From positions 62,001 to 126,000 of the forward strand of contig NZ_JACJSM010000012.1 in the NCBI RefSeq assembly GCF_014698145.1: a DNA stretch of 64,000 nucleotides. The letters are read 5' to 3'. This DNA is from Oscillatoria sp. FACHB-1406. Its GTDB lineage: Bacteria > Cyanobacteriota > Cyanobacteriia > Cyanobacteriales > Spirulinaceae. Below, piece by piece: positions 1 through 64,000 of this stretch. The position numbers and the translations under genes are program-made. Every line of letters starts with the position of its first letter. Positions within the stretch are counted from its first letter, which is position 1. The notes under the pieces were generated by a model. That model worked only from the letters and a program-made list of their open reading frames with translations. It did not search any database and had not been told where the DNA came from.

Positions 1-293
1 TATCCCGAACGATGGGATTCTTGAATTAAGTCTTAGCTAACAAGTAATTCAAGAAACCTTGTTAGAGCGTCCGTTGGGGTTAGTTCTGCAATCTTTAACG
101 GAGTCAAATTACAGATGCTCGAACCTGAAAGAGGTTAGATTAGGCAGCTACAGGAGCGGCTTTACGAGCAAAAGCTACGATGTTGTTTTTCGCAGTTACA
201 TTTTTTTTGAGCCCGGGATTTGCGAGAGAAGACTCACTCTCGACTTGTATCACAATTCAGCGTTCGCCAGCCTGTCGAAACCATTACGGCCCC
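1..293 (-). ncRNA. ssrA: tmRNA (partial, 3' end beyond window)
   Basis: Transfer-messenger RNA that rescues stalled ribosomes and tags the nascent chain for proteolysis. Read on the minus strand, the RNA begins at 293 with GGGGCCGTAATGGTTTCGAC, the classic tmRNA 5' end. The tag reading frame lies at 140-193 and encodes AKNNIVAFARKAAPVAA followed by TAA, which closely resembles cyanobacterial tmRNA tags (ANNIV...RK...VAA). Resume codon is probably GCG at 191-193. A -10-like TACAAT (minus strand, 305-310) sits 11 bases upstream. The tRNA-like 3' domain that should pair with the 5' GGGGCC is not in the window, so the gene is cut by the edge. Any protein reading on the plus strand across 59-352 is antisense to this RNA. 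Confidence 0.93.
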
Positions 294-304
294 GCGTAGT
301 TTTT

Positions 305-310
305 ATTGTA
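305..310 (-). promoter_or_regulatory. -10 element of the tmRNA promoter
   Basis: TACAAT on the minus strand, 11 bases before the predicted tmRNA 5' end at 293. No convincing -35 hexamer is visible at the expected distance, so the call rests on the -10 match and its position. Confidence 0.5.
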
Positions 311-348
311 GCAGATGTGATGCTGTTAGGGAAGGTTTTAGTACAGTG

Positions 349-711
349 CTAGGTTTTAGCGAGAAACTGAGTTTTTAAGCGAGGTACAAGCTCTAAGTCG
401 GGAGTCATCGCCACGGCTAAAGCATTAACGAACAAGCAAGTACCTCCCAAACCGCTGAGAATGAAGGTAACGGGAGTCACGACTCCGATGACAAACCAAC
501 TCGATACGTGGAGAAAGAGCAGCAGGGCAAAGACGCTAGCACAGGCGGCGGAAAGGCGGATACGATAGAGAGAGCCATCGAACAGGAACGCCCAAGCGGT
601 ATGCCCGGTGGTAAAGAAGGTAGCAGGAACTAGAAATGCACAGATAGCGATGCAGTTCTGATGAGAAAAGTGAAGAAGTGTTGCGAGGTCGATCGCGGGC
701 ATAAATTGCAT
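349..711 (-). CDS. Small integral membrane protein, unknown function
   Basis: A 120-residue protein with three to four hydrophobic stretches (about residues 18-35, 55-72, 74-90 and 92-106), so probably a polytopic membrane protein. Start is ATG (709-711). It lies 55 bp upstream of the tmRNA gene on the same strand, so the tmRNA promoter falls around its 3' end. No family or catalytic motif is recognised. The hydrophobic pattern and codon use look real; function is not inferred. Confidence 0.6.
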   Translation of the reverse strand: MQFMPAIDLATLLHFSHQNCIAICAFLVPATFFTTGHTAWAFLFDGSLYRIRLSAACASVFALLLFLHVSSWFVIGVVTPVTFILSGLGGTCLFVNALAVAMTPDLELVPRLKTQFLAKT

Positions 712-887
712 TGTATTAAAGTACCAGAGTAGCCGGAGCAGTCAAAGCCTCTCCTATCTTAGCTCGACCATCAAAAGACGGGACAATAGTAGAAGGCAAA
801 GAAAATGTTAAAGAATGTCACAAGCTCTCTCCGACGCGGTTTGGTAGGATACTGAAGTGTCGCAGTTTGCCCCGCTCGTATCCGTTC

Positions 888-1412
888 ATGGAAATTCCAT
901 CCTTAGAAAGTTTGCCTTATCAGTCCTACCTCGATGCTGAGGGAAAAATTCCCGATGAGTTAACCGGGAAAATTGGAGTTTATGCGATTTTCGATCGCGC
1001 CCGCACCCTGCAACTCGCAAATTACTCCCGCAACGTCTATCTCAGTCTCAAACAGCACCTCACCCGAAAGCCGCACCAGTGCTACGAGTTTAAGCTGCAA
1101 ACCATCGAAAAGCCGAGCCGCACGATTTTAGAGGAAATCAAGCAAGCTTGGATTGCGGAAAACGGTAGCATTCCGCCGGGAAATAGCGATCGCGCCGTAG
1201 AATGGAATGAGGCGATCGATACCAAACCAGCGATGACTGAAGTCGAAAAAGCGACTTACGAAAAAAGCGAAGAACTCGCTAGAATCAAGCTGCTGAAAAC
1301 CGTAGCGCGGCGCGTCGAAGCCGAAATTTTAGAAACCTTAAAAGAGCGCGGAGCGCAAATGGAGTTTCGCTTCAATCCCAAGATAAAAGAACGAGGATTG
1401 CTCGATCTCTAG
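888..1412 (+). CDS. GIY-YIG-family-like protein, probably catalytically altered
   Basis: A 174-residue protein resembling a cyanobacterial GIY-YIG nuclease-like family. The first motif is present as G30-V31-Y32 (IGVYAIFD). Where the second motif (YIG) should be, the sequence reads LQLANYSRNVY (residues 41-51), so the usual catalytic tyrosine appears to be missing. A helix with REQ-type charged residues and an EEIKQAW segment follows. The C-terminal third is charged and helical. ATG at 888 is preferred over an upstream TTG at 867 because family members, as remembered, begin near MEIPSLESL. Nuclease activity is doubtful; a DNA-binding or structural role is possible. Confidence 0.65.
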   Translation: MEIPSLESLPYQSYLDAEGKIPDELTGKIGVYAIFDRARTLQLANYSRNVYLSLKQHLTRKPHQCYEFKLQTIEKPSRTILEEIKQAWIAENGSIPPGNSDRAVEWNEAIDTKPAMTEVEKATYEKSEELARIKLLKTVARRVEAEILETLKERGAQMEFRFNPKIKERGLLDL

Positions 1413-1612
1413 CTGCCGCGCCAACTAAGAAACTATCTTATCGACTGTTTTTTGGATAATTTTAGAGGGTAGAAACCGAGCGGACAAAGGCAGAGTCGAT
1501 TTTGAGGCGATTGCACCAAACCTGTAATTCGCCACCTTTACCCGCCCGACAATGGCTGCTTCTCTACTTCCATTAAGTTAAGAGCGCGAGCGATTGTTCA
1601 TTAAAGCCTAAC

Positions 1613-3427
1613 TTACGCCGGATAAATTCGCAGGCGACGATTCGGTTCTTCGCCGAAACTATCAGATTGCAGGCGATAATGTTCTACCAGTTCGTGCTGC
1701 ATTTTCCGCACTTGAGAAGAGCGCGGCAATAACTCCACCGGCTGTCCTTTGGGAATGACGATTTGTTCCACCGCCAAACGCGCTTCCTCTAGCGCCTCGA
1801 TTTCGTCATCGCTACCGTTCGCAGAAAAGAGGCGCAAATCGGGCGTATCGCCATCCCCCTCGCTGAAATCGTCCAGTCCGGCTAAACGCCGCAGCACGCG
1901 CGCAATTTGGGGCATTGTATTCGATTTGAGCGGGTGAATGGGAATTTGCCGCGCTTTGGCTAGGGTGCGAAGTTTGGCATGGTTTTTAATCTGCGATCGC
2001 AACGCTAAAATCGCATCTGCACCATCGAGGTCTTTTGTCAAGACTACGGGTAAATTCATTAGCTCGATCGCTTGCATCAATTGCGATCGCCCCACGCCAT
2101 AAGGATAGACGTAAACCGGCCATTCCTCGCCATTCGGCCCGGGGGTGCGAACCTTAGCATTCTCGTCCTGAACTTGTCCCCAGGTGCGATCGAGCATCCG
2201 CTCGAACTCGCTGCTTGTTGCGCCGCCATTTCCGCTCGGAATTGCCTGCATCCGTCCCGAAGCGCGCCATCCTTGCGGGCGGCGTTCGTCCAGTTCGGGC
2301 GAAACCGGCGTTAGCATCTGCGGTAGCGGGCGCGTCGTGCGTTGGTGCGTAATGGTAATTTCCCCGCTTTCCGTCATCGTCCGCAATTGCGGCTGCGGTT
2401 CCTGTCCCCGCAGCAACAAATCCACCGTCTGCGCCACGTCCACATGAACCACCCAACTTTGCCGTTCCAGCATTTCCACCGCTGCTTCAAACGTCGGCGG
2501 TGCTTTGCGTTCCAGCACGGTTTTTTGGGAACCGCGCCGCCGCGCTTCTTCATCGCCCAACGTCACTGCCTGAATTCCCCCGACTAAATCCGAAAGCGTG
2601 GGATTTTTAATCAAGTTCTCAATCTGATTCCCGTGGGCGGTTCCCACCAACTGCACGCCGCGCTCGGCAATCGTGCGCGCTGCTAGGGCTTCCAGTTCCG
2701 TTCCGATTTCGTCGATGACAATCACTTCTGGCATATGATTTTCCACTGCCTCGATCATCACCTGATGCTGCAATTCGGGGCGCGCGACTTGCATCCGGCG
2801 CGCCCGACCGATCGCCGGATGCGGTATATCCCCATCGCCAGCAATTTCGTTCGAGGTATCAATGATTACCACCCGCTTTTGCAACTCATCGGCGAGAACG
2901 CGGGCAATTTCCCGCAGGGCAGTTGTTTTTCCGACTCCCGGCCGACCGAGCAGCAGCAGGGATTTCCCAGACTCCACCAAGTCGCGAATCGTACCGACCG
3001 TTCCGAGGATCGCCCGACCGACGCGGCAGGTTAGCCCGATAATTTCGCCGTGGCGGTTGCGAATGGCGCTGATGCGGTGGAGGGTGCGCTCGATCCCGGC
3101 GCGATTGTCGCCGCCAAAATTGCCGACGCGATCGATGGTATATTGCAAGGCTTCGCGCGAGATTGGTGTTTCGCTGAGATATTCGGCTTTTTTGGGCAGG
3201 CGAACTTCAGGAAAACGCCCCAAATCCAAAACGACTTCAATGATGCTGTCTTTAGCGGGGTGCTTTTGCAGTTTTTCACGAAGTTCCTCGGGAAAAATGT
3301 CGAGCAATTGGTCTAAATTATCCGTCACTTCAGTTCGTTGTCCGTCACGCTCTTCGGTCGTAATAATGGTGCGATCGCTCGCGCTATCTTGCGGATTAAA
3401 AGTGTCGCTAGAGTTGGGATTTACCAT
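1613..3427 (-). CDS. Ycf45-like AAA ATPase with C-terminal R3H domain
   Basis: A 604-residue P-loop ATPase of the Ycf45 / SpoIIIAA-like family found in cyanobacteria and algal plastids. Walker A is GRPGVGKTT (161-169) and Walker B is VIVIDEIG (235-242). A long middle region leads to a C-terminal R3H-type segment with the RxxxH signature (RKMQH, about 572-576), which binds single-stranded nucleic acid in other proteins. The ATPase domain resembles secretion/twitching-type ATPases. The N-terminal 60 residues are acidic and probably flexible. Start is ATG at 3425-3427. It converges with the GIY-YIG-like gene across a 200-bp gap. The family assignment is firm; the physiological role is not established. 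Confidence 0.88.
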   Translation of the reverse strand: MVNPNSSDTFNPQDSASDRTIITTEERDGQRTEVTDNLDQLLDIFPEELREKLQKHPAKDSIIEVVLDLGRFPEVRLPKKAEYLSETPISREALQYTIDRVGNFGGDNRAGIERTLHRISAIRNRHGEIIGLTCRVGRAILGTVGTIRDLVESGKSLLLLGRPGVGKTTALREIARVLADELQKRVVIIDTSNEIAGDGDIPHPAIGRARRMQVARPELQHQVMIEAVENHMPEVIVIDEIGTELEALAARTIAERGVQLVGTAHGNQIENLIKNPTLSDLVGGIQAVTLGDEEARRRGSQKTVLERKAPPTFEAAVEMLERQSWVVHVDVAQTVDLLLRGQEPQPQLRTMTESGEITITHQRTTRPLPQMLTPVSPELDERRPQGWRASGRMQAIPSGNGGATSSEFERMLDRTWGQVQDENAKVRTPGPNGEEWPVYVYPYGVGRSQLMQAIELMNLPVVLTKDLDGADAILALRSQIKNHAKLRTLAKARQIPIHPLKSNTMPQIARVLRRLAGLDDFSEGDGDTPDLRLFSANGSDDEIEALEEARLAVEQIVIPKGQPVELLPRSSQVRKMQHELVEHYRLQSDSFGEEPNRRLRIYPA

Positions 3428-3584
3428 ACCCGGTATCTTAGTTTCAGCGGTGAATTGGTACTGAGAAAAGCAAGGACGAGCAAGGTGAGTTGGGAACCCC
3501 TGCTTACCTTAACTTTACTGGATTAGCAATGATAAAATTCGAGACGATTGAACTTTTTCATATCTAGTGTTTTAGCGGGAGAAA

Positions 3585-4703
3585 TTAAGCCAAAATTCCC
3601 CTAGATATAGCGGTATTAAAGTTGGATTGATTGCCTTTGACAGGGGAGACGAGGGAATCGGCGATCGCAACGGCTTGCCATAATAAAGCAGGAAAGTTTT
3701 CAAGATGGGGTAAGGTTTGCGTCTGGAGACTTTGCTGTTCGAGTTGGTGAAGGACAGGCAGAAGCAGCGATCGCGCGTAACTCCCATAAGCAACGCCGAC
3801 AACCGAAGGAATTGAGGTCGCATCGAGCGATCGCAACCCTTCTGCTTGCAACTTCGCAACGGTATGTTGGTTCGTACCGCCCGCCAACTGCACCAATCCC
3901 GGCAAATTGGCTGCCAGGACTTTTCGCGCGAGTTTCACCGCCGCGCGCGTCGTACCTTTACCGATATCTCCACTCATAGGGCGACCGTCTGTTTGCCAAA
4001 TTAAGCGGCAAGGCAAGGGAGACATGAGGTCGTAGAGGGAGGTGAGGTAAGGAATTATATCTGGACTGTCGGGACAGCTAATGGCGATCGCTTGCAGCCG
4101 ATGTAGCCAAGGGTGGATTGCTGCCCACAGTCGTTTAAAATCATCCCTGCGTCCGACTTGGGTATGAATTTCGATCGCGTCGATCTCCAGGCTCATTATA
4201 GATGACGCGATCGCCTCCGGTGCGAAAACGCGAGCGCGGGCCGAAATGAGTTGTTCCGGACATACCGGCAAACAGCGACCGCAACCATAGCAGCGGCTAT
4301 CGATTACGCCCTCGACTGCGCCCCCAAAGCGGATTGCTTCGGCCGGACAAATAATCTCGCAAGGGCGAGGACAATCGGACGGGCATTGAGTTGGGTCGAA
4401 TTCAGCTTTGCGGAAGTGCGGATCTTCGCCATCATTCAAGCTCACCATCAGCCACGGCGACGGGCTGGGTTGAAATCCTCGCGCTTCGGCTTCTTCGAGC
4501 CACCCCGTCGCTACGGCGAGCGCTTGGCGAACGGCCGCGATAACGGCAGGATCTGCGGCTACGTCAATGCAATCTGCACCGGCTAAGGTATAAGCGAGCG
4601 TCAGACTGCGGATAGCCGGTAAATCCTGGTAACTGGCCCCACAAATGAGCTTGAACCAGCGATTCGTTGTTAATGAATGAATGGGAGATCGGTGTTTATC
4701 CAC
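3585..4703 (-). CDS. ldpA: LdpA-like iron-sulfur protein (circadian/redox input)
   Basis: A 372-residue protein matching LdpA (light-dependent period A), an iron-sulfur protein that conveys redox state to the cyanobacterial clock in Synechococcus. Two ferredoxin-type cysteine clusters are visible: C107, C111, C115, C119 and C138, C141, C144, C148, the second in the canonical CxxCxxCxxxCP form. The C-terminal half is the LdpA-specific domain. Start appears to be GTG (4701-4703). The gene stands alone on the minus strand, 157 bp downstream of the start of the divergent-looking Ycf45-like gene region. Family assignment is from remembered conservation of the N-terminus (SLTTNRWFKLICGAS). Confidence 0.88.
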   Translation of the reverse strand: MDKHRSPIHSLTTNRWFKLICGASYQDLPAIRSLTLAYTLAGADCIDVAADPAVIAAVRQALAVATGWLEEAEARGFQPSPSPWLMVSLNDGEDPHFRKAEFDPTQCPSDCPRPCEIICPAEAIRFGGAVEGVIDSRCYGCGRCLPVCPEQLISARARVFAPEAIASSIMSLEIDAIEIHTQVGRRDDFKRLWAAIHPWLHRLQAIAISCPDSPDIIPYLTSLYDLMSPLPCRLIWQTDGRPMSGDIGKGTTRAAVKLARKVLAANLPGLVQLAGGTNQHTVAKLQAEGLRSLDATSIPSVVGVAYGSYARSLLLPVLHQLEQQSLQTQTLPHLENFPALLWQAVAIADSLVSPVKGNQSNFNTAISRGILA

Positions 4704-5018
4704 CCTTCTATGCTAATCCGTCCCGCTAAAAATGGGGCAGCGATCGCGCGAATTTTTCTCTAGCGGCGAGTTTTAGGCGGGCGTTCCGGACGATTAAAAG
4801 CATTGGCAGTATCGGTTAAACAGCTTGGGATGCGATCGCAATTATAACACGCATACTACACAAAATACATCCCGCCAGACTATATCCTTAAATTTGCGGT
4901 CATTAAAAATTGCCCATTACCAATTAATTTCCCCATCCCCCATGTTTAATTTTGAGCGCGAGGGACTCGGAGGCTTCCTTCGATTGTCCAATCGCGCTGT
5001 TAAATTGTAAATTTGCTT
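4704..5018. other. Intergenic region upstream of ldpA
   Basis: About 315 bp with HIP1 sites near 4740 and 4833. AT-rich, with weak heptad-like repetition around 4905-4945 (TGCCCAT/TACCAAT-type units). It should contain the ldpA promoter. No convincing gene, RNA or terminator was seen. Confidence 0.5.
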
Positions 5019-5435
5019 CTACACGCTTAGTGCTAATTGTTTCGACTCCTCCTCTAGCTGGCGAACTAAGACCTCATTTCCCTTTTGCTTGGCAATTTGC
5101 AGGCGATAAAGCAAATTGCGATGAAGATTGCTTAAGTGCCTTTGTTCTGCCTCGTGGCGCAAGACTTGGGGAACAGCCGCAAGCCATTGACTTTCGGGCT
5201 GAGCGATCGTTGGTAAACTGCAACCGATGCGGGTCTCTGCTAAAAGTATTGGGTGGGGCTGATACTGTACGCCGCGATATTGCAAAGTATGAGAATTCGG
5301 TTTTGCATTGGGTAAGTGCTTGGGATAGTGATGCTTCCAAGTTTCCCCCCGATACACCCCACTCGCTTCCCGTTCTGTCACTTCTAGGGATAGGGGTTGA
5401 CTCTCGTAACTAACGCCGCGATAGATTAATCTCAT
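5019..5435 (-). CDS. DUF4278 domain protein
   Basis: A 138-residue protein of the cyanobacterial DUF4278 family, whose hallmark is a short YRG-containing strand at the very N-terminus. Two copies are visible: MRLIYRGVSYE at residues 1-11 and LQYRGVQYQPH at about 52-62, with a further YRG between them. The rest is charged and helical. Start is ATG (5433-5435). The function of DUF4278 proteins is unknown; they are small and probably soluble. It is divergently oriented relative to the DUF1003 gene that follows. Confidence 0.78.
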   Translation of the reverse strand: MRLIYRGVSYESQPLSLEVTEREASGVYRGETWKHHYPKHLPNAKPNSHTLQYRGVQYQPHPILLAETRIGCSLPTIAQPESQWLAAVPQVLRHEAEQRHLSNLHRNLLYRLQIAKQKGNEVLVRQLEEESKQLALSV

Positions 5436-5615
5436 GACTGCCTCCGATTGTTGCCGAGCTTAAAAAGCAAGGGCAGCACTCTAGCCCAGCCCTTTTATTA
5501 TCTCGGCTTTTATTTCTGTATCTATTGTAACAGTTATGCGATTGAGTGTCAGTTGCCCGGAATACATTCCAAAAACCTCGTTGTAACACTTGTCAATTTC
5601 CTCTCTCAAATCGTT

Positions 5616-6269
5616 ATGCCAAAACAATCTCAGACCTCAACCGACGAACGTTCTACCCCTAAAAATCGCTTGTTTAACTTAAAACCGCCGCGCAGTCGTA
5701 TCGTTACAACTCCTCTCCCCGATCCCATTGCTAAAAATATCGAAGCCATCACCGCGCTCCACAACCAAGAACTACAAACCGTTTCCACTCACCAACAACT
5801 CCTAGAAAATTGGGCAGTCTTCTTCGGGCGACCCGTATTTTTATACAGCTTACTGGTCGTCTTAATCCTGTGGATCTTCTGCAATGCGTTCGGTGACTTT
5901 CTGCCTTTTACAGTCCCTTCTTTTGGTTGGTCGGAACACGGTTTAGACGCAGCCTCCTTAATTATTTCAACCGGAGTCTTAGTCCGACAAACACGCCAAG
6001 AAAATTTTGCCGAGCAGCGCGCACAATTGATGCTGCAACTCAATCTCCTTTCCGAACAAAAAATAGCGAAGAGCATTGCCTTACTAGAAGAACTCCGCGC
6101 CGATTTACCGAATGTAGTGAATAGATACGATCCTGAAGCTACAGTGATGCAACAAGCAGCCGATCCGATTGCCGTACTAGAAGCCCTCCAGGAAAACTTG
6201 AATCAAGAGTTGTCTGAAATCGAAGAACAAGAGTCCTCAAGAAAAGAAGAGGAAGCAGAGCGAAAATAA
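5616..6269 (+). CDS. DUF1003 family membrane protein
   Basis: A 217-residue protein with a basic, Pro/Ser-rich N-terminus, two transmembrane helices (about residues 78-97 and 112-130) and a long acidic helical C-terminus ending in Glu/Lys-rich sequence. This is the DUF1003 (YrvB-like) architecture; such proteins are inner-membrane proteins of unknown function. ATG at 5616 is chosen because the conserved region and a typical basic start (MPKQ) follow; the open frame extends to 5448 but that part is hydrophobic, non-conserved-looking sequence. Confidence 0.75.
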   Translation: MPKQSQTSTDERSTPKNRLFNLKPPRSRIVTTPLPDPIAKNIEAITALHNQELQTVSTHQQLLENWAVFFGRPVFLYSLLVVLILWIFCNAFGDFLPFTVPSFGWSEHGLDAASLIISTGVLVRQTRQENFAEQRAQLMLQLNLLSEQKIAKSIALLEELRADLPNVVNRYDPEATVMQQAADPIAVLEALQENLNQELSEIEEQESSRKEEEAERK

Positions 6270-6366
6270 CTTTGCCTCTACCTTGAGAGAGATTCAAAAA
6301 TTATTTTTCAGACAAATGCCCTCGAAACCAGATAAAGTAATTGAATCATAACTTGGAGCAACCCGT

Positions 6367-7845
6367 ATGTCTGGATTAAATGGCGTGATGATGCAGTATT
6401 TCCACTGGTACATCCCCCCGGATGGGGAACTTTGGAACGAGTTTAAAAACAACGCCAAAGAACTCGCCGAGGTCGGAGTAACCTCGGTTTGGCTGCCTCC
6501 TGCCTACAAAGGCAGTGCGGGCGGCTACGATGTGGGCTATGGGGTGTACGATATGTACGATCTGGGTGAGTTCGACCAAAAAGGTTCGGTGCGTACCAAA
6601 TATGGCACAAAAGATCAATATCTTGCCGCAGTTAAAGCCGCCCGAGAGGCAGGAATCCGAGTTTACGCCGACATCGTTCTCAACCACAAGCTAGGGGGGG
6701 ATGAGCCTGAAGAGACTGAAGCAACGCCCTTAAGCATGGACAATCGCCACGAACCTATTGGTGAGTTGCAAACCGTTCAAGTTTGGACGCACTTTACCTT
6801 TGCCGGTCGCAATAAGATGTACTCCGATATGGAATGGCATTGGTGGCACTTTGATGCGGTTGACTACAACTCCTACAACGACGGAGAAAATGCTATTTAT
6901 TTATTCAAAGATAAATCGTTTGACGAGAACGTAGACCTCGAGAAAGGCAACTTTGACTATCTCATGGGCTGCGATTTAGATATGGATCACCCCGAAGTTC
7001 GCGATGAATTGAAGCGGTGGGGTGAGTGGTTTATCGACACGACCGGAGTCGATGGTTTTCGGTTCGATGCGGTCAAGCACGTTAAAGCGAATTTCTTTGC
7101 AGAATGGTTAAATCATTGCCGTCATCATGCCGGTCGAAACCTCTTTGCAGTCGGCGAATACTGGTCTTATGACGTTGAAGCGCTTCACTTTTTTATTGAA
7201 GCAACGGGCGGAGATGTTTTACTGTTTGATGCCCCCTTGCACTATAACTTCAGTGTCGCCAGCACGCAGGGTAACGACTACGATATGCGGCAGATTTTTG
7301 ATAATACTTTAGTCAAAGATCAGCCGACTTTAGCTGTTACTTTAGTGGACAATCACGATTCCCAACCGTTGCAAGCGTTGGAATCTGTAGTGGAAGGTTG
7401 GTTCAAGCCCATTGCTTATGCTTTGATCCTGCTGCGGACTGAAGGTTATCCTTGTATCTTTTATGCTGATTATTATGGCGCGCATTATAAAGATAAGGGG
7501 AGTGATGGCAATGAATACGAAATTTGGCTCGAAAGCCATAAATGGTTAATCGATAAGTTTTTGTATGCCCGTCAAGCCTATGCTTATGGCGATCAATACG
7601 ATTATTTCGACCATGCCAATACGCTCGGTTGGACGCGCTTGGGCGATGAAGAACATCCCGGCGGTATGGCAGTGGTGTTGAGTAATGGCGATAGCGGTAC
7701 GAAGTGGATGGAAGTGGGACAACCCAATTGCACTTACATCGATCTTACCGAGCATATCGACGAACCGATTACGACGAATGAGGAAGGTTGGGCTGATTTT
7801 CGCTGCAATGCAGGTTCGGTTTCAGTATGGGTGCCGAAGTCTTAA
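6367..7845 (+). CDS. Alpha-amylase, GH13 (cytoplasmic, GH13_5-like)
   Basis: A 492-residue glycoside hydrolase family 13 enzyme that cleaves alpha-1,4-glucan internally, probably in glycogen or maltodextrin turnover. The four GH13 regions are clear: DIVLNH (102-107), the nucleophile D234 in GFRFDAVKH, the acid/base E264 in VGEYW, and D331 in VDNHD. Positions are offset by three from Bacillus liquefaciens-type amylase (D231, E261, D328). There is no signal peptide (MSGLNGVMMQYFHWY), so it should act in the cytoplasm. Length is as expected for GH13_5. A second amylolytic-type gene (GH57) lies near 59 kb in this window. Confidence 0.93.
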   Translation: MSGLNGVMMQYFHWYIPPDGELWNEFKNNAKELAEVGVTSVWLPPAYKGSAGGYDVGYGVYDMYDLGEFDQKGSVRTKYGTKDQYLAAVKAAREAGIRVYADIVLNHKLGGDEPEETEATPLSMDNRHEPIGELQTVQVWTHFTFAGRNKMYSDMEWHWWHFDAVDYNSYNDGENAIYLFKDKSFDENVDLEKGNFDYLMGCDLDMDHPEVRDELKRWGEWFIDTTGVDGFRFDAVKHVKANFFAEWLNHCRHHAGRNLFAVGEYWSYDVEALHFFIEATGGDVLLFDAPLHYNFSVASTQGNDYDMRQIFDNTLVKDQPTLAVTLVDNHDSQPLQALESVVEGWFKPIAYALILLRTEGYPCIFYADYYGAHYKDKGSDGNEYEIWLESHKWLIDKFLYARQAYAYGDQYDYFDHANTLGWTRLGDEEHPGGMAVVLSNGDSGTKWMEVGQPNCTYIDLTEHIDEPITTNEEGWADFRCNAGSVSVWVPKS

Positions 7846-7876
7846 GTACGACGTTTGCACGCATCTCCAACAGCAG

Positions 7877-7912
7877 TTCAGTAGGGGCGCATAACGATTC
7901 GCCCTTACAGTC
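7877..7912. repeat. Partial palindromic repeat (GTAGGGGCG...CGCCCTTAC)
   Basis: Downstream of the amylase gene the sequence GTAGGGGCG is followed after about ten bases by TTCGCCCTTAC, forming an imperfect hairpin. The arms match the inner part of the MITE-like elements at 43916 and 47651 (ATTCGCCCCTAC). Confidence 0.4.
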
Positions 7913-8049
7913 GGCAATTGGCACTTGGAGCGATCGCGTCAGTCGCGAAGTCGTAAACTGACTCTTTAGAATAGGAATACTAAGGGTAGAGTCGCAGGAA
8001 ATTCAGTCTTGCGCTCGCCCCAAACCTAAATTCTCTATTCGCTATTCTT

Positions 8050-9093
8050 ATGAACGCTCCTCAACTCCTTCCTATTCCCAATTTTTACAATCCAGAAGCG
8101 ATCGAAAAAGTTTGGCGTGTTCCCTATGGAGAACGGTCAACCCAAGCTGAATCTTGGGCGAAGCAACACGAAATCAAGCCCGCTGCTTTCGATAAAGCGC
8201 GCGTTTGTTTGTTATTAATTGACGTACAAAATACCTTTTGTCTGCCAGAATTTGAACTGTTTGTCGCGGGTCAATCGGGTAAGGGAGCAATTGAGGATAG
8301 CGCGCGATTGTGCGAGTTGATTTATAAAAATTTGGGAATCGTTACCGAGATTGTCCCGACGATGGATACGCACGCAGCCGTGCAAATTTTCCATCCCATT
8401 TTTTGGATTAACGAGGCGGGAGAACATCCTTCCCCTGCGTCTCTGATTAGTCTTGATGAGGTTGAAGGAGGCGCATGGAAAACTAATCCCGCGATCGCGC
8501 CAAGTTTAACGGGCGGCGATGTTGAGGCGCTGCAAAATTATGGCTATTACTACGTTAAAAAACTGAGCGATGAAGGGAAATATCCCCTCACAGTTTGGCC
8601 CTATCATTCAATGTTGGGCGGCATCGGGCATTCCTTAGTGTCTGCGGTGGAAGAAGCGATCTTTTTCCATAGTATTGCGCGGTGCAGTCCAACTCGCTTT
8701 GAATTAAAAGGAAATAACCCTTTAACGGAAAATTATTCGGTCTTGCGCCCGGAAGTCTTAGAAGATGCAAAGGGCTTATTGAAGGCAGCGAAAAATAAAG
8801 CTTTAATCGACCATTTGTTAGAGTTTGATGCGGTTATTATTGCGGGACAAGCAAAAAGTCATTGCGTGGCTTGGACGATTGACGATCTGCTGACGGAAAT
8901 TAAAGCACGGGAGCCGAAGTTAGCGGGTAAAGTGTATTTATTGGACGATTGCGCTTCGGCAGTGGTCATTCCGGGTATTGTTGATTTTACCGAGCAAGCA
9001 GAGGCAAGCTATGCGCGCTTTGCCGAAGCGGGAATGCACCGCGTTAACTCGACCGACGCGATCGCGACTTGGCCCGATTTCCCGATAAACTAG
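8050..9093 (+). CDS. Isochorismatase-like cysteine hydrolase
   Basis: A 347-residue protein of the isochorismatase/nicotinamidase superfamily. The catalytic Asp is D58 in LLLIDVQNTF, the nucleophile Cys is C272 in KSHCVAW, and K177 before YPLTVWPYH is a candidate catalytic Lys. D106, H108 and H115 (MDTHAAVQIFHP) resemble the metal site of nicotinamidases. It is longer than typical nicotinamidases (about 200), with an inserted segment around 120-230. The substrate is not predictable from sequence. It converges with the PstS-like gene, with only 28 bp between stops. Confidence 0.82.
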   Translation: MNAPQLLPIPNFYNPEAIEKVWRVPYGERSTQAESWAKQHEIKPAAFDKARVCLLLIDVQNTFCLPEFELFVAGQSGKGAIEDSARLCELIYKNLGIVTEIVPTMDTHAAVQIFHPIFWINEAGEHPSPASLISLDEVEGGAWKTNPAIAPSLTGGDVEALQNYGYYYVKKLSDEGKYPLTVWPYHSMLGGIGHSLVSAVEEAIFFHSIARCSPTRFELKGNNPLTENYSVLRPEVLEDAKGLLKAAKNKALIDHLLEFDAVIIAGQAKSHCVAWTIDDLLTEIKAREPKLAGKVYLLDDCASAVVIPGIVDFTEQAEASYARFAEAGMHRVNSTDAIATWPDFPIN

Positions 9094-9121
9094 CGATCGC
9101 CGGTTGCCCCATCCTGACTTA

Positions 9122-10081
9122 TTAAAGAGGTGCGACCGCGCTTTGTCCGGCCGGCGACCCCAGAAAACCCAAAAATGCTTGCACTGCGGGCGATGCCGGT
9201 TGTTTGTAAGCGTAAGAAAGTTCGCGCACAAAAGGATAATTCGCAGCTTGCGGCGTTAATCCATCCACCGCCACAACGCGAACGGTTTGCTGGTTCGCGA
9301 CTTGGGCATAAGTAGCATACCCGATGCCATCGACTCCCAGCGCGCGCAGTAACGGCGTAGTTGCATCGCGCTCTAAGGTTTGGAAATTGCCGCCGCTGCC
9401 AAACTTGCCCTTATTCAAAACTAACTCCTGAAAAGCTTGATGCGTGCCACTCCCCGCCGGACGATTAATCACTTTCAGCGTTCCCGCCTTGCCCCCGACT
9501 GCTGACCAATCCGTTGTTTGCCCCGTAAAAATATTGACCACTTGCTGGCGAGTTAAACCCTGACGGAAGGGATTGTTCGCCCCGACAACGATCGCGATCG
9601 CATCTTGTACCACCGGAACCGCAACCAACCCTTGGCTTTGTTCTTGGGGAGTTAGCGATCGCGAAATCGCCGCTACATCGGCACTGCCATTAATCACCGC
9701 CGCAATTCCCGCGTCCGTTCCTCCCGCTTGCGTCGTGACTGTCGTTCCCGAAAACTGCTGCTCGAAGCGATTTTTCAAGGCTTGATTAATCTGAACCATA
9801 CTCGTCGAGCCATTGACTCGTATTGCTGTTCCCGCCGGTACTGTCGCGGGCGCGGGGAAAGCGTTCGGAGTCTGACTGTTATTGTTCGCGGGCGGCGGAT
9901 TTGCCGGTACGTTCCCAACCGGAGTATTCGGTGTGGTGGCGGCGCTTCCCGGAGAATTATTGACCGTTACGGCATCATTCGGTGCATTTTTGCGCGTAAA
10001 CCACCAAAATCCCCCGCCGACAATCCCTAACGTTAACAGCAGCGCGAGAATTAAAGGAACCGTTTCATTTTTCTGGGACAT
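9122..10081 (-). CDS. PstS-like substrate-binding protein, membrane-anchored
   Basis: A 319-residue solute-binding protein of the phosphate-binding (PstS-like) type. Residues 8-28 form one N-terminal transmembrane anchor, followed by a Pro/Asn/Ala-rich linker to about residue 80, then the binding domain starting VNGSTSM. The GSTS, AGGTDAG and RPAGSGTHQ motifs are those that line the phosphate-binding pocket. ATG at 10081 is chosen because GGAG lies seven bases upstream; in-frame ATGs at 10087 and 10099 are badly spaced from it. There is no lipobox and no ABC permease or ATPase next to it, so it may act as a sensor or partner with a distant transporter. Confidence 0.82.
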   Translation of the reverse strand: MSQKNETVPLILALLLTLGIVGGGFWWFTRKNAPNDAVTVNNSPGSAATTPNTPVGNVPANPPPANNNSQTPNAFPAPATVPAGTAIRVNGSTSMVQINQALKNRFEQQFSGTTVTTQAGGTDAGIAAVINGSADVAAISRSLTPQEQSQGLVAVPVVQDAIAIVVGANNPFRQGLTRQQVVNIFTGQTTDWSAVGGKAGTLKVINRPAGSGTHQAFQELVLNKGKFGSGGNFQTLERDATTPLLRALGVDGIGYATYAQVANQQTVRVVAVDGLTPQAANYPFVRELSYAYKQPASPAVQAFLGFLGSPAGQSAVAPL

Positions 10082-10202
10082 AGCCATTCTCCAAATCATT
10101 CATTTTGTAACAACTGCTGTCGGAGATCGAGCTACTGGTTCTAACGCAGCACTGTCCGAGACAGTTAACAATAAATCAATGGCACTGACTTAAGAAAGAA
10201 TA

Positions 10203-10341
10203 AATTACGCCTAATGTGAATTAGCGTTAGAAGCCAGAAAGATCGATCTTTCTGTTCTTTCCCCCCTCGCCCACCGATTGGGAGAGGGGCTGGGGGTGAG
10301 GGAAATCAAGGCTTTTGGATAATGCACATCAGACGTAAATT
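10203..10341. mobile_element. MITE-like element, family 1, copy A
   Basis: 139-bp element bounded by imperfect terminal inverted repeats of about 21 bp: left AATTACGCCTAATGTGAATTA (shown in two parts: AATTACGCCT and AATGTGAATTA) at 10203-10223, right 10320-10341 in inverted orientation. The interior carries AAGCCAGAAAGA and a G-rich tract GGGAGAGGGGCTGGGGG. A second copy with the same ends and interior is at 30596-30741, and an internal fragment recurs near 33942. It has no coding capacity, so it would be non-autonomous. Confidence 0.65.
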
Positions 10342-10345
10342 GCCT

Positions 10346-10373
10346 GTCGAGACGTTGCATACAACGTCTCGAC
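10346..10373. repeat. Palindrome GTCGAGACGTTG-CATA-CAACGTCTCGAC
   Basis: Perfect 12-bp arms around a 4-nt loop. The core GACGTTG-N4-CAACGTC recurs at 44140-44161 and 60458-60487. It abuts the MITE-like element to its left. No T-run follows, so it is not an obvious terminator here. Confidence 0.75.
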
Positions 10374-10667
10374 GATAATTTGGTAGGGTGGAACAGCGCC
10401 CACCCGCCTTAAATAAGTGCCATTCAACAATAAATAAATGTCGCATAAACGCGAGTTCGAGAAAAATATTCAATAGAGTTCGTCTGTTGAAAGCGTAAGG
10501 CTTTCCGCACGCGAACCGAATCGGGGTTTCCGGATTTGTCGATCGCGCGGCTCCCGATCGTTTTGGGAATTGGACGCTTAGAGTATATCGTTAAAAAAGA
10601 TTAGGAAAGTTCCTCACCGGCTCATTTGGTTCGCATCTTAGCCCCGATTTTGCTCTAAACGCTTGTT

Positions 10668-11414
10668 ATGTCAGAAGTTTCAACCCCCTCCCTCCAAGAA
10701 GAGTTGCACCCGTTAATTCGCCAACTCGCCGATGTAATTGTCACCAGTTGGCAGGAGTATTTAGATTTGTCTCCTTACGAACTGCCGGAGGGATTGGGCT
10801 ATGTGGAAGGACGTTTAGAAGGGGAACGGTTGCGAATCCAGAACCGCTGTTACCAAAGTCGAGAATTCCGGAAAATGCACCTAGAGTTGGCAAAGGTGGG
10901 GAAAACGCTGGATATCCTGCATTGCGTGATGTTTCCTCGGGAAGGCTATCCGTTGCCGATGTTTGGCTGCGATTTGGTGGGAGGGCGCGGACAAATTAGC
11001 GCCGCGATTGTTGATTTGTCGCCGACGAACTCCGATCTTGAACTATCCGACTCCTATCGCCAGCAACTCGCCGCTTTACCCCCCGCAGCGTTTTCGCAAC
11101 CGCGCGAGTTGCCGCCCTGGGGAGATATTTTTTCGGAATTCTGTCTGTTTATTCGCCCCAGCGATGAGGGGGAAGATGCACGGTTTCTCGATCGCGTCAA
11201 GCATTTTCTCGAGATTCACTGTCGCAACGCGATCGCCATGCAGCCCGTATCGGGAGAAGACCGCGATCTTTACTTAGAAGGTCAGCGCTACTACTGTACC
11301 AAACAACAGCAGAACGATAAAACGCGCCGCGTTCTCGAAAAAGCTTTCGGGAATGAGTGGGCTGAAACTTACATGACTTCGGTTTTATTCGATTTACCGC
11401 CCAGCATTGCTTGA
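10668..11414 (+). CDS. pcyA: Phycocyanobilin:ferredoxin oxidoreductase
   Basis: A 248-residue ferredoxin-dependent bilin reductase that converts biliverdin IXalpha to phycocyanobilin, the chromophore of phycobiliproteins and phytochromes. Residues equivalent to the catalytic set of Synechocystis PcyA are in place: E73 (HLELAK), H85 (DILHCVMFP) and D102 (FGCDLVGG), each offset by three. Length is typical. It is a single gene on the plus strand followed 81 bp later by the agmatinase-family gene. Confidence 0.96.
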
Positions 11415-11495
11415 GACTCAGCGTACTCGGAGATGGAGAGAAATTTTAAGCTACAATTCCTGATGGTTCTTTAACACATTGCGCGATCGCCACGG

Positions 11496-12395
11496 ATGCC
11501 TACTCTTCCTTCTCTGCCCCCGTTCCTCGACTCCACCGTAGAAAGTTCCTACGAAGCCGCCCGCGTCGTCATTTTACCCATACCCTACGAAGCCACCACT
11601 ACTTACCGCAAAGGGTGCGAAAGCGGGCCAGAAGCCATTTTAGCCGCCTCGCCGCAATTGGAATATTACGATGTGGAATTGAAGCGAGAAACTTGTTTTG
11701 AGATTGGCATTCACACTTGCGAACCCGTCGCCGATACGCGCCAACAGCCCGATCTCGCCCCCGAACGCATGGTTGAAACCGTTAAGGAAACGGTGATGCG
11801 TCTGGTTGCCGATGGGAAGTTTGTTATCGCGCTTGGGGGCGAACATGGGATTTCTGTTGGTGTCGTTGCTGCCTACCAAGAATTACTCTCAGAACCGTTT
11901 ACCGTCATTCAAATCGATGCCCACGGCGATTTGCGCCACGAGTACGAAGGCTCGATCTACAATCATGCCTGCATCATGCGTCGCGTTGTCGATATGGGGT
12001 TGCCGACTTTGCCGGTAGGAATTCGGAGCATTTGTCAAGAGGAAGCAACATTAATTAACGACAAACAAATTCCCGTTCAGTGGGCGCACGAGATAGCAGA
12101 AAATCCCAACTGGATTGAAGAAGCGATCGCGCAAATCTCCACCCAGAAAGTGTTTATCACCATCGACTTAGACGGTTTAGATCCGAGCTTAATGCCGGGA
12201 GTCGGAACGCCGCAACCGGGAGGCTTGAGTTGGTACGACTTAATGCGATTTTTGCGCCGCGTCTTCGCGACTCGCGAGGTCATCGGTTGCGATATTATGG
12301 AACTCGCGCCGGTTGTCGATTCTGTCGTATCGGAGTTTACGGCGGCTAAATTGGTCTATAAACTCATTGGCTATCAACTGGCGAGCCGAGGCTAA
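11496..12395 (+). CDS. speB: Agmatinase-family ureohydrolase
   Basis: A 299-residue arginase/agmatinase-family enzyme. The binuclear Mn ligands are all visible: H117 (GGEHG), D141, H143 and D145 (DAHGDLRHEY), and D224 and D226 (DLDGLDP). Length and motifs fit agmatinase, which forms putrescine and urea from agmatine. Some cyanobacterial members of this family act on guanidine or guanidinobutyrate instead, and the substrate cannot be settled from sequence, so the symbol is provisional. Start is ATG at 11496. No riboswitch-like structure was recognised in the 81-bp leader. Confidence 0.85.
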   Translation: MPTLPSLPPFLDSTVESSYEAARVVILPIPYEATTTYRKGCESGPEAILAASPQLEYYDVELKRETCFEIGIHTCEPVADTRQQPDLAPERMVETVKETVMRLVADGKFVIALGGEHGISVGVVAAYQELLSEPFTVIQIDAHGDLRHEYEGSIYNHACIMRRVVDMGLPTLPVGIRSICQEEATLINDKQIPVQWAHEIAENPNWIEEAIAQISTQKVFITIDLDGLDPSLMPGVGTPQPGGLSWYDLMRFLRRVFATREVIGCDIMELAPVVDSVVSEFTAAKLVYKLIGYQLASRG

Positions 12396-12597
12396 ACTCG
12401 ACTTTCCCGATAGGGCGCGCTGGGACTGCATTTGCTAAAAAATTCGGACGCGATCGCAAACTCGGAAACCCTGTTCTGATTTTCCAGCGATCGGAGAAAA
12501 TAGACATAAGGGTTCGCTTTCGTCGCTCAGCACCGAACGAGAGGGAAAACCCTGCAAAATAGCGAATATTATTTCTCACCCGGGAGTCTGCAAACCT

Positions 12598-13155
12598 ATG
12601 ATTGGGGAACAAGGTCAAACATCGCTGGGCAGTCGCGCCCCTGATTTCGAGTTGCCAGGGACAGACGGACAAGTCCACCATCTAACGCCCTATCTTCAAG
12701 AATACCAGGCTGTCGGAGTCATTTTCTTGGGTAACTTATGCCCCTATGTCCGGCGTTACATCGATCGCCTCAAAGCCATCCAAACTGAATTTCAAAACCG
12801 AGGCTTCACGCTGGTCGGAATCAACGCCAACGATGGCGGACAAATGCCAGAGGAAACTCTCGAGGAAATGAAAAAATTTGCCATCGAGTACGAACTTAAC
12901 TTTCCCTACCTGCGAGATTCCAGCCAGGATGTCGCGCAGAGCTTTGGCGTGGAGCGAACGCCCGAAGTCTTTTTGCTCGCTCGCGACGGAACCATCTGCT
13001 ACTGCGGAGGCATTGACGACAGTCCCGACACCCCCGAAGCCGTGAAGCAGCCGTTTTTGCGGCAAGCGATTTCTGCCTTGCTCGAAGGGCGCGAGATTGT
13101 AACGACTATGACTGAAGCTCCGGGCTGTTCCCTCATTTGGCAAGAAAAAAGCTAG
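12598..13155 (+). CDS. Thioredoxin-fold protein (redoxin/AhpC-TSA-like)
   Basis: A 185-residue peroxiredoxin-like thioredoxin-fold protein. The strand-turn motif reads FLGNLCPYVRRY (about 42-53), with one cysteine in the position where family members, as remembered, have NHCPYV. The fold continues with GVERTPEVFLLARDG and CYCGGIDD. Other cysteines lie in the CYC motif and near the C-terminus (APGCSLIW), the latter a family signature. It is probably cytosolic. The physiological substrate of this family is not known; some members serve as thiol-dependent reductases. Confidence 0.8.
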   Translation: MIGEQGQTSLGSRAPDFELPGTDGQVHHLTPYLQEYQAVGVIFLGNLCPYVRRYIDRLKAIQTEFQNRGFTLVGINANDGGQMPEETLEEMKKFAIEYELNFPYLRDSSQDVAQSFGVERTPEVFLLARDGTICYCGGIDDSPDTPEAVKQPFLRQAISALLEGREIVTTMTEAPGCSLIWQEKS

Positions 13156-13279
13156 CCGCCCTCTAACAACAGCAAAGGCGAAATAACATCCCAAAAACCT
13201 GCTATCTTAGACTAGGCGCGGTCGCCAAGATTGCCACCGTTCGCCTCTAGAATCCCTGTCTTTCTTTGAGGCGAGAGTC

Positions 13280-14571
<1,292 letters not shown>

Positions 14572-14599
14572 AAAAATTAACGATCTTGTTTCAAACATT

Positions 14600-14660
14600 C
14601 CACCAATCGAGGGAAGAATAAGATCGGGGAACAATCCCGATCCCTTCCTCCAATTGGTGG
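14600..14660. repeat. Two-tier hairpin downstream of frr
   Basis: Outer arms CCACCAAT (14600-14607) and ATTGGTGG (14653-14660), extended inward by GAGGGAAG pairing with CTTCCTC. An inner hairpin is GATCGGG (14622-14628) with CCCGATC (14636-14642). No T-run follows immediately. It may be a terminator-like or RNA-processing structure for the pyrH-frr transcript. Confidence 0.55.
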
Positions 14661-14801
14661 TAGTGTTCCCTGTTTTCACGGGGCGGCGCTTGAGGTTACC
14701 TCGAAAATGGGAGCGGGACACGTTGATGTAATTTATTCGATGGCCTTAAATCGCCGCTCGACAGACCCAATTCCTTAATAGAAAAACGACTATAACGTAT
14801 C

Positions 14802-15929
14802 ATGGTTGACTGTATCATTGTCGGTTCGGGTCCCGCAGGTAGCGCTGCGGCCTATCATCTCGCCAAACGCGGACATTCAGTATTAGTTCTAGAAAAAGAA
14901 TCCCTACCGCGTTACAAAGCCTGCGCGGGCGGCGTTTCTCCCGCCGTTGCCGACTGGTTTGACTTCGACTTCTCCCCCGTCATCAACGCCAAAGTCAGTC
15001 AGGTCAACTATACCTGGCAAATGGGCGATCCGATGGCAGTCGAACTCACCACCCAACCGATGTGGATGGTTCAGCGCGATACATTCGATAACTTCTTGCT
15101 CGAGAAAGCCAAAGCAGCCGGCGCGCAAGTTCAAGATAGTACCGCCGTTACTGCCCTTAAGTTTAACAACGGCGCGTGGCAGGTCACGACCAACAACGGC
15201 AACTTTGAAGGGCGATATTTAATTGCCGCTGACGGTGCAACCGGCCCTTGTGCCAAGCTTCTCGGCTTCAAAGAAATCAAACCTTACACGGCTGGGGTGT
15301 TAGAAATCGATAGCCCCCCCAAACAAAGCGATACGGCAAAATTTGACTTCGGAACGCTTAAAAATGGCTTTATTTGGGCATTTCCGAAAGGCGATCGCAT
15401 CTCCATCGCCGCCGGAGTTGTTGGCAGTCACAAAGCCAACGCCGACGAATTAGAAAAGCAACTGAAAACCTACGCCAGCGAACTCGGATTCAATCTCGCT
15501 AATAGCCAGTATCGCCAACAGCCAATGATTCTCTGGTCGGAAAATCGCACCCTCCACGCCCAGAATGCGCTGCTAGCAGGAGATGCGGCTGGAGTTGCCG
15601 ATCCCCTCCTCGCCGAAGGGATTCGTCCGGCTATGTTTACCGGCGTAAAAGCTGCTGAAGCCATTAGCAAAGCATTAGGAGGCGATGGTAGCGCCTTAGC
15701 GAACTACACTAAAACCATCGCTGAGGGATGGGGTAACGATATGGTTTGGGCGCAACGTTTAGCGGGCTTATTCTTTAAATTCCCCAAAATTGCTTATAAA
15801 GTCGGAGTTAAACGCCCTGCTGCCGCTGAAGTGATGAGTAAAATTCTCTGCGGTGAAATGCGCTATGGCGAGATTGCCGATAAAGCGACGAAAGTTTTAA
15901 AACGCAGTTTCCTCCCCGGACAAGGTTAA
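14802..15929 (+). CDS. Geranylgeranyl-reductase-family FAD oxidoreductase
   Basis: A 375-residue flavoprotein of the geranylgeranyl reductase family. The N-terminal FAD-binding motif is GSGPAG (8-13), followed by the acidic end of strand 2 (LVLEKE). C-terminal FAD contact LLAGDAAGVADPLLAEGI is intact. It is shorter than ChlP (about 405 residues) and has a different N-terminus, so it is probably a paralogue acting on another isoprenoid or lipid rather than the chlorophyll-phytol reductase. It follows pyrH-frr on the same strand, after a 230-bp gap with a strong hairpin, and may have its own promoter. Confidence 0.82.
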   Translation: MVDCIIVGSGPAGSAAAYHLAKRGHSVLVLEKESLPRYKACAGGVSPAVADWFDFDFSPVINAKVSQVNYTWQMGDPMAVELTTQPMWMVQRDTFDNFLLEKAKAAGAQVQDSTAVTALKFNNGAWQVTTNNGNFEGRYLIAADGATGPCAKLLGFKEIKPYTAGVLEIDSPPKQSDTAKFDFGTLKNGFIWAFPKGDRISIAAGVVGSHKANADELEKQLKTYASELGFNLANSQYRQQPMILWSENRTLHAQNALLAGDAAGVADPLLAEGIRPAMFTGVKAAEAISKALGGDGSALANYTKTIAEGWGNDMVWAQRLAGLFFKFPKIAYKVGVKRPAAAEVMSKILCGEMRYGEIADKATKVLKRSFLPGQG

Positions 15930-15981
15930 GAAGTAGAGAACGATTCTCCTCCGCCCGTTGAGATTAAATCGAGTTGAAAAT

Positions 15982-16007
15982 GCAGCCTGGGGTTTAACTC
16001 AGGCTGC
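15982..16007 (+). terminator. Hairpin after the flavoprotein gene
   Basis: GCAGCCTG (15982-15989) and CAGGCTGC (16000-16007) form an 8-bp GC-rich stem with a 10-nt loop, 52 bp after the stop codon. Only a short TTG follows, so termination would be weak or factor-assisted. Confidence 0.45.
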
Positions 16008-16067
16008 TTGTGCGTATAGAGGGAAATTAGTTAAAAAACACTCCAGACGCGCGCAAGGCATAAAATT

Positions 16068-16532
16068 TTACCGATCGAAAAGATTTTTAACCGAATCCAC
16101 TAAATTATCCGCAGCTTTCTCTGCCTTGTCAGCCGCTTTTCCCGCACGGCGATCGACTTCATTAATATCGCGATCGACTTTATTTTTGAGGCGACCGATA
16201 TCGTACTGCGCCCGTCCTTGAAGTTCTTTTCCCGCACCTTCAACTTTATTAGAAAAGCGATCGCTCGCTTTACGCTGTACGGTTCCCACATCTTGCTTCG
16301 CTTTTCCGGCTGCTTTATCGCCCGCGCCCGCGCCGAAGATTTCACCAACCTTATTAGCAATACCACTTTCAGCCAAAGTTAGAGAAGGATTTAAGTTTGA
16401 AGCACTGGCTGGAGGGGTAGTATTATAACCGAGACCGACCCAACCCAACGTTAGAGTTAATAGAGCTAGACAAACTGAAAAGACTTTTTGAGTATAACGA
16501 GTCGCACCCTTGACAATTTTAGCAATTTTCAT
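16068..16532 (-). CDS. Exported Ala/Lys-rich protein, unknown function
   Basis: A 154-residue protein starting MKIAKIVKGATRYTQ. Residues about 17-35 are a hydrophobic signal segment ending near PPASASN, a plausible signal peptidase site. The mature part is highly charged and helical, with repeated AGKAKQDVG, KVEGAGKELQGRAQ and RRAGKAADKAEKAADN units resembling CsbD or LEA-like stress proteins. ATG at 16532 is preferred over one at 16568. It is divergent from the CsbD gene at 16850. The signal peptide suggests a periplasmic or lumenal location. Confidence 0.65.
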   Translation of the reverse strand: MKIAKIVKGATRYTQKVFSVCLALLTLTLGWVGLGYNTTPPASASNLNPSLTLAESGIANKVGEIFGAGAGDKAAGKAKQDVGTVQRKASDRFSNKVEGAGKELQGRAQYDIGRLKNKVDRDINEVDRRAGKAADKAEKAADNLVDSVKNLFDR

Positions 16533-16849
16533 GACGACTTTTGCTCCTGAGAATTTTTTTAATATCAACCTTATTGAGTCAGAAAATTGCTTTTCCTTCT
16601 TCTTTCATGCGATAGAAACAGAGTAGAATGACTCACCGTTCGCGACTCTTCCGAAGGATAGATAGTAAGAGCGACTTTGCCTGCTTATAAACTCAAATCG
16701 CCGAGCGTGCAAGGCTTTTTGGATTTCCATCTTTCGACAGACGAGCGGGGAAAGCCCTTTTGGTAGATTAAAGGAGTGCCAAACAAATCGGCAACTTAAT
16801 ATGACGAACTTGGCAAAATTTAATTAATTGTATTACGAGGGTAAAGATC
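16533..16849. other. Divergent promoter region
   Basis: 317 bp between the exported Ala/Lys-rich gene (minus) and the CsbD gene (plus). It should hold both promoters. A GAGGG ribosome binding site lies just before the CsbD start. Nothing else recognisable was seen. Confidence 0.5.
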
Positions 16850-17032
16850 ATGAGTCTTGAAGATAGAGCTAAGGCAACTGCTAAAAATATCGAAGGTAAA
16901 GTTCAAGAAGTTGTCGGCGAAGTAACCGGCGATCCTCAAGATAAAGCAGAAGGTAAAGCAAAACAAGCTGAAGCTCAAACCCGCCATGCGGTTGAAGATG
17001 CAAAAGACAGCGTTAAGAAAGCAATTGACTAA
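16850..17032 (+). CDS. CsbD-family small stress protein
   Basis: A 60-residue hydrophilic protein of the CsbD family (general stress proteins induced by sigma factors in other bacteria). It has the family core KNIEGKVQEVVGEVTGDPQDKAEGKAKQAEAQ. Start is ATG at 16850 preceded by GAGGG. A strong Rho-independent terminator follows at 17123. It is probably soluble and monocistronic; the biochemical function of CsbD proteins is not known. Confidence 0.9.
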   Translation: MSLEDRAKATAKNIEGKVQEVVGEVTGDPQDKAEGKAKQAEAQTRHAVEDAKDSVKKAID

Positions 17033-17122
17033 TTAATTTTTGGTCTGATGCACGCGTGCCTACAGGAACCCTAAAAACTTTTAGGCCGTAGAAAGTTACT
17101 AGAAGATGTAGAAAGATGTGTA

Positions 17123-17148
17123 GCTGCGATTGGAATCGCAGCTTTTTT
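17123..17148 (+). terminator. Rho-independent terminator of the CsbD gene
   Basis: GCTGCGAT-TGGA-ATCGCAGC (17123-17142) forms a perfect 8-bp stem with a tetraloop, directly followed by TTTTTT. A canonical intrinsic terminator on the plus strand. Confidence 0.9.
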
Positions 17149-17237
17149 GTGTTGAGCGCTAATGCAAGCACCCCTAAAAATCTTAAAACTTGAAACCCGT
17201 CCTACTAACTCACTTCAAGGCGGGCTTACCAGGAGAT

Positions 17238-18515
17238 TTAACGATCGCTCTCAGGAACCGGACAGTATTTGTGTAAGATCGCTAAAATTTTATCGTCTTC
17301 GAGCGGTTTTGCCATAAAATCGGTTGCCCCGACCAGTTTGGCACGAATCCGGTCAATCGGCCCGTCGTTCCCGGTCAGGATGACGATCGGAATATTATGG
17401 AAGCGAGAGACTCGACGAATTTGACAGCAAACTTCGTAGCCGTTGGCGATGGGCATCGCTAAGTCGAGAAAGATAAAATCGGGTTTGTACTGGAGCAGTG
17501 TAGGCAGAGCGGAAATGGGATCGGGGATCGCGAGAAATTGATAGTTCGTGGTGCTGAGAATGGCTTCGATGCGAGCGAGAACGGTAGGACTGTCGTCAAT
17601 ACCAATCACGAGGGGGCGTTTGACAGCAGCCGTAGTGCGACGTGCGGGAATCGAGCGGCGTGGAGTTTCTGGGGGGCGCTCGAGAAAACGCGGTTGCGGG
17701 AAATCTTTGAGTGGAATCAGCTTGATGAGGTTCTGGCTGATGTAGGGAACGAGGGCGCGAGTGACGGTTAATAGGTCTTTTCTGGCGGCTAGAGCGAGAT
17801 CGCGAAGCGTGCGTTTGCCATCCAGAGCAGCAACTAATTTGCGATAGACGCTAGAATCTAGGTTAGGGTGCAGCGTCATCAAGTTGCTGGAGAGTGGGGC
17901 TAAATCGGGACAGCAACGAGTCAAACCAGCAGCGACCCAGCTTTGCCAATCTTGCTCGGCGCGATCGAGAGCAGTTTCTAAATTAGAAGCAAATTTATGA
18001 AGAAGCATCCCGGTATTAGAAGGACGCACGCCCGGAACGGCGCTAATGACGAAAGGCAGGGTATTATCTTCTTTGGGGAGAGCGTCTTGCTGGGGGCGAT
18101 CGAGTTGGGCTGAGGTATGGGCGACGGAAGTTAACGCGATCGCGCGTAAAATATCGAACAATACTTCGTCGATTATCCCCTGCCAAATCGCCTTTAACTG
18201 TTCGGCTTGGGGACTTTTACGCAGCCCTAACAATCCTAAAGCATGGTAATCCCAACACTCGGGAACCTCGTTGGAGCGCAGGGAGAATGCCTGCGGGTTG
18301 AGAGTAGGGCAGTAGCGTTTTAAGTGACGCTGCCAGCGACGGACAGGATGCAAGCCCCCTGCTGCCCAAACCAAACGTCCTAAATGAAGGTACAAGCGCC
18401 AGTGCGCGCGGCTCGAGACTTTAATGTCCAGTCTGCCCGTGAATTTATCTTGACTGTAAGCAGAAAGTCGAGCGGCAAAGCTATTGGGGATGGGTTGGGC
18501 GATTAAGGGAGTCAT
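17238..18515 (-). CDS. PatA/PixG-like response regulator
   Basis: A 425-residue protein with an N-terminal PatA-type (DUF4388-like) region and a C-terminal receiver domain (from about 298). Receiver features are intact: the acidic pair in GIDDSP, phospho-acceptor Asp in FLDLAMP, Thr in LTGND and Lys in AKPLED. Cyanobacterial proteins of this layout take part in phototaxis (PixG, TaxP1) and heterocyst patterning (PatA). There is no pil/che operon beside it, but the next three genes are a pseudo-receiver, a receiver and a histidine kinase, so it may belong to the same signalling group although on the opposite strand. Confidence 0.83.
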   Translation of the reverse strand: MTPLIAQPIPNSFAARLSAYSQDKFTGRLDIKVSSRAHWRLYLHLGRLVWAAGGLHPVRRWQRHLKRYCPTLNPQAFSLRSNEVPECWDYHALGLLGLRKSPQAEQLKAIWQGIIDEVLFDILRAIALTSVAHTSAQLDRPQQDALPKEDNTLPFVISAVPGVRPSNTGMLLHKFASNLETALDRAEQDWQSWVAAGLTRCCPDLAPLSSNLMTLHPNLDSSVYRKLVAALDGKRTLRDLALAARKDLLTVTRALVPYISQNLIKLIPLKDFPQPRFLERPPETPRRSIPARRTTAAVKRPLVIGIDDSPTVLARIEAILSTTNYQFLAIPDPISALPTLLQYKPDFIFLDLAMPIANGYEVCCQIRRVSRFHNIPIVILTGNDGPIDRIRAKLVGATDFMAKPLEDDKILAILHKYCPVPESDR

Positions 18516-18834
18516 AATTTAGGCTCGGCCAACTTGCGCGCGTTCAAAAATTTAAGGGCTGCGGGGCAAGAATACTGTTTTTGTTCCTTGCGTAAGCATG
18601 AGTTTACAAGACAATCGTGAAAAATTAGTGAATGCACGGGGTTGGCTCGATAGGGATGTCTAGCAATCGAGTTTATTTTCGTTGAAGTGTAGATGAGTGG
18701 AGAGAGTGAAGAAACCGTCAAGTCTCAGAAATACTTAAGTAAATTAACGCAAGCTTCAAAAAACATACTGAGTCTTCACAGATTTTTCATACGAGTTGGT
18801 TAATCTCGATGTACCGATCGGGCTGAGTTTAACG
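18516..18834. other. Divergent region between PatA-like and pseudo-receiver genes
   Basis: About 319 bp separating two divergent signalling genes. No RNA gene, repeat or clear promoter hexamers were recognised. Confidence 0.45.
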
Positions 18835-19323
18835 ATGCTGCAAACCATAATAAATTCCGTAGATTATCCGCTAGTTAGCTTTCCTCCCGCGAGTGCGGTT
18901 ACATTGTCTCCGATGAGCGATTGCGCCTTTAACTCTCGACACCTGTCATCTCGAACACTTTTGTTGATCGATCCTGAAGACGACCTGCGCGAGGTGATCC
19001 AAACCGGCTTAGAATTAACGACGAACTGGAAAATTGTGACCGCTCATTCCCACGCACTCGGCGCAAATCTTGCTGCGATCGAGCAACCTAACGTTATTCT
19101 TCTGAATGTGGAACGAGTCGATCTCGAAGATTCAGCCTTACTCGCCCAGCTTAAAGCTAATCCCTCCACCCAAAACATTCCGGTCATTCTCATGGCAGAC
19201 CGGGTTAGGCTTTCCGACTGGTGGCGATTGACCCAACTCGGAATTGCGGGCGCAATCTCTAAACCCTTTGATTGCGTCAACTTAGGGAAGCAAATAGCTG
19301 TATTGTTAAAGTGGACGAGTTAA
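18835..19323 (+). CDS. Pseudo-receiver domain protein
   Basis: A 162-residue protein whose residues from about 39 form a response-regulator receiver fold. It aligns by eye with the next gene (LREVIQTGLELTTNWKIVTA versus IREVAQLSLEISNDWEVLTA). The phospho-acceptor Asp is replaced by N91 (VILLNVER), the active-site Thr is replaced (LMADR) and only the Lys of SKPFD remains, so it should not be phosphorylated normally. Start is uncertain: ATG 18835 is used, but ATG 18913 (MSDC) or a TTG at 18796 are possible. It is probably a diverged duplicate of its neighbour, 34 bp away. Confidence 0.72.
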   Translation: MLQTIINSVDYPLVSFPPASAVTLSPMSDCAFNSRHLSSRTLLLIDPEDDLREVIQTGLELTTNWKIVTAHSHALGANLAAIEQPNVILLNVERVDLEDSALLAQLKANPSTQNIPVILMADRVRLSDWWRLTQLGIAGAISKPFDCVNLGKQIAVLLKWTS

Positions 19324-19357
19324 AATGCTGAAGCAATTAGAATCAAACGGTTAGACA

Positions 19358-19738
19358 ATGGCAGCGAAGCGGATATTAATCATCGACGACGAGGCAGACA
19401 TTAGAGAAGTCGCGCAACTCAGCCTGGAAATCAGTAACGATTGGGAAGTGCTGACTGCTGCTTCAGGTCAGGAGGGTTTAAAAATTGCAGCCCAAGAGAA
19501 GCCTAATGCCATTCTTTTGGATGTTATGATGCCTGATATGGATGGACCGACGACCTGGCAATGCCTTCAAGACAACCCAGCAACTCAAGATATTCCCGTC
19601 ATTTTCTTGACGGCTAAAGTGCAAGCAACGGAGCAGCGACGCTATGCAGAATTGGGCGTTACGGCGGTTCTGACTAAGCCTTTCGATCCCGTCAGCTTAG
19701 CCGATCGCGTTGCTGAAGCATTAAATTGGCAGTTGTAA
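19358..19738 (+). CDS. CheY-like single-domain response regulator
   Basis: A 126-residue stand-alone receiver. Key residues are all present: D10 and D11, phospho-acceptor D54 (LLDVMMPDMDG), T84 (FLTAK) and K106 (LTKPFD). It has no output domain, so it should act through protein contacts or as a phosphorelay intermediate. It sits between the pseudo-receiver and the seven-PAS histidine kinase on the same strand, which makes that kinase the likely partner. Confidence 0.88.
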   Translation: MAAKRILIIDDEADIREVAQLSLEISNDWEVLTAASGQEGLKIAAQEKPNAILLDVMMPDMDGPTTWQCLQDNPATQDIPVIFLTAKVQATEQRRYAELGVTAVLTKPFDPVSLADRVAEALNWQL

Positions 19739-19962
19739 GCGATCGAAGTTGCTCTGACAGTCAAAAGGCTAAAGGGGGGAGAAACTGCCCGAATTGCAAA
19801 GGAATGAGAAGCATTATCAATTCATTCTCAAGGGTGGGGCATTCTATGATTAATCGCGCTTCTAGGGCTAGTCCGCAAATAATGCCTTTTTTAACTCAAG
19901 CTTCTTTTTTAAACACCCTGTGAAACGCGCTCGGTAAACGCTACTTTCAACTTTCTAAAGCA

Positions 19963-22900
19963 ATGGGCAGAGCCGCACGTCCCCATCGTCCTCTCAAAGC
20001 CAAAGCGCGCGCGCGCGCCGCAGAGACGGGGAGCGAGCGCGCTCGCTCGGATCTCGACCGGTTGCAAGAACTGGCGAATTCCCTGGATGTATTACTCTAC
20101 CAATTTCACCTCACCTCGGACGGCTCGATCGCGTTTCTCTATCTCTCAGCCGGATGTCGATCGCTCCTGGGTTTAGAACCCGAACGGATCGAGCAAGACG
20201 CTTCCTTATTCTGCGATTGTATCCATCCCGACGACGCAGAGGCGTTGCAGACATCGCTGCTGACCTGCGCTCAAACATTACAGCCTTGGCATTGGGAAGG
20301 ACGCATACGCGGTGCGAGCGGGAAGTTTCAGGGGATAAAAGCAAGTGCCAAACCCATTCTCAGTGATGAGGACAGTTGGATTTGGGAGGGTTGGGCGATC
20401 GCGATCGCAGAACCCCGGCCGACGCAAGCCGCCCTAGAAGCGGAAAATCAACGCTTGAGGGAACGCAATAAAACTTTAGCCGCGCAACTGGAAGACTGTA
20501 CGGCGAGAAGCCGAGAAAGCGAACGGCGGCTCCAAACCCTGCTCGATACGGTTCCAGCAATTTTATTTGCCCTCGATCGCGACGGCAACTTTACCCTTGC
20601 CGAAGGTCAAGGATTAGAAGCATTAAACCTCAAACCCGAACCCGTTCTCGGTCAATGCTTCTACGATCTCTACAGCGATACGCCCGAAGTCGTCGATCTC
20701 ATCCAACAAGTTTTTCAAGGTCAAACAATCAAGAGTCGGGTGCGCCTAGGAAAGCAATTCCTAGAGCTTAAATGTTTCCCAGCCTACGATGCGGCAGGAA
20801 TCCTAACGGGGGCAATCGGAACAATTGCCCAAAGCGGCGCTTGCAGCGAAACCGAACCCGAAGCGAAAAAGTCAAACCCACGATTCACGCAATCGCTCGA
20901 TCGCATTTCAGTTGCAATGATTGAGTGGAATTGCCGTTGGGAGCCGCTGGCGTGCAATCCAGCCGCAGAGAAACTCTTTGGCTATAACACTGAGGAACTA
21001 CGTGAAGGCATCGAGGCGATGTTCCCGGAGCCAGAACGAGAGCGGGAGGCTCGACTGCGGCAGTCAATACTCGCTCAGCCTAAAGAAATGCGAATACTCC
21101 ACGAAAATTTAACCCAAGAGGGGCGCAGGCTTTATTGCGATTGGTATCATGCCCCCCTGCTCGACGACCGAGGCGATTTAACGGGCATCATTTCAGTGGT
21201 GATGGATATTACCGAACGCAAACTCGTCGAGACAGCCCTCGAACAGAGCGAAATTCGGTTTCGGACTTTAGTTGAAAATGTACCGGGCGCGATTTATCGC
21301 TGTCGGAGCGATCGCGATCGCACCGCTGACTTCATTTCCGAAGCAATTGTCGAGATCTCAGGCTATTCTCCCTCAGATTTTATTGAAAGTAACGTTCGCA
21401 GTTTGGGGAGTCTGATTCATTCCGAAGATCGCGATCGCGTCGAACGCGAGCTAGAACGAGCGATCGCCCTCAAAAATCCCTACTTGCTAGAATATCGTTG
21501 GATTTGTGCAGATGGCAGCGTTAAGTGGGTCTCCGAAAAAGGTCAAGGAATCTTTGACGAGGGCGGTCAACTTCTCTATCTCGATGGGGTCATCTTCGAT
21601 ATCAGCGAGGGCAAAGTCGCCGAAGCCGAACTCCTGCAAACCCGTCATTTCCTCTCTTCCGTCCTTGAAAAATTGCCCGTTGGCGTTGCCGTCAAAGAAG
21701 CTCGGGACTTAAGATTTATCTTTTGGAATATCAGTGCTGCGGAAATTACCGGCTATAGCGCCGAAGAAGTCATGGGTAAAAAGGACTCGGACTTTTTCCC
21801 GGCAGAACAAGCCGAACGGTTCGTTATTGCCGATCGCGCAGTCTTAAGCTCCGGCACGACTTCCGACATTCCCGCCGAGGTCATTCGAGTTAAATCCGGC
21901 GAAACAAAAATTTTACATACTCGAAAGACAGCGATTTTAGATCGTTTGGGACAACCTCAGTATTTACTGGCAATTCTCGAGGATATTACGGCCAACAAAC
22001 AGGCGGAAGATGCTCTGAGAATTTACCAACAAGCTGTTGAAAGTACCAGTGACGCGATCGCGATGGTTAATGCAGAAGGCGAACACTTTTATCAAAATGC
22101 TGCCTTTTCCAAACTCTTTGAGCATCCCACCGTAGAAGCTTGTCGTGAATGGGGCAGCCATCAAAATACCTATTGCGATCCGATCGTTCAGGCAGAGGTT
22201 TATCAAACGTTACTTCAAGGCAATGCTTGGAGTGGCGAAACTGAAATGCGATCGCGCAGCGGCCGCCGCTTGCAAATTCTCCTGCGCGCTAACCCCATTA
22301 AAGATGCAAACGGACAAGTTATTGCCTTCCTCGGTCTTCATACCGATATCAGCGAACGTCGCCGCGTCGAAGAAGCCCTCCGCCAGAGCGAAAAACGCTT
22401 TCGAGATGTCTCCGATGCGGCGGGCGAATACCTGTGGGAAATCAACGCTGAAGGAGTGTATACCTTCCTCACCGATAGAGTAAAATCGGTCAAAGGCTAC
22501 GAGCCTTCTGAATTGCTCGGTCAAACGCCCTTTACGGTCATGCCGCCTGAAGATATAGAGAGCGTGACAGCAATTTTGCAGGTGGCTAGCGCCCAAAAAA
22601 GTAATTTTCAACTCGAACATCGCGATATTACGCCTTCTGGAGAGATTGTCTGGGAACAAGTCAGCGGCGTACCCATGCTCGATCGCAACGGTAATATCAT
22701 TGGCTTCCGGGGAACGGGACTGAGCATTACCGAACGCAAACAGACAGAAATTCGGCTCAAACAGCAAGCCAGTGATTTAGAAGCAGCACTCTATAAACTG
22801 CAACGCACGCAATTGCAACTACTCCAAAATGAGAAAATGTCGAGCTTGGGGCAGTTAGTTGCCGGAGTCGCGCATGAAATCAACAACCCGATTAACTTTA

Positions 22901-23658
22901 TTCACGGCAATCTGGTTCCGGCGAACGACTATATCCGAGATTTGTTAGCCCTAGTAGAGCTTTATCAGAAGCATTATCCCCTGCCGCCCCTAGAGATTCA
23001 AGAGGAAATTGAAGCGATCGATCTCGATTTTATTCGGGAAGATTGGCTTAAATTATTTACCTCCATGCGCGCCGGAACCAATCGCATCCGCGAAATTGTT
23101 CTCTCGTTGCGCAGTTTTGCCCGTCTCGACGAAGCCGAATTCAAAACGGTTGATATTCACGAGGGCATTAGAAGCGCGTTAATGATTCTTCAGAGTCGCT
23201 TGAAAGGGCGCACCCAACGTCCCGATATTGAAACGAGCGAAGAATACGGGTTCTTGCCCTTGGTGGAATGCTATCCGGGGCAACTCAATCAAGTGTTTAT
23301 GAATATCTTAGCCAACGCGATCGATGCGATCGAAGAAAGAGATGCGCATCGCACCTACAAAGAAATTCAGCAAGCCCCAAGCCACATTCGCATCGCAACG
23401 ACTATCCCGCGACCGGGTTGGGCGCAAATTCGCATTCACGACAATGGACCGGGAATTCCCGCCGCTATTCAAGAGCGCATTTTCGACCCATTTTTTACGA
23501 CTAAAACGGTTGGAAAAGGAACGGGTTTGGGAATGTCCATTAGCTACCAAATCATCGTCGAGAGACATAATGGATCGCTCGTTTTTATTTCTGAATACAA
23601 TAGCGGCACAGAATTTGTTATTGAAATTCCATTAAAACAGGAAGTTATTGAGTTATAA
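19963..23658 (+). CDS. Multi-PAS sensor histidine kinase
   Basis: A 1231-residue soluble histidine kinase. Seven consecutive PAS-like segments can be traced, most ending in the PAC signature (DITERKLVE, DISEGKVAE, DITANKQAE, DISERRRVE, SITERKQTE). A coiled linker (QLLQNEKMSSLGQL) leads to the H-box with H971 in VAHEINNPINF, then the N-box (NILANAIDAIEE), G1 (DNGPGIP) and G2 (GKGTGLGMS, about 1183). No transmembrane segment is visible, so it should sense an intracellular cue. The H-box HEINNP type is common in cyanobacterial kinases. It follows the CheY-like gene after 224 bp. Confidence 0.92.
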   Translation: MGRAARPHRPLKAKARARAAETGSERARSDLDRLQELANSLDVLLYQFHLTSDGSIAFLYLSAGCRSLLGLEPERIEQDASLFCDCIHPDDAEALQTSLLTCAQTLQPWHWEGRIRGASGKFQGIKASAKPILSDEDSWIWEGWAIAIAEPRPTQAALEAENQRLRERNKTLAAQLEDCTARSRESERRLQTLLDTVPAILFALDRDGNFTLAEGQGLEALNLKPEPVLGQCFYDLYSDTPEVVDLIQQVFQGQTIKSRVRLGKQFLELKCFPAYDAAGILTGAIGTIAQSGACSETEPEAKKSNPRFTQSLDRISVAMIEWNCRWEPLACNPAAEKLFGYNTEELREGIEAMFPEPEREREARLRQSILAQPKEMRILHENLTQEGRRLYCDWYHAPLLDDRGDLTGIISVVMDITERKLVETALEQSEIRFRTLVENVPGAIYRCRSDRDRTADFISEAIVEISGYSPSDFIESNVRSLGSLIHSEDRDRVERELERAIALKNPYLLEYRWICADGSVKWVSEKGQGIFDEGGQLLYLDGVIFDISEGKVAEAELLQTRHFLSSVLEKLPVGVAVKEARDLRFIFWNISAAEITGYSAEEVMGKKDSDFFPAEQAERFVIADRAVLSSGTTSDIPAEVIRVKSGETKILHTRKTAILDRLGQPQYLLAILEDITANKQAEDALRIYQQAVESTSDAIAMVNAEGEHFYQNAAFSKLFEHPTVEACREWGSHQNTYCDPIVQAEVYQTLLQGNAWSGETEMRSRSGRRLQILLRANPIKDANGQVIAFLGLHTDISERRRVEEALRQSEKRFRDVSDAAGEYLWEINAEGVYTFLTDRVKSVKGYEPSELLGQTPFTVMPPEDIESVTAILQVASAQKSNFQLEHRDITPSGEIVWEQVSGVPMLDRNGNIIGFRGTGLSITERKQTEIRLKQQASDLEAALYKLQRTQLQLLQNEKMSSLGQLVAGVAHEINNPINFIHGNLVPANDYIRDLLALVELYQKHYPLPPLEIQEEIEAIDLDFIREDWLKLFTSMRAGTNRIREIVLSLRSFARLDEAEFKTVDIHEGIRSALMILQSRLKGRTQRPDIETSEEYGFLPLVECYPGQLNQVFMNILANAIDAIEERDAHRTYKEIQQAPSHIRIATTIPRPGWAQIRIHDNGPGIPAAIQERIFDPFFTTKTVGKGTGLGMSISYQIIVERHNGSLVFISEYNSGTEFVIEIPLKQEVIEL

Positions 23659-23869
23659 TCGATACATCGGAGAAGAGAAAGCAAAACATTTAAATCATTA
23701 AAGGTTTGTATTAATGATGATTCCTTTTTGATAATTAGCACGCTAAAAAACTCGAATTAAACATTCTGTGAGTTGGGCAGTGCAAGGCTTTTAGTATTTA
23801 GAGAATACATTCACGTTTCAAGTGGCGCTATATTAAATCAACATCAATTAACTGTATTTTAAAAAAAGC

Positions 23870-25189
23870 GTGAAAGTTTTTCAGACCTTAGAGCGACAAA
23901 CACAGATTAACTTCCTATTCTTATTTGGGGCAGGTTTACTGTTCTGGTTGAGCATAACCTCCCTTTTGCCCGTTCTGCCGAGCTATATCCAATCAATCAG
24001 TCCGGGACAGCAGTCTTGGCAGTGGGGAGGGCGCGGGGTTGTCTTGTCGGTACAATCGCAGGTGGGATTGGTGATGGGGTGTTTCGCGATCGGTTTGCTG
24101 CTATCGCGGACTCGTTTGGGTAGATTATCCGACCGACGCGGCCGCAAAATTGTGATTTTAATCGGGACAGTGGTCGCGACGATCGCGCCGTTTGGCTATT
24201 TATTCATGCCCTCGATCCCACTCCTGATGCTATGGCGAGTCTTCCACGGGCTAAGTATTTCGGCTTTTACCACGGGTTACAGCGCTCTGGCGATCGACCT
24301 TTCCCCCGTCGATAAACGCGGCGAGATTATCGGTTATATGAGCTTGGTGGTTCCGATTGGGATGTCCTTGGGGCCGTTATGCGGGGGCTATCTCGATGAA
24401 GCGATGGGAAATAGCCCGGTTTTCATCCTTTCTGGGATTTCGGGAGGATTAGCGTTGCTGTTGGCGAGTCGGGTGAAAGAAACGCGCAGATCTGAGAAAG
24501 CTATTTTTTCTAAGTTGGCATCGGAACGAGTTCAACCGCGCGAGGAAGGATTCTGGCAAGTGTTATTGCGTCCGGCGTTGCGAGTCCCGACTTTCGTGAT
24601 GGTCGGTGTCGGGATGGTGTTTGGGACATTAGTGACATTTTTGCCGCTCTTTTTGGGGGAGAGTGGAATCGATTTGAATGTAGGGCTGTTTTATACGACG
24701 GCAGCACTCGCATCGTTTATCGGACGGGCGGTAACTGGGCGCGCGAGCGATCGCTACGGGCGCGGTTTGTTTATCAGTCTGAGTTTGCTGAGTTACGCGC
24801 TATCGATGGGGTTGTTAGCGCGCGCTGTCTCACCCTCCGCCTTTCTATTGGCTGCGATCTTTGAGGGGCTGGGCGGCGGTGTTTTGATTCCGATGGCGAT
24901 CGCGCTAATGTCCGATCGCTCTTCCCTAAACGAACGCGGCTTGGTGTATGCCGTTTGTTTGGGCGGTTTCGATTTTGGAACCGCGCTTGCCGGTCCAATC
25001 CTGGGCTTTGCGATCGCCCCGCTGGGATATCGGGGATTGTATGGAATTTCCGCCGCGATCGCGCTACTCGCCTTACTCCTGTTTATCACCAGTTCCGGGA
25101 AATCGCTCTCTCATTCTTTCCGCTTTGCTACCGGACGCGCGATCGATGTTTATGCCTTAAAAGAACCGCCCCTTAGCGAGGGAGTCTAA
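23870..25189 (+). CDS. Major facilitator superfamily transporter
   Basis: A 439-residue integral membrane protein with about 12 hydrophobic helices. The MFS motif A is present between helices 2 and 3 (GRLSDRRGRK) and again in the second half (GRASDRYGRG). Start is GTG at 23870, preceded by an A-rich tract without a clear ribosome binding site. It resembles drug/metabolite efflux-type MFS proteins; the substrate cannot be predicted. It is flanked by gaps on both sides and appears monocistronic. Confidence 0.88.
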   Translation: MKVFQTLERQTQINFLFLFGAGLLFWLSITSLLPVLPSYIQSISPGQQSWQWGGRGVVLSVQSQVGLVMGCFAIGLLLSRTRLGRLSDRRGRKIVILIGTVVATIAPFGYLFMPSIPLLMLWRVFHGLSISAFTTGYSALAIDLSPVDKRGEIIGYMSLVVPIGMSLGPLCGGYLDEAMGNSPVFILSGISGGLALLLASRVKETRRSEKAIFSKLASERVQPREEGFWQVLLRPALRVPTFVMVGVGMVFGTLVTFLPLFLGESGIDLNVGLFYTTAALASFIGRAVTGRASDRYGRGLFISLSLLSYALSMGLLARAVSPSAFLLAAIFEGLGGGVLIPMAIALMSDRSSLNERGLVYAVCLGGFDFGTALAGPILGFAIAPLGYRGLYGISAAIALLALLLFITSSGKSLSHSFRFATGRAIDVYALKEPPLSEGV

Positions 25190-25561
25190 ATCCTTCAAAG
25201 TTCGGGTTGCCTCGCTACCTATCCCACTCCAATCTTGGAGGAAACCTCCGAGACGGGGAACACTATTCCGACATTTTCACAACGGATAAGCATTAAAAAC
25301 AACAACATTCCGCTCGAAAATAAACTCGCTATAATCTGCTAAATTATCGAGACCGAGGAAATTTAAAAGGATTTCGGCAGCAAGCCAGATCGAGATTCGG
25401 AATAAAACTTTGGTAATGGGCTGATTCATAAATTGTCGCTCGTAACAAGCGTTATCTAAAGCAACGGCTTGCTTCTAACGTTTTCTGCAAGCACGCGATC
25501 GCCCATTCCGCTGTACTTTATATTTGTTTACCCAAAAAAGCCAAAGCCTCCCCTGATTCCG
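25190..25561. other. Intergenic region before the MEKHLA gene
   Basis: About 370 bp. A small hairpin CTTGGAGG-AAA-CCTCCGAG lies at 25236-25254, soon after the MFS stop codon, and could end that transcript although no T-run follows. No gene was recognised; a continuous reading frame exists upstream from 25469 but is not convincing. Confidence 0.5.
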
Positions 25562-26059
25562 ATGAGCAATTCTCTCCCGTTTGTCGCCCAACAAGAATCG
25601 ACCGCCCGCCATAGCCAGCGATTGTTAGACAGTTTCCAGCATTGGACGGGGCGCAGCTTAATCGAAGTCGCCGGTTCTCCCTTAGAAATCGCCCGAACCT
25701 TATTTGAAGCCCCGTTCGTCGTAGTTTCCCACGGTACGGAAGCGAACCCGATTTTTAACTACGGCAATCGTAAGGCGCTGGAATTATGGGCATTATCGTG
25801 GGAAGATTTTACTCAAATGCCGTCGCGCCAATCGGCAGAACCGAGCGAGCTTCCAGACCGCCAACGCCTGTTGGATGCGGTTGCTCAGAAAGGTTTCAGC
25901 GATGGTCATTCGGGAGTTCGCATCTCCACCACGGGTTGTCGGTTTTTACTTGAAGAGACGCTCATTTGGAATGTTTTGGACGAACGAGGCGAATATATCG
26001 GTCAAGCCGCGACATTTTCTCAATGGCATTTTCTATCCTCGGTCGGCAGTCCGAAGTAG
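25562..26059 (+). CDS. MEKHLA domain protein
   Basis: A 165-residue protein matching the MEKHLA domain, a PAS-like fold found in cyanobacteria and at the C-terminus of plant class III HD-Zip proteins. Core motifs are VVSHGTEANPIFNYGNRKALELW (split: VVSHGTEANPIFNYG, NRKALELW), and GVRISTTGCRF with a Trp-rich end. ATG at 25562 is chosen because the conserved region starts soon after it. Stand-alone MEKHLA proteins have no established function; sensing is the usual guess. Confidence 0.82.
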   Translation: MSNSLPFVAQQESTARHSQRLLDSFQHWTGRSLIEVAGSPLEIARTLFEAPFVVVSHGTEANPIFNYGNRKALELWALSWEDFTQMPSRQSAEPSELPDRQRLLDAVAQKGFSDGHSGVRISTTGCRFLLEETLIWNVLDERGEYIGQAATFSQWHFLSSVGSPK

Positions 26060-26118
26060 TCTTTCTCGGTAACTGATGCCTGACAACGGATAACTAAATT
26101 TTCCCGAACGACCCAGTT

Positions 26119-26160
26119 TTAATTTTTAATTTTTAATTTCTAATTTTTAATTTTTAATTT
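26119..26160 (+). repeat. Heptanucleotide repeat AATTTTT
   Basis: About six tandem copies of AATTTTT (one AATTTCT variant), ending about 37 bp before the start of the peptidase gene. Belongs to the short tandemly repeated heptamers that recur in this window. Confidence 0.75.
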
Positions 26161-26197
26161 CCCCTCTCTTTCTCTCTATCGGAATAACTCAGAATCT

Positions 26198-28549
26198 ATG
26201 CCTTTGGAACGTACTTGGGAGACTTGGCAATCTCCCCCAGAACCGATCGCTCGAATTTTAGATGCAGCGCTGCCGCCTGCTGTAACGATTTCGCCGAATC
26301 ATCGTTGGTTTGTTATGGTCGAACGGACGTATTTGCTGCCTGCAAGCGAACTCGCCGCCCCAAAATTAGCGATCGCGGGCTTGCAAATCGATCCTCAAGT
26401 TTATGCCCCCAGCGGACGCAGCGGCTTTCGCAATCTTACCTATCGCTCCTTAGAATCGCCCGAAACCATCCAAACGCCCGATCTGCCCGAAAATGCGCGT
26501 TTGAGCTTCTTTGAATGGTCTCACGATGGCGATCGCTTGGCTTTTACCCTCGCTCGCGAATCCGGATTAGAACTCTGGTTCCTCGACCTCCCCTCCGGAC
26601 AAACGCACCGTCTAACCGAACCGATTTTAAACGCAACCTATTACAATCCTTGTCGCTGGTTGCCGGGAGATGAAGGGTTAATTTGCAAGATTGTTCCCCC
26701 CAACCGCAGTGCGCCGCCAGAATCTCTACTTTTGCAAGGCCCCTTAGTTGAAGAAAATTTGGGCAAAAAAGCGCCCGCGCGGACTTACACCAATTTGCTC
26801 AAAAATCCTCACGATGAAGCGCTGTTCGAGCATTATCTTTCATCGCAGGTGGAAAGAATTTCCTTAAAGGGGGAGCGCGAATTGCTCGTACCGCCGATGT
26901 TAGTCGATGAGGCAATCCCTTCCCCCGACGGACGTTATATCTTGCTCGAAACGTTACAGCGCCCCTTCTCCTATCAATTTCCCCTTTCGCGCTTTCCCAA
27001 ACGCATCGAAGTCCGCGATCGCGCCGGAAATCTCGTCTATACGGTTGCCGATCTCCCCTTAGCCGATAATATTCCCATTCAGTTCGGTTCGGTAAGGGCG
27101 GGACGACGCTCGGTATTTTGGCGCAGCGATCGCGCGGCAAGCTTAGCCTGGGTAGAAGCCCTCGATGGTGGCGATGCAGGCGCAAAAGCCGATTTTCGCG
27201 ATGCCTTATTCGAGCTAGATGCGCCCTTCGACGGGCAACCCAAGCAATTATGGCGATCGCAATACCGCTTTGAAGGCCTGGTTTGGGGGCGCGACGATCT
27301 CGCCCTCGTCTGGGAAGGATGGTACGATAACCGCTTGCAGCGCATCTGGCGAATTAATCCCCAAAACCCGCTCGATCCGCCGCATTTATGGATAGAACGC
27401 AACTACCAAGATCGTTACAGCGATCCCGGACATCCCTTATTAACCCTCGGAACGCAGGGCGATATGGTGCTGAGATTCTCGCCAGACGGGGACTCGGTTT
27501 ATTTGGAAGGGCGAGGCGCATCGGAAGCCGGAGTTTATCCGTTTTTAGATCGGCGATCGCTATTTGGGGGCGAAACCGAACGCATTTGGCAAGCGCAAGA
27601 CCCTTACTACGAAAGGGTTGAGGCTTTATTAGATGCGGAAGCTCGCCGCTGGGTGATGCGACGCGAATCGCAAACCGAACCGCCCAACTTTTTCCTGCGC
27701 GATGGCGATAATCCTCCCATTCCTTTAACCGCCTACTCCGATCCCGCCCCCGAATTGGCGCGAGTTCGCAAAGAAATCATACGCTACCATCGTGCCGACG
27801 GGTTGCCGCTCTCCGCAACCCTCTATTTACCGCCCGATTACGATAAGGAGCGAGATGGTTCGCTCCCGGCACTATTCTGGGTGTATCCCGAAGAATTTAA
27901 GGATGCTATCACCGCCGCTCAAATTGATGCCGCCCAAAATAGTTTTAGTCGTCCTTATGGGTTCTCAATTTTGTTTCTGTTATTGCAGGGCTACGCGGTA
28001 GTAGACGATCCCGTATTACCAATTATTGGCGAAAACGATCGCGAGCCTAACGATACTTATATCGAACAGTTATTGACGGGGGCAAAGGCGGCGGTTGAAG
28101 AAGTAGCGCGGCGCGGCGTTATCGATCCCAACCGAATCGCGATCGGCGGGCATTCTTACGGCGCGTTCACCGCTGCCAACCTCCTCGCCCACAGCGATTT
28201 ATTCCGCGCGGGGATTGCCGCTAGCGGCGCGTACAATCGCACCCTTACCCCCTTTAGTTTTCAAGGGGAACAGCGCAGCTTCTGGGAAGCGCGCCAAACT
28301 TATATGGAAATGTCGCCGTTTACTTATGCCGATCGCATCAACGAACCCCTATTGTTAATTCATGGGATGGATGATAGTAATGTCGGGACGTATCCGTTGC
28401 AAAGCGAGCGCTTGTTTGAGGCGTTGAAAGGTTTGGGCGCAACCGTTCGCTGGGTGCAACTGCCTTACGAAGATCACGGCTATCGCGGGCGAGATAGCGT
28501 CGGCCACGTTTTATGGGAAATTTTGCAGTGGTGCGGTCGGTATTTATAA
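26198..28549 (+). CDS. S9 prolyl-oligopeptidase-family serine peptidase
   Basis: A 783-residue peptidase with an N-terminal beta-propeller region (about 40-520) and a C-terminal alpha/beta-hydrolase domain. The catalytic triad is S653 (GGHSYGAFTA), D725 or D726 (GMDDSNVG) and H760 (EDHGYRGRDS). It closely resembles the glutamyl endopeptidase of plant chloroplasts (CGEP) and its cyanobacterial relatives, which cleave after Glu. There is no signal peptide, so it should be cytoplasmic. Start is ATG at 26198. Confidence 0.88.
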   Translation: MPLERTWETWQSPPEPIARILDAALPPAVTISPNHRWFVMVERTYLLPASELAAPKLAIAGLQIDPQVYAPSGRSGFRNLTYRSLESPETIQTPDLPENARLSFFEWSHDGDRLAFTLARESGLELWFLDLPSGQTHRLTEPILNATYYNPCRWLPGDEGLICKIVPPNRSAPPESLLLQGPLVEENLGKKAPARTYTNLLKNPHDEALFEHYLSSQVERISLKGERELLVPPMLVDEAIPSPDGRYILLETLQRPFSYQFPLSRFPKRIEVRDRAGNLVYTVADLPLADNIPIQFGSVRAGRRSVFWRSDRAASLAWVEALDGGDAGAKADFRDALFELDAPFDGQPKQLWRSQYRFEGLVWGRDDLALVWEGWYDNRLQRIWRINPQNPLDPPHLWIERNYQDRYSDPGHPLLTLGTQGDMVLRFSPDGDSVYLEGRGASEAGVYPFLDRRSLFGGETERIWQAQDPYYERVEALLDAEARRWVMRRESQTEPPNFFLRDGDNPPIPLTAYSDPAPELARVRKEIIRYHRADGLPLSATLYLPPDYDKERDGSLPALFWVYPEEFKDAITAAQIDAAQNSFSRPYGFSILFLLLQGYAVVDDPVLPIIGENDREPNDTYIEQLLTGAKAAVEEVARRGVIDPNRIAIGGHSYGAFTAANLLAHSDLFRAGIAASGAYNRTLTPFSFQGEQRSFWEARQTYMEMSPFTYADRINEPLLLIHGMDDSNVGTYPLQSERLFEALKGLGATVRWVQLPYEDHGYRGRDSVGHVLWEILQWCGRYL

Positions 28550-28729
28550 ATGATGAATGGGGGAATTATGAATTATGAAAGGGGGGAATTACGAGTTATG
28601 AGTGATGAATGATGAATGGGGGAATGATGAGTTATGAGTGATGAATGATGAAGGAGGGAATTACAAACTACGAATTACGAATTACGAATTACGAATTACG
28701 AATTACGAACTACGAATTATGAATTATGC
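28550..28729 (+). repeat. Long heptanucleotide repeat array
   Basis: About 180 bp of 7-mers such as GAATTAT, GATGAATG-type and, in the last 60 bp, eight to nine units of ACGAATT/ATTACGA. The array runs through the ATG (28726) of the glycosyltransferase gene, whose start codon lies in the repeat unit GAATTATG. Confidence 0.88.
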
Positions 28730-30582
28730 AAAGGTGGAAAAATTTTGAGAAATATCCTCGGACTTGTCTTTATTTCTCTATCTTTTGGCTGCTGTTTGTG
28801 AATGGAATTGCCTTTTTGTGGCATTTGGGCAGCACGGGGTTAGTAGATGAAACCGAACCACTCTTTGCTGAAGCCGCACGCCAAATGGTGGTGACGGGCG
28901 ATTGGATTACGCCTTACTTTAACGGTGCAACCCGCTTCGATAAGCCGCCTTTGGTGTATTGGTTGATGGCGATCGCCTATCGCGCGATTGGGGTGAATGA
29001 ATGGGCGGTGCGTCTGCCTTCTGCCCTTTCTGCGATCGCTCTAACTTGCTTCGGGTTCTTCACTCTGCTTCGGTTTGGCTATCCCCAACCGGGCGCACTC
29101 TCCACTGACAAGCCCCAAACTCCCTTCCCTCCAAAATCCCTCTGGCTATCAGCTTGGATTGGTTCGACTTTAATGGCGTTTAACCTCCAAACTCTAGTAT
29201 GGGCGCACACGGGGGTTTCTGATATGCTCCTGAGTGCTTGTATGGGTTGCGCGCTATTCTGCTTTTTTTGGGGGTATGGCGCTTCGGCAGGCGCGGCAGT
29301 CGAGGTAAGTCGAGACTCAGCGGATCGGGAGATGGGGGGAAAGGGGGCGATATTTCCCAATCGATGGTATTTAGCGTTCTACGTCTTTATCGCCCTAGCG
29401 ATTTTAACCAAAGGCCCCGTAGGAATTGCGATTCCGGGACTTGTGATTTTTGCGTTTTTGTGGTATGTAGGGCGATTGAAAGAAGTATTGCGAGAAATGG
29501 GCGTTCTCGTGGGGGGAATCCTTGTCAGTGCGATCGCGCTGCCTTGGTTTGTCCTCGTTATCCAACGCAACGGAGAAGCCTATATTGACTCTTTTTTCGG
29601 CTATCATAACGTCGAACGCTTCACCCACGTGGTTAACGGTCACGCCGCGCCGTGGTACTTTTATTTTCTGGTCGTTTTAGTCGGATTTTTACCGTGGTCG
29701 GTGTATCTGCCCGTTGCGATCGCGCGTCTGCGAATTCCGGCGCGATCGCGCTGGCAAGCCCAACCCCGCAATTCTCATCTCGGAATCTTTGCCCTGTCTT
29801 GGTTTGCGGTCATCTTCCTCTTTTTCACCATCGCCGTCACCAAACTCCCCAGTTACACCCTACCCCTCATTCCCGCCGCCGCCATCCTCGTCTCCTTATT
29901 CTGGAGTCAGAAACTAAGCGATTCGGAGCCTGTAAAAGAAAATAAACAAAAATCCTGGGGTTTCTTCCTCTCTGCGGCAATAAATGCCCTAATTTTGCTC
30001 GTATTAGCGATTGCTTCTTGGTTCAGTCCGCGATTAATCGGTTACGATGCGGCTGCACCTAATATCGGGGAACTATTCGGACAGACTGGTTTGTCGGTTC
30101 GCAGCGCGATTGTGTGGGGAATGGCGAGTGGCGCGATCGCGCTGCTACTGTGGAAAACCTCAACTCGTCGCTGGATTTTGCCCGTCAACCTTATCGCCTT
30201 TGCCCTTTTTCTCCTCTTTGTCCTAACCCCAGCTAACTTTTTCATCGATCGCGTTCGCCAGCAACCCATCCGAGAACTTGCCGCGATCGCCGCCCAAAGT
30301 CAACAACCGGGTGAAAACCTGCTGATGACGGGCTTCAAAAAACCCACTTTCGTGTTCTACAGTCAGCGTCCCGTCCAATTTTTCTACGGTAAAGAAGATA
30401 CGATGAGTTACGCGCGCGAAACTGCTGCAACTGCATCTCCTACCCTTCTCCTTTTGAGTCAATCGACCGCTTTTTCCAATACTTTTGGACTCCAACCCAA
30501 CCAATATCAAATTGTCGGTCAGCGTGGCATTTATCAACTGGTTCGCATCGACCGCGCAACGTTGGGAAATTCTAAATCATGA
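28726..30582 (+). CDS. Family-39-type membrane glycosyltransferase (ArnT-like)
   Basis: A 618-residue polytopic membrane protein of the ArnT / protein-mannosyltransferase superfamily, which uses polyprenyl-phosphate sugars on the outer face of the membrane. The conserved acidic motif is D41-E42 in LVDETEPLFAEAARQM, followed by GDWITPYFNGATRFDKPPLVYW, a family signature (split here at its Lys). About 11-12 transmembrane helices and a C-terminal soluble part are seen. Its acceptor could be lipid, glycan or protein. The start ATG is supplied by a heptanucleotide repeat array, and no Shine-Dalgarno sequence is visible, so expression may vary with repeat length. Confidence 0.87.
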   Translation: MQRWKNFEKYPRTCLYFSIFWLLFVNGIAFLWHLGSTGLVDETEPLFAEAARQMVVTGDWITPYFNGATRFDKPPLVYWLMAIAYRAIGVNEWAVRLPSALSAIALTCFGFFTLLRFGYPQPGALSTDKPQTPFPPKSLWLSAWIGSTLMAFNLQTLVWAHTGVSDMLLSACMGCALFCFFWGYGASAGAAVEVSRDSADREMGGKGAIFPNRWYLAFYVFIALAILTKGPVGIAIPGLVIFAFLWYVGRLKEVLREMGVLVGGILVSAIALPWFVLVIQRNGEAYIDSFFGYHNVERFTHVVNGHAAPWYFYFLVVLVGFLPWSVYLPVAIARLRIPARSRWQAQPRNSHLGIFALSWFAVIFLFFTIAVTKLPSYTLPLIPAAAILVSLFWSQKLSDSEPVKENKQKSWGFFLSAAINALILLVLAIASWFSPRLIGYDAAAPNIGELFGQTGLSVRSAIVWGMASGAIALLLWKTSTRRWILPVNLIAFALFLLFVLTPANFFIDRVRQQPIRELAAIAAQSQQPGENLLMTGFKKPTFVFYSQRPVQFFYGKEDTMSYARETAATASPTLLLLSQSTAFSNTFGLQPNQYQIVGQRGIYQLVRIDRATLGNSKS

Positions 30583-30595
30583 ATGATTAATTACG

Positions 30596-30741
30596 AATTA
30601 CACCGAATGTGAATTAGAAGCCAGAAAGAGCCATCTTACTGTTCTTTCTCCCCTTTAGTAAGGGGGGTTAGGGGGGATCGGGAGAGGGGCTGGGGGTGAG
30701 GGAAATCAAGATTTTTGGATAATGCACATCAGACGTGAATT
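30596..30741. mobile_element. MITE-like element, family 1, copy B
   Basis: 146-bp element with ends at 30596-30616 and, inverted, 30720-30741. Ends and interior (AAGCCAGAAAGA, GGGAGAGGGGCTGGGGG, TGGATAATGCACATC) match copy A at 10203-10341. The main difference is a short insertion of GGGG-rich sequence. It lies between the convergent glycosyltransferase and aldo/keto reductase genes. Confidence 0.65.
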
Positions 30742-30764
30742 ACAAATTACGGTTGACCGGTTCT

Positions 30765-31745
30765 CTAGCGATTGACAGAACTCATATCGGAATAGCGATC
30801 GCCCGCAGTCGCACCCAAAGGTAAGATCGCTTCGAGTCTGTTAACATCCTCTGAGGTCAGCGAGATAGAAGTAGCAGCAATATTTTCTTCGAGATAACTG
30901 CGGCGTTTCGTTCCTGGAATCGGCACGATATCATCCCCTCGAGCCAGCAGCCATGCTAACGCCAGTTGACTGGGGGTGACTTGTTTTTCCGCCGCCATCT
31001 GTTTGACTTGCTTGACTAACTCCAAGTTTTTAGCAAAATTTTCACCTTGAAAGCGAGGCGATTGCCTGCGGTAATCATCCTCTGCCAAATCCTCAAACCG
31101 CGTTACCGTTCCCGACAGAAATCCGCGACCGAGAGGACTGTAAGCAACAAACCCGATCCCCAATTCTCGAATCGCCGGCAAAATTTCGACTTCCGGTTCG
31201 CGACTCCACAACGAATACTCGGTCTGAAGGACTGAAATGGGATGGACGGCGTGGGCGCGACAAATCGTGTCCGGTGCGGCTTCGGACATTCCCAAATAGC
31301 GCACCTTGCCTTGCTCGACTAACTCTGCCATCGCTCCAATCGTATCCTCAATCGGCACGGTCGGATCGACCCGATGCTGGTAGTACAGGTCAATGGTATC
31401 GACTCCTAGGCGTTGGAGTGAGGCATCGCAACATTGACGTACATAGTCGGGTTTGCCATTAACGCCCAACCAACCTCCCGCTTCGGTTCGCACGTTACCA
31501 AATTTAGTTGCGAGTACGACTTTATCGCGGCAATCGCGAATCGCCCGTCCGACCAATTTCTCGTTAGTAAAAGGACCATACATATCGGCGGTATCGAGCA
31601 AGGTTACTCCTAACTCCAAGGCTCGATGAATGGTGGCAATCGCTTCTGCATCGTCGCGTCCGCTATAGAACTCGGACATTCCCATGCAGCCTAGCCCGAG
31701 TTCCGAAACGACTAATCCTCGATCGCCCAATCTTCGCATTTTCAT
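30765..31745 (-). CDS. Aldo/keto reductase
   Basis: A 326-residue NADP(H)-dependent aldo/keto reductase. The TIM-barrel active-site tetrad is present: D51 and Y56 (DTADMYG), K81 (ATKFG) and His in YYQHRVDP. The cofactor-binding end shows [16 protein letters not shown]. It resembles YakC/AKR13-type enzymes, which reduce a variety of aldehydes. Start could be ATG 31745 or 31739. Its stop lies close to the MITE-like element. The physiological substrate is unknown. Confidence 0.88.
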
Positions 31746-31786
31746 CGATCGCTTCTCCCGCCATAGATTCGGTTTAAATTTTAAAT

Positions 31787-32770
31787 TTAACGTCCGGGGA
31801 TAAAATACTTAAAGTTTTTCTCGCCGGTATAACCCGTTAATTCGGTTAATTTTTCCATCGGTTGAGCGCCTTTTTCGAGTTTGCCGTTAATATCCCAAGT
31901 GGGATAGGATTCGATTTTTGCCGCAGCACAAGCAGGAAGCTGAGTTTGACTGTTGGGCGAGGCGCATTCAATGTAGTTGATTTTGCTAAAAGCTTCTTTA
32001 CCGAAGAGTAATTTTTGTTCGTGGCAGTGCGGACACCAGTACGCGCCGTACATTTTTGCGCCTTTAGTTGTCAAATATTCAGCAAGGGCGATTTCGGAGG
32101 GGCCAGAAGTCGTTTTAATATCCCAACCTTTACCGGGGACGAGTTCGGCTTGCCCGAAGTCGGAGGGAATGGCTTTGCGATCGCCTGCGGTTGTTGCACC
32201 ATCGACATTCGCATAAACCGCCAGGGTTCCGACCAGCGTTATCATCGCCACAATTAACCCAGTAAAAGCAATTTGACCGATATCGTCCCAATCGCGCCCG
32301 AACAGCGTTAGCCCCAGCAAGCTGACAGAGAAGAGCGCAGAACCGATACAGTAGGGACAAACAGCATTGAGTTTAGTTGCCAGAACAAACATAAGGTAGC
32401 CGCTAAAGACTGCCATTGCCGTGCTGCCAATGAGGAGGAGAAGCCACGTCCAATGTTCGAGTTGGTTTCGTAAGTCTTTGCTGGTTTCGCGGTTGATGGT
32501 GAGGGGAACGAGAGCAAAAGCAGTCATCGCCGCGTAAGCGAGGAAGCCGAACAGCGACAGGGGCAAGCCGAAAACGGTGGCGTAGGCACTGTTAAGGACA
32601 TCGTTACAACTGGCGGCATTGGCGGCTGCATTAGCGGCACAGCCGACGGAAGCACCGCTGAGTTTAGTAATGGTGAGGTAGGCGGTTAATACCATACCTA
32701 CAGTCGCGATCGCGCCAATTATCGGACGAGACCAGCGATGAATCCAAGGAATCGAACGTCGGCGGCTCAT
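31787..32770 (-). CDS. VKOR-thioredoxin fusion (oxidative protein folding)
   Basis: A 327-residue fusion of a vitamin K epoxide reductase domain (four to five helices, residues 16-200) with a C-terminal thioredoxin-like domain. Active cysteines are C44 and C55 (loop pair), C138 and C141 (CPYC redox centre), and C246 and C249 (CPHC of the thioredoxin domain). This is the cyanobacterial/plant LTO1-type enzyme that oxidises thiols in the lumen or periplasm using quinone. Start is ATG at 32770, preceded by AGGTGAA; an upstream extension to 32800 is less likely. It lies beside btpA, and both bear on photosystem assembly. Confidence 0.93.
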
Positions 32771-32965
32771 GATCTTCACCTGAATGGAGTACGTTGACAC
32801 TCTACCGCCCTAGAATGGCAGAGATTCCTAAGAGATTTTCACTCTTAACGGCTGTGCCAAACAGCCTCTAGACACTCCGCTTAAAGCATCGTGTTTACTT
32901 TTTATTAAAATATTCGCCGCGCCGTTGCAGTCGGCGATGATTTTCGATTTTAGCTTAATCGATAA

Positions 32966-33817
32966 CTACCGCACCGGAACTTTAAGGGGGGCTTTGTCGG
33001 AGAGTAGGGGTTGGGGTTTTTCCGGCTGGCGGGCGGCTTCTACGAAGGCTTGAACGCGAATCGGATCGATGGGTTCTTTAATGTTGCCGTTGCGTTTGAG
33101 GGAAGAAGCGACAATCGCGCCATTGGCTGCCCCCAGAAGCATACCGATGTTCTCTTCCGTTGCCCCGCTGCCGATGAAGACGGGGGCTTCTCCGGCAACG
33201 CGGGAAGCAATTTCTAGGTCTTGGAGACGGGGCGGCGAACCAGTTCCCCAGCCGGAGATCGCGATCGCGTCGGCTAAACCCCGCTCGATCGTTTCTCGGG
33301 CGGCGTAGGCTAAATCGGAGGTACTCAGCGGTTGGGCGTGCTTGACGAGGACATCGGCAATAATGGCGGCATTGCTGCCCATTTCGCGACGATAGCGTAG
33401 GAGTTGGTGGGCTTTACCCTCAATCGTGCCTTGGTCGGTGGCCATGACTCCGGTGAGGACGTTGACGCGAATGAAGGGACAGCCGCAAGCGGTCGCGATC
33501 GCGATCGCGCTTTTTGCGTCATTTCGCAAGACATTCACGCCCACCGGCATGACGACTAAATTCATCAAGCGCTGAACGATCAGCGTCATGGCGCTGACGA
33601 CGGCGGGATCGACTTCTTCTTTCGGAAACGGCGCGTCAAAAAAATTCTCAACGATCAAACCATCGATCCCCCCAGCAGCGAGGGCAGTGGCTTCTTGTTC
33701 GGCGCGATCGATGACTGCTTGAAGGTTTCCGCCCCACCGCGCCGAACTCGGCAGGGGCAATAAATGAACGACCCCGATTATCGGGTTCGGATTGGGGAAA
33801 ATTTGCGTTAAATCCAC
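32966..33817 (-). CDS. btpA: BtpA-family photosystem I biogenesis protein
   Basis: A 283-residue TIM-barrel-like protein of the BtpA/SgcQ family. BtpA is a peripheral thylakoid protein needed for photosystem I stability and accumulation in Synechocystis. The N-terminal signature is GVVHLLPLPSSARWGG, with conserved VNVLRNDA, GSGATEEN and GSPP motifs. GTG at 33817 (VDLTQIFPNP) is chosen: homologues begin near this point and the longer frame would need a TTG at 33862. Minus strand, 195 bp upstream of the VKOR gene, possibly co-transcribed. Confidence 0.93.
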   Translation of the reverse strand: MDLTQIFPNPNPIIGVVHLLPLPSSARWGGNLQAVIDRAEQEATALAAGGIDGLIVENFFDAPFPKEEVDPAVVSAMTLIVQRLMNLVVMPVGVNVLRNDAKSAIAIATACGCPFIRVNVLTGVMATDQGTIEGKAHQLLRYRREMGSNAAIIADVLVKHAQPLSTSDLAYAARETIERGLADAIAISGWGTGSPPRLQDLEIASRVAGEAPVFIGSGATEENIGMLLGAANGAIVASSLKRNGNIKEPIDPIRVQAFVEAARQPEKPQPLLSDKAPLKVPVR

Positions 33818-34359
33818 GGAATCTTTGGAGGGAGTGCGATTGGCTCGCCTAGATTTTATCAAACATTATGAGCTATTACGGCCTATCCTGATTGATTCGA
33901 CGGATAGTGTTGGACATCGGGGATCGCTAATTGCTTAAGCGCCTTAGAAGCCAGAAACCTCATTGTACCGTTCTCTCGTCCGGGAGTCGGGAGTGATAGC
34001 GAGAGGGGGCGGATTGGATCCCGGCAGCGGACGAATAGGTTAGATCGGATCGGGTTCGGTTTTCTGGGTAGCAAACTCCTTAAATTCGCTGCGCGTTTCT
34101 GACGATTGTGAAGTATCATGAAGAACGATGACCGCAACAGACTTCCAACGAACCTTCCGTTCGGCGCAAAAGTTTCCAATTTCGTTTTTTAGATGGCGGT
34201 CGCACTGAGGTAAGCTTTCACAGCATCGACCGACCCCACCTCCAAATTTCGTCCTGAAGCTCGGACTCTCTGGCTCGAGCCTCAGTTGCAAGCGCAATTG
34301 GATAACAACACTCCCTAACCTCGCCAACATCACGACTCTCTCTAAGTTTAAGGAATTGC
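33818..34359. other. Repeat-bearing gap between btpA and rimO
   Basis: About 540 bp between divergent genes. At 33942-33990 it contains a fragment resembling the interior of the family-1 MITE (TTAGAAGCCAGAAA ... GGGAG), without terminal repeats. Two overlapping minus-strand frames exist but look non-coding. The rest should include the rimO and btpA promoters. Confidence 0.55.
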
Positions 34360-35688
34360 ATGGGCAACAAGCCAACCATTGCCATCTCCCATCTCGGATG
34401 CGAAAAAAATCGGATCGATTCCGAACATATGCTCGGTATGCTCGCGCAGGCGGGCTATCAGGTCGATAATAACGAAGAACTTGCCGATTACGTTATCGTC
34501 AATACTTGTAGCTTTATTGAAGCGGCGCGCCAAGAATCGGTGAGAACCCTCGTCGAACTCGCTGAAGCGGACAAGAAAATTATTATTGCCGGTTGCATGG
34601 CGCAGCATTTCCAAGAGCAATTGCTCGAGGAGTTGCCCGAAGCTGTGGCGGTGGTAGGGAGTGGCGACTATCAAAAGATAGTGGAGGTCGTGGAGCGCGT
34701 TGAAGGGGGCGAACGGGTTAAGGAAGTTTCTTCGGAACCGACTTATATTGCTGACGAGACAACGCCGCGCTATCGGACTACGCCGGAGGGAACGGCTTAT
34801 TTACGGATTGCCGAAGGGTGCGACTACCGCTGCGCTTTTTGTATCATTCCGCACTTACGCGGCAAGCAGCGATCGCGTAGCATAGAGTCCATTGTCGCCG
34901 AAGCCGAAGCGCTAGCCTCTCAAGGCGTTCGCGAACTGATTTTGATTTCCCAAATCTCAACAAATTACGGCTTAGACCTCTACGGAAAACCGAAGTTGGC
35001 AGAGTTGTTGCGCGCGCTCGGTCGAGTTGATGTTCCTTGGATTCGCATCCATTATGCTTATCCGACGGGTTTAACGCCCGAGGTGGTCGAGGCGATTTCT
35101 CAAACGCCCAATGTCCTTCCCTACCTCGATTTACCGCTCCAACATTCCCATCCAGAAATTTTGCGGGCAATGAATCGTCCCTGGCAGGGGCGCGTTAACG
35201 ACGAAATTATCGATCGCCTCAAACAGGCGCTTCCCGATGCCGTCTTGCGAACGACATTCATTGTCGGCTTTCCGGGGGAAACCGAAGCTCATTTCGAGCA
35301 TCTGTGCGAGTTTGTGAAACGTCACGAATTCGACCACGTAGGAGTTTTTACCTTTTCCCCCGAAGAGGGAACCGCCGCTTACGACCTTCCGGAGCAGATC
35401 GCGCCCGAGGTGAAAGAGGAACGACGCGATCGCTTGATGGAACTGCAACAGCCGATTTCTTGGCGCAAAAATCAAGCTGAAGTTGGCAAAACGGTAGAGG
35501 TTTTAGTCGAGCAGGAAAATCCGCAAACCGGGGAAGCGATCGGACGTTCGGCTCGCTTTGCCCCAGAAGTTGATGGTCTTGTCTACCTAAACGGTTCGGC
35601 GAGCTTGGGAAATATCGTTCCCGTCAAAATCCAACAAGCCGATCCCTACGACCTCTACGGCACTATTTTGGAATTCAATTCCAATTGA
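34360..35688 (+). CDS. rimO: Ribosomal protein S12 methylthiotransferase
   Basis: A 442-residue radical-SAM enzyme that methylthiolates Asp89 of ribosomal protein S12. It has the MTTase domain with C14, C50 and C79 binding one cluster, the radical-SAM CxxxCxxC with C154, C158 and C161, and a C-terminal TRAM domain (about 375-440). N-terminus [18 protein letters not shown] is characteristic of RimO rather than MiaB. The substrate S12 gene (rpsL) is in the same window at 62240, with the target Asp present. Confidence 0.95.
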
Positions 35689-35850
35689 GTGACGGCATGA
35701 GGCATTAACCTAACAAACCGACAATCTGCAAGCTAACACCCGATTGCCGAACGGAGATAGAGTCAGAAAAATCCTACATTGTAACTCAAATCCCTTTTCA
35801 AATCGGGTTAAGTTTTTTAAACTATACACAAGTAACAGCAAATCGCAATT

Positions 35851-37302
35851 ATGACCATTTCTTTCCAAGACCTAGGATTATCCGAGGGCTGCCTCGCGCG
35901 ACTCGAGGAACTAGGCTTCAGCACCCCGACCGAAATTCAAACCCAAGCCATTCCCCAACTGCTCGGCAGTCGCGATGTCGTGGGTCAATCCCAAACTGGG
36001 ACGGGCAAAACGGCGGCTTACTCGCTCCCCATCATCGAACAGATTGACGTTCGGGATCGCGCGGTTCAAGCCCTGATTCTCACGCCGACACGAGAACTCG
36101 CTCAACAAGTCGCCCAAGCGATCGAAGACTTTTCCGGCGATCGCAACCTCTACGTCCTTACCGTCTGCGGCGGTCAATCGATCGAGCGGCAAATTCGCAG
36201 CTTGCGACGGGGCGTACAAATCGTTGTCGGCACGCCCGGGCGCGTCATCGATCTTCTAGATCGCAAAGATCTAGACATTGCCTCCGTTCGTTGGGTCGTT
36301 CTCGACGAAGCAGACGAAATGCTGAGCATGGGCTTCATTGACGACGTGAAAAAGATTTTGCGCCAAACACCAGAAGCGCGCAATACCGCTTGCTTCTCCG
36401 CCACCATGCCGCGCGAAATCCGCGACCTGATCGATCGCTTCATGCGCGATCCTATCGCCCTAACCGTCAAGCAGCCCCAAGTTGCGCCGACTCGCATCGA
36501 ACAGCGAGCCTACATCATTCCGCGCAGTTGGACAAAAATTAAAGCCCTGCAACCGATCCTCGAACTCGAAGAGCCGGAAGCTGCCCTCATTTTCGTTCGC
36601 ACCAAGCGCAGCGCCGCCGAACTCACCAGCAAACTGCAAGCGGCCGGTCATAGCGTCGATGAATACCACGGCGACTTGAGCCAAGGACAGCGGGAACGCC
36701 TCGTCCAACGGATGCGGAGCGGTCAAGTTCGCATCGTCGTCGCCACCGATATCGCCGCGCGAGGATTAGATGTCGAAGATTTGAGCCACGTCATCAACTT
36801 CGACCTGCCGGATAATACGGAAACTTACATTCACCGCATCGGACGCACCGGACGCGCCGGAAAAACCGGCACGGCAATTGCGCTGATTCAGCCGATGGAT
36901 CGCCACCTGCTCAAGCGGATCGAACGTCGCCTGCGTCAATCGCTGGAAATTTCCCAGATTCCGACTCGCGCCGAAGTTGAAGCTCGCCGTCTCGAGAAAC
37001 TGAAAACCCAAGTTAAAGAAGCACTAGCGGGCGAACGCATGGCTTCCTTCTTGTCTACGGTGAAAGAACTCAGCGCTGAATGCGATCCCCAAGCCATTGC
37101 CGCCGCCGCGCTGCAAATGGTCTACGATCGCTCTTGTCCGAATTGGATGAAGACCGATTGGGAAGTTCCTGCTGCCGATTTCCAAAAACCGATCAAGCGC
37201 AATACTCGTTCGGGCGGCAGTCGCAAACCGAACAAGCGGGGCGAAGACAACTTCAAGAAGGGAGATGGCTCCGGACGCACTCGTCTGGCAATTGAGGGCT
37301 AA
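35851..37302 (+). CDS. DEAD-box RNA helicase (CrhR/DeaD-like)
   Basis: A 483-residue ATP-dependent RNA helicase. Q-motif GF..PTEIQTQAIP, Walker A SQTGTGKT (47-54), PTRELAQQ, DEAD at 151-154, SAT, and HRIGRTGRAGKTG are all present. The C-terminus is basic (KPNKRGEDNFKKG), as in cold-induced cyanobacterial CrhR, which unwinds and anneals structured RNA under cold or redox stress. The 162-bp leader is AT-rich and could be a 5' UTR, as expected for this autoregulated family, but no specific element was identified. Confidence 0.9.
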   Translation: MTISFQDLGLSEGCLARLEELGFSTPTEIQTQAIPQLLGSRDVVGQSQTGTGKTAAYSLPIIEQIDVRDRAVQALILTPTRELAQQVAQAIEDFSGDRNLYVLTVCGGQSIERQIRSLRRGVQIVVGTPGRVIDLLDRKDLDIASVRWVVLDEADEMLSMGFIDDVKKILRQTPEARNTACFSATMPREIRDLIDRFMRDPIALTVKQPQVAPTRIEQRAYIIPRSWTKIKALQPILELEEPEAALIFVRTKRSAAELTSKLQAAGHSVDEYHGDLSQGQRERLVQRMRSGQVRIVVATDIAARGLDVEDLSHVINFDLPDNTETYIHRIGRTGRAGKTGTAIALIQPMDRHLLKRIERRLRQSLEISQIPTRAEVEARRLEKLKTQVKEALAGERMASFLSTVKELSAECDPQAIAAAALQMVYDRSCPNWMKTDWEVPAADFQKPIKRNTRSGGSRKPNKRGEDNFKKGDGSGRTRLAIEG

Positions 37303-37547
37303 GCGCGTGGGGGACTTCAAAATTAAAAATGCGTATCGAGAGAGCAGCATTTCACAAATTTTGAAGCATCGCTGAATTTCCGGGATCGGGAATCTGATAT
37401 GATTACCGGTGCAGCGCGCCAAAATTAATAGCGTTTCAATACAAGCGGCACAATGAATGTTTCATTGTTTCGATCGCACTTCGCATCCCAGCCCTTTGAG
37501 AATCGCTATTCCCCTTCTTTTAACGCTCGGTTTTGCAATAAATAATA

Positions 37548-38648
37548 GTGACTCTTTCTCGCCCTGACTCCCAACCTGCAACTCAGTCTTTCAGCCAATG
37601 GCCGGGTTTAATTGAAGCCTATCGAGCCTTTCTGCCGGTGAGCGACTCTACGCCCGTCGTCACCTTGCTGGAAGGGAATACGCCCCTAATTCCGGTTCCG
37701 GCAATTGCTGAGGCGATCGGACGCAACGCACAAGTCTGGGTGAAGTACGACGGACTCAACCCCACCGGCAGCTTCAAGGATCGGGGCATGACGATGGCGA
37801 TTACTAAAGCCAAAGAAGCGGGGGCGAAAGCCGTTATTTGTGCCAGTACCGGCAACACTTCCGCCGCCGCCGCTGCTTACGCGCGTCGTGCGGGGATGCG
37901 CTGTTTTGTGATCTTGCCCGAAGGCTACGTCGCTTTGGGGAAATTGGCTCAGTCTTTGGTGTACGGTGCGGAAGTCATCACCATTGACGGGAATTTCGAC
38001 GACTGCATGACAATTGTGCGGGGCATGGCAGAGAGTTATCCCGTAACTTTAGTTAATTCAATCAATCCTTACCGTTTGGAAGGGCAGAAAACGGCGGCTT
38101 TTGAAATCGTCGATACTTTGGGGGATGCTCCCGACTGGCTTTGTATTCCCGTTGGGAATGCGGGGAATATCACAGCATATTGGATGGGTTTTTGTCAATA
38201 CCAAGAGATCGGAAAGTGCCGCCAATTGCCGCGCATGATGGGCTTTCAGGCAGCGGGTTCTGCGCCGATTGTGGCTGGGGCCGCCGTGACTTCACCGCAG
38301 ACGCTAGCAACGGCAATTCGCATCGGCAACCCGGCAAACTGGGAAAAAGCTCTTGCGGTTCGGGAAGCTTCGCAGGGTGAATTTGAGGCGGTTACGGACG
38401 AAGAGATTTTGGAAGCTTACCGCTTGTTAGCGGCGCGAGAAGGCGTATTTTGCGAACCGGCAAGCGCTGCATCGGTGGCGGGGTTGTTGAAAGTGAAGGA
38501 ACGGGTTCCGGAAGGAGCGAAGATCGTTTGCGTGCTGACGGGGAATGGGTTGAAGGATCCCGGTTGCGCGATCGAGCATTCGCAGAATACCGTTTATTCG
38601 GGCATTACGGCTAAGTTGGAAGAAGTTGCGAAGGTGATGGGATTTTAG
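37548..38648 (+). CDS. thrC: Threonine synthase
   Basis: A 366-residue PLP-dependent threonine synthase converting O-phosphohomoserine to threonine. The PLP lysine is K77 in [11 protein letters not shown], the phosphate-binding loop is PVGNAGN and [14 protein letters not shown] is the family signature. Start is GTG at 37548. The length fits the short, bacterial type II-like enzyme. Monocistronic, 245 bp after the helicase gene. Confidence 0.94.
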
Positions 38649-38681
38649 CGCGATCGCGCGCTTTCCCGGAAGGTTTTAAGT

Positions 38682-39557
38682 TCAGGTTTCTGGATTCAGA
38701 AGGCTGCGAATTTCTTCAACGCTCAATCCAGTCGTTTGGCTAATTATCTCCTTATCAAGGATGCCGATTAGCTGCCGTGCGATCGCGATTTGAGAACTCC
38801 GCCGTCCTTCTTCTCGTCCCTGTTCTAAGCCTTGTTCTAAGCCTTGTTGCAAGGCTTTTTTGATGATATTGCGTTGATCGTGGATATAAATTTCGCGTTT
38901 TTCCAAATCTTCTAATTCCTCCCGGCTTAAATTTACGCGATCGGCAATTTCAAAGGCTTTTTCGAGTTCTGGAACCTCTTGCAGATTGGCAGGAATTTCG
39001 TGCAATAATCGAGCATTTTTGATGAAATAAAGCCATTTATCGGATAAAGTGCTTAGCTGGTCTAGTTCGAGATTAAACTTAGGCAATTCAACAAAGACGA
39101 GTTCGAGATCGTCGCTGATATAATCGACAAGATAATCTCTTTCTTTGAGAACGAATCTAGAAATAGGGCGAGAAATTTCGGGAAACATCTCAAAATCCGT
39201 AATTGTTAGAGCGATAACGGGATTTAAGAGCGTATATCCTTCGCCAAGATCGAGTTGAATGGAGTAGGATTTGGCAGCATTATAGAGAATTCGTTTCTCA
39301 AAACCCTCTACATTCAAGACTTGCATTTCAATAATGACTGTCGTATTGTCGCTCAATACCGCTTTGATATCTAAATAAGTATCCTTAACGCCCCGAATTC
39401 GCGGCGCTTGGTAAGGATCGAGAATTTCGAGGTCTTGAATGGCGGGTCGGTTTTCAGACAGAATACTGTTGAGGAAACTAATCAGGATATCTTTACTCTG
39501 CTCGGATCCAAAGATTTTTTTGAAGGCAAAATCAGTTTTGGGGTTAATAAAATTCAT
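38682..39557 (-). CDS. Rpn-type PD-(D/E)XK nuclease
   Basis: A 291-residue protein of the Rpn / PDDEXK transposase-like family, which promote RecA-independent recombination in other bacteria. N-terminus NPKTDFAFKKIFGSE is the family signature and the nuclease core is D63 (YLDIKAV) and E77-x-Q79 (IIEMQ). Near the C-terminus, residues about 246-265 hold the QGLEQGLEQGREEG-type repeat, common in this family. Start is ATG (39555-39557). It is 128 bp downstream of the nuclease gene of the next operon and on the same strand, so it could be part of that cluster. Confidence 0.85.
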   Translation of the reverse strand: MNFINPKTDFAFKKIFGSEQSKDILISFLNSILSENRPAIQDLEILDPYQAPRIRGVKDTYLDIKAVLSDNTTVIIEMQVLNVEGFEKRILYNAAKSYSIQLDLGEGYTLLNPVIALTITDFEMFPEISRPISRFVLKERDYLVDYISDDLELVFVELPKFNLELDQLSTLSDKWLYFIKNARLLHEIPANLQEVPELEKAFEIADRVNLSREELEDLEKREIYIHDQRNIIKKALQQGLEQGLEQGREEGRRSSQIAIARQLIGILDKEIISQTTGLSVEEIRSLLNPET

Positions 39558-39685
39558 ACTCTAGCCCCCGGAAGATTGGTAACGATGACTTTATCATAAC
39601 TGCAATTGCCCGATGGGGAGATATGCGATCGCGCCTTTAACGCAAATACTACCATCTGAGGCGAGCGATGGCTGTCCGGATACCC

Positions 39686-41128
39686 CTATAATTCCCTTAA
39701 AAAATAGAAGCGATCGCGCCGCCAACTCTCCCCCTTAATCCGTCCCGCATAACCCGCAAGCGGTGAAGAAAGCTCCACTAAAATTTCATGCAATTCTTGC
39801 TCCGATAAAGGTTGAGGAGCGTCGGGCGTGTGGTAAGCACCACTGAGCGCATCGACACTTGCCCGAGAACGTCCCGAATTTTCCAAGTAAGTTCTTAAAA
39901 CTCGGAGAACGTGCGATCGCAGCGCAATTGTGGCTTTAATTTCTTCAATAAATTGTGTGATGCTAGCGTTAGAATCTCCCGCTTGCAAAGCAGTTTTTAG
40001 CTGAAAGAGATCGACGGAATTGGGATAATTTGCTTGGAGCGCGACTAACTTTTCTAGCGTTTCTGGGTTTAAAATAGCCATACCTTCTTTTATCGCTGTT
40101 TCATTTAACTGTTTGGTTGGAGTTCCGGGGCCGATAATCAGTTTCGATGCCTCTTCAAATTCTGCCTTACTTTTTAAGCGTAACTTCCCTAAAGTGAGAA
40201 GCTGAATGGCTGTTGTATGGGGGATTTTTCGACCGGCTTTACACTCGCAAATCAAGGGGTAAGGTTGCGAGCAGAATACATCTAAACCTCCCGCGCCACC
40301 GCGATGAGAAGGGTCAATTTTAAAGCCTAAAAACTCCAAACTTTGCTTGACAACATTCTCAAAGTCTGTTCCTGCTTGATAATTGCTTTTGCCTTCATCT
40401 AGTTCCCGACTGCGGTTTCCGAGGGCTGCAATTTTTTTAACCCAATCCAGATCGGGGGGCGGTAAAGTTTTTTTTGAAGCATCGTATCGCCACCCCAAAA
40501 ACGTTTTTATCTTTTCATTCAAACTTTCAGCAGCAGAATTTCGGGGACTTAAGACGGCAAGATTGGCTTGCAAATATTCTAATTCTGGGTATGGGGGAGG
40601 AAGACGATTTTCTATGGAATTGCGGCGTTGAGAAAAAACGCGATCGCTAATTACAGGAGTTGTAGCCGGTATTTTCAACGGATGAGGGAGTGCAACAAAA
40701 TTCCCGCCCGAACGAGCGGAAATTTCAAGTGTTTCAGGAAGCTCACAAACGCGCAAGCCAGCGAGAAAAAGATAAGGCTTTTGCGAAAGGATTTTTTTGA
40801 AGGCTTCTACCTTCCAAATTGTTAGCCGCGAAAGCGTTTTTAAAGCATCCGATTCATCGACAACCAGACAAAACTCGCACTTTGCCCAGGCTCTAATCGT
40901 AACTATTGAAGAGGTATCGGCGTTCGCTCGCGCAACAGGCAGAAAACTGTAGCGATACAGTTCTTCGGGGGAAGAAAACAGCGCTGGCAATACGTCCGGA
41001 TAAAGCGCAAATACGCTTCCAACATCGAGCGATTTTGCCACCATTGCAACAATAATTCTGCCTTGAATTAATGCTTCAAGAGCGGGGGCGGGGATACGGA
41101 GTGCCAGTTCGATGGAATTTGAATACAT
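39686..41128 (-). CDS. Restriction-endonuclease-like protein of the 3-gene operon
   Basis: A 480-residue protein, last gene of the operon. Residues 250-300 carry a PD-(D/E)XK nuclease core in Mrr-like form: E257 (TDFENVV), D283 in GGAGGLDVF, and E295-x-K297 in ICECKAG. The N-terminal half, starting LALRIPAPALEALIQGR, may be a DUF1802-type domain (from memory, not certain) and could recognise DNA or a partner. The C-terminal 150 residues are helical. Start ATG lies 26 bp after the ATPase gene. Function is not known; a DNA-cleaving effector is the inference. Confidence 0.72.
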   Translation of the reverse strand: MYSNSIELALRIPAPALEALIQGRIIVAMVAKSLDVGSVFALYPDVLPALFSSPEELYRYSFLPVARANADTSSIVTIRAWAKCEFCLVVDESDALKTLSRLTIWKVEAFKKILSQKPYLFLAGLRVCELPETLEISARSGGNFVALPHPLKIPATTPVISDRVFSQRRNSIENRLPPPYPELEYLQANLAVLSPRNSAAESLNEKIKTFLGWRYDASKKTLPPPDLDWVKKIAALGNRSRELDEGKSNYQAGTDFENVVKQSLEFLGFKIDPSHRGGAGGLDVFCSQPYPLICECKAGRKIPHTTAIQLLTLGKLRLKSKAEFEEASKLIIGPGTPTKQLNETAIKEGMAILNPETLEKLVALQANYPNSVDLFQLKTALQAGDSNASITQFIEEIKATIALRSHVLRVLRTYLENSGRSRASVDALSGAYHTPDAPQPLSEQELHEILVELSSPLAGYAGRIKGESWRRDRFYFLREL

Positions 41129-41154
41129 ACATTTTTAGGCAAGTCTGTTACAGC

Positions 41155-43059
41155 TTAATTGCGCGGAATATTAAATTGATTCCGGAGGTCATTGAGCGTG
41201 TTATCTAAATCGTTGTCATCGGATATTGAGAAATCATCTCGAATGGATTCTGCGACCAAAATGGGTTCATCTTCAATTAAATCGGTGGGGACATCGTAGG
41301 AAGGATCGCTAAGAATTTCCTGCAAGAGCGGATTGCTTTCCCCTAACATAAGTTCTGCTCCTTTTTCCGCAATAAAAGTCTCGATTTGCTCTTCGCTGAG
41401 TCCGTAATCGACTTCTCGTTTATTATGAACGGCACGAATCGCCAGGAGAGGTTTGATTTCTGCTTCCTTCAATTCGACAAATTCTCCCCCTTGCTGGCGA
41501 ATTAAAGGCTCTAAATATTTCTGTTCGAGATAAGTCGTTATTTTTTTAGCTTTTGAACGAACTAAACAACCCCGCGTTAGCTCGAATTGTTCATAATCAA
41601 TTAGCCGTCGCAGACCCGCTCCTAATGCTTTTCTTCCCGCATACTGAAGAACCGACACGCCAATACTGACATTTTTATCGCCTTCCTTACCCAAAATCTT
41701 AAAATTGAGGTAAGAATCTCGCCCGCCTTTTGGGAAAACGCCATCGGTTACTTCGGTTACGATAATTCTTTCTATTGTTTTTCCAATTAAGGTTTTGAAG
41801 CCAAAGTAGAGCGCATCGGCAAGTAAATTATTATCGTCTATAATACTGTCAAAATCTAGGTCGAGTTCGGCGATAAAAGCTGTTTCAACTGGATCGGCTT
41901 TTTGCTTCTTCGGATCGCAGTTAACGCGACACCATTTTAATAATTCTCGAACCGTTGGCTTGTCATCTGCTAAACTGAGCAACTCTTTTTCTTCAAATGG
42001 ATAAAGGGGACTTGAAGGCGTTAAGTTTTCTCGTTCGTAATACTTTTTCAGCCACAGCGTTACAAAGCCGATAACTGAATTACGGTCGATGTAAGATAGC
42101 TTTAATGGCTCGCCTTGAGCAGAAACTTTATTATGAATCTGGTTGGGCAACTGCTTAATTTTATTTGTCCATTGAGCGGGCATCATCACTGTGAGAATTA
42201 CCCCTCGGTTGAGATTTTGAAGCAAGTCTTTAACTAAACAAGCAATAATTTGGCTCAAATGTAAGCCGATCTCCTCGTCCTGAGCATTTGGTTGATCTAG
42301 TTCATCGAAGCAGATAACTAATTCCTGATATTCTGAGATTAAATCCAAAATTTGTAAGACGGCTTCAAAGCTTTGATTTTGAGTCGGTAATTGCAGTTCG
42401 GCAGCTTTGGCTTGTGAGAGTTCTTGACCCTTCAGCCACTTCACCGCATAGGAAGCTTCAGGACTTAACGTTAAAAATACGGCGCGAACAATATCGGGGT
42501 CTTCAATGGCTTTAAGATTGCAATATAATCCCGATAATCTTTCAATCCATTGATTCGCTTGATTCGGCTCGGAAGTTTTGAACTTTTCGAGCAAATCGGT
42601 AACAGAATAAGCAGTCGTATTGGGATTCTTGTGATTCAAAATGTGATTCGTCATTGCTGTGGCTAGTTCTTGCCATTGCGTCACGCCTTGATGACCAATT
42701 TGCCCCAAACTTTCTGCTAATATCTGTTGAAAGCTATGCTTAATATTAATGAGATTGCTATATTTATTAGCATAAACAAAAAGTCCGCCGTTCTCACTTT
42801 GGAGTTGATGGCGGATGCGACTAATGATATGTGTTTTTCCGGTTCCGTCTTGAGCGGTAATCGCAATTGAAGTGGTAGAATATAGTCCGTCTCGAATTTG
42901 TTTTAAGGCTTGAAAAACAGCATCGGACGCATGAGCGTTGACACTTTCAACATCAAAAAAGTCCTGCCCCCAAATGTCTTTGGCGTTGACGTAGGGCGGT
43001 TTGGCGAAGGGATTGCGATCGCGGAGTGCTTCGTCGATACTTTGAGGGGAAGATGTCAT
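41155..43059 (-). CDS. Large P-loop ATPase of the 3-gene operon
   Basis: A 634-residue ATPase, middle gene of the operon. Residues 61-79 form Walker A (ITAQDGTGKTH) and 247-256 Walker B (ELVICFDELDQP), an ORC/STAND-like arrangement in which the ATPase follows a short N-terminal segment (FAKPPYVNAKDIWGQ). The C-terminal half (about 400-560) is uncharacterised, with a segment GVFPKGGRDSYLNFKI. ATG 43059 is chosen because the upstream frame to 43101 begins with TTG. It lies 50 bp after the winged-helix gene. Its homologues were not recognised as a named family. Confidence 0.75.
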   Translation of the reverse strand: MTSSPQSIDEALRDRNPFAKPPYVNAKDIWGQDFFDVESVNAHASDAVFQALKQIRDGLYSTTSIAITAQDGTGKTHIISRIRHQLQSENGGLFVYANKYSNLINIKHSFQQILAESLGQIGHQGVTQWQELATAMTNHILNHKNPNTTAYSVTDLLEKFKTSEPNQANQWIERLSGLYCNLKAIEDPDIVRAVFLTLSPEASYAVKWLKGQELSQAKAAELQLPTQNQSFEAVLQILDLISEYQELVICFDELDQPNAQDEEIGLHLSQIIACLVKDLLQNLNRGVILTVMMPAQWTNKIKQLPNQIHNKVSAQGEPLKLSYIDRNSVIGFVTLWLKKYYERENLTPSSPLYPFEEKELLSLADDKPTVRELLKWCRVNCDPKKQKADPVETAFIAELDLDFDSIIDDNNLLADALYFGFKTLIGKTIERIIVTEVTDGVFPKGGRDSYLNFKILGKEGDKNVSIGVSVLQYAGRKALGAGLRRLIDYEQFELTRGCLVRSKAKKITTYLEQKYLEPLIRQQGGEFVELKEAEIKPLLAIRAVHNKREVDYGLSEEQIETFIAEKGAELMLGESNPLLQEILSDPSYDVPTDLIEDEPILVAESIRDDFSISDDNDLDNTLNDLRNQFNIPRN

Positions 43060-43109
43060 GGTTAGAGTTGTGTGAGTGAGTGAGAACAGAAAAGAGGTCA
43101 AAAAATCAA

Positions 43110-43805
43110 TTAAGCGTTCAGACGTTGAACGTAGTAGCGCAATGCTCCCAGTTTTGTGGTAATAGAGTCTTCAGCGCGATCTGGGGTAATATCGGTGACT
43201 TCGCCGCCGATTAATTGAATTAGATCTATGGCTTGCATTTCCAGCAGCCATTCATTAAATTTGGTGCGAGAAACGCGATCGCTAATTTCGCGCCGAATCC
43301 GATAAATAGGAACGAGATTGTCTAAATTGTAATCTCGATTCAATCGCTCGTAGACTTCCAATGCCACTTTTTTAAATTCCTCGAGAGAAGAAATTTGCTC
43401 GGGCTGAAATGCAATTTTTTCTGCTACTGCTGATGCGGGCGCGCTACTCTCTAAATGCTTAATCCAGTTAAGTAAAGCGTTGAAATCTTTCGTTCTGACG
43501 CGCTGTTGCGGACGGTATTGAAAATCGGCGCTAATCAGACCGGATTTCAACATTTCTAGTCCTTGGGGCATTAAAGAGACGTTGACAGACCGCCCTTTTT
43601 TTGATACTGCGATCGCGCCTTTTTTCTCCAATTCGTCATAGACTTTTTGATAAACACTGTTAGACTCTTTACTCAGTTTGACGCGATTGGTCAGTTCGCT
43701 TTGCTTAACCTCTTTATCCATGCCGCCTAAGTCCCATAAACTCAGCAAAAGGCGGATTTTAAGTTTGGGATCGATCGCGGTTGAGGCCTTCGTTTTTGCA
43801 GCCAT
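43110..43805 (-). CDS. Winged-helix-like protein of the 3-gene operon
   Basis: A 231-residue protein, first gene of the operon. The N-terminal 85 residues look like a winged helix: LLLSLWDLGGMDKEVKQSEL, then KVYDELEKKGAIAVSKKGRSVNVSLMPQGLEML with a helix-turn-wing pattern. The C-terminal part contains a second possible winged helix (VPIYRIRREISDRVSRTKFNEWLLEM). It could bind DNA or regulate the operon. ATG 43805 is preferred; a longer frame to 43850 exists. No named family recognised. Confidence 0.7.
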   Translation of the reverse strand: MAAKTKASTAIDPKLKIRLLLSLWDLGGMDKEVKQSELTNRVKLSKESNSVYQKVYDELEKKGAIAVSKKGRSVNVSLMPQGLEMLKSGLISADFQYRPQQRVRTKDFNALLNWIKHLESSAPASAVAEKIAFQPEQISSLEEFKKVALEVYERLNRDYNLDNLVPIYRIRREISDRVSRTKFNEWLLEMQAIDLIQLIGGEVTDITPDRAEDSITTKLGALRYYVQRLNA

Positions 43806-43915
43806 ATTGAGTTTTTTGCGTGAATATTCGGAGAAGAGCGAATTTTCCAAAAAAATTGGAACGTTCTCTCACTCATCTTATCTCGCTAATCATCGCTTGC
43901 ACACAAACCTAAAGG

Positions 43916-44066
43916 TATAGCAGTTTTCACGTGGATGAGGTACACCCAGCGGGCGAATACCATTCGCCCCTACGGAGCGGCGTTTAATTTCGAGGCGACC
44001 TCGAAATCCGCGCCCCTACCGATTTGATTTTCGGAACTGTAACTCACGCAAAGGAAAAACGCTATA
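43916..44066. mobile_element. MITE-like element, family 2, copy 1
   Basis: 151 bp bounded by 29-bp imperfect inverted repeats (43916-43944 and 44038-44066; about 21 of 29 positions match), consensus TATAGC...TTTTC-N7-TGAGGTACA. The interior has GCGGGCGAAT and ATTCGCCCCTAC, which recur in copy 2 at 47651-47754. It lies immediately upstream of the winged-helix/ATPase/nuclease operon. Confidence 0.65.
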
Positions 44067-44133
44067 GCATAAGCACAATTGAAGATTTTCAACGCATCTT
44101 CAAGTGCGAGTACATCCACTTTCTTTAAACATT

Positions 44134-44161
44134 AAAAAAGGGACGTTGCTGCCAACGTCCC
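44134..44161 (-). terminator. Rho-independent terminator of the site-2 protease gene
   Basis: On the minus strand GGGACGTTG-GCAG-CAACGTCCC-type stem (44140-44161) is followed by TTTTTT (44134-44139). The stem has the same GACGTTG-N4-CAACGTC core as the palindromes at 10346 and 60458. Confidence 0.88.
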
Positions 44162-44199
44162 TCAAAAAAATTCATCGAAATATCGAAATTAGAGCGGTA

Positions 44200-45324
44200 T
44201 TAAGTCAGCGCTGCCGGTTTTTTGGTTTGCAACAACTTTAAGATAGAAGCCCTTTCGAGGAGTCCGAGAACTGCACCATCTTCGCGAACGACAGGCAACT
44301 GTTTTAACTGCTTGGATTCGAGCAACTTAATCGCCTCGAGTAGGGATAAATCGGCTCGCACGGAATCAACATCCGCCTCTAAAGATTTTGCGACTTCGCT
44401 AACGCGAGTTACCGTCCAATCGGAAGTTGCAATCGGTTTGAGGTCGTCGGCAGAAATCGTACCTACCCATTGTCCTGCTTCGTTCGTCACCAGGAATTTT
44501 TGCCAGCGCGTTTGCCCGATAACGTAATTGTTAGCAAACTCGCGTAAGTTCAAACTTTCGGAAACTAAAGGACTGTTGGGAATAACGGCATCTTCTGCGG
44601 TAAACCCGTCTAATTTATCTTGAGCGATCGCGGTTTGTGCAGAAACGCCTGCATTTTGTAGCAAAAAGAAACCGATGAGTAGCGTCCAAACGCTTCCGTA
44701 ACTACTAATCCCTAGAATCGAAAGTCCGCCGAGAATAACAGCGACAACGCCCAAAAATTGACCGACGCGACTCGCTGCAAGGATTCCTTTGTTGGGATTG
44801 CCCGTCACTTTCCACACCAAGGACTTAAGAACATTACCGCCATCGAGAGGCAGTCCGGGGAGGAGGTTAAACAGGGCGAGGACTAAGTTAATTTGAGCCA
44901 GCAGCCCGACGATAGGAGCGATCGCGTCAGGAAGGGGAACGTAAATTCCGACTGCACTCAACAATCCGAATAATATCAGACTGACGACCGGCCCCGCGAT
45001 CGCAACTGAGAAAGATTGCCAGGGCGTTTTCGACTCTTGCCCCAACATTGCCAACCCGCCAAAGATAAACAGAGTAATTGATTTGACTTCAATCCCCTGG
45101 CGCAATGCTACTAAACTGTGACCGAGTTCGTGGGCTAAAACCGAGGCGAACAGCAACAGCGCTGCCATTAAGCCTAATACCCAGGGTAGCAAACCCGCCA
45201 TTGGTAAAATCTGCGCTAAGTCTTGACCGAATTCCCACGTGACCAAACCTAACACTAAAAACCATGAAAAATTCACATAAAAGGGAATCCCGAAGAGGCT
45301 CCCAGCACGAATATTGCCATTCAT
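44200..45324 (-). CDS. Site-2 protease (M50) with CBS domains
   Basis: A 374-residue intramembrane zinc metalloprotease. The zinc motif is HELGH at 65-69, and the third ligand is D161 in NLLPGLPLDGGN. About six membrane helices are followed by two CBS domains (about 245-370), which bind nucleotides and may gate the activity. ATG 45324 is used because AAGGA lies seven bases upstream; an upstream extension to 45357 is less likely. It resembles Synechocystis slr0643/sll0862-type S2Ps whose substrates include anti-sigma factors, but the substrate here is not known. Confidence 0.92.
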   Translation of the reverse strand: MNGNIRAGSLFGIPFYVNFSWFLVLGLVTWEFGQDLAQILPMAGLLPWVLGLMAALLLFASVLAHELGHSLVALRQGIEVKSITLFIFGGLAMLGQESKTPWQSFSVAIAGPVVSLILFGLLSAVGIYVPLPDAIAPIVGLLAQINLVLALFNLLPGLPLDGGNVLKSLVWKVTGNPNKGILAASRVGQFLGVVAVILGGLSILGISSYGSVWTLLIGFFLLQNAGVSAQTAIAQDKLDGFTAEDAVIPNSPLVSESLNLREFANNYVIGQTRWQKFLVTNEAGQWVGTISADDLKPIATSDWTVTRVSEVAKSLEADVDSVRADLSLLEAIKLLESKQLKQLPVVREDGAVLGLLERASILKLLQTKKPAALT

Positions 45325-45519
45325 CGCGATATCCTTAACAAAATTTATGAATTTCAATCTTCTGTTAGTCTAACCAAAGATACGAACCGAAGCAGCGCGA
45401 TCGCGTGCCGTAAAATCCGTCCTATCGGTTCGGTTTTCACAAACTCTCTAGTAGAGAACGTTTGTAGCTCGCCGTCAGGTAAAATCAAGATTAATAAGGT
45501 TCAGACTCAAGCAATACTG

Positions 45520-46029
45520 ATGAAGAATCAGCCGTTCCTCTCAATCTCAAAACGTTTACTGCACGTCGTTGCCTCAATTGTACTCGGAATTTTCGTTTGG
45601 AGCGCGATCGCGCCGTCCGCCCTCGCCACAGATTACGATAACGTCACCATGATTGGTGCGGATTTTTCTAATCGAGACTTGAGCGATTCGAGTTTTGCTC
45701 ACGCTAATCTGCGCGAGAGCGACTTCAGCAATTCTAATTTAGAAGAAGTCAGTTTCTTCTCCTCCAACCTCTCTGGAGCGAACTTTGAGGGCGCTAATCT
45801 GCGCAACGCCACCCTCGGTTCGACTCGCCTCACTCGCACTAACTTTAAAAACGCCATCCTCGAAGGAGCATTTGCCATGAATGCCATGTTCAAAGGTGCA
45901 AGCATTGAGGGAGCCGATTTTACTGACGTGCTGCTGCGTCAAGATGAAATCGATATGTTGTGCGAAGTTGCCAGCGGAACTAATCCCACTACTAAGCGCA
46001 ATACTCGCGAGACCTTAATGTGTTTGTAG
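45520..46029 (+). CDS. Exported pentapeptide-repeat protein
   Basis: A 169-residue protein with a signal peptide (hydrophobic 13-35, cleavage near ALA|TDY) and pentapeptide repeats of the A(D/N)LxX type from about 45 to 145 (for example ANLRESDFSNSNLEEVSF). The C-terminus has C146 and C168 around the end of the quadrilateral beta-helix. Similar lumenal pentapeptide proteins occur in cyanobacteria and chloroplasts (TL15-like). It should be periplasmic or lumenal; function is unknown. Confidence 0.86.
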   Translation: MKNQPFLSISKRLLHVVASIVLGIFVWSAIAPSALATDYDNVTMIGADFSNRDLSDSSFAHANLRESDFSNSNLEEVSFFSSNLSGANFEGANLRNATLGSTRLTRTNFKNAILEGAFAMNAMFKGASIEGADFTDVLLRQDEIDMLCEVASGTNPTTKRNTRETLMCL

Positions 46030-46210
46030 AAATTATGAATAATGAATAGTGAATTATGAATAATGAATAGTGAATAATGAATGCTAAGTTACTGAGTGCT
46101 GAGCGATCGATTGCGAACTCTGAATTTCATAATTCCCATTCAATCATTCACAATTCATAACTCATAACTCATCATTCATCATTCATTATTCACTATTCAT
46201 TATTTAAAAT
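46030..46210. repeat. Heptanucleotide repeat region between pentapeptide genes
   Basis: AT-rich 7-mers (AATAATG/GAATAGT on one side, TCATTCA/ATTATTC on the other). The two sides are inverted, so the region can fold into a long AT hairpin. It lies between two convergent pentapeptide-repeat genes. Confidence 0.75.
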
Positions 46211-47503
46211 TCATCTTCCCAACCGATTAGGAATATCTCCACATCCTCCCGGAATCGTGGCTCGCGTTTCTTCTCCGCCCCAAGCGCATAGATAGCAGCG
46301 CTGTTCCTCATTCAATCGCTGTAGGTTAGTGAAGTCGGCTTTTTCCACCACTGCTCCGGTATAAGCACCTGTTTCGTAGTCGGGGCGATGGAGGCGACTG
46401 CGGGGACTGGCAGTTTCCAACCTTCCATAAAATAGGCGAACGCTCTTAAAATCCACGCCGATTAAATTTGCTTCATAAAGAATGCTGCGTGCAAAATTCG
46501 CCTTGACTAAATCGCAACCGCTGAAGTTAGCGCGCACAAAATTCGCATCGCTCAAATCCGACCAGCGCAAGTCCGTTTCCGACAAGTCTGCCCCCGCCAG
46601 CATTACGCCCAACTCAATCACGCGCACGCCGTTTTCGCGGTCTTCTTGATAACCCCCCACACCGTCAGAAATCGGTCGTCCCAGTTGCCAATCTCGTTTA
46701 AGGGGAGTTAGAAGCCGCGATTGGGACAAAAAGCGCAGAATTTTCGCTTTTCCAGCCGCATCGACGCTGCCTAAAATAGCGGCAGTTCGTCCTTCAGCAA
46801 AGGCGCGTTCTTGGGGCAAATCTTCGAGCAATCCTTCTTCATCGAGGGCGAGTTCGGAGATGCCTTGGAAGTAAGCATCGATGGTTTGTTGCTGGGTAAT
46901 CGCGTTTTGACGAATGGTGAGATCTTTGGAGATGACGTACTGTTCCCAAGCGACGTAAACGGCGAGCAACGCAATCATGATTTGTCCGAGCGCGCCAAAC
47001 CATTCCGCCCAAGAGCCAAATTCATCCCATTTAATTTGGGTAAGCCAATAACTGACGAAGCGATAAAGACCGAGAAATTTGAGCAAACCAACGCTCGCGA
47101 TCGCTGCTGTAATTAAAGCAAATAAGGTCTGCCGTTCGTGGGGGGTAAAAAATTGACCCAGCCAATCGCGCAGGGCGGGCAAAATTTCGCGCAGAGAGAG
47201 TAACAGGGCAACAATAGCCCCTGAAAGCCCGATCCAAGTATTATTGAGGAATAGGCCCACAATCATAATCGCGATCGCAATGATTGTCAGCCACGCTCGA
47301 GAAACCTCTCCCGAATCTATCGCTATCTTTCCAATCTTGGTTTGCGGAACTATGCGATTACTCTGACGAATGCCTTTGCCAAAAGCCGCAAGTTCGAGGG
47401 GAATGTCGCGATCGTCTTTTTGCCCGTCTTGTTCGCTATTCGTCGATGCGTTGGATGGGGGTTCGGGATTGGAAGGGGCAGAATTGGGGGGCTGCATCGT
47501 CAT
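46211..47503 (-). CDS. Membrane pentapeptide-repeat protein
   Basis: A 430-residue protein with a hydrophilic Pro/Ser/Asn-rich N-terminus (1-45), two or three transmembrane helices (about 75-110 and 140-165, plus 185-200) and a C-terminal pentapeptide-repeat region (about 300-380; LAGADLSETDLRWSDLSDANF). Start is ATG at 47503, following a heptanucleotide tract. It resembles cyanobacterial low-homology membrane pentapeptide proteins; function is unknown. Convergent with the exported pentapeptide protein. Confidence 0.8.
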   Translation of the reverse strand: MTMQPPNSAPSNPEPPSNASTNSEQDGQKDDRDIPLELAAFGKGIRQSNRIVPQTKIGKIAIDSGEVSRAWLTIIAIAIMIVGLFLNNTWIGLSGAIVALLLSLREILPALRDWLGQFFTPHERQTLFALITAAIASVGLLKFLGLYRFVSYWLTQIKWDEFGSWAEWFGALGQIMIALLAVYVAWEQYVISKDLTIRQNAITQQQTIDAYFQGISELALDEEGLLEDLPQERAFAEGRTAAILGSVDAAGKAKILRFLSQSRLLTPLKRDWQLGRPISDGVGGYQEDRENGVRVIELGVMLAGADLSETDLRWSDLSDANFVRANFSGCDLVKANFARSILYEANLIGVDFKSVRLFYGRLETASPRSRLHRPDYETGAYTGAVVEKADFTNLQRLNEEQRCYLCAWGGEETRATIPGGCGDIPNRLGR

Positions 47504-47510
47504 TTCAGTT

Positions 47511-47545
47511 GTCAGTCGTCAGTCAACAGTCAACAGTCGCTCTCC
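47511..47545 (-). repeat. Heptanucleotide repeat before the pentapeptide gene
   Basis: About five tandem CAGTCAA/CAGTCGT-type 7-mers in the leader of the minus-strand pentapeptide gene, starting eight bases from its ATG. Confidence 0.7.
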
Positions 47546-47650
47546 CATCTTACGCCGATCTCTGCCGATCCCAACAGGCATCCTAATAGAATGCCCTCGC
47601 ATTAACGGGACTTTAGCCGAAATCTAGGTCAAAAAGAACTGAAAGCCTTA

Positions 47651-47754
47651 TCTAGCATTTTTCGTTGGCGTGAGGTACACCGCGCGGGCGAATGCTATTC
47701 GCCCCTACCCATCTATTGCAATTTTTGTACCTCATCTATTTGAAAAATGCTATA
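47651..47754. mobile_element. MITE-like element, family 2, copy 2
   Basis: 104-bp element. Both ends carry TAGCATTTTTC-N7-TGAGGTACA in inverted orientation (47651-47679 and 47726-47754). The interior GCGGGCGAATGCTATTCGCCCCTAC-type hairpin (split GCGGGCGAAT, ATTCGCCCCTAC) matches copy 1 at 43916. It is shorter than copy 1 by about 47 bp, suggesting internal deletion or divergence. Confidence 0.72.
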
Positions 47755-47881
47755 TAGCGGTAAAAATTAGTGCGCGCTCTTCCTTGCCCCTACTTATACG
47801 CATCCCCACAAGAACCAATTATTGTTAAGAATTCGATACATCCTTTCAAGATATCTTTGAGCCTTTTTAAGCAGGATATAA

Positions 47882-48127
47882 TCAGCCACGTTTTTCTCCA
47901 AACAACCTTTGCTTAAGTTCTTGGGAAGAAATACCGCGATCGCGACCGGCTAAATAATCTTGCCATGCAGCTTCACTAGCTGCCAGTTCTTCAGTCGTTA
48001 GGGTTTCGGAGTCTTCTTCAGCTTCTCTCGAAATGTTGACCAGCGTTTTTAACTCTTCGAGCAGCCGTAGCTTGTCTGAGAAAGTCAGATTTTTAACTTG
48101 ACTCAGCACATTGTTATAAACAGTCAT
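47882..48127 (-). CDS. Small antitoxin-like protein, no toxin partner
   Basis: An 81-residue protein starting MTVYNNVLSQVKNLTFSDKL. A helical N-terminus is followed by an acidic middle (SREAEEDSETLTTEELAASEAAW) and a basic C-terminus, a shape shared with solitary antitoxin-like proteins of cyanobacteria. ATG 48127 is chosen over GTG 48133. No toxin-like gene adjoins it, so it may be an orphan antitoxin or an unrelated regulator. Moderate confidence it is real. Confidence 0.55.
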   Translation of the reverse strand: MTVYNNVLSQVKNLTFSDKLRLLEELKTLVNISREAEEDSETLTTEELAASEAAWQDYLAGRDRGISSQELKQRLFGEKRG

Positions 48128-48229
48128 AGACACTCTTGCTCTGGGAATTTCTACCTCAAGTCTAACGTACCGAATCGTGACTCCGGAGCGAGACCGGCGT
48201 GCGCGGAAACTCGATCTGTACGGTTAATT

Positions 48230-50383
48230 CTATTCTTCTTTTACCCCGGAACTGTCTGCTGGCAGCACGGGAACGCGAGCGTATTTTAAGCCGGTAATTC
48301 CTTGCAGGGATTCGACGCTACCAGAATCAATTTTGCAGCCTATCGAGCCTTCCCGGACTAAATAGCGCAAATACTGATGGTATTCCGTCCACTCGTCGGG
48401 AGTTGAGTAAACGAGGGTTAACATTCCAGGACGCGCGATCGGCAGATTTTCTTTTGTATCTTTGGCGCGATCGATGTGCTTTTTGATGATTTCCGATCGC
48501 GTTTCCCGAAGTTTGGTACTGCTACCGGCTAAGTCGCGAATTTCCACCATTTTCTGGCTTTTCTCGTCATAAACCAGATCCAAAGTCGTATTTTGTACGA
48601 GAACGAGGTGAGAGACTTCTAAGGGAATATCGAGGCGATCGCGTATTTCCATCGCGGCTCGGGCGCAGTTGCAAATTGCGCGCAGGTGTTCGTAGCGCAA
48701 GCTGTGGAGGTGAAAGAGAGAAAATCGAGCCTGAATAGAAGCACCGATATAAAGTTGCGCAGAAATGCCGTTTTCTTGCTCTAAATGGCAGTAATGAGGC
48801 AAAATTTCTTGCATTTTGAGTTGATGTTGTTCCCAAGTCAGGCGCAAGCGCTCTTGAATCGCTTCGGCGCTGCGATCGTAGCGATCGCGTCCTTGCATGA
48901 CGGAACGATGTTCGTTAGCGCAAGCTGCTTCGTAAGCTTCCAGGGCGCTTGCGGTTTGGGCGCTGCACTGACGAAAATAGTCGCAATAAACCTCGAAATG
49001 CTGTTTGAGATAATCGAGCGCGCCGATCTCATCTTCGGTTTTCATCTCCCGGGACAAGCGATCGGCATACAGTTGCAAGTCGATCGCGAGTTGTCCGATA
49101 AATCCGGCTTGAGGTTCTAGCATCGCGGCTTCTACAACCCCCAGCGCAAGGCTAAACTGCTTCAGGAGATCCGCTCGAATCGCTAAATCGCGATCGCGCT
49201 CGAAATCGCCCATCCGCAGGGCTGCATAAAGCGGATAAACATCGCTACAAATAATCGGTTCCGGGGATAGTCCGAAACTGCGGCGCTCGGCTTCCTGGAG
49301 AAAACGCCCCTCCAAGGCGGGATGAATCCGTGCAAAGGATTCTGGGGCGGTGCGGCGGAACGGCACTTTTAAGGCGGGAACGAGGCTTTGAGCGCGATCG
49401 GCATCGAGGCGATCGAAGCGATCGGCGCGATCGCTAACCACTGCAATACAACCCAACCAAAGACTTGACAAATCCTGTTCGTTGTGTATTGATTCCCGCC
49501 AGAGGGGAATAATGAGGAGGGAACGAACGCCCGCTTCCAGCAGTAATTCTTCGAGTTCTGTCGGGCAATCGCGCTCGAGGTTCGGCACGTTCCAAATGCG
49601 GTGAGATTCGGCGGCGCGGCGGAAGTGAGAACCTTCTAAAATATCTAACGGCAGCGTTTCATCTTCTTGTAACTCGCCCTGCCAATCGAAGAGAATACGC
49701 GCGCGATTGTCGCTGACACTGACAAGCAGGTGTCCGGAAGCGCGAAACAGCGATCGCAACTGTTCGCCCAGTTTAGCAAACGCCTGGGGTTCGACGAAGG
49801 AATTTTGCGCGATCGCCCACGCCATCAAGCGTTGAACTTGCTCGCGCGCTGTAATATCCAACCCTTCCCACAGCAATTGTCCCGTAACGCGGTAATTCGA
49901 CCAGCGAATTTTTTCTTCCCAAAACTGCGATGAAATCGTTTCTTCGCTCAGCCATTGCGCGAAATCGATATCGACGAATTCATCGAGATCCGGATCGATG
50001 CGTTCGACTTTGAGATCCTGCGATCGCAACCAAAATTCCACATAACGCACCTGAGAACCACGCACCGCTACCACAATCGGTTCGTCGAGAAACTGCCAAT
50101 CGCCCCCTTCTAGCTGGTAAATATCTCGCAGGATCGGGCGCAGCAAATGGCGGTGATAGAGTCGTTCTTGCATTGCTTCGTCAAAATCGACGAAGAGATC
50201 GCACAATCGCCTTCCCTCTACTGTTGGCGTTCCCATCACCTCGGTAAAAGCAGCGTTAGCTTCCCGAACGGCTAGCGTAGCGGAATCCAGTAGCGCGATC
50301 GCGAACTGACTGTGTTGTCCGACAGCACTCAACCAGTCCGCACGTCGGGAATAAGAATTAGCATTTGTAGAAGTGTCGAGCAT
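48230..50383 (-). CDS. GAF-domain protein, PAS-like N-terminus, no output domain seen
   Basis: A 717-residue soluble protein. The N-terminal part (about 15-150) is PAS-like (SQFAIALLDSATLAVREANAAFTEVMG). A GAF-type domain spans about 205-350 (LRSLFRASGHLLVSVSDN ... LLIIPLWRES). The C-terminal half (about 370-700) is long and helical, with no recognised kinase, cyclase or DNA-binding domain. It may sense a small molecule or light and act by protein contact. Function is unknown; downstream lies a small antitoxin-like gene on the same strand. Confidence 0.75.
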   Translation of the reverse strand: MLDTSTNANSYSRRADWLSAVGQHSQFAIALLDSATLAVREANAAFTEVMGTPTVEGRRLCDLFVDFDEAMQERLYHRHLLRPILRDIYQLEGGDWQFLDEPIVVAVRGSQVRYVEFWLRSQDLKVERIDPDLDEFVDIDFAQWLSEETISSQFWEEKIRWSNYRVTGQLLWEGLDITAREQVQRLMAWAIAQNSFVEPQAFAKLGEQLRSLFRASGHLLVSVSDNRARILFDWQGELQEDETLPLDILEGSHFRRAAESHRIWNVPNLERDCPTELEELLLEAGVRSLLIIPLWRESIHNEQDLSSLWLGCIAVVSDRADRFDRLDADRAQSLVPALKVPFRRTAPESFARIHPALEGRFLQEAERRSFGLSPEPIICSDVYPLYAALRMGDFERDRDLAIRADLLKQFSLALGVVEAAMLEPQAGFIGQLAIDLQLYADRLSREMKTEDEIGALDYLKQHFEVYCDYFRQCSAQTASALEAYEAACANEHRSVMQGRDRYDRSAEAIQERLRLTWEQHQLKMQEILPHYCHLEQENGISAQLYIGASIQARFSLFHLHSLRYEHLRAICNCARAAMEIRDRLDIPLEVSHLVLVQNTTLDLVYDEKSQKMVEIRDLAGSSTKLRETRSEIIKKHIDRAKDTKENLPIARPGMLTLVYSTPDEWTEYHQYLRYLVREGSIGCKIDSGSVESLQGITGLKYARVPVLPADSSGVKEE

Positions 50384-50499
50384 GGGATTTCTGGAGGCGA
50401 GAGGGAGACTGCAATAGCACTATTCATATTGATACGTCTCTCAAACCCACCGTTCAGTATATTTTTATCAGTATATTTTTAGCTCGATCGCTATAAAAA

Positions 50500-50584
50500 C
50501 GGAGAGGGTGGGATTTGAACCCACGGACTCTTTCGAGTCACTCGATTTCAAGTCGAGCGCAATCGACCACTCTGCCACCTCTCC
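50500..50584 (-). tRNA. tRNA-Ser (anticodon UGA)
   Basis: 85-nt tRNA on the minus strand. The 7-bp acceptor stem GGAGAGG (50584-50578) pairs with CCTCTCC, followed by discriminator G (50500). The anticodon stem-loop has CTCGA CTTGAAA TCGAG with anticodon TGA. The T-arm has GGGTTCAAATCCC. A long variable arm, typical of serine tRNAs, is present (GACTCGAAAGAGTC). CCA is not encoded. Confidence 0.95.
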
Positions 50585-50612
50585 AATAGCTCCTATCATA
50601 GCAAGTGTTGGT

Positions 50613-51512
50613 TTAATTTTCACAGGTGTAGAGGGTTTTGCGGGACGCAACCGCGCCGGTTTCATCCGCCCACACGAGATCGATGCGCTTAACTTCGCCT
50701 GCTTGCAGAGATACCAACGAAAAGTTGCGCCAAGTGCGATCGCTCGATTGTTCGGTGCGGGGAACGACGGCTGCATTGTAGTACACCGTTCCATCCGGCG
50801 GCGTACAAACTGCAACCCGCGATCGCTCTTTTGTGTGGCGCAAACTGTGGTGCATATGGCCGAAGGTCACTAACGGAATGCGCCGCCCCCCAGCGCGGAC
50901 TTTCGAGATCGCATCAGCAAAATCCGGATCGCCGAAATCGCCCCCTTCCGGAAACCAATCTTTCCCGCAAATATCCTCGGCGCGATCGCCTAATCCGAAC
51001 GGGCCATTATGACCCAGAAAAACGATCGTGTCGCAAGCTGCTTCTCGAGCGGCAGCAACAATTCTCTCCGTTGATTCCGTAAAACTACTGATACTGTAGC
51101 GCTCGCGATAAAACTTCTCATTCTTCCATTCCTGACCGCCCCAACTAAACGGGCGACTCCCCACCACCGACAGTCCCAACTCCGGAAAATCGCGATAGCT
51201 GAAGCCAACGTGAGCATCTCCTAATAAATCTAACTGCTGTTGGACGCGATCCTCTTTCTTGCGATTGTAGGGGGCGCGCTTGATTCCCCAAGGCGAGGCA
51301 CTGTACCACGCATCATGATTTCCCGCGATCGCGGCAAACGGCACTGGAGTCGCCGCAACCTGCCGCACCACCTCCACCGACTCATTGCCAAAATCGCCCA
51401 CAAACAGCGCGAGATCGACTCCTAAATGCTGTAGCGCCGCGCCATCTCCCTCATCCCATCGATCGTGAATATCGCCGATAACCGCGATCGTAATCTCTCC
51501 CTCTCGTGCCAT
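50613..51512 (-). CDS. Metallophosphoesterase (TIGR04168-like)
   Basis: A 299-residue calcineurin-like phosphoesterase. The metal-binding motifs are GDIHDRW (13-19), FVGDFGN, GNHDAW, and GH(N/M)xxH-type motifs (LGHNGPFG and TFGHMHHSL). Similarity to the cyanobacterial/plant TIGR04168 family is from memory. Start is ATG at 51512. It lies next to the tRNA-Ser gene. The physiological substrate of this family is not known. Confidence 0.85.
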   Translation of the reverse strand: MAREGEITIAVIGDIHDRWDEGDGAALQHLGVDLALFVGDFGNESVEVVRQVAATPVPFAAIAGNHDAWYSASPWGIKRAPYNRKKEDRVQQQLDLLGDAHVGFSYRDFPELGLSVVGSRPFSWGGQEWKNEKFYRERYSISSFTESTERIVAAAREAACDTIVFLGHNGPFGLGDRAEDICGKDWFPEGGDFGDPDFADAISKVRAGGRRIPLVTFGHMHHSLRHTKERSRVAVCTPPDGTVYYNAAVVPRTEQSSDRTWRNFSLVSLQAGEVKRIDLVWADETGAVASRKTLYTCEN

Positions 51513-51681
51513 ACTTACTTCTCGACAAACGCTCTTTCCTAGGATATCGATTTTTCACGCAGGTCGTTTTCTCTCGGCGATCGCTTCAGGAGATTCGACC
51601 TCTACACGAGTTGGAGTTAACAGGATCCTTTCCAGTTGGGTCTAGCAATGAAGAATCCCCGCACTTCTAGGGCGGAGACTG

Positions 51682-52248
51682 TCAAGAATTCTGTTGCGAC
51701 TTCGAGGGTAAATCTAGAAAGTCGCGAATTTCCTTGGCACAGCGCTTACACTCAAACCAACGCAGAGACAGTCCAAACATCGGATGCAAAAATAACAGAC
51801 TGCCCCGAATTAACATCAGCTTGGATAAGAGCGACATATTCGAGAAGTCCTGTTTCCCTTGGGACAGTAGAATGATGACTCGATGGGGCTGGAAGAGAAC
51901 TCGATCCATCACAATGACATCGGCAACTTTTTTCAAGGGATACTCCACGAGTTTTTTCCCCCATAAAGTGCGTTGCTCGAACCTTAATTTCCCCGTGATT
52001 TTATTCAGCCGTAGGGTTCTAATTCTTCCTTCCAGTGCGATCGCGCCGGTTAATAATCCTGCGAGGATGACGAGCAAAATGATACTCAGGATTGCGATCC
52101 GTGGATCGTCTTGATTGGGAGAACCTTTGAGCGCAAAAAAGCTGAGAAGCGCCAAAAACTTGAGCGTTAAGTAACTCAGCGCTAACCATGTTCCCCAAGG
52201 AACATAGCGCATCGTCAGAGTATTGGAGGTGCGTTGAACTAATTTCAT
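51682..52248 (-). CDS. Membrane protein with PH-like C-terminal part
   Basis: A 188-residue protein with two transmembrane helices (about 15-40 and 50-72) followed by a soluble beta-rich region (GRIRTLRLNKITGKLRFEQRTLWG) that resembles small bacterial PH-like membrane proteins. The C-terminus has a CKRCAKE segment with two cysteines. Start is ATG at 52248. Function unknown. Confidence 0.6.
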   Translation of the reverse strand: MKLVQRTSNTLTMRYVPWGTWLALSYLTLKFLALLSFFALKGSPNQDDPRIAILSIILLVILAGLLTGAIALEGRIRTLRLNKITGKLRFEQRTLWGKKLVEYPLKKVADVIVMDRVLFQPHRVIILLSQGKQDFSNMSLLSKLMLIRGSLLFLHPMFGLSLRWFECKRCAKEIRDFLDLPSKSQQNS

Positions 52249-52443
52249 TAGTCTACGGAGTTTGCTCTCGTTTGGCTTTGCGCAAATCGCAATGCTTATC
52301 CATCCAGACTATCTCAGAATTTTGCAACTATCCAACAGATGGATTAATTCCGAGCTAAGACGAAGAAAACCAAGCCAACTAGAGAACCAACGGAAAACCC
52401 CTCCAATTTGTAGATTGAGGAACCCGTCGAGCGATTAACGAGC

Positions 52444-53232
52444 CTAAGAGTGGGGACGAAATTGCTGCTCGATCGCGCGTACCACAGCCCAGCGCGGTAA
52501 AAAGCGAGAAATGTTCGCAACGAATTGATTGGACATTTCCCCCGGAACTAGCGTACAATCGCCGCGCTCCAGCGCTTCCAAGCTTTGACGCACCACGACT
52601 TCCGGCGAGAGCGATTGCTTGTTGGCTTCTTGGGCGTTTTTGAACGGATTAAAGCCTGCAACCTCAAAAAACTTCGTTTTCGTCGGCCCGGGACAAACCG
52701 CGAGGATTTTTACGCCCGTGTTGCGATTCTCTCCCCAGAGTGCCTCGCTAAAGTGGAGGACAAAAGCTTTACTGGCGCTGTAAATGGCGAGGTAAGGTAT
52801 GGGTTGAAAGCCAGCGATCGAAGAAATATTGATAATTTGTCCGGAACCGCGCTGCTGCATCGGAGGAAGGAAATGATAAGTCAAATCCACCAACGCCAGA
52901 ATGTTGAGTTGAATCATTTTTAGCTGCTTGTCGCGGGAGTTTTCAGTAAATGGTCCGTAATCGCCGAATCCAGCATTGTTGATTAAAGTGTCGATCGCAA
53001 CGCCTGCTTCTGTCACCGCTGCCACGACTTCGGGAACCGCATCCGCTTGCGTCAAATCTTTAGCAATAACCTCAACTCTCACGCCGTGGCGATCGCGCAG
53101 TTCCCCTGCTAAGGCTTCCAGTGTATCGCGAGATCGCGCCACCAACACCAAATCCAGCTTGCGCTCGGCCAGCACCCGAGCGTAAGTCTCCCCAATCCCC
53201 GATGAAGCACCTGTAATTAACGCGGTAGCCAT
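52444..53232 (-). CDS. Short-chain dehydrogenase/reductase
   Basis: A 262-residue classical SDR. The NAD(P)-binding motif is TGASSGIG (7-14), the structural NNAG is at about 85-88, and the catalytic Ser-Tyr-Lys are S137 or S138 (NISSIAG), Y151 and K155 (YSASKAF). Arg33 after strand 2 (VARSRD) favours NADP(H). The substrate is not predictable. Start is ATG at 53232. It is divergent from the ABC1 kinase gene. Confidence 0.9.
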   Translation of the reverse strand: MATALITGASSGIGETYARVLAERKLDLVLVARSRDTLEALAGELRDRHGVRVEVIAKDLTQADAVPEVVAAVTEAGVAIDTLINNAGFGDYGPFTENSRDKQLKMIQLNILALVDLTYHFLPPMQQRGSGQIINISSIAGFQPIPYLAIYSASKAFVLHFSEALWGENRNTGVKILAVCPGPTKTKFFEVAGFNPFKNAQEANKQSLSPEVVVRQSLEALERGDCTLVPGEMSNQFVANISRFLPRWAVVRAIEQQFRPHS

Positions 53233-53500
53233 AAACTAATGATTTTTTACGATAACTTTTTCAAAAATTTTGGGAGTGCGAACCTCCTCCCTCGCGGTTC
53301 TCCTCGAAAACGAGTATCTTCGCTCGCTGTTCTTGTCCGTATTAATAGCGTACAATGATAATGAAGAATCATGTAGTTCTGTATACAACTGCTTAAAAAA
53401 CGCTAAAAACAAAATGAGATCGAACTAGGTACTAGAACCTAGAGCGCTCGAAAGTTAGCCATTTCCTCCTGGAGTGGAGGGGAGAACAACCCGTAACAAA

Positions 53501-55129
53501 ATGCAACAACCTAAAAAATACGACGCTGATTGGATCGCGCGATACTATCGTCGCCGCCCGTGGGAAGCGATCGCGCGAGTATTTAAAATTCTTTGGTTTC
53601 TGGGCGGATTCCTCTTGCGGATGGTGCTAGATGACTGGTTCCACCAAAGCGAGAAAAATAAACTCAAACGCGCTTCTGAGTTACGACATACCCTCACCCG
53701 TTTGGGGCCGACCTTTATTAAAGTCGGTCAAGCCCTCTCCACCCGACCGGACTTGGTTCGCAAAGATTATTTAGAAGAATTAATCAAACTTCAAGATAGA
53801 CTGCCGCCTTTCGACACCGCGATCGCCTTTAACATTATCGAACGCGAACTCGGGCGATCGATTGAAGAACTATATCGGGAAATTTCCCCTCACCCCGTCG
53901 CCGCTGCCAGTCTCGGACAAGTCTATCGCGCCTTCCTGCATACCGGCGAAGAAGTCGCCGTTAAAGTGCAGCGCCCCAACTTACTCCCCGTCATCAGCCG
54001 AGATCTGTACTTAATGCGCTGGGCTGCCGGTTGGATGGCTCCTTGGTTGCCCCTAAACATGGGTCACGACCTCACCTTAATTGTCGATGAATTCGGTACA
54101 AAACTATTTGAAGAGATCGACTACCTCAACGAAGGGCGCAATGCCGAACGCTTTGCCGCCAACTTCCAAGACGATCCCACCGTTAAAGTTCCCGCCATTT
54201 ATTGGCGCTACGCCAGTTCCCGCGTCCTGACGCTGGAATGGATTAACGGTTACAAACTCAACGACACCGAAAATATTCGCGCCCTCGGTTTCGACCCCAA
54301 CGCCATTGTTGAAATTGGTGTCGTTTCCGGACTGCGACAACTGCTCGAATTTGGCTTTTTCCACGCCGATCCCCATCCCGGAAACCTGTTTGCCACCTTA
54401 GACGGACGCATGGCATTTATCGATTTCGGAATGATGGATCAGTTGGACGAACGAACCAAAGAAACCCTCGCCGCTTCGGTCGTTCATTTAATTAATAAAG
54501 ACTACTACGCCCTCGCCGACGACTTTATAACGCTAGGCTTTTTAGCCCCCGGCACGGAAATCGAACCGATTATTCCTGCCCTCGAGAAAGTGTTAGGGAA
54601 AGCGATGGATGAAAGCGTCGGTAACTTCAACTTCAAAACCATCACCGATGAGTTTTCTGAGTTGATGTTCGATTATCCGTTCCGCGTACCGGCGAAGTTT
54701 TCTTTAATTATTCGCTCCCTCGTCACCCAAGAAGGTTTAGCCCTTTCTCTGGATCCAAACTTTAAGATTGTCGAAATCGCTTATCCCTACGTCGCGCAAC
54801 GCCTATTAAAAGGCGAATCGCCCGCCATGCGCAGCCGCTTGTTGGAAGTGCTGTTTAAAGATGGTAAATTCCAATGGCAGCGCTTGGAAAATATGTTAGG
54901 GATTGCGCGATCGGGTGGCAACTTCGATCTGTTGCCCACTGCCCAACTCGGTTTACAATACCTTTTGTCTAAAGAAGGATTGTACCTTCGCAATCAACTC
55001 CTGTTAGCACTGACAGAAGGCGATCGCTTGCACACCGAAGAAGTTGGGCGTTTGTGGCATCTGGTTAAAGATGAGATTCAACCCGCTCGCTTATTTGACG
55101 TTGCTCTGAGCGCCTTAAGCAGCAAATAG
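53501..55129 (+). CDS. ABC1/UbiB-family atypical kinase
   Basis: A 542-residue ABC1K/UbiB protein. The KxGQ motif is K74-V75-G76-Q77 (KVGQALSTRPDLV), followed by the Ala-rich loop (AAASLGQVYRA), VAVKVQRP, HADPHPGNLF and FIDFGMM. Cyanobacterial and plastid members regulate prenylquinone metabolism and photosystem stability. ATG 53501 is used; a GTG at 53474 is possible, where TGGAGG lies 11 bases upstream. A possible peripheral membrane association is known for the family. Downstream lies a small membrane protein gene (55402) after a 270-bp gap. Confidence 0.93.
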   Translation: MQQPKKYDADWIARYYRRRPWEAIARVFKILWFLGGFLLRMVLDDWFHQSEKNKLKRASELRHTLTRLGPTFIKVGQALSTRPDLVRKDYLEELIKLQDRLPPFDTAIAFNIIERELGRSIEELYREISPHPVAAASLGQVYRAFLHTGEEVAVKVQRPNLLPVISRDLYLMRWAAGWMAPWLPLNMGHDLTLIVDEFGTKLFEEIDYLNEGRNAERFAANFQDDPTVKVPAIYWRYASSRVLTLEWINGYKLNDTENIRALGFDPNAIVEIGVVSGLRQLLEFGFFHADPHPGNLFATLDGRMAFIDFGMMDQLDERTKETLAASVVHLINKDYYALADDFITLGFLAPGTEIEPIIPALEKVLGKAMDESVGNFNFKTITDEFSELMFDYPFRVPAKFSLIIRSLVTQEGLALSLDPNFKIVEIAYPYVAQRLLKGESPAMRSRLLEVLFKDGKFQWQRLENMLGIARSGGNFDLLPTAQLGLQYLLSKEGLYLRNQLLLALTEGDRLHTEEVGRLWHLVKDEIQPARLFDVALSALSSK

Positions 55130-55180
55130 TGCATAGTGAATAAGTAGGAGAGTGTAAAAAAAGTGCGATCGAATTCGTAG

Positions 55181-55237
55181 GGGCGGGTTTAGCTAAGACC
55201 CTTGCTATGATGTAAATTCATCAGTCAAAACCCGCCC
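55181..55237. repeat. Inverted repeat GGGCGGGTTT...AAACCCGCCC
   Basis: Arms GGGCGGGTTT (55181-55190) and AAACCCGCCC (55228-55237) around a 37-nt loop, downstream of the ABC1 kinase gene. GCCCGCCCTAC at about 55260 echoes it, and GTAGGGGCG resembles the family-2 interior motif. Confidence 0.55.
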
Positions 55238-55342
55238 TCTTCAAGTTAAGGTGATTTATGCCCGCCCTACTTAGTTAGTCGTGAATAGTAGAGGGTTAGG
55301 ATAAAAGTGAATTGAAAACAATCGATTGACTTCCAACTCCTT

Positions 55343-55400
55343 ACTAATAACTATCCACTATTAACGATTCATTATCAATTAACCATTATCAATTATCCAC
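55343..55400 (+). repeat. Heptanucleotide repeat before the small membrane gene
   Basis: Eight to nine 7-mers such as CTAATAA, CTATCCA, TTATCAA and TTAACCA, reaching directly to the GTG start at 55402. They replace any normal Shine-Dalgarno sequence. Confidence 0.75.
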
Positions 55401-55401
55401 T

Positions 55402-55773
55402 GTGTACCCATTTCCCGAACCTCTCTTTGGTCTCTTAGGCGTTGGCTTATTCATCGGTATGACGTGCGGCGTAACCTTTGAAGCCGCCCTCAAACAAGGC
55501 CTATTAGAATGGCAAAAAGATCGCACCAGCAATCTTTTATCCAAAATGCAAGGAACCTCGGTCATCCTGCCATTTATCGGTATTATCATCGGGACTTGGC
55601 TATTTCTCGGCTCGGGTTTATCTATTTTTGGTTTGCCGAGTTGGTTGGCTGTCGGTGCGTCCTTTGTGCTGACTGTGTTTACGAGCTTTCTGATTTGGAA
55701 ACAACTCGGGGAACTCCTGATTGAACTTCAACGCGGCGGTTCGCGCGCACTCGACCTCGACTTACCCGAATAG
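55402..55773 (+). CDS. Small membrane protein, unknown function
   Basis: A 123-residue protein with two or three transmembrane helices (about 9-25, 50-70 and 75-95) and an acidic C-terminus (RALDLDLPE). Start is GTG at 55402, inside a heptanucleotide-repeat leader. It resembles conserved cyanobacterial membrane proteins of unknown function. It precedes the DUF1517 gene by 94 bp. Confidence 0.65.
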   Translation: MYPFPEPLFGLLGVGLFIGMTCGVTFEAALKQGLLEWQKDRTSNLLSKMQGTSVILPFIGIIIGTWLFLGSGLSIFGLPSWLAVGASFVLTVFTSFLIWKQLGELLIELQRGGSRALDLDLPE

Positions 55774-55867
55774 ACGCAACTTTGAAGCTTTAGAACGAGA
55801 TCCGAAAATTAGCCGATTGTTGGTGTAGAACAGCATTAGGAAGCTCAATTTTCGGGTCTCAGTTTAT

Positions 55868-57124
55868 ATGTTAAATAAAGTTAAAATTCGATACATTTTT
55901 GCCACTTTATGCTCTCTGGCGGTCTTGAATGCCGTAGATTTATCGTTTCCCGTCGATAACGCCAACTTCCAGCTACAAACCCAAGCCCAAGCCAAGAAAA
56001 GCGGGGGTACGAGCGGCGGTGGTTCTTTTCGCTCCTCCCCTTCGAGTTCGAGTCGCAGCAGTTCTTCTTCGAGTAAATCTTCTTCAAGTTCGAGTCGCAG
56101 CAGTTCCCCTTCACCAAAAAGAGATTCAAGTCCTTCTCGCTCCCGAAGCAATCAACGCGAGCGCACAGCACCTTCAACCTATCGCCCGCCGATAGTTGTT
56201 CCCAGAACCGTTACTCCTCAGCGCACTCAACCCTCTTCCACTTATCGCGCGCCGGTTTATGCTCCTTCTCAACCCCCTGTGTATGCGCCTCCTGCGAGTT
56301 CTACCTATTATCCTCCCTCTCGGGAATCAGTAGAGTATCGCACCTATAGCGTTCCGAGTTCCAATGGGGGGGACGTGCGGGGGACTCCGACGACGAGTAA
56401 TGAGGTTTACATCAACGATACTTCAGGGCGCGATCGCATTATTATATTGTTCGCCCTACTCGGAATCAGTATTCCGCTCTTCCTACTGCTATATTTCCTG
56501 TTTAAGAAAATGGGAACAGGGAAGGGCAATGGTGCTGTTACGGCTATAGAAAAAGAACGCGATAACGACACTGTTACCCTGTCTAAACTTCAAGTTGCTC
56601 TGCTCGTTACCGATAGCACCATTCAAGAAGAACTGTCGCAGTTAAGCTTGAGTGTAGATACCGGCACGCCGGAAGGACGATGGGAATTGTTGCAAGAATC
56701 GCTGTTAATTTTGCAGCGCAATTCCGATGTTTGGACGTATGCAGTATCGAGTTCGGAATCGACGAATATTGATACCGCAGAAACGACCTTTCAACAGCGT
56801 TGTTTTGAGGAACGGAGTAAGTTCTCTCGAGAGACATTGAGTAATGTTGAGGGTGAAGTAAAAACTCGTCCGGTCGCAACGTTAGATGAAGAGATTGGGG
56901 CCTATGTTGTGGTAACACTACTGTTAGGTACGGCGGAGGATAAACCGTTATTTGGTGCGATTCGTTCGACGGATGAATTAAAAGATGCGATCGCGAAATT
57001 AGCGGCGATGCGATCGGACTATTTAATGACCTTCTACCTATTCTGGACTCCTCAACAAGCGGGTCAAGGATTATCGGACGAAGAAATGATAACGGAGTAT
57101 ACGAATTTATATCGCCTTGCGTAG
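55868..57124 (+). CDS. DUF1517 protein
   Basis: A 418-residue protein of the DUF1517 family found in cyanobacteria and plant chloroplasts. A signal-like N-terminus (hydrophobic 8-25) is followed by a low-complexity Ser-rich region (about 48-95) and a Pro/Thr-rich region, then one transmembrane helix (about 194-216; FALLGISIPLFLLLYFLF) and a globular C-terminus with VALLVTDSTIQEEL and conserved acidic motifs. It is probably anchored in the membrane. Function unknown. Start is ATG at 55868. Confidence 0.85.
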   Translation: MLNKVKIRYIFATLCSLAVLNAVDLSFPVDNANFQLQTQAQAKKSGGTSGGGSFRSSPSSSSRSSSSSSKSSSSSSRSSSPSPKRDSSPSRSRSNQRERTAPSTYRPPIVVPRTVTPQRTQPSSTYRAPVYAPSQPPVYAPPASSTYYPPSRESVEYRTYSVPSSNGGDVRGTPTTSNEVYINDTSGRDRIIILFALLGISIPLFLLLYFLFKKMGTGKGNGAVTAIEKERDNDTVTLSKLQVALLVTDSTIQEELSQLSLSVDTGTPEGRWELLQESLLILQRNSDVWTYAVSSSESTNIDTAETTFQQRCFEERSKFSRETLSNVEGEVKTRPVATLDEEIGAYVVVTLLLGTAEDKPLFGAIRSTDELKDAIAKLAAMRSDYLMTFYLFWTPQQAGQGLSDEEMITEYTNLYRLA

Positions 57125-57585
57125 CCTTGTGTAGGGTGCGTTAGCGAAGCGTAACGCACCGAATAAATGAGTAGGGTGCGGAGATATTTTGTAGGATGGG
57201 CAGCGCCCACCAGCCAAGACTTTCAGCATTTAGAAACGTAAATTCACAAGCCAGGAGCGCTATATAGCAACGGCAATTGAGGTTGCGGCAAATAAAATCA
57301 ATAAAGCAAGTAAAAAGACACGACTCTAGCAATTGGCAGTTCGAGTTGCACGAGGGCGTTGTGAATTTGGGGGGACTGACACCGGAGGCAACCGCGATCG
57401 CGCGAAGTCGAGGAAAACGTCGCTACCCCGCGCCACACTCCACCCTAGATGCTAGATTAGAGTATAGTTGTAACAGTTCTTAACTAAAAGTTCGGTCTTA
57501 AACAAGAACGCACGTACTGACCGTGCGACGTTCTCCTCGTCCGAACGCAATTAACATCAAACCTATTTAAGGAGACTCGATTCTG
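57125..57585. other. Repeat-bearing leader region before the 2-Cys peroxiredoxin
   Basis: About 460 bp without a gene. It holds palindromes (57135-57160 and 57197-57213). A -10-like TATAGT occurs at 57463-57468 but lacks a clear -35. A frame at 57277-57483 looks non-coding. Confidence 0.55.
57135..57160. repeat. Palindrome GGTGCGTTA-GCGAAGC-TAACGCACC type
   Basis: Arms GGTGCGTTA and TAACGCACC around a short loop, just after the DUF1517 stop codon. A widespread cyanobacterial-type palindromic repeat; a second hairpin GGGCAGCGCCC-type motif follows at 57197-57213. Confidence 0.65.
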
Positions 57586-58179
57586 ATGGAAGGATTTTTG
57601 CGCGTTGGGCAAGCAGCCCCCGATTTTACCGCTACTGCGGTTAGCGACCAAGAATTCAAAACCCTCAAGCTTTCGGACTATCGCGGCAAATACGTCATTT
57701 TATTCTTCTATCCCCTCGACTTTACCTTCGTTTGCCCGACAGAAATTATCGCATTTAGCGATCGCACCGAAGAGTTCGACAGCCTCAATACCAAAATCCT
57801 CGGCGTATCGGTAGACAGCGAATTTTCTCACCTCGCTTGGATTCAAACCGACCGCAAACAAGGCGGAATTGGCGATATTGATTATCCCCTCGTCTCCGAC
57901 ATCAAAAAAGAAATTAGCACCGCTTACAACGTCTTAGATCCAGAGGCGGGTGTTGCCCTGCGCGGACTCTTCATTATCGACAAAGAAGGCATCGTTCAAC
58001 ACGCCACCATCAACAACCTCTCCTTCGGACGCAGCGTAGATGAAACCTTGCGTACTCTCAAGGCAATCCAATACGTTCAGTCTCACCCCGATGAAGTCTG
58101 CCCTGCGGGTTGGCAAGAAGGCGACAAGACGATGGTTCCCGATCCTAAAAAATCAAAAGTCTATTTCGCTGCGGTCTAA
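57586..58179 (+). CDS. Typical 2-Cys peroxiredoxin
   Basis: A 197-residue peroxiredoxin that reduces hydrogen peroxide and alkyl hydroperoxides using thioredoxin. The peroxidatic cysteine is C50 ([10 protein letters not shown]) and the resolving cysteine is C172 (EVCPAGWQ). A GGIG motif (QGGIGDID) and a C-terminal YF (KVYFAAV) are the features that favour overoxidation sensitivity in eukaryotic-type enzymes. It resembles cyanobacterial 2-Cys Prx and chloroplast BAS1. Start is ATG at 57586. Confidence 0.95.
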
Positions 58180-58191
58180 AGCGTTAACTCG

Positions 58192-58284
58192 GAGAAATTT
58201 GGCGATCGGATCGGAAACTTCAAAACTGTAGAATGCTCCAATTTTGAAAGCTTTCGGAACCTTCAAACTACTGCCAAATTTCTC
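58192..58284. repeat. Nested inverted repeat between the two peroxiredoxin genes
   Basis: Outer arms GAGAAATTTGGC (58192-58203) and GCCAAATTTCTC (58273-58284) are perfect. An inner hairpin is TTCAAAA (58219-58225) with TTTTGAA (58242-58248). It ends 29 bp before the second peroxiredoxin start, so it could be a leader structure or a bidirectional hairpin. Confidence 0.7.
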
Positions 58285-58313
58285 GACCTCCCTCAAATTT
58301 ATTCGTCCCGATT

Positions 58314-58856
58314 ATGCTGACTTCGCTCGACTTTCGCGGCTTATTCAACGCTCGCTTTGCCCGTAACTTCTTTCCCATTCCTGCAACAAGTTCGCTCGCG
58401 ATCGGACAAAATGCCCCAGATTTGTTGTTACCGGATATCACCAATCAAAGCACCGTTCGCCTCTCCGATTATCGAGGTAAACAGCCCATTGTTTTAGCCT
58501 TTACTCGCATCTTCACCGAAAAGCAATATTGTCCCCTCTGCTATCCCCACATTATCGAACTGAACGATAATTACGAGCGATTTTCGGAACTCGGCGTAGA
58601 AGTCCTCATGATAACCAGTACTGATACGCCCCAAAGTCGCCAAGTCGTTCGAGATTTAGGCTTAAAAATGCCCCTCTTAAGCAATCCAAGTTGCGATGTT
58701 TTTCGGACTTATCAAGTCGGACAAGCATTAGGCGCGCCTTTGCCCGCCCAATTTATTTTAGATCGCCAAGGAAAACTGCGCTACAAACATCTTTTTTCCT
58801 TCCTTGCCCCCAACGCACCCGTTGAAACCTTAATAACACTCTGTCAGAATCTATAG
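58314..58856 (+). CDS. Peroxiredoxin-like AhpC/TSA-fold protein
   Basis: A 180-residue thioredoxin-fold protein. Residues 29-60 show the peroxiredoxin start (GQNAPDLLLPDITNQSTVRLSDYRGK). The active site reads FTEKQYCPLCYPH, with cysteines C73 and C76 (CxxC) instead of the typical Prx TxxC, so the mechanism may be thioredoxin-like. Start is ATG at 58314. It follows the 2-Cys peroxiredoxin by 134 bp. Confidence 0.82.
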   Translation: MLTSLDFRGLFNARFARNFFPIPATSSLAIGQNAPDLLLPDITNQSTVRLSDYRGKQPIVLAFTRIFTEKQYCPLCYPHIIELNDNYERFSELGVEVLMITSTDTPQSRQVVRDLGLKMPLLSNPSCDVFRTYQVGQALGAPLPAQFILDRQGKLRYKHLFSFLAPNAPVETLITLCQNL

Positions 58857-58984
58857 CATTTCTCGCTCTCAATTGGTGGAGGGAACTCCCCCTTAATAAG
58901 AGTTATTGAGGACGAGCGAATCGGTTCGATGTCATATTAAATTAGGATCGGCTAACTTCGTTAATCGTACCTAAGAGGCCCTCC

Positions 58985-60441
58985 ATGCTCGCCGAAACCG
59001 CTCAAATCTCTTTACCTCCTCTTACCGCCTCCACAGCAGAAATCCCTGCAATTCGCGATCGCAACTTGCCCGTTTTTCTACCCCAAAGTAACCTCAACCT
59101 CGACAGGATTCAAGCGGGGTTCGCCTGTGCCTTACATATGCACCAACCCACCATTCCGACGGGACATAATGGCGAACTCATTTGCAACTTGCAATATATG
59201 TTCGAGCATCAAGGCGAAGGCGACAATCACAACGCTGGAGTATTTGCTTGGTGCTACAGTCGCATGGGCGATTTTATCCCCGAATTAGTCGCTAATGGTT
59301 GCAACCCTCGCATCATGCTGGACTACTCCGGAAACTTATTGTGGGGATTGCAGCAAATGGGGCGCAACGATATTCTCGATAATCTCAAAAAATTGACGTG
59401 CGACAGTGCTTATCAACCCTACGTTGAATGGTTGGGAACGATGTGGAGTCATGCTGTTGTTCCTTCCACTCCCATTCCCGATTTAAAGTTACACATTCAA
59501 GCATGGCAGCATCATTTTGCGTCAATTTTTGGCAAAAAGCATTAGAACGGGTGAAAGGATTCTCGCCGCCAGAAATGCACCTGCCCAACCATCCCGATAC
59601 CCTCTACCAATATATTAAAGCACTGAAAGATTGCGGCTATCGCTGGTTATTAGTCCAAGAACATTCCGTCGAACGTCCCGATGGTTCTGGGCTGTGGCAC
59701 GACGACAAATATATTCCTAATCGTTTAATCGCGCGTAACAGCAACGGCGAAATAATTAGCATCACAGCGTTAATTAAAACCCAAGGTTCTGATACAAAAT
59801 TGGTCGCTCAAATGCAGCCTTACCACGAAGCGAAAAGCAGAGGACGGCAGAAAATTGGCGATATTGAAGTACCTTGTTGCGTGACTCAAATTGCTGATGG
59901 CGAGAATGGCGGCGTGATGATGAACGAATTTCCTCGCGATTTTTCGCCCGTGTGGTACGACATAAAAAATAATGGCAATATTGTTGGTTTTAACGGAACC
60001 GAATATTTAGAATTGCTTGAAGCAGCCGGTGTTAATCCTGAAGATTATCCAGTTTGTCAAGCCGTGGGACAGCACAAAATATGGGAGCGCATCGATGCCG
60101 ATAGTGCTACGCCGGAAACTGTCGAAAAAACAATTCAAGATTTAAAAGCCAGCGATTTTCAGTTTCATATGGATGGCGCATCTTGGACAAACGATTTAAG
60201 TTGGGTCAGGGGTTATGAAAATGTCCTCGAACCGATGAATCAATTGAGCGCGATGTTTCACGCGAAATACGATCGCTTGGTACAAGAAAATTCTGCTGTT
60301 ATCGAGACGCGGGAGTATCGGGAGGCATTACTTTATCTACTGCTGTTAGAAACCAGTTGTTTCCGTTATTGGGGACAGGGAACCTGGACTGAATACGCGC
60401 GAGAGCTATATCGTCGCGGCGAAGCAATTTTGAAGAGATAA
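58985..60441 (+). pseudogene. GH57 glycoside hydrolase, frameshifted
   Basis: A gene of the GH57 (alpha-amylase/amylopullulanase-type) family split by a frameshift. The 5' part (58985-59545) encodes the family signature HMHQP (H51-P55), then GEGDNHNAG. Its frame ends in a stop just after IFGKK. The 3' part continues in the -1 frame with ALERVKGFSPPEMHLPNHPD and runs to 60441 (TAA). One extra A in the run of five A (59534-59538) would join both frames into about 485 residues, the expected GH57 length. This may be a real lesion, a sequencing or assembly error, or programmed slippage. The product would otherwise act in glycogen/alpha-glucan turnover. Confidence 0.85.
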
Positions 60442-60457
60442 ACTTTGTCTCGATAAT

Positions 60458-60487
60458 TGTAGAGACGTTGGATACAACGTCTCTACA
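60458..60487. repeat. Palindrome TGTAGAGACGTTG-GATA-CAACGTCTCTACA
   Basis: 13-bp arms around a 4-nt loop (split here: TGTAGAGACGTTG and CAACGTCTCTACA), sharing the core of 10346 and 44140. It lies just downstream of the GH57 gene, 34 bp before the end of ruvX on the other strand. No T-run follows. Confidence 0.75.
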
Positions 60488-60520
60488 AATGGGGTGGACA
60501 GTCTTTGGCGCGCAAGTCAA

Positions 60521-60970
60521 TCAAATGTCCGCCTTTGCCCGTTCTAGAGATCGCCGCCGTTCGTCGAGCCATTGTTGTAAAATAATGGCGGCTGCAATTC
60601 GGTCTACCGTTGCTTTTTGGCGCGACGGAGAAAGATTTTGAGCAATCATCCGCTCTTCTGCTTCCACCGAAGTTAAGCGCTCGTCGATGTATTCCACCGG
60701 CAATTGCAACGCCGCCCCCACTTTCTGGGCAAATTTTTGGATTTGTCGCGCTTGCTTGCTTAACTCTCCTGTCGTGGTATAGGGCAAACCGACGAGTAAT
60801 TGTGTTGCTTGTCGTTCTTTGACCAAGTGTTGCAACTGTTCTATATCTCGCACGAAAGAGGTTCGTTTTATCGTCGTCAATCCTGTCGCAAATAAGCCCA
60901 AACCATCGCACCCCGCTACGCCGATTCGCTTGGTTCCTACATCGAGTGCTAAAACAGATATTCTTTCCAT
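60521..60970 (-). CDS. ruvX: Putative Holliday junction resolvase (YqgF/RuvX)
   Basis: A 149-residue RNase H-fold protein of the YqgF/RuvX family, implicated in Holliday junction resolution and pre-16S rRNA processing. Acidic active-site residues are D10 (LALDVGTKRIGVA), E97 (YIDERLTS) and D123 (TVDRIAAAIILQ). Length is typical. Start is ATG at 60970. Confidence 0.93.
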   Translation of the reverse strand: MERISVLALDVGTKRIGVAGCDGLGLFATGLTTIKRTSFVRDIEQLQHLVKERQATQLLVGLPYTTTGELSKQARQIQKFAQKVGAALQLPVEYIDERLTSVEAEERMIAQNLSPSRQKATVDRIAAAIILQQWLDERRRSLERAKADI

Positions 60971-61109
60971 TCGTCTCGGTTGTTAAGTATTTATACTCGC
61001 CGATCGAGGTTTTTGAATGTTACCGCGATCGCGCTTTTAAAGCTAGCGTGAAGAAGAGTCAACCCCGATAAAGACTTGATAAAGCAATAGCTTGCTTCGG
61101 AATTTACGG

Positions 61110-61238
61110 ATGACAGAGGCTCGGGCTGATTTGTTATTGTTGAACTCAGGCGGGCAAATTACCGGTCAGGAAGTCAAGAAGCCAGTTCGGGTTGAAGATG
61201 CCAGTTACGATCTAGCAAAAGTTATTTTTTTGGAGTGA
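61110..61238 (+). CDS. Possible 42-residue small protein upstream of the cupin
   Basis: A short frame starting ATG at 61110 and ending TGA at 61236-61238, encoding MTEARADLLLLNSGGQ followed by a charged and Val-rich tail ending in KVIFLE. Its stop overlaps the GTG at 61235 in a GTGA arrangement, a form of translational coupling. No ribosome binding site is clear and no family is recognised, so it could be chance. Confidence 0.3.
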   Translation: MTEARADLLLLNSGGQITGQEVKKPVRVEDASYDLAKVIFLE

Positions 61239-61246
61239 CAGACATT

Positions 61247-61651
61247 ATGGTTCAGTTAATCGAAGAAACACAAGCAGTAACTTTTTCCCTTCCGGCATCC
61301 AGTTCCTCGATTTTATCCGATACTCGCCCTTGGGGTCGCTACACCGTCCTTGAAGAAGGCAAAGGCTACAAAATCAAGCGCATCGAAGTCAAGCCGGGAC
61401 ATCGCCTCAGCCTGCAAATGCACCATCACCGCAGCGAACACTGGATTGTCGTCTCCGGTACGGCGAAAGTGAGTTGTGGCGACAAAGAAGAAATTTTGAC
61501 TCAAAACCAATCGACTTACGTCCCTCAGTGTACGTCGCACCGCCTCGAAAATCCCGGCGTAATCGATCTGATCTTAATTGAAGTCCAAAACGGCGAATAC
61601 TTGGGTGAAGATGACATCATTCGTTTCCAAGATGACTACTCGCGCGGTTAA
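61247..61651 (+). CDS. Cupin, mannose-6-phosphate isomerase type II-like
   Basis: A 134-residue cupin resembling the C-terminal phosphomannose isomerase domain of bifunctional type II enzymes (WGRYTVLEEGKGYKIKRIEVKPG). The metal-binding His-rich motif is LQMHHHRSEHWIVVSGTA, and later PQCTSHRLENPG. Alone, such proteins may bind sugar phosphate or act as a sugar-nucleotide pathway accessory. ATG 61247 is preferred because TGGAG lies 11 bases upstream; a GTG at 61235 is possible and would overlap the small upstream frame. Confidence 0.85.
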   Translation: MVQLIEETQAVTFSLPASSSSILSDTRPWGRYTVLEEGKGYKIKRIEVKPGHRLSLQMHHHRSEHWIVVSGTAKVSCGDKEEILTQNQSTYVPQCTSHRLENPGVIDLILIEVQNGEYLGEDDIIRFQDDYSRG

Positions 61652-61729
61652 ACTAAAGGAACGCTCGGTTCTGGCTCCAGAGAGCGTCCGAACTGAGAAC
61701 TCGCCCTAGGGACGTTCCCCCGCCAACTC

Positions 61730-62068
61730 ATGGTTAATCTAACTCAAGCTGCCGCCCGAGAAGTTCGACGCTTGCAAGCGAGCAACGCTAAACCCGACAC
61801 TTGCCTTCGCCTTGCAGTTAAAAGCGGCGGCTGTGCGGGTTTATATTATGTTTTGGAGTTGACTTCCGAGCCGGAAGCGAGCGATCGCTGTTACGTCAGC
61901 CAAGGAATTGCTGTCGCCGTCGAGGAACAAAGTCACGACTATCTCCACGGACTGAAACTCGACTACTCCGAAGACTTGATGGGAGGCGGATTTCGCTTCC
62001 AAAATCCCAACGTTCTCTCCCCTTGCAGTTGCGGTTATTCCTTTTCAGCCGAATTAGCCTCGATCTGA
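61730..62068 (+). CDS. IscA/HesB-like iron-sulfur assembly protein
   Basis: A 112-residue A-type Fe-S carrier. The three conserved cysteines are C35 (KSGGCAG), C99 and C101 (SPCSCGYSF), which bind a transferred cluster. N-terminus LTQAAAREVRRL is typical. It lies immediately upstream of the str operon on the same strand. It could pass clusters to photosystem I or other Fe-S proteins. Confidence 0.9.
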   Translation: MVNLTQAAAREVRRLQASNAKPDTCLRLAVKSGGCAGLYYVLELTSEPEASDRCYVSQGIAVAVEEQSHDYLHGLKLDYSEDLMGGGFRFQNPNVLSPCSCGYSFSAELASI

Positions 62069-62108
62069 GGTGGGCGTTATGTTAGTCTGCTTTCTCTACG
62101 GGTAAAGA

Positions 62109-62138
62109 TTGACAGAGATTCCCCTCCTCCGTTAAAAT
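62109..62138 (+). promoter_or_regulatory. Promoter of the str operon
   Basis: TTGACA (62109-62114) and TAAAAT (62133-62138) are separated by 18 bases, a close match to the sigma70 consensus. It lies about 100 bp before the S12 start and should drive rpsL-rpsG-fusA. Confidence 0.75.
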
Positions 62139-62239
62139 GATAAACCTGTGTGTCGCCGTTCGCCCGGGGACAGACTGAGGACGGCAATAGTGCAGTCCCG
62201 CATTCAACAGTCGCAATCCATCGGTTGAAACCGTAACTC

Positions 62240-62611
62240 ATGCCAACGATTCAGCAACTTATTCGGACAGAACGCTCTGAAGTTAAAAAGAAAACTAAAT
62301 CGCCCGCCCTCAAAGAATGTCCCCAACGTCGGGGCGTTTGTACGAGAGTGTACACCACCACCCCGAAAAAGCCCAACTCTGCCCTGCGTAAAGTGGCTCG
62401 GGTGCGTTTGAACTCCGGCTTTGAAGTCACTGCTTATATTCCGGGGATCGGTCACAACCTGCAAGAACACTCCGTCGTTTTGATTCGAGGCGGTCGGGTG
62501 AAAGATTTACCCGGCGTTCGCTATCACATCATTCGCGGTACGCTCGACGCAACGGGTGTTAAAGACCGCCGTCAAGGACGCTCCAAGTACGGTACGAAAC
62601 GTCCGAAATAA
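62240..62611 (+). CDS. rpsL: Ribosomal protein S12
   Basis: A 123-residue ribosomal protein S12, in the decoding centre of the 30S subunit. It has the [15 protein letters not shown] and [10 protein letters not shown] signatures. The RimO target is D89 in [11 protein letters not shown]. Start is ATG at 62240. It is first in the str operon. Confidence 0.97.
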
Positions 62612-62702
62612 TCGGGGTTCCGTCCGGCGCGATCGCGAGCGTATCGCCCGAGATTTAATGTTTTGTATTTATAGCATTGAAATTAAAGGATTGTCATAAA
62701 TC

Positions 62703-63176
62703 ATGTCTCGTCGCACGGTAGTAAAGAAACGTCCCATCGTCCCCGATCCGGTTTATAATAGCCGCCTGATCGAAATGACCGTGCGGCATATCATGCGTCA
62801 CGGAAAGAAATCGGTAGCCCTATCGATTGTTTACGACGCACTGAAAATCATCTCCGAACGCAACAGCGGAGCCGAGCCGTTAGAAGTCTTTGAAAGAGCA
62901 ATTCGCAACCTCACGCCCTTAGTAGAAGTTAAAGCACGGCGGGTCGGCGGTGCGACCTATCAAGTGCCGATGGAAGTGCGGCCCAATCGCGGCACGACCC
63001 TCGCTCTGCGCTGGCTGACCAACTACTCCCGCAACCGTTCCGGGCGCACGATGGCGATGAAACTCGCCAACGAAATCATGGATGCGGCTAACGAAACGGG
63101 CGGCGCAATTCGCAAGCGCGAAGAAACTCATCGCATGGCAGAAGCCAATAAAGCCTTCGCCCACTACCGCTATTAA
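62703..63176 (+). CDS. rpsG: Ribosomal protein S7
   Basis: A 157-residue ribosomal protein S7, which nucleates the 30S head. It starts [20 protein letters not shown] and contains [12 protein letters not shown]. Length is typical. It lies 91 bp after rpsL in the str operon. Confidence 0.97.
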
Positions 63177-63372
63177 AACGGTTGGGAATGAGTAACCGAA
63201 CCTAAGTCAAGATCGGCGATCGCGAATTTCTCGCTCCGCCGATCCACATTTTTAGCGGCTCAGAAGGCAAAATTGTCAAGAATTGCTGCCAGAAGTGTTA
63301 AAAAAAGTTATAAAATTGTAAATAGTGTAAACAAGCGGGTAACGCACTCTCAATTCGTTGCTCGCCAAGACC

Positions 63373-63380
63373 AAGGAGGT
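63373..63380 (+). promoter_or_regulatory. Ribosome binding site of fusA
   Basis: AAGGAGGT lies four bases before the GTG start of fusA at 63385, and it fixes that start. Confidence 0.8.
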
Positions 63381-63384
63381 AGCT

Positions 63385-64000
63385 GTGGCACGAACCATCC
63401 CCCTGGAGAGAGTTCGCAACATTGGAATCGCGGCGCACATAGACGCGGGCAAAACAACAACCACCGAACGCATTCTGTTTTACTCGGGAATCGTTCATAA
63501 AATCGGCGAAGTCCACGACGGAACCGCCGTCACCGACTGGATGGAACAAGAGCGAGAGCGCGGCATCACCATCACCGCTGCCGCTATCAGCACCAGTTGG
63601 CGCGACCACAAAATTAACATCATCGACACGCCCGGTCACGTAGACTTCACCATTGAGGTCGAGCGCTCGATGCGAGTCCTGGATGGCGTAATCGCCGTAT
63701 TCTGCTCCGTGGGAGGAGTTCAGCCCCAGTCCGAAACCGTCTGGCGGCAAGCCGATCGCTACGAAGTGCCTCGCATTGCGTTCATTAACAAAATGGATCG
63801 CACCGGCGCGAACTTCTATAAAGTCTACGACCAACTGCGCGATCGCCTGAGAGCGAACGCCGTAGCCATCCAAATCCCCATCGGAGCAGAGAGCGAATTC
63901 CGAGGGCTGGTCGATCTCGTCAAAATGCGCGCCCACGTTTACTCTAACGACATGGGAACGGAAATCGAAGAAGTCGATATCCCCGAAGACGTAGCCGAAC
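63385..64000 (+). CDS. fusA: Elongation factor G (5' part)
   Basis: The first about 205 residues of translation elongation factor G, cut by the window end. The sequence begins [24 protein letters not shown] (split here as [13 protein letters not shown] and [10 protein letters not shown]), has the switch II motif DTPGHVDFT and [18 protein letters not shown], and the NKMDR GTPase motif. Start is GTG at 63385. Third gene of the str operon after rpsG. Confidence 0.97.

Follow-up and report, generated by a model that had tools for sequence, protein, structure and literature searches.

Two intergenic elements of Oscillatoria sp. FACHB-1406 are very probably IS630-family MITEs that acquired GTAG-tagged REP hairpins

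The closest described counterparts of the elements reported here are the cyanobacterial MITE Nezha (Zhou et al. 2008, cited in PMC3733652 and PMC10969869), the GTAG-15 REP dimers of Anabaena variabilis, which lie within TATAGGA...TCCTATA palindromes (Di Nocera et al. 2013, PMC3733652), and QMITE2 of Coxiella burnetii, whose short copies resemble bare REPs (PMC5896051); for each of these we draw on the sections of the articles available to us. In those sections of PMC3733652, the movement of GTAG REPs by RAYT proteins is termed a hypothesis. As far as these partial texts extend, REPs nested in MITEs are found in the literature searched only in PMC3733652 and PMC5896051 (with the review PMC10969869). 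The same searches returned no name for the MITEs described below.

The window, 64,000 nucleotides of contig NZ_JACJSM010000012.1 of Oscillatoria sp. FACHB-1406 (positions 62,001 to 126,000), contains two short elements that we regard with high confidence as IS630-family (Tc1/mariner superfamily) MITEs with acquired GTAG REP hairpins. A preliminary description had placed the first at 43916-44066, a span that coincides exactly with copy 1 and both of its flanking TAs, and the second at 47651-47754, where we indeed find a MITE at 47653-47752 together with its 2-nt flanks. The features of the two copies, and of a related hairpin elsewhere in the window, are as follows.

43916-43917, no strand: left TA of the target duplication around copy 1
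43918-44064, no strand: MITE copy 1 (147-bp class; 46 own-genome matches, 20 elements of exactly 147 bp)
43918-43944, plus strand: left terminal repeat of copy 1, matching the degenerate pattern without mismatch
43951-43973, minus strand: GTAG-tagged REP-type hairpin (type 1) of copy 1 (G000:C12:105951-105973)
43973-44018, minus strand: 46-bp palindromic unit (type 2) of copy 1, the difference between the 147-bp and 101-bp classes
44038-44064, minus strand: right terminal repeat of copy 1, matching the degenerate pattern without mismatch
44065-44066, no strand: right TA of the target duplication around copy 1
47653-47752, no strand: MITE copy 2 (101-bp class, here 100 bp)
47653-47679, plus strand: left terminal repeat of copy 2, degenerate end pattern
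47686-47708, minus strand: GTAG-tagged REP-type hairpin (type 1) of copy 2 (G000:C12:109686-109708)
47726-47752, minus strand: right terminal repeat of copy 2, degenerate end pattern
47753-47754, no strand: TA, right of copy 2 (the left flank is TC)
7881-7908, plus strand: REP-like hairpin without MITE ends, the recurring fragment of the preliminary description

The inverted ends first said to be common to both copies hold as a degenerate pattern, TAGCRNTTTTC-N7-TGAGKTACA, which matches the ends of copy 1 and copy 2, and not as one fixed sequence: at its right end copy 1 has TGAGTTACA instead of TGAGGTACA, and its arms are imperfect inverted repeats. A repeat search of the window accordingly returned no arm pairs at copy 1 and one 15-nt pair in copy 2. 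Across the 5.47-Mb genome the end pattern with at most 3 mismatches has 79 forward and 79 reverse matches, compared with 4 and 4 for the reversed pattern under the same limit, so that the ends do exceed chance, as had been proposed. The genome search for terminal repeats suggested in the preliminary description, which had allowed for the case that no further copies exist, thus clearly reveals numerous ones. Used as queries, copy 1 and copy 2 matched 46 and 53 places of their own genome, the two sets overlapping, and the stretches fetched around these matches yielded 57 end pairs under loose limits. Three were dropped as artefacts (66-bp pairs that are right ends of the full-length IS), leaving 54 pairs, of which 23 span 100-102 bp and 20 span 147 bp; the main sizes are 101 and 147 bp, and these two classes, which account for 43 of the 54, are too short to encode a transposase. 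TAGGGGC or its complement lies inside 50 of the 54 pairs. Mean identity among the 20 copies of 147 bp is 92.6%, the true value being higher since two of them are out of register. Judged by eye, the larger copies of 192, 194, 197 and 261 bp are nests of palindromes like the 46-bp unit. Elsewhere in the genome, several MITE units, some of them 77-78 bp apart, form a head-to-tail run at G000:C8:147542-148179 (L111).

TA flanks both sides of 39 of the 54 end pairs, and is missing from one or both sides of the other 15, copy 2 included. The early remark that target duplications are not clear beyond TA was correct, TA being the entire duplication, and its extent can be read within the genome itself. 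The palindrome pattern AGACGTTGN{2,8}CAACGTCT has 69 matches per strand; among the 50 places listed, 33 contain the 20-bp core AGACGTTGTATACAACGTCT, seven are other 20-mers and ten are 21-mers, and none measures 22 bp. At C16:11322, a MITE stands in the middle of a AGACGTTGTATACAACGTCT palindrome with 12 bases on its left and 10 on its right; as the empty form has 20 bp, exactly TA was duplicated. The AGACGTTGTATACAACGTCT palindrome is an intragenomic empty site, and no second strain is needed to recognise it. The palindrome flank at this MITE carries GTAG too (GTAGAGACGTTG). An insertion preference for palindromic TA was considered and rejected, stems of at least 4 being present in 0 of 37 copies and 1 of 370 controls, in a weak test: the score of 0 for the C16 site is due solely to the joined TATA, which moves the centre of that site. 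As to placement, an ORF of at least 100 aa contains one of 37 TA/TA copies (the 39 less two with short flanks) versus 188 of 287 TA sites drawn at random from the flanks of these copies, and the detected copies are therefore mainly intergenic. The many copies, the IS630-type ends, the TA duplication with its intragenomic empty site and the intergenic placement bear out the label 'MITE-like' under which the elements were first noticed, and they tie a cyanobacterial MITE set to a transposase family and its target.

The assignment to IS630 comes from longer elements bearing the same ends as the MITEs, 99 bp into which 13 contigs of the assembly end. TA precedes all 13 of these ends; the six left ones are mutually identical over 99 bp, and so are the seven right ones. 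The left contig end opens the frame MKAYSTEFRQKILET, and the right one closes the frame EALAQAYAQVTEQDFRNWFTHCCYCTSLT, which runs into the terminal repeat; together they encode the beginning and the end of a transposase of the IS630 type. Because the assembly of this genome holds 99 bp of each end and no complete copy of the IS, we infer its intact transposase from these ends. Matches to EALAQAYAQVTEQDFRNWFTHCCYCTSLT were found in 17 of 39 genomes, the own genome included, and five loci in other genomes are whole IS of 1013-1033 bp with such ends (at most 5 mismatches) and with TA on both sides in all five. Four of these five have a transposase divided between two frames, and in L064 it is broken further. 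In L048, the one full IS that was scanned, the two frames score 110.9 and 62.1 bits against the IS630 model NF033545 (cut-off 100); PF13358 is matched by the C-terminal frame. We envision that the full-length IS, which by its identical copies has multiplied in the same genome, would supply a transposase acting on the MITEs. This enzyme would bind both parts of each end, TAGC-TTTTC and TGAGGTACA with 7 bp between them, cut the MITE out and insert it at a TA, which would thereby be duplicated; the GTAG-tagged hairpins would have been acquired by the MITE and then multiplied along with it. Judged from sequence, the MITEs are probably moved in trans by an IS630-type IS.

The sole DDE_3 protein of the own genome above cut-off (L040) was rejected as the partner, as no such ends lie nearby. 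Next to an IS630-like transposase gene, a 174-aa frame (G000:C13:68452-68925; L040:1960-2484, L150:2423-2947) resembles, over its own residues 5-168, the N-terminal part of eukaryotic actins, with a best E of 1.2e-97, and is cut off beside that gene. A PF00022 search of the own genome returned no second actin half and one weaker match of a different kind at C1. Microcystis PCC 7806 has a eukaryote-type actin, according to the part of PMC3254629 available to us.

Inside the ends, the core of copy 1 reads GTAGGGGCGAATGGTATTCGCCC on the minus strand, a GTAG tag followed by a hairpin. This type 1 hairpin, with at most 1 mismatch, has 56 + 51 matches in the own genome (control, 0). Of the 107, 100 were listed, and 59 of the listed places lie within 137 bp of a listed family end: 57 were assigned by script (130 bp) and two by hand, at 133 and 137 bp, in the 192- and 194-bp MITEs. 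Five more of the listed places are inside BLAST matches to the MITEs, and 36 belong to neither group, two of these being one place on both strands. Twenty stretches drawn from hairpin places away from, or next to, listed ends were inspected by eye, with six showing another MITE family, two (L165, L169) worn ends of the present family, and 12 neither. The other family (L156, L159, L164, L166, L170, L171) has the same hairpin core between TATAGC...GGACAA ends and measures 101 bp in the three stretches where both ends were recognised; in genome G008, two of four stretches show similar ends, by eye, flanking the hairpin. Searching with a pattern for the window's second MITE family yielded only two matches, with 3 mismatches. 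The interior fragment that the preliminary description saw again near 7877 does recur, at 7881-7908, and it is a hairpin without these ends adjoining, on which ground its reading as a broken MITE was rejected.

What distinguishes the 147-bp class from the 101-bp class is an added palindromic unit of 46 bp at the GTAG. The unit reads TAGGGGCGCGGATTTCGAGG...CGCCGCYCCG (short form TAGGGGCG...CCCCG), occurs in at least four sequence contexts, and is followed by T wherever its right end is readable (unreadable in 8 of 27 contexts). Both stems are paired almost throughout. The count took in 18 of the 20 copies of 147 bp (two are out of register), with the 8 type 1 pairs and, for the 46-bp unit, only the 9 inner type 2 pairs and not its outer stem; 305 of 306 stem cells form pairs, and two changes are two-sided. 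The stem AAT/ATT has become CAAG/CTTG in five copies drawn from both size classes. Some cores are unusual; a MITE-like place at C3:187670, whose second end is weak, has a hairpin of the GGTGGGC kind, and in the MITE-like copy at C1:118579 a CCCCCTAAATCCCCC repeat replaces the usual core.

The direction of the size change bears on how this unit is read. A deletion between two 9-bp GTAGGGGCG repeats could have turned 147 into 101 bp, an account of the 46-bp unit that is compatible with the MITE reading of the whole and to which we give slightly less than an even chance. The direct repeats GTAGGGGCG do bound the unit, and two odd-sized copies (120 and 124 bp) resemble, on inspection by eye, the products of such a deletion; yet the unit also occurs with the same constant ends in contexts free of GTAGGGGCG, namely the loop of a hairpin of its own type, a GGGGGATTT repeat, and alone.

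The own genome also encodes candidate REP transposases. A PF01797 search of the own genome found four proteins, three of which were covered by the NCBIfam scan (the fourth, on C36, was left out); two pass the model for REP-associated tyrosine transposases with 174 and 187 bits (cut-off 80), and the third falls just short at 79.2 bits. GTAG palindromes adjoin all three candidates, GTAGGGGCGGGTTT on C7, GTAGGGTGGGC on C30 and GTAGGGTGCGTTA on C4. They have the GTAG tag in common with the MITE hairpin and differ from it in stem sequence, and for this reason we link the RAYT candidates to the MITE hairpin by class, not by identity; one set of flanking palindromes has GTAGGGGCG in common with it. 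Within the window, a palindromic pair GTAGGGGCGGGTTT...AAAACCCGCCC at 55177-55240 resembles the pairs flanking the C7 candidate. We offer, tentatively and as a rather doubtful extension, that the MITEs serve as shuttle and recorder for a second transposition system, in which RAYT-type hairpins enter the MITE and the IS630 transposase multiplies them. Such hairpins would also jump into each other's loops, so that the size ladder of 101, 147, 192-197 and 261 bp would be a fossil record of hairpin insertions in which the states before and after can be read. MITEs that have or lack the 46-bp unit, and the same unit in other contexts with constant ends, form a multi-copy scaffold on which the hypothesis that RAYTs move GTAG REPs can be checked; if it were confirmed, sequence could reveal REP insertion rules. 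For specialists, the interest lies in the nested unit, which may record how REPs have moved.

The position of copy 1 raises the question of its effect on its neighbours, for which two further features matter.

43110-43850, minus strand: operon gene 1, a 246-aa frame with its ATG probably at 43805, present in 9 of 12 other genomes of the family
44138-44163, minus strand: terminator-like site after the site-2 protease gene

Copy 1 does separate the operon from a terminator-like site of the protease gene, as first described; this site, on the minus strand, is located between that gene and copy 1 (0.6 such sites are expected in shuffles of the 601-bp region scanned). The three-gene cluster itself (window 39686-43850, minus strand) encodes a protein without match, an AAA ATPase and a DUF1802 protein. 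Proteins 2 and 3 match AAA_16 and DUF1802, a domain scan of protein 1 gave no match, and PADLOC gave none for the three; NCBIfam matches of the ATPase lie far below their cut-offs, as with an anti-phage model at 26.6 bits (cut-off 370). Gene 1 and the ATPase gene occur together in 9 of the 12 other family genomes. Synteny of protease and operon was rejected, the protease being present in 0 of the nine relative stretches, and hence there is no orthologous empty site; MITE ends with at most 4 mismatches were likewise absent from these nine stretches.

Copy 1, with its TA, ends 111 bp upstream of the likely ATG at 43805. A -10-like hexamer is found 68-70 bp before the start in four of the nine relatives, which are two same-genus pairs and so do not count as four independent cases, and is elsewhere or ambiguous in the remaining five; here a weak TAAGAT, with 4 of 6 consensus bases, stands 75 bp before the operon start. 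A sigma-70 scan of 43700-44300 returned no promoter-like site. On account of the hexamer positions, the core promoter of the operon probably lies outside copy 1, between the element and the gene, and the earlier proposal that copy 1 could alter the operon's promoter is left unsupported. Copy 1 may affect upstream regulation of the operon; most likely it is a neutral intergenic passenger. The broader idea that the elements are selected cis-regulatory or RNA structures of their neighbours, such as promoter modules or attenuators, and not mobile DNA, can draw on their intergenic location and on strong predicted folds of the two strands of copy 1 (-54.7 and -57.9 kcal/mol, values without a shuffle control), but we judge it highly improbable given that this sequence is repeated dozens of times in the genome, flanked by TA and with ends common to an IS, and that the stretches examined from nine relatives with operon gene 1 contain no such end at up to 4 mismatches.

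Elements with these ends extend well beyond this genome. The end pattern with at most 1 mismatch is present in 35 of 59 genomes, the own genome included, compared with one match for the reversed control; no other genome listed in this search is marked as congeneric. A scan of a contig collection for an end plus the REP core gave 84 stretches, 80 of them listed and read, with 76 cyanobacterial and 8 other places. A second end is present in 41 of the 76 cyanobacterial places (86-104 bp overall), with TA/TA in 39 of the 41, and is found in none of the eight others and in one of 76 after shuffling of the downstream sequence; the eight non-cyanobacterial places are probably chance matches. REP-cored MITEs with such ends exist in other cyanobacteria.

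From other genomes we fetched 40 loci, 36 chosen by their ends and four (G008) by their REP. An end pair was found under a loose rule in 33 of the 36 end-chosen loci, and with at most 5 mismatches per end in 23. The interior stem exceeds all 60 shuffles in only four of these 23 pairs (L275, L286, L294, L301), and a required central palindrome, for example a cruciform hinge that brings together the ends of a 100-bp element, was therefore set aside as not general. By eye, six of ten G053 loci (L273, L275, L276, L278, L280, L281) and two of G035 (L282, L283) have heptamer-like tandem repeats between the same IS630-type ends. The interior is a GAAACCGGGTTTC palindrome in G043 and a GTAG palindrome in G044, and two of three G023 interiors show no clear palindrome. 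Given interiors this varied, such ends can carry other small repeats, and the palindrome is dispensable. That the whole element is instead a REP/RAYT (HUH) product, with a mobile REP core and outer arms that are merely its habitual target, is scarcely credible, since, for all that the hairpin lacks these ends at 36 of 100 listed places and recurs, in 6 of 20 fetched stretches, in a second MITE family with different ends, the arms belong to an IS630 element and duplicate TA, and in other genomes they mostly enclose DNA with no clear palindrome, such as heptamer tandem repeats.

The reading as IS630-family MITEs with acquired REP hairpins also defines how these elements stand among described systems, as far as the available sections of the sources allow. 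Like Nezha, they are short non-coding cyanobacterial MITEs with inverted ends (PMC3733652, PMC10969869), a likeness at the level of class. Systems of REPs and RAYTs (PMC2817692, PMC3116915; NF047646) have in common with this genome the GTAG tag, the palindrome and RAYT candidates flanked by GTAG palindromes, as described in the parts at hand; unlike in those systems, more than half of the hairpin places listed here fall within, or next to, an element whose ends are of the DDE type. QMITE2 is, as here, a MITE containing a GTAG REP, but its direct repeats are of 7-11 nt and variable sequence, in place of TA (PMC5896051, in the portion available), and the word RAYT is absent from the text on QMITE2. 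In Anabaena variabilis, another cyanobacterium, GTAG REPs also lie regularly within a longer palindrome starting with TATA, whose end sequence differs from the one found here; the authors speak of 'target palindromes' and, in the sections available, make no link to an IS or to TA duplication (PMC3733652). By analogy, we consider these Anabaena palindromes to be probably of the same composite kind. Taken together, REPs in a TATA-ended palindrome (PMC3733652) and a GTAG REP in a MITE (PMC5896051) are precedents within the parts of these articles consulted, and the IS630-derived MITE with REP cargo is a known class, of which the present copies are a further member.
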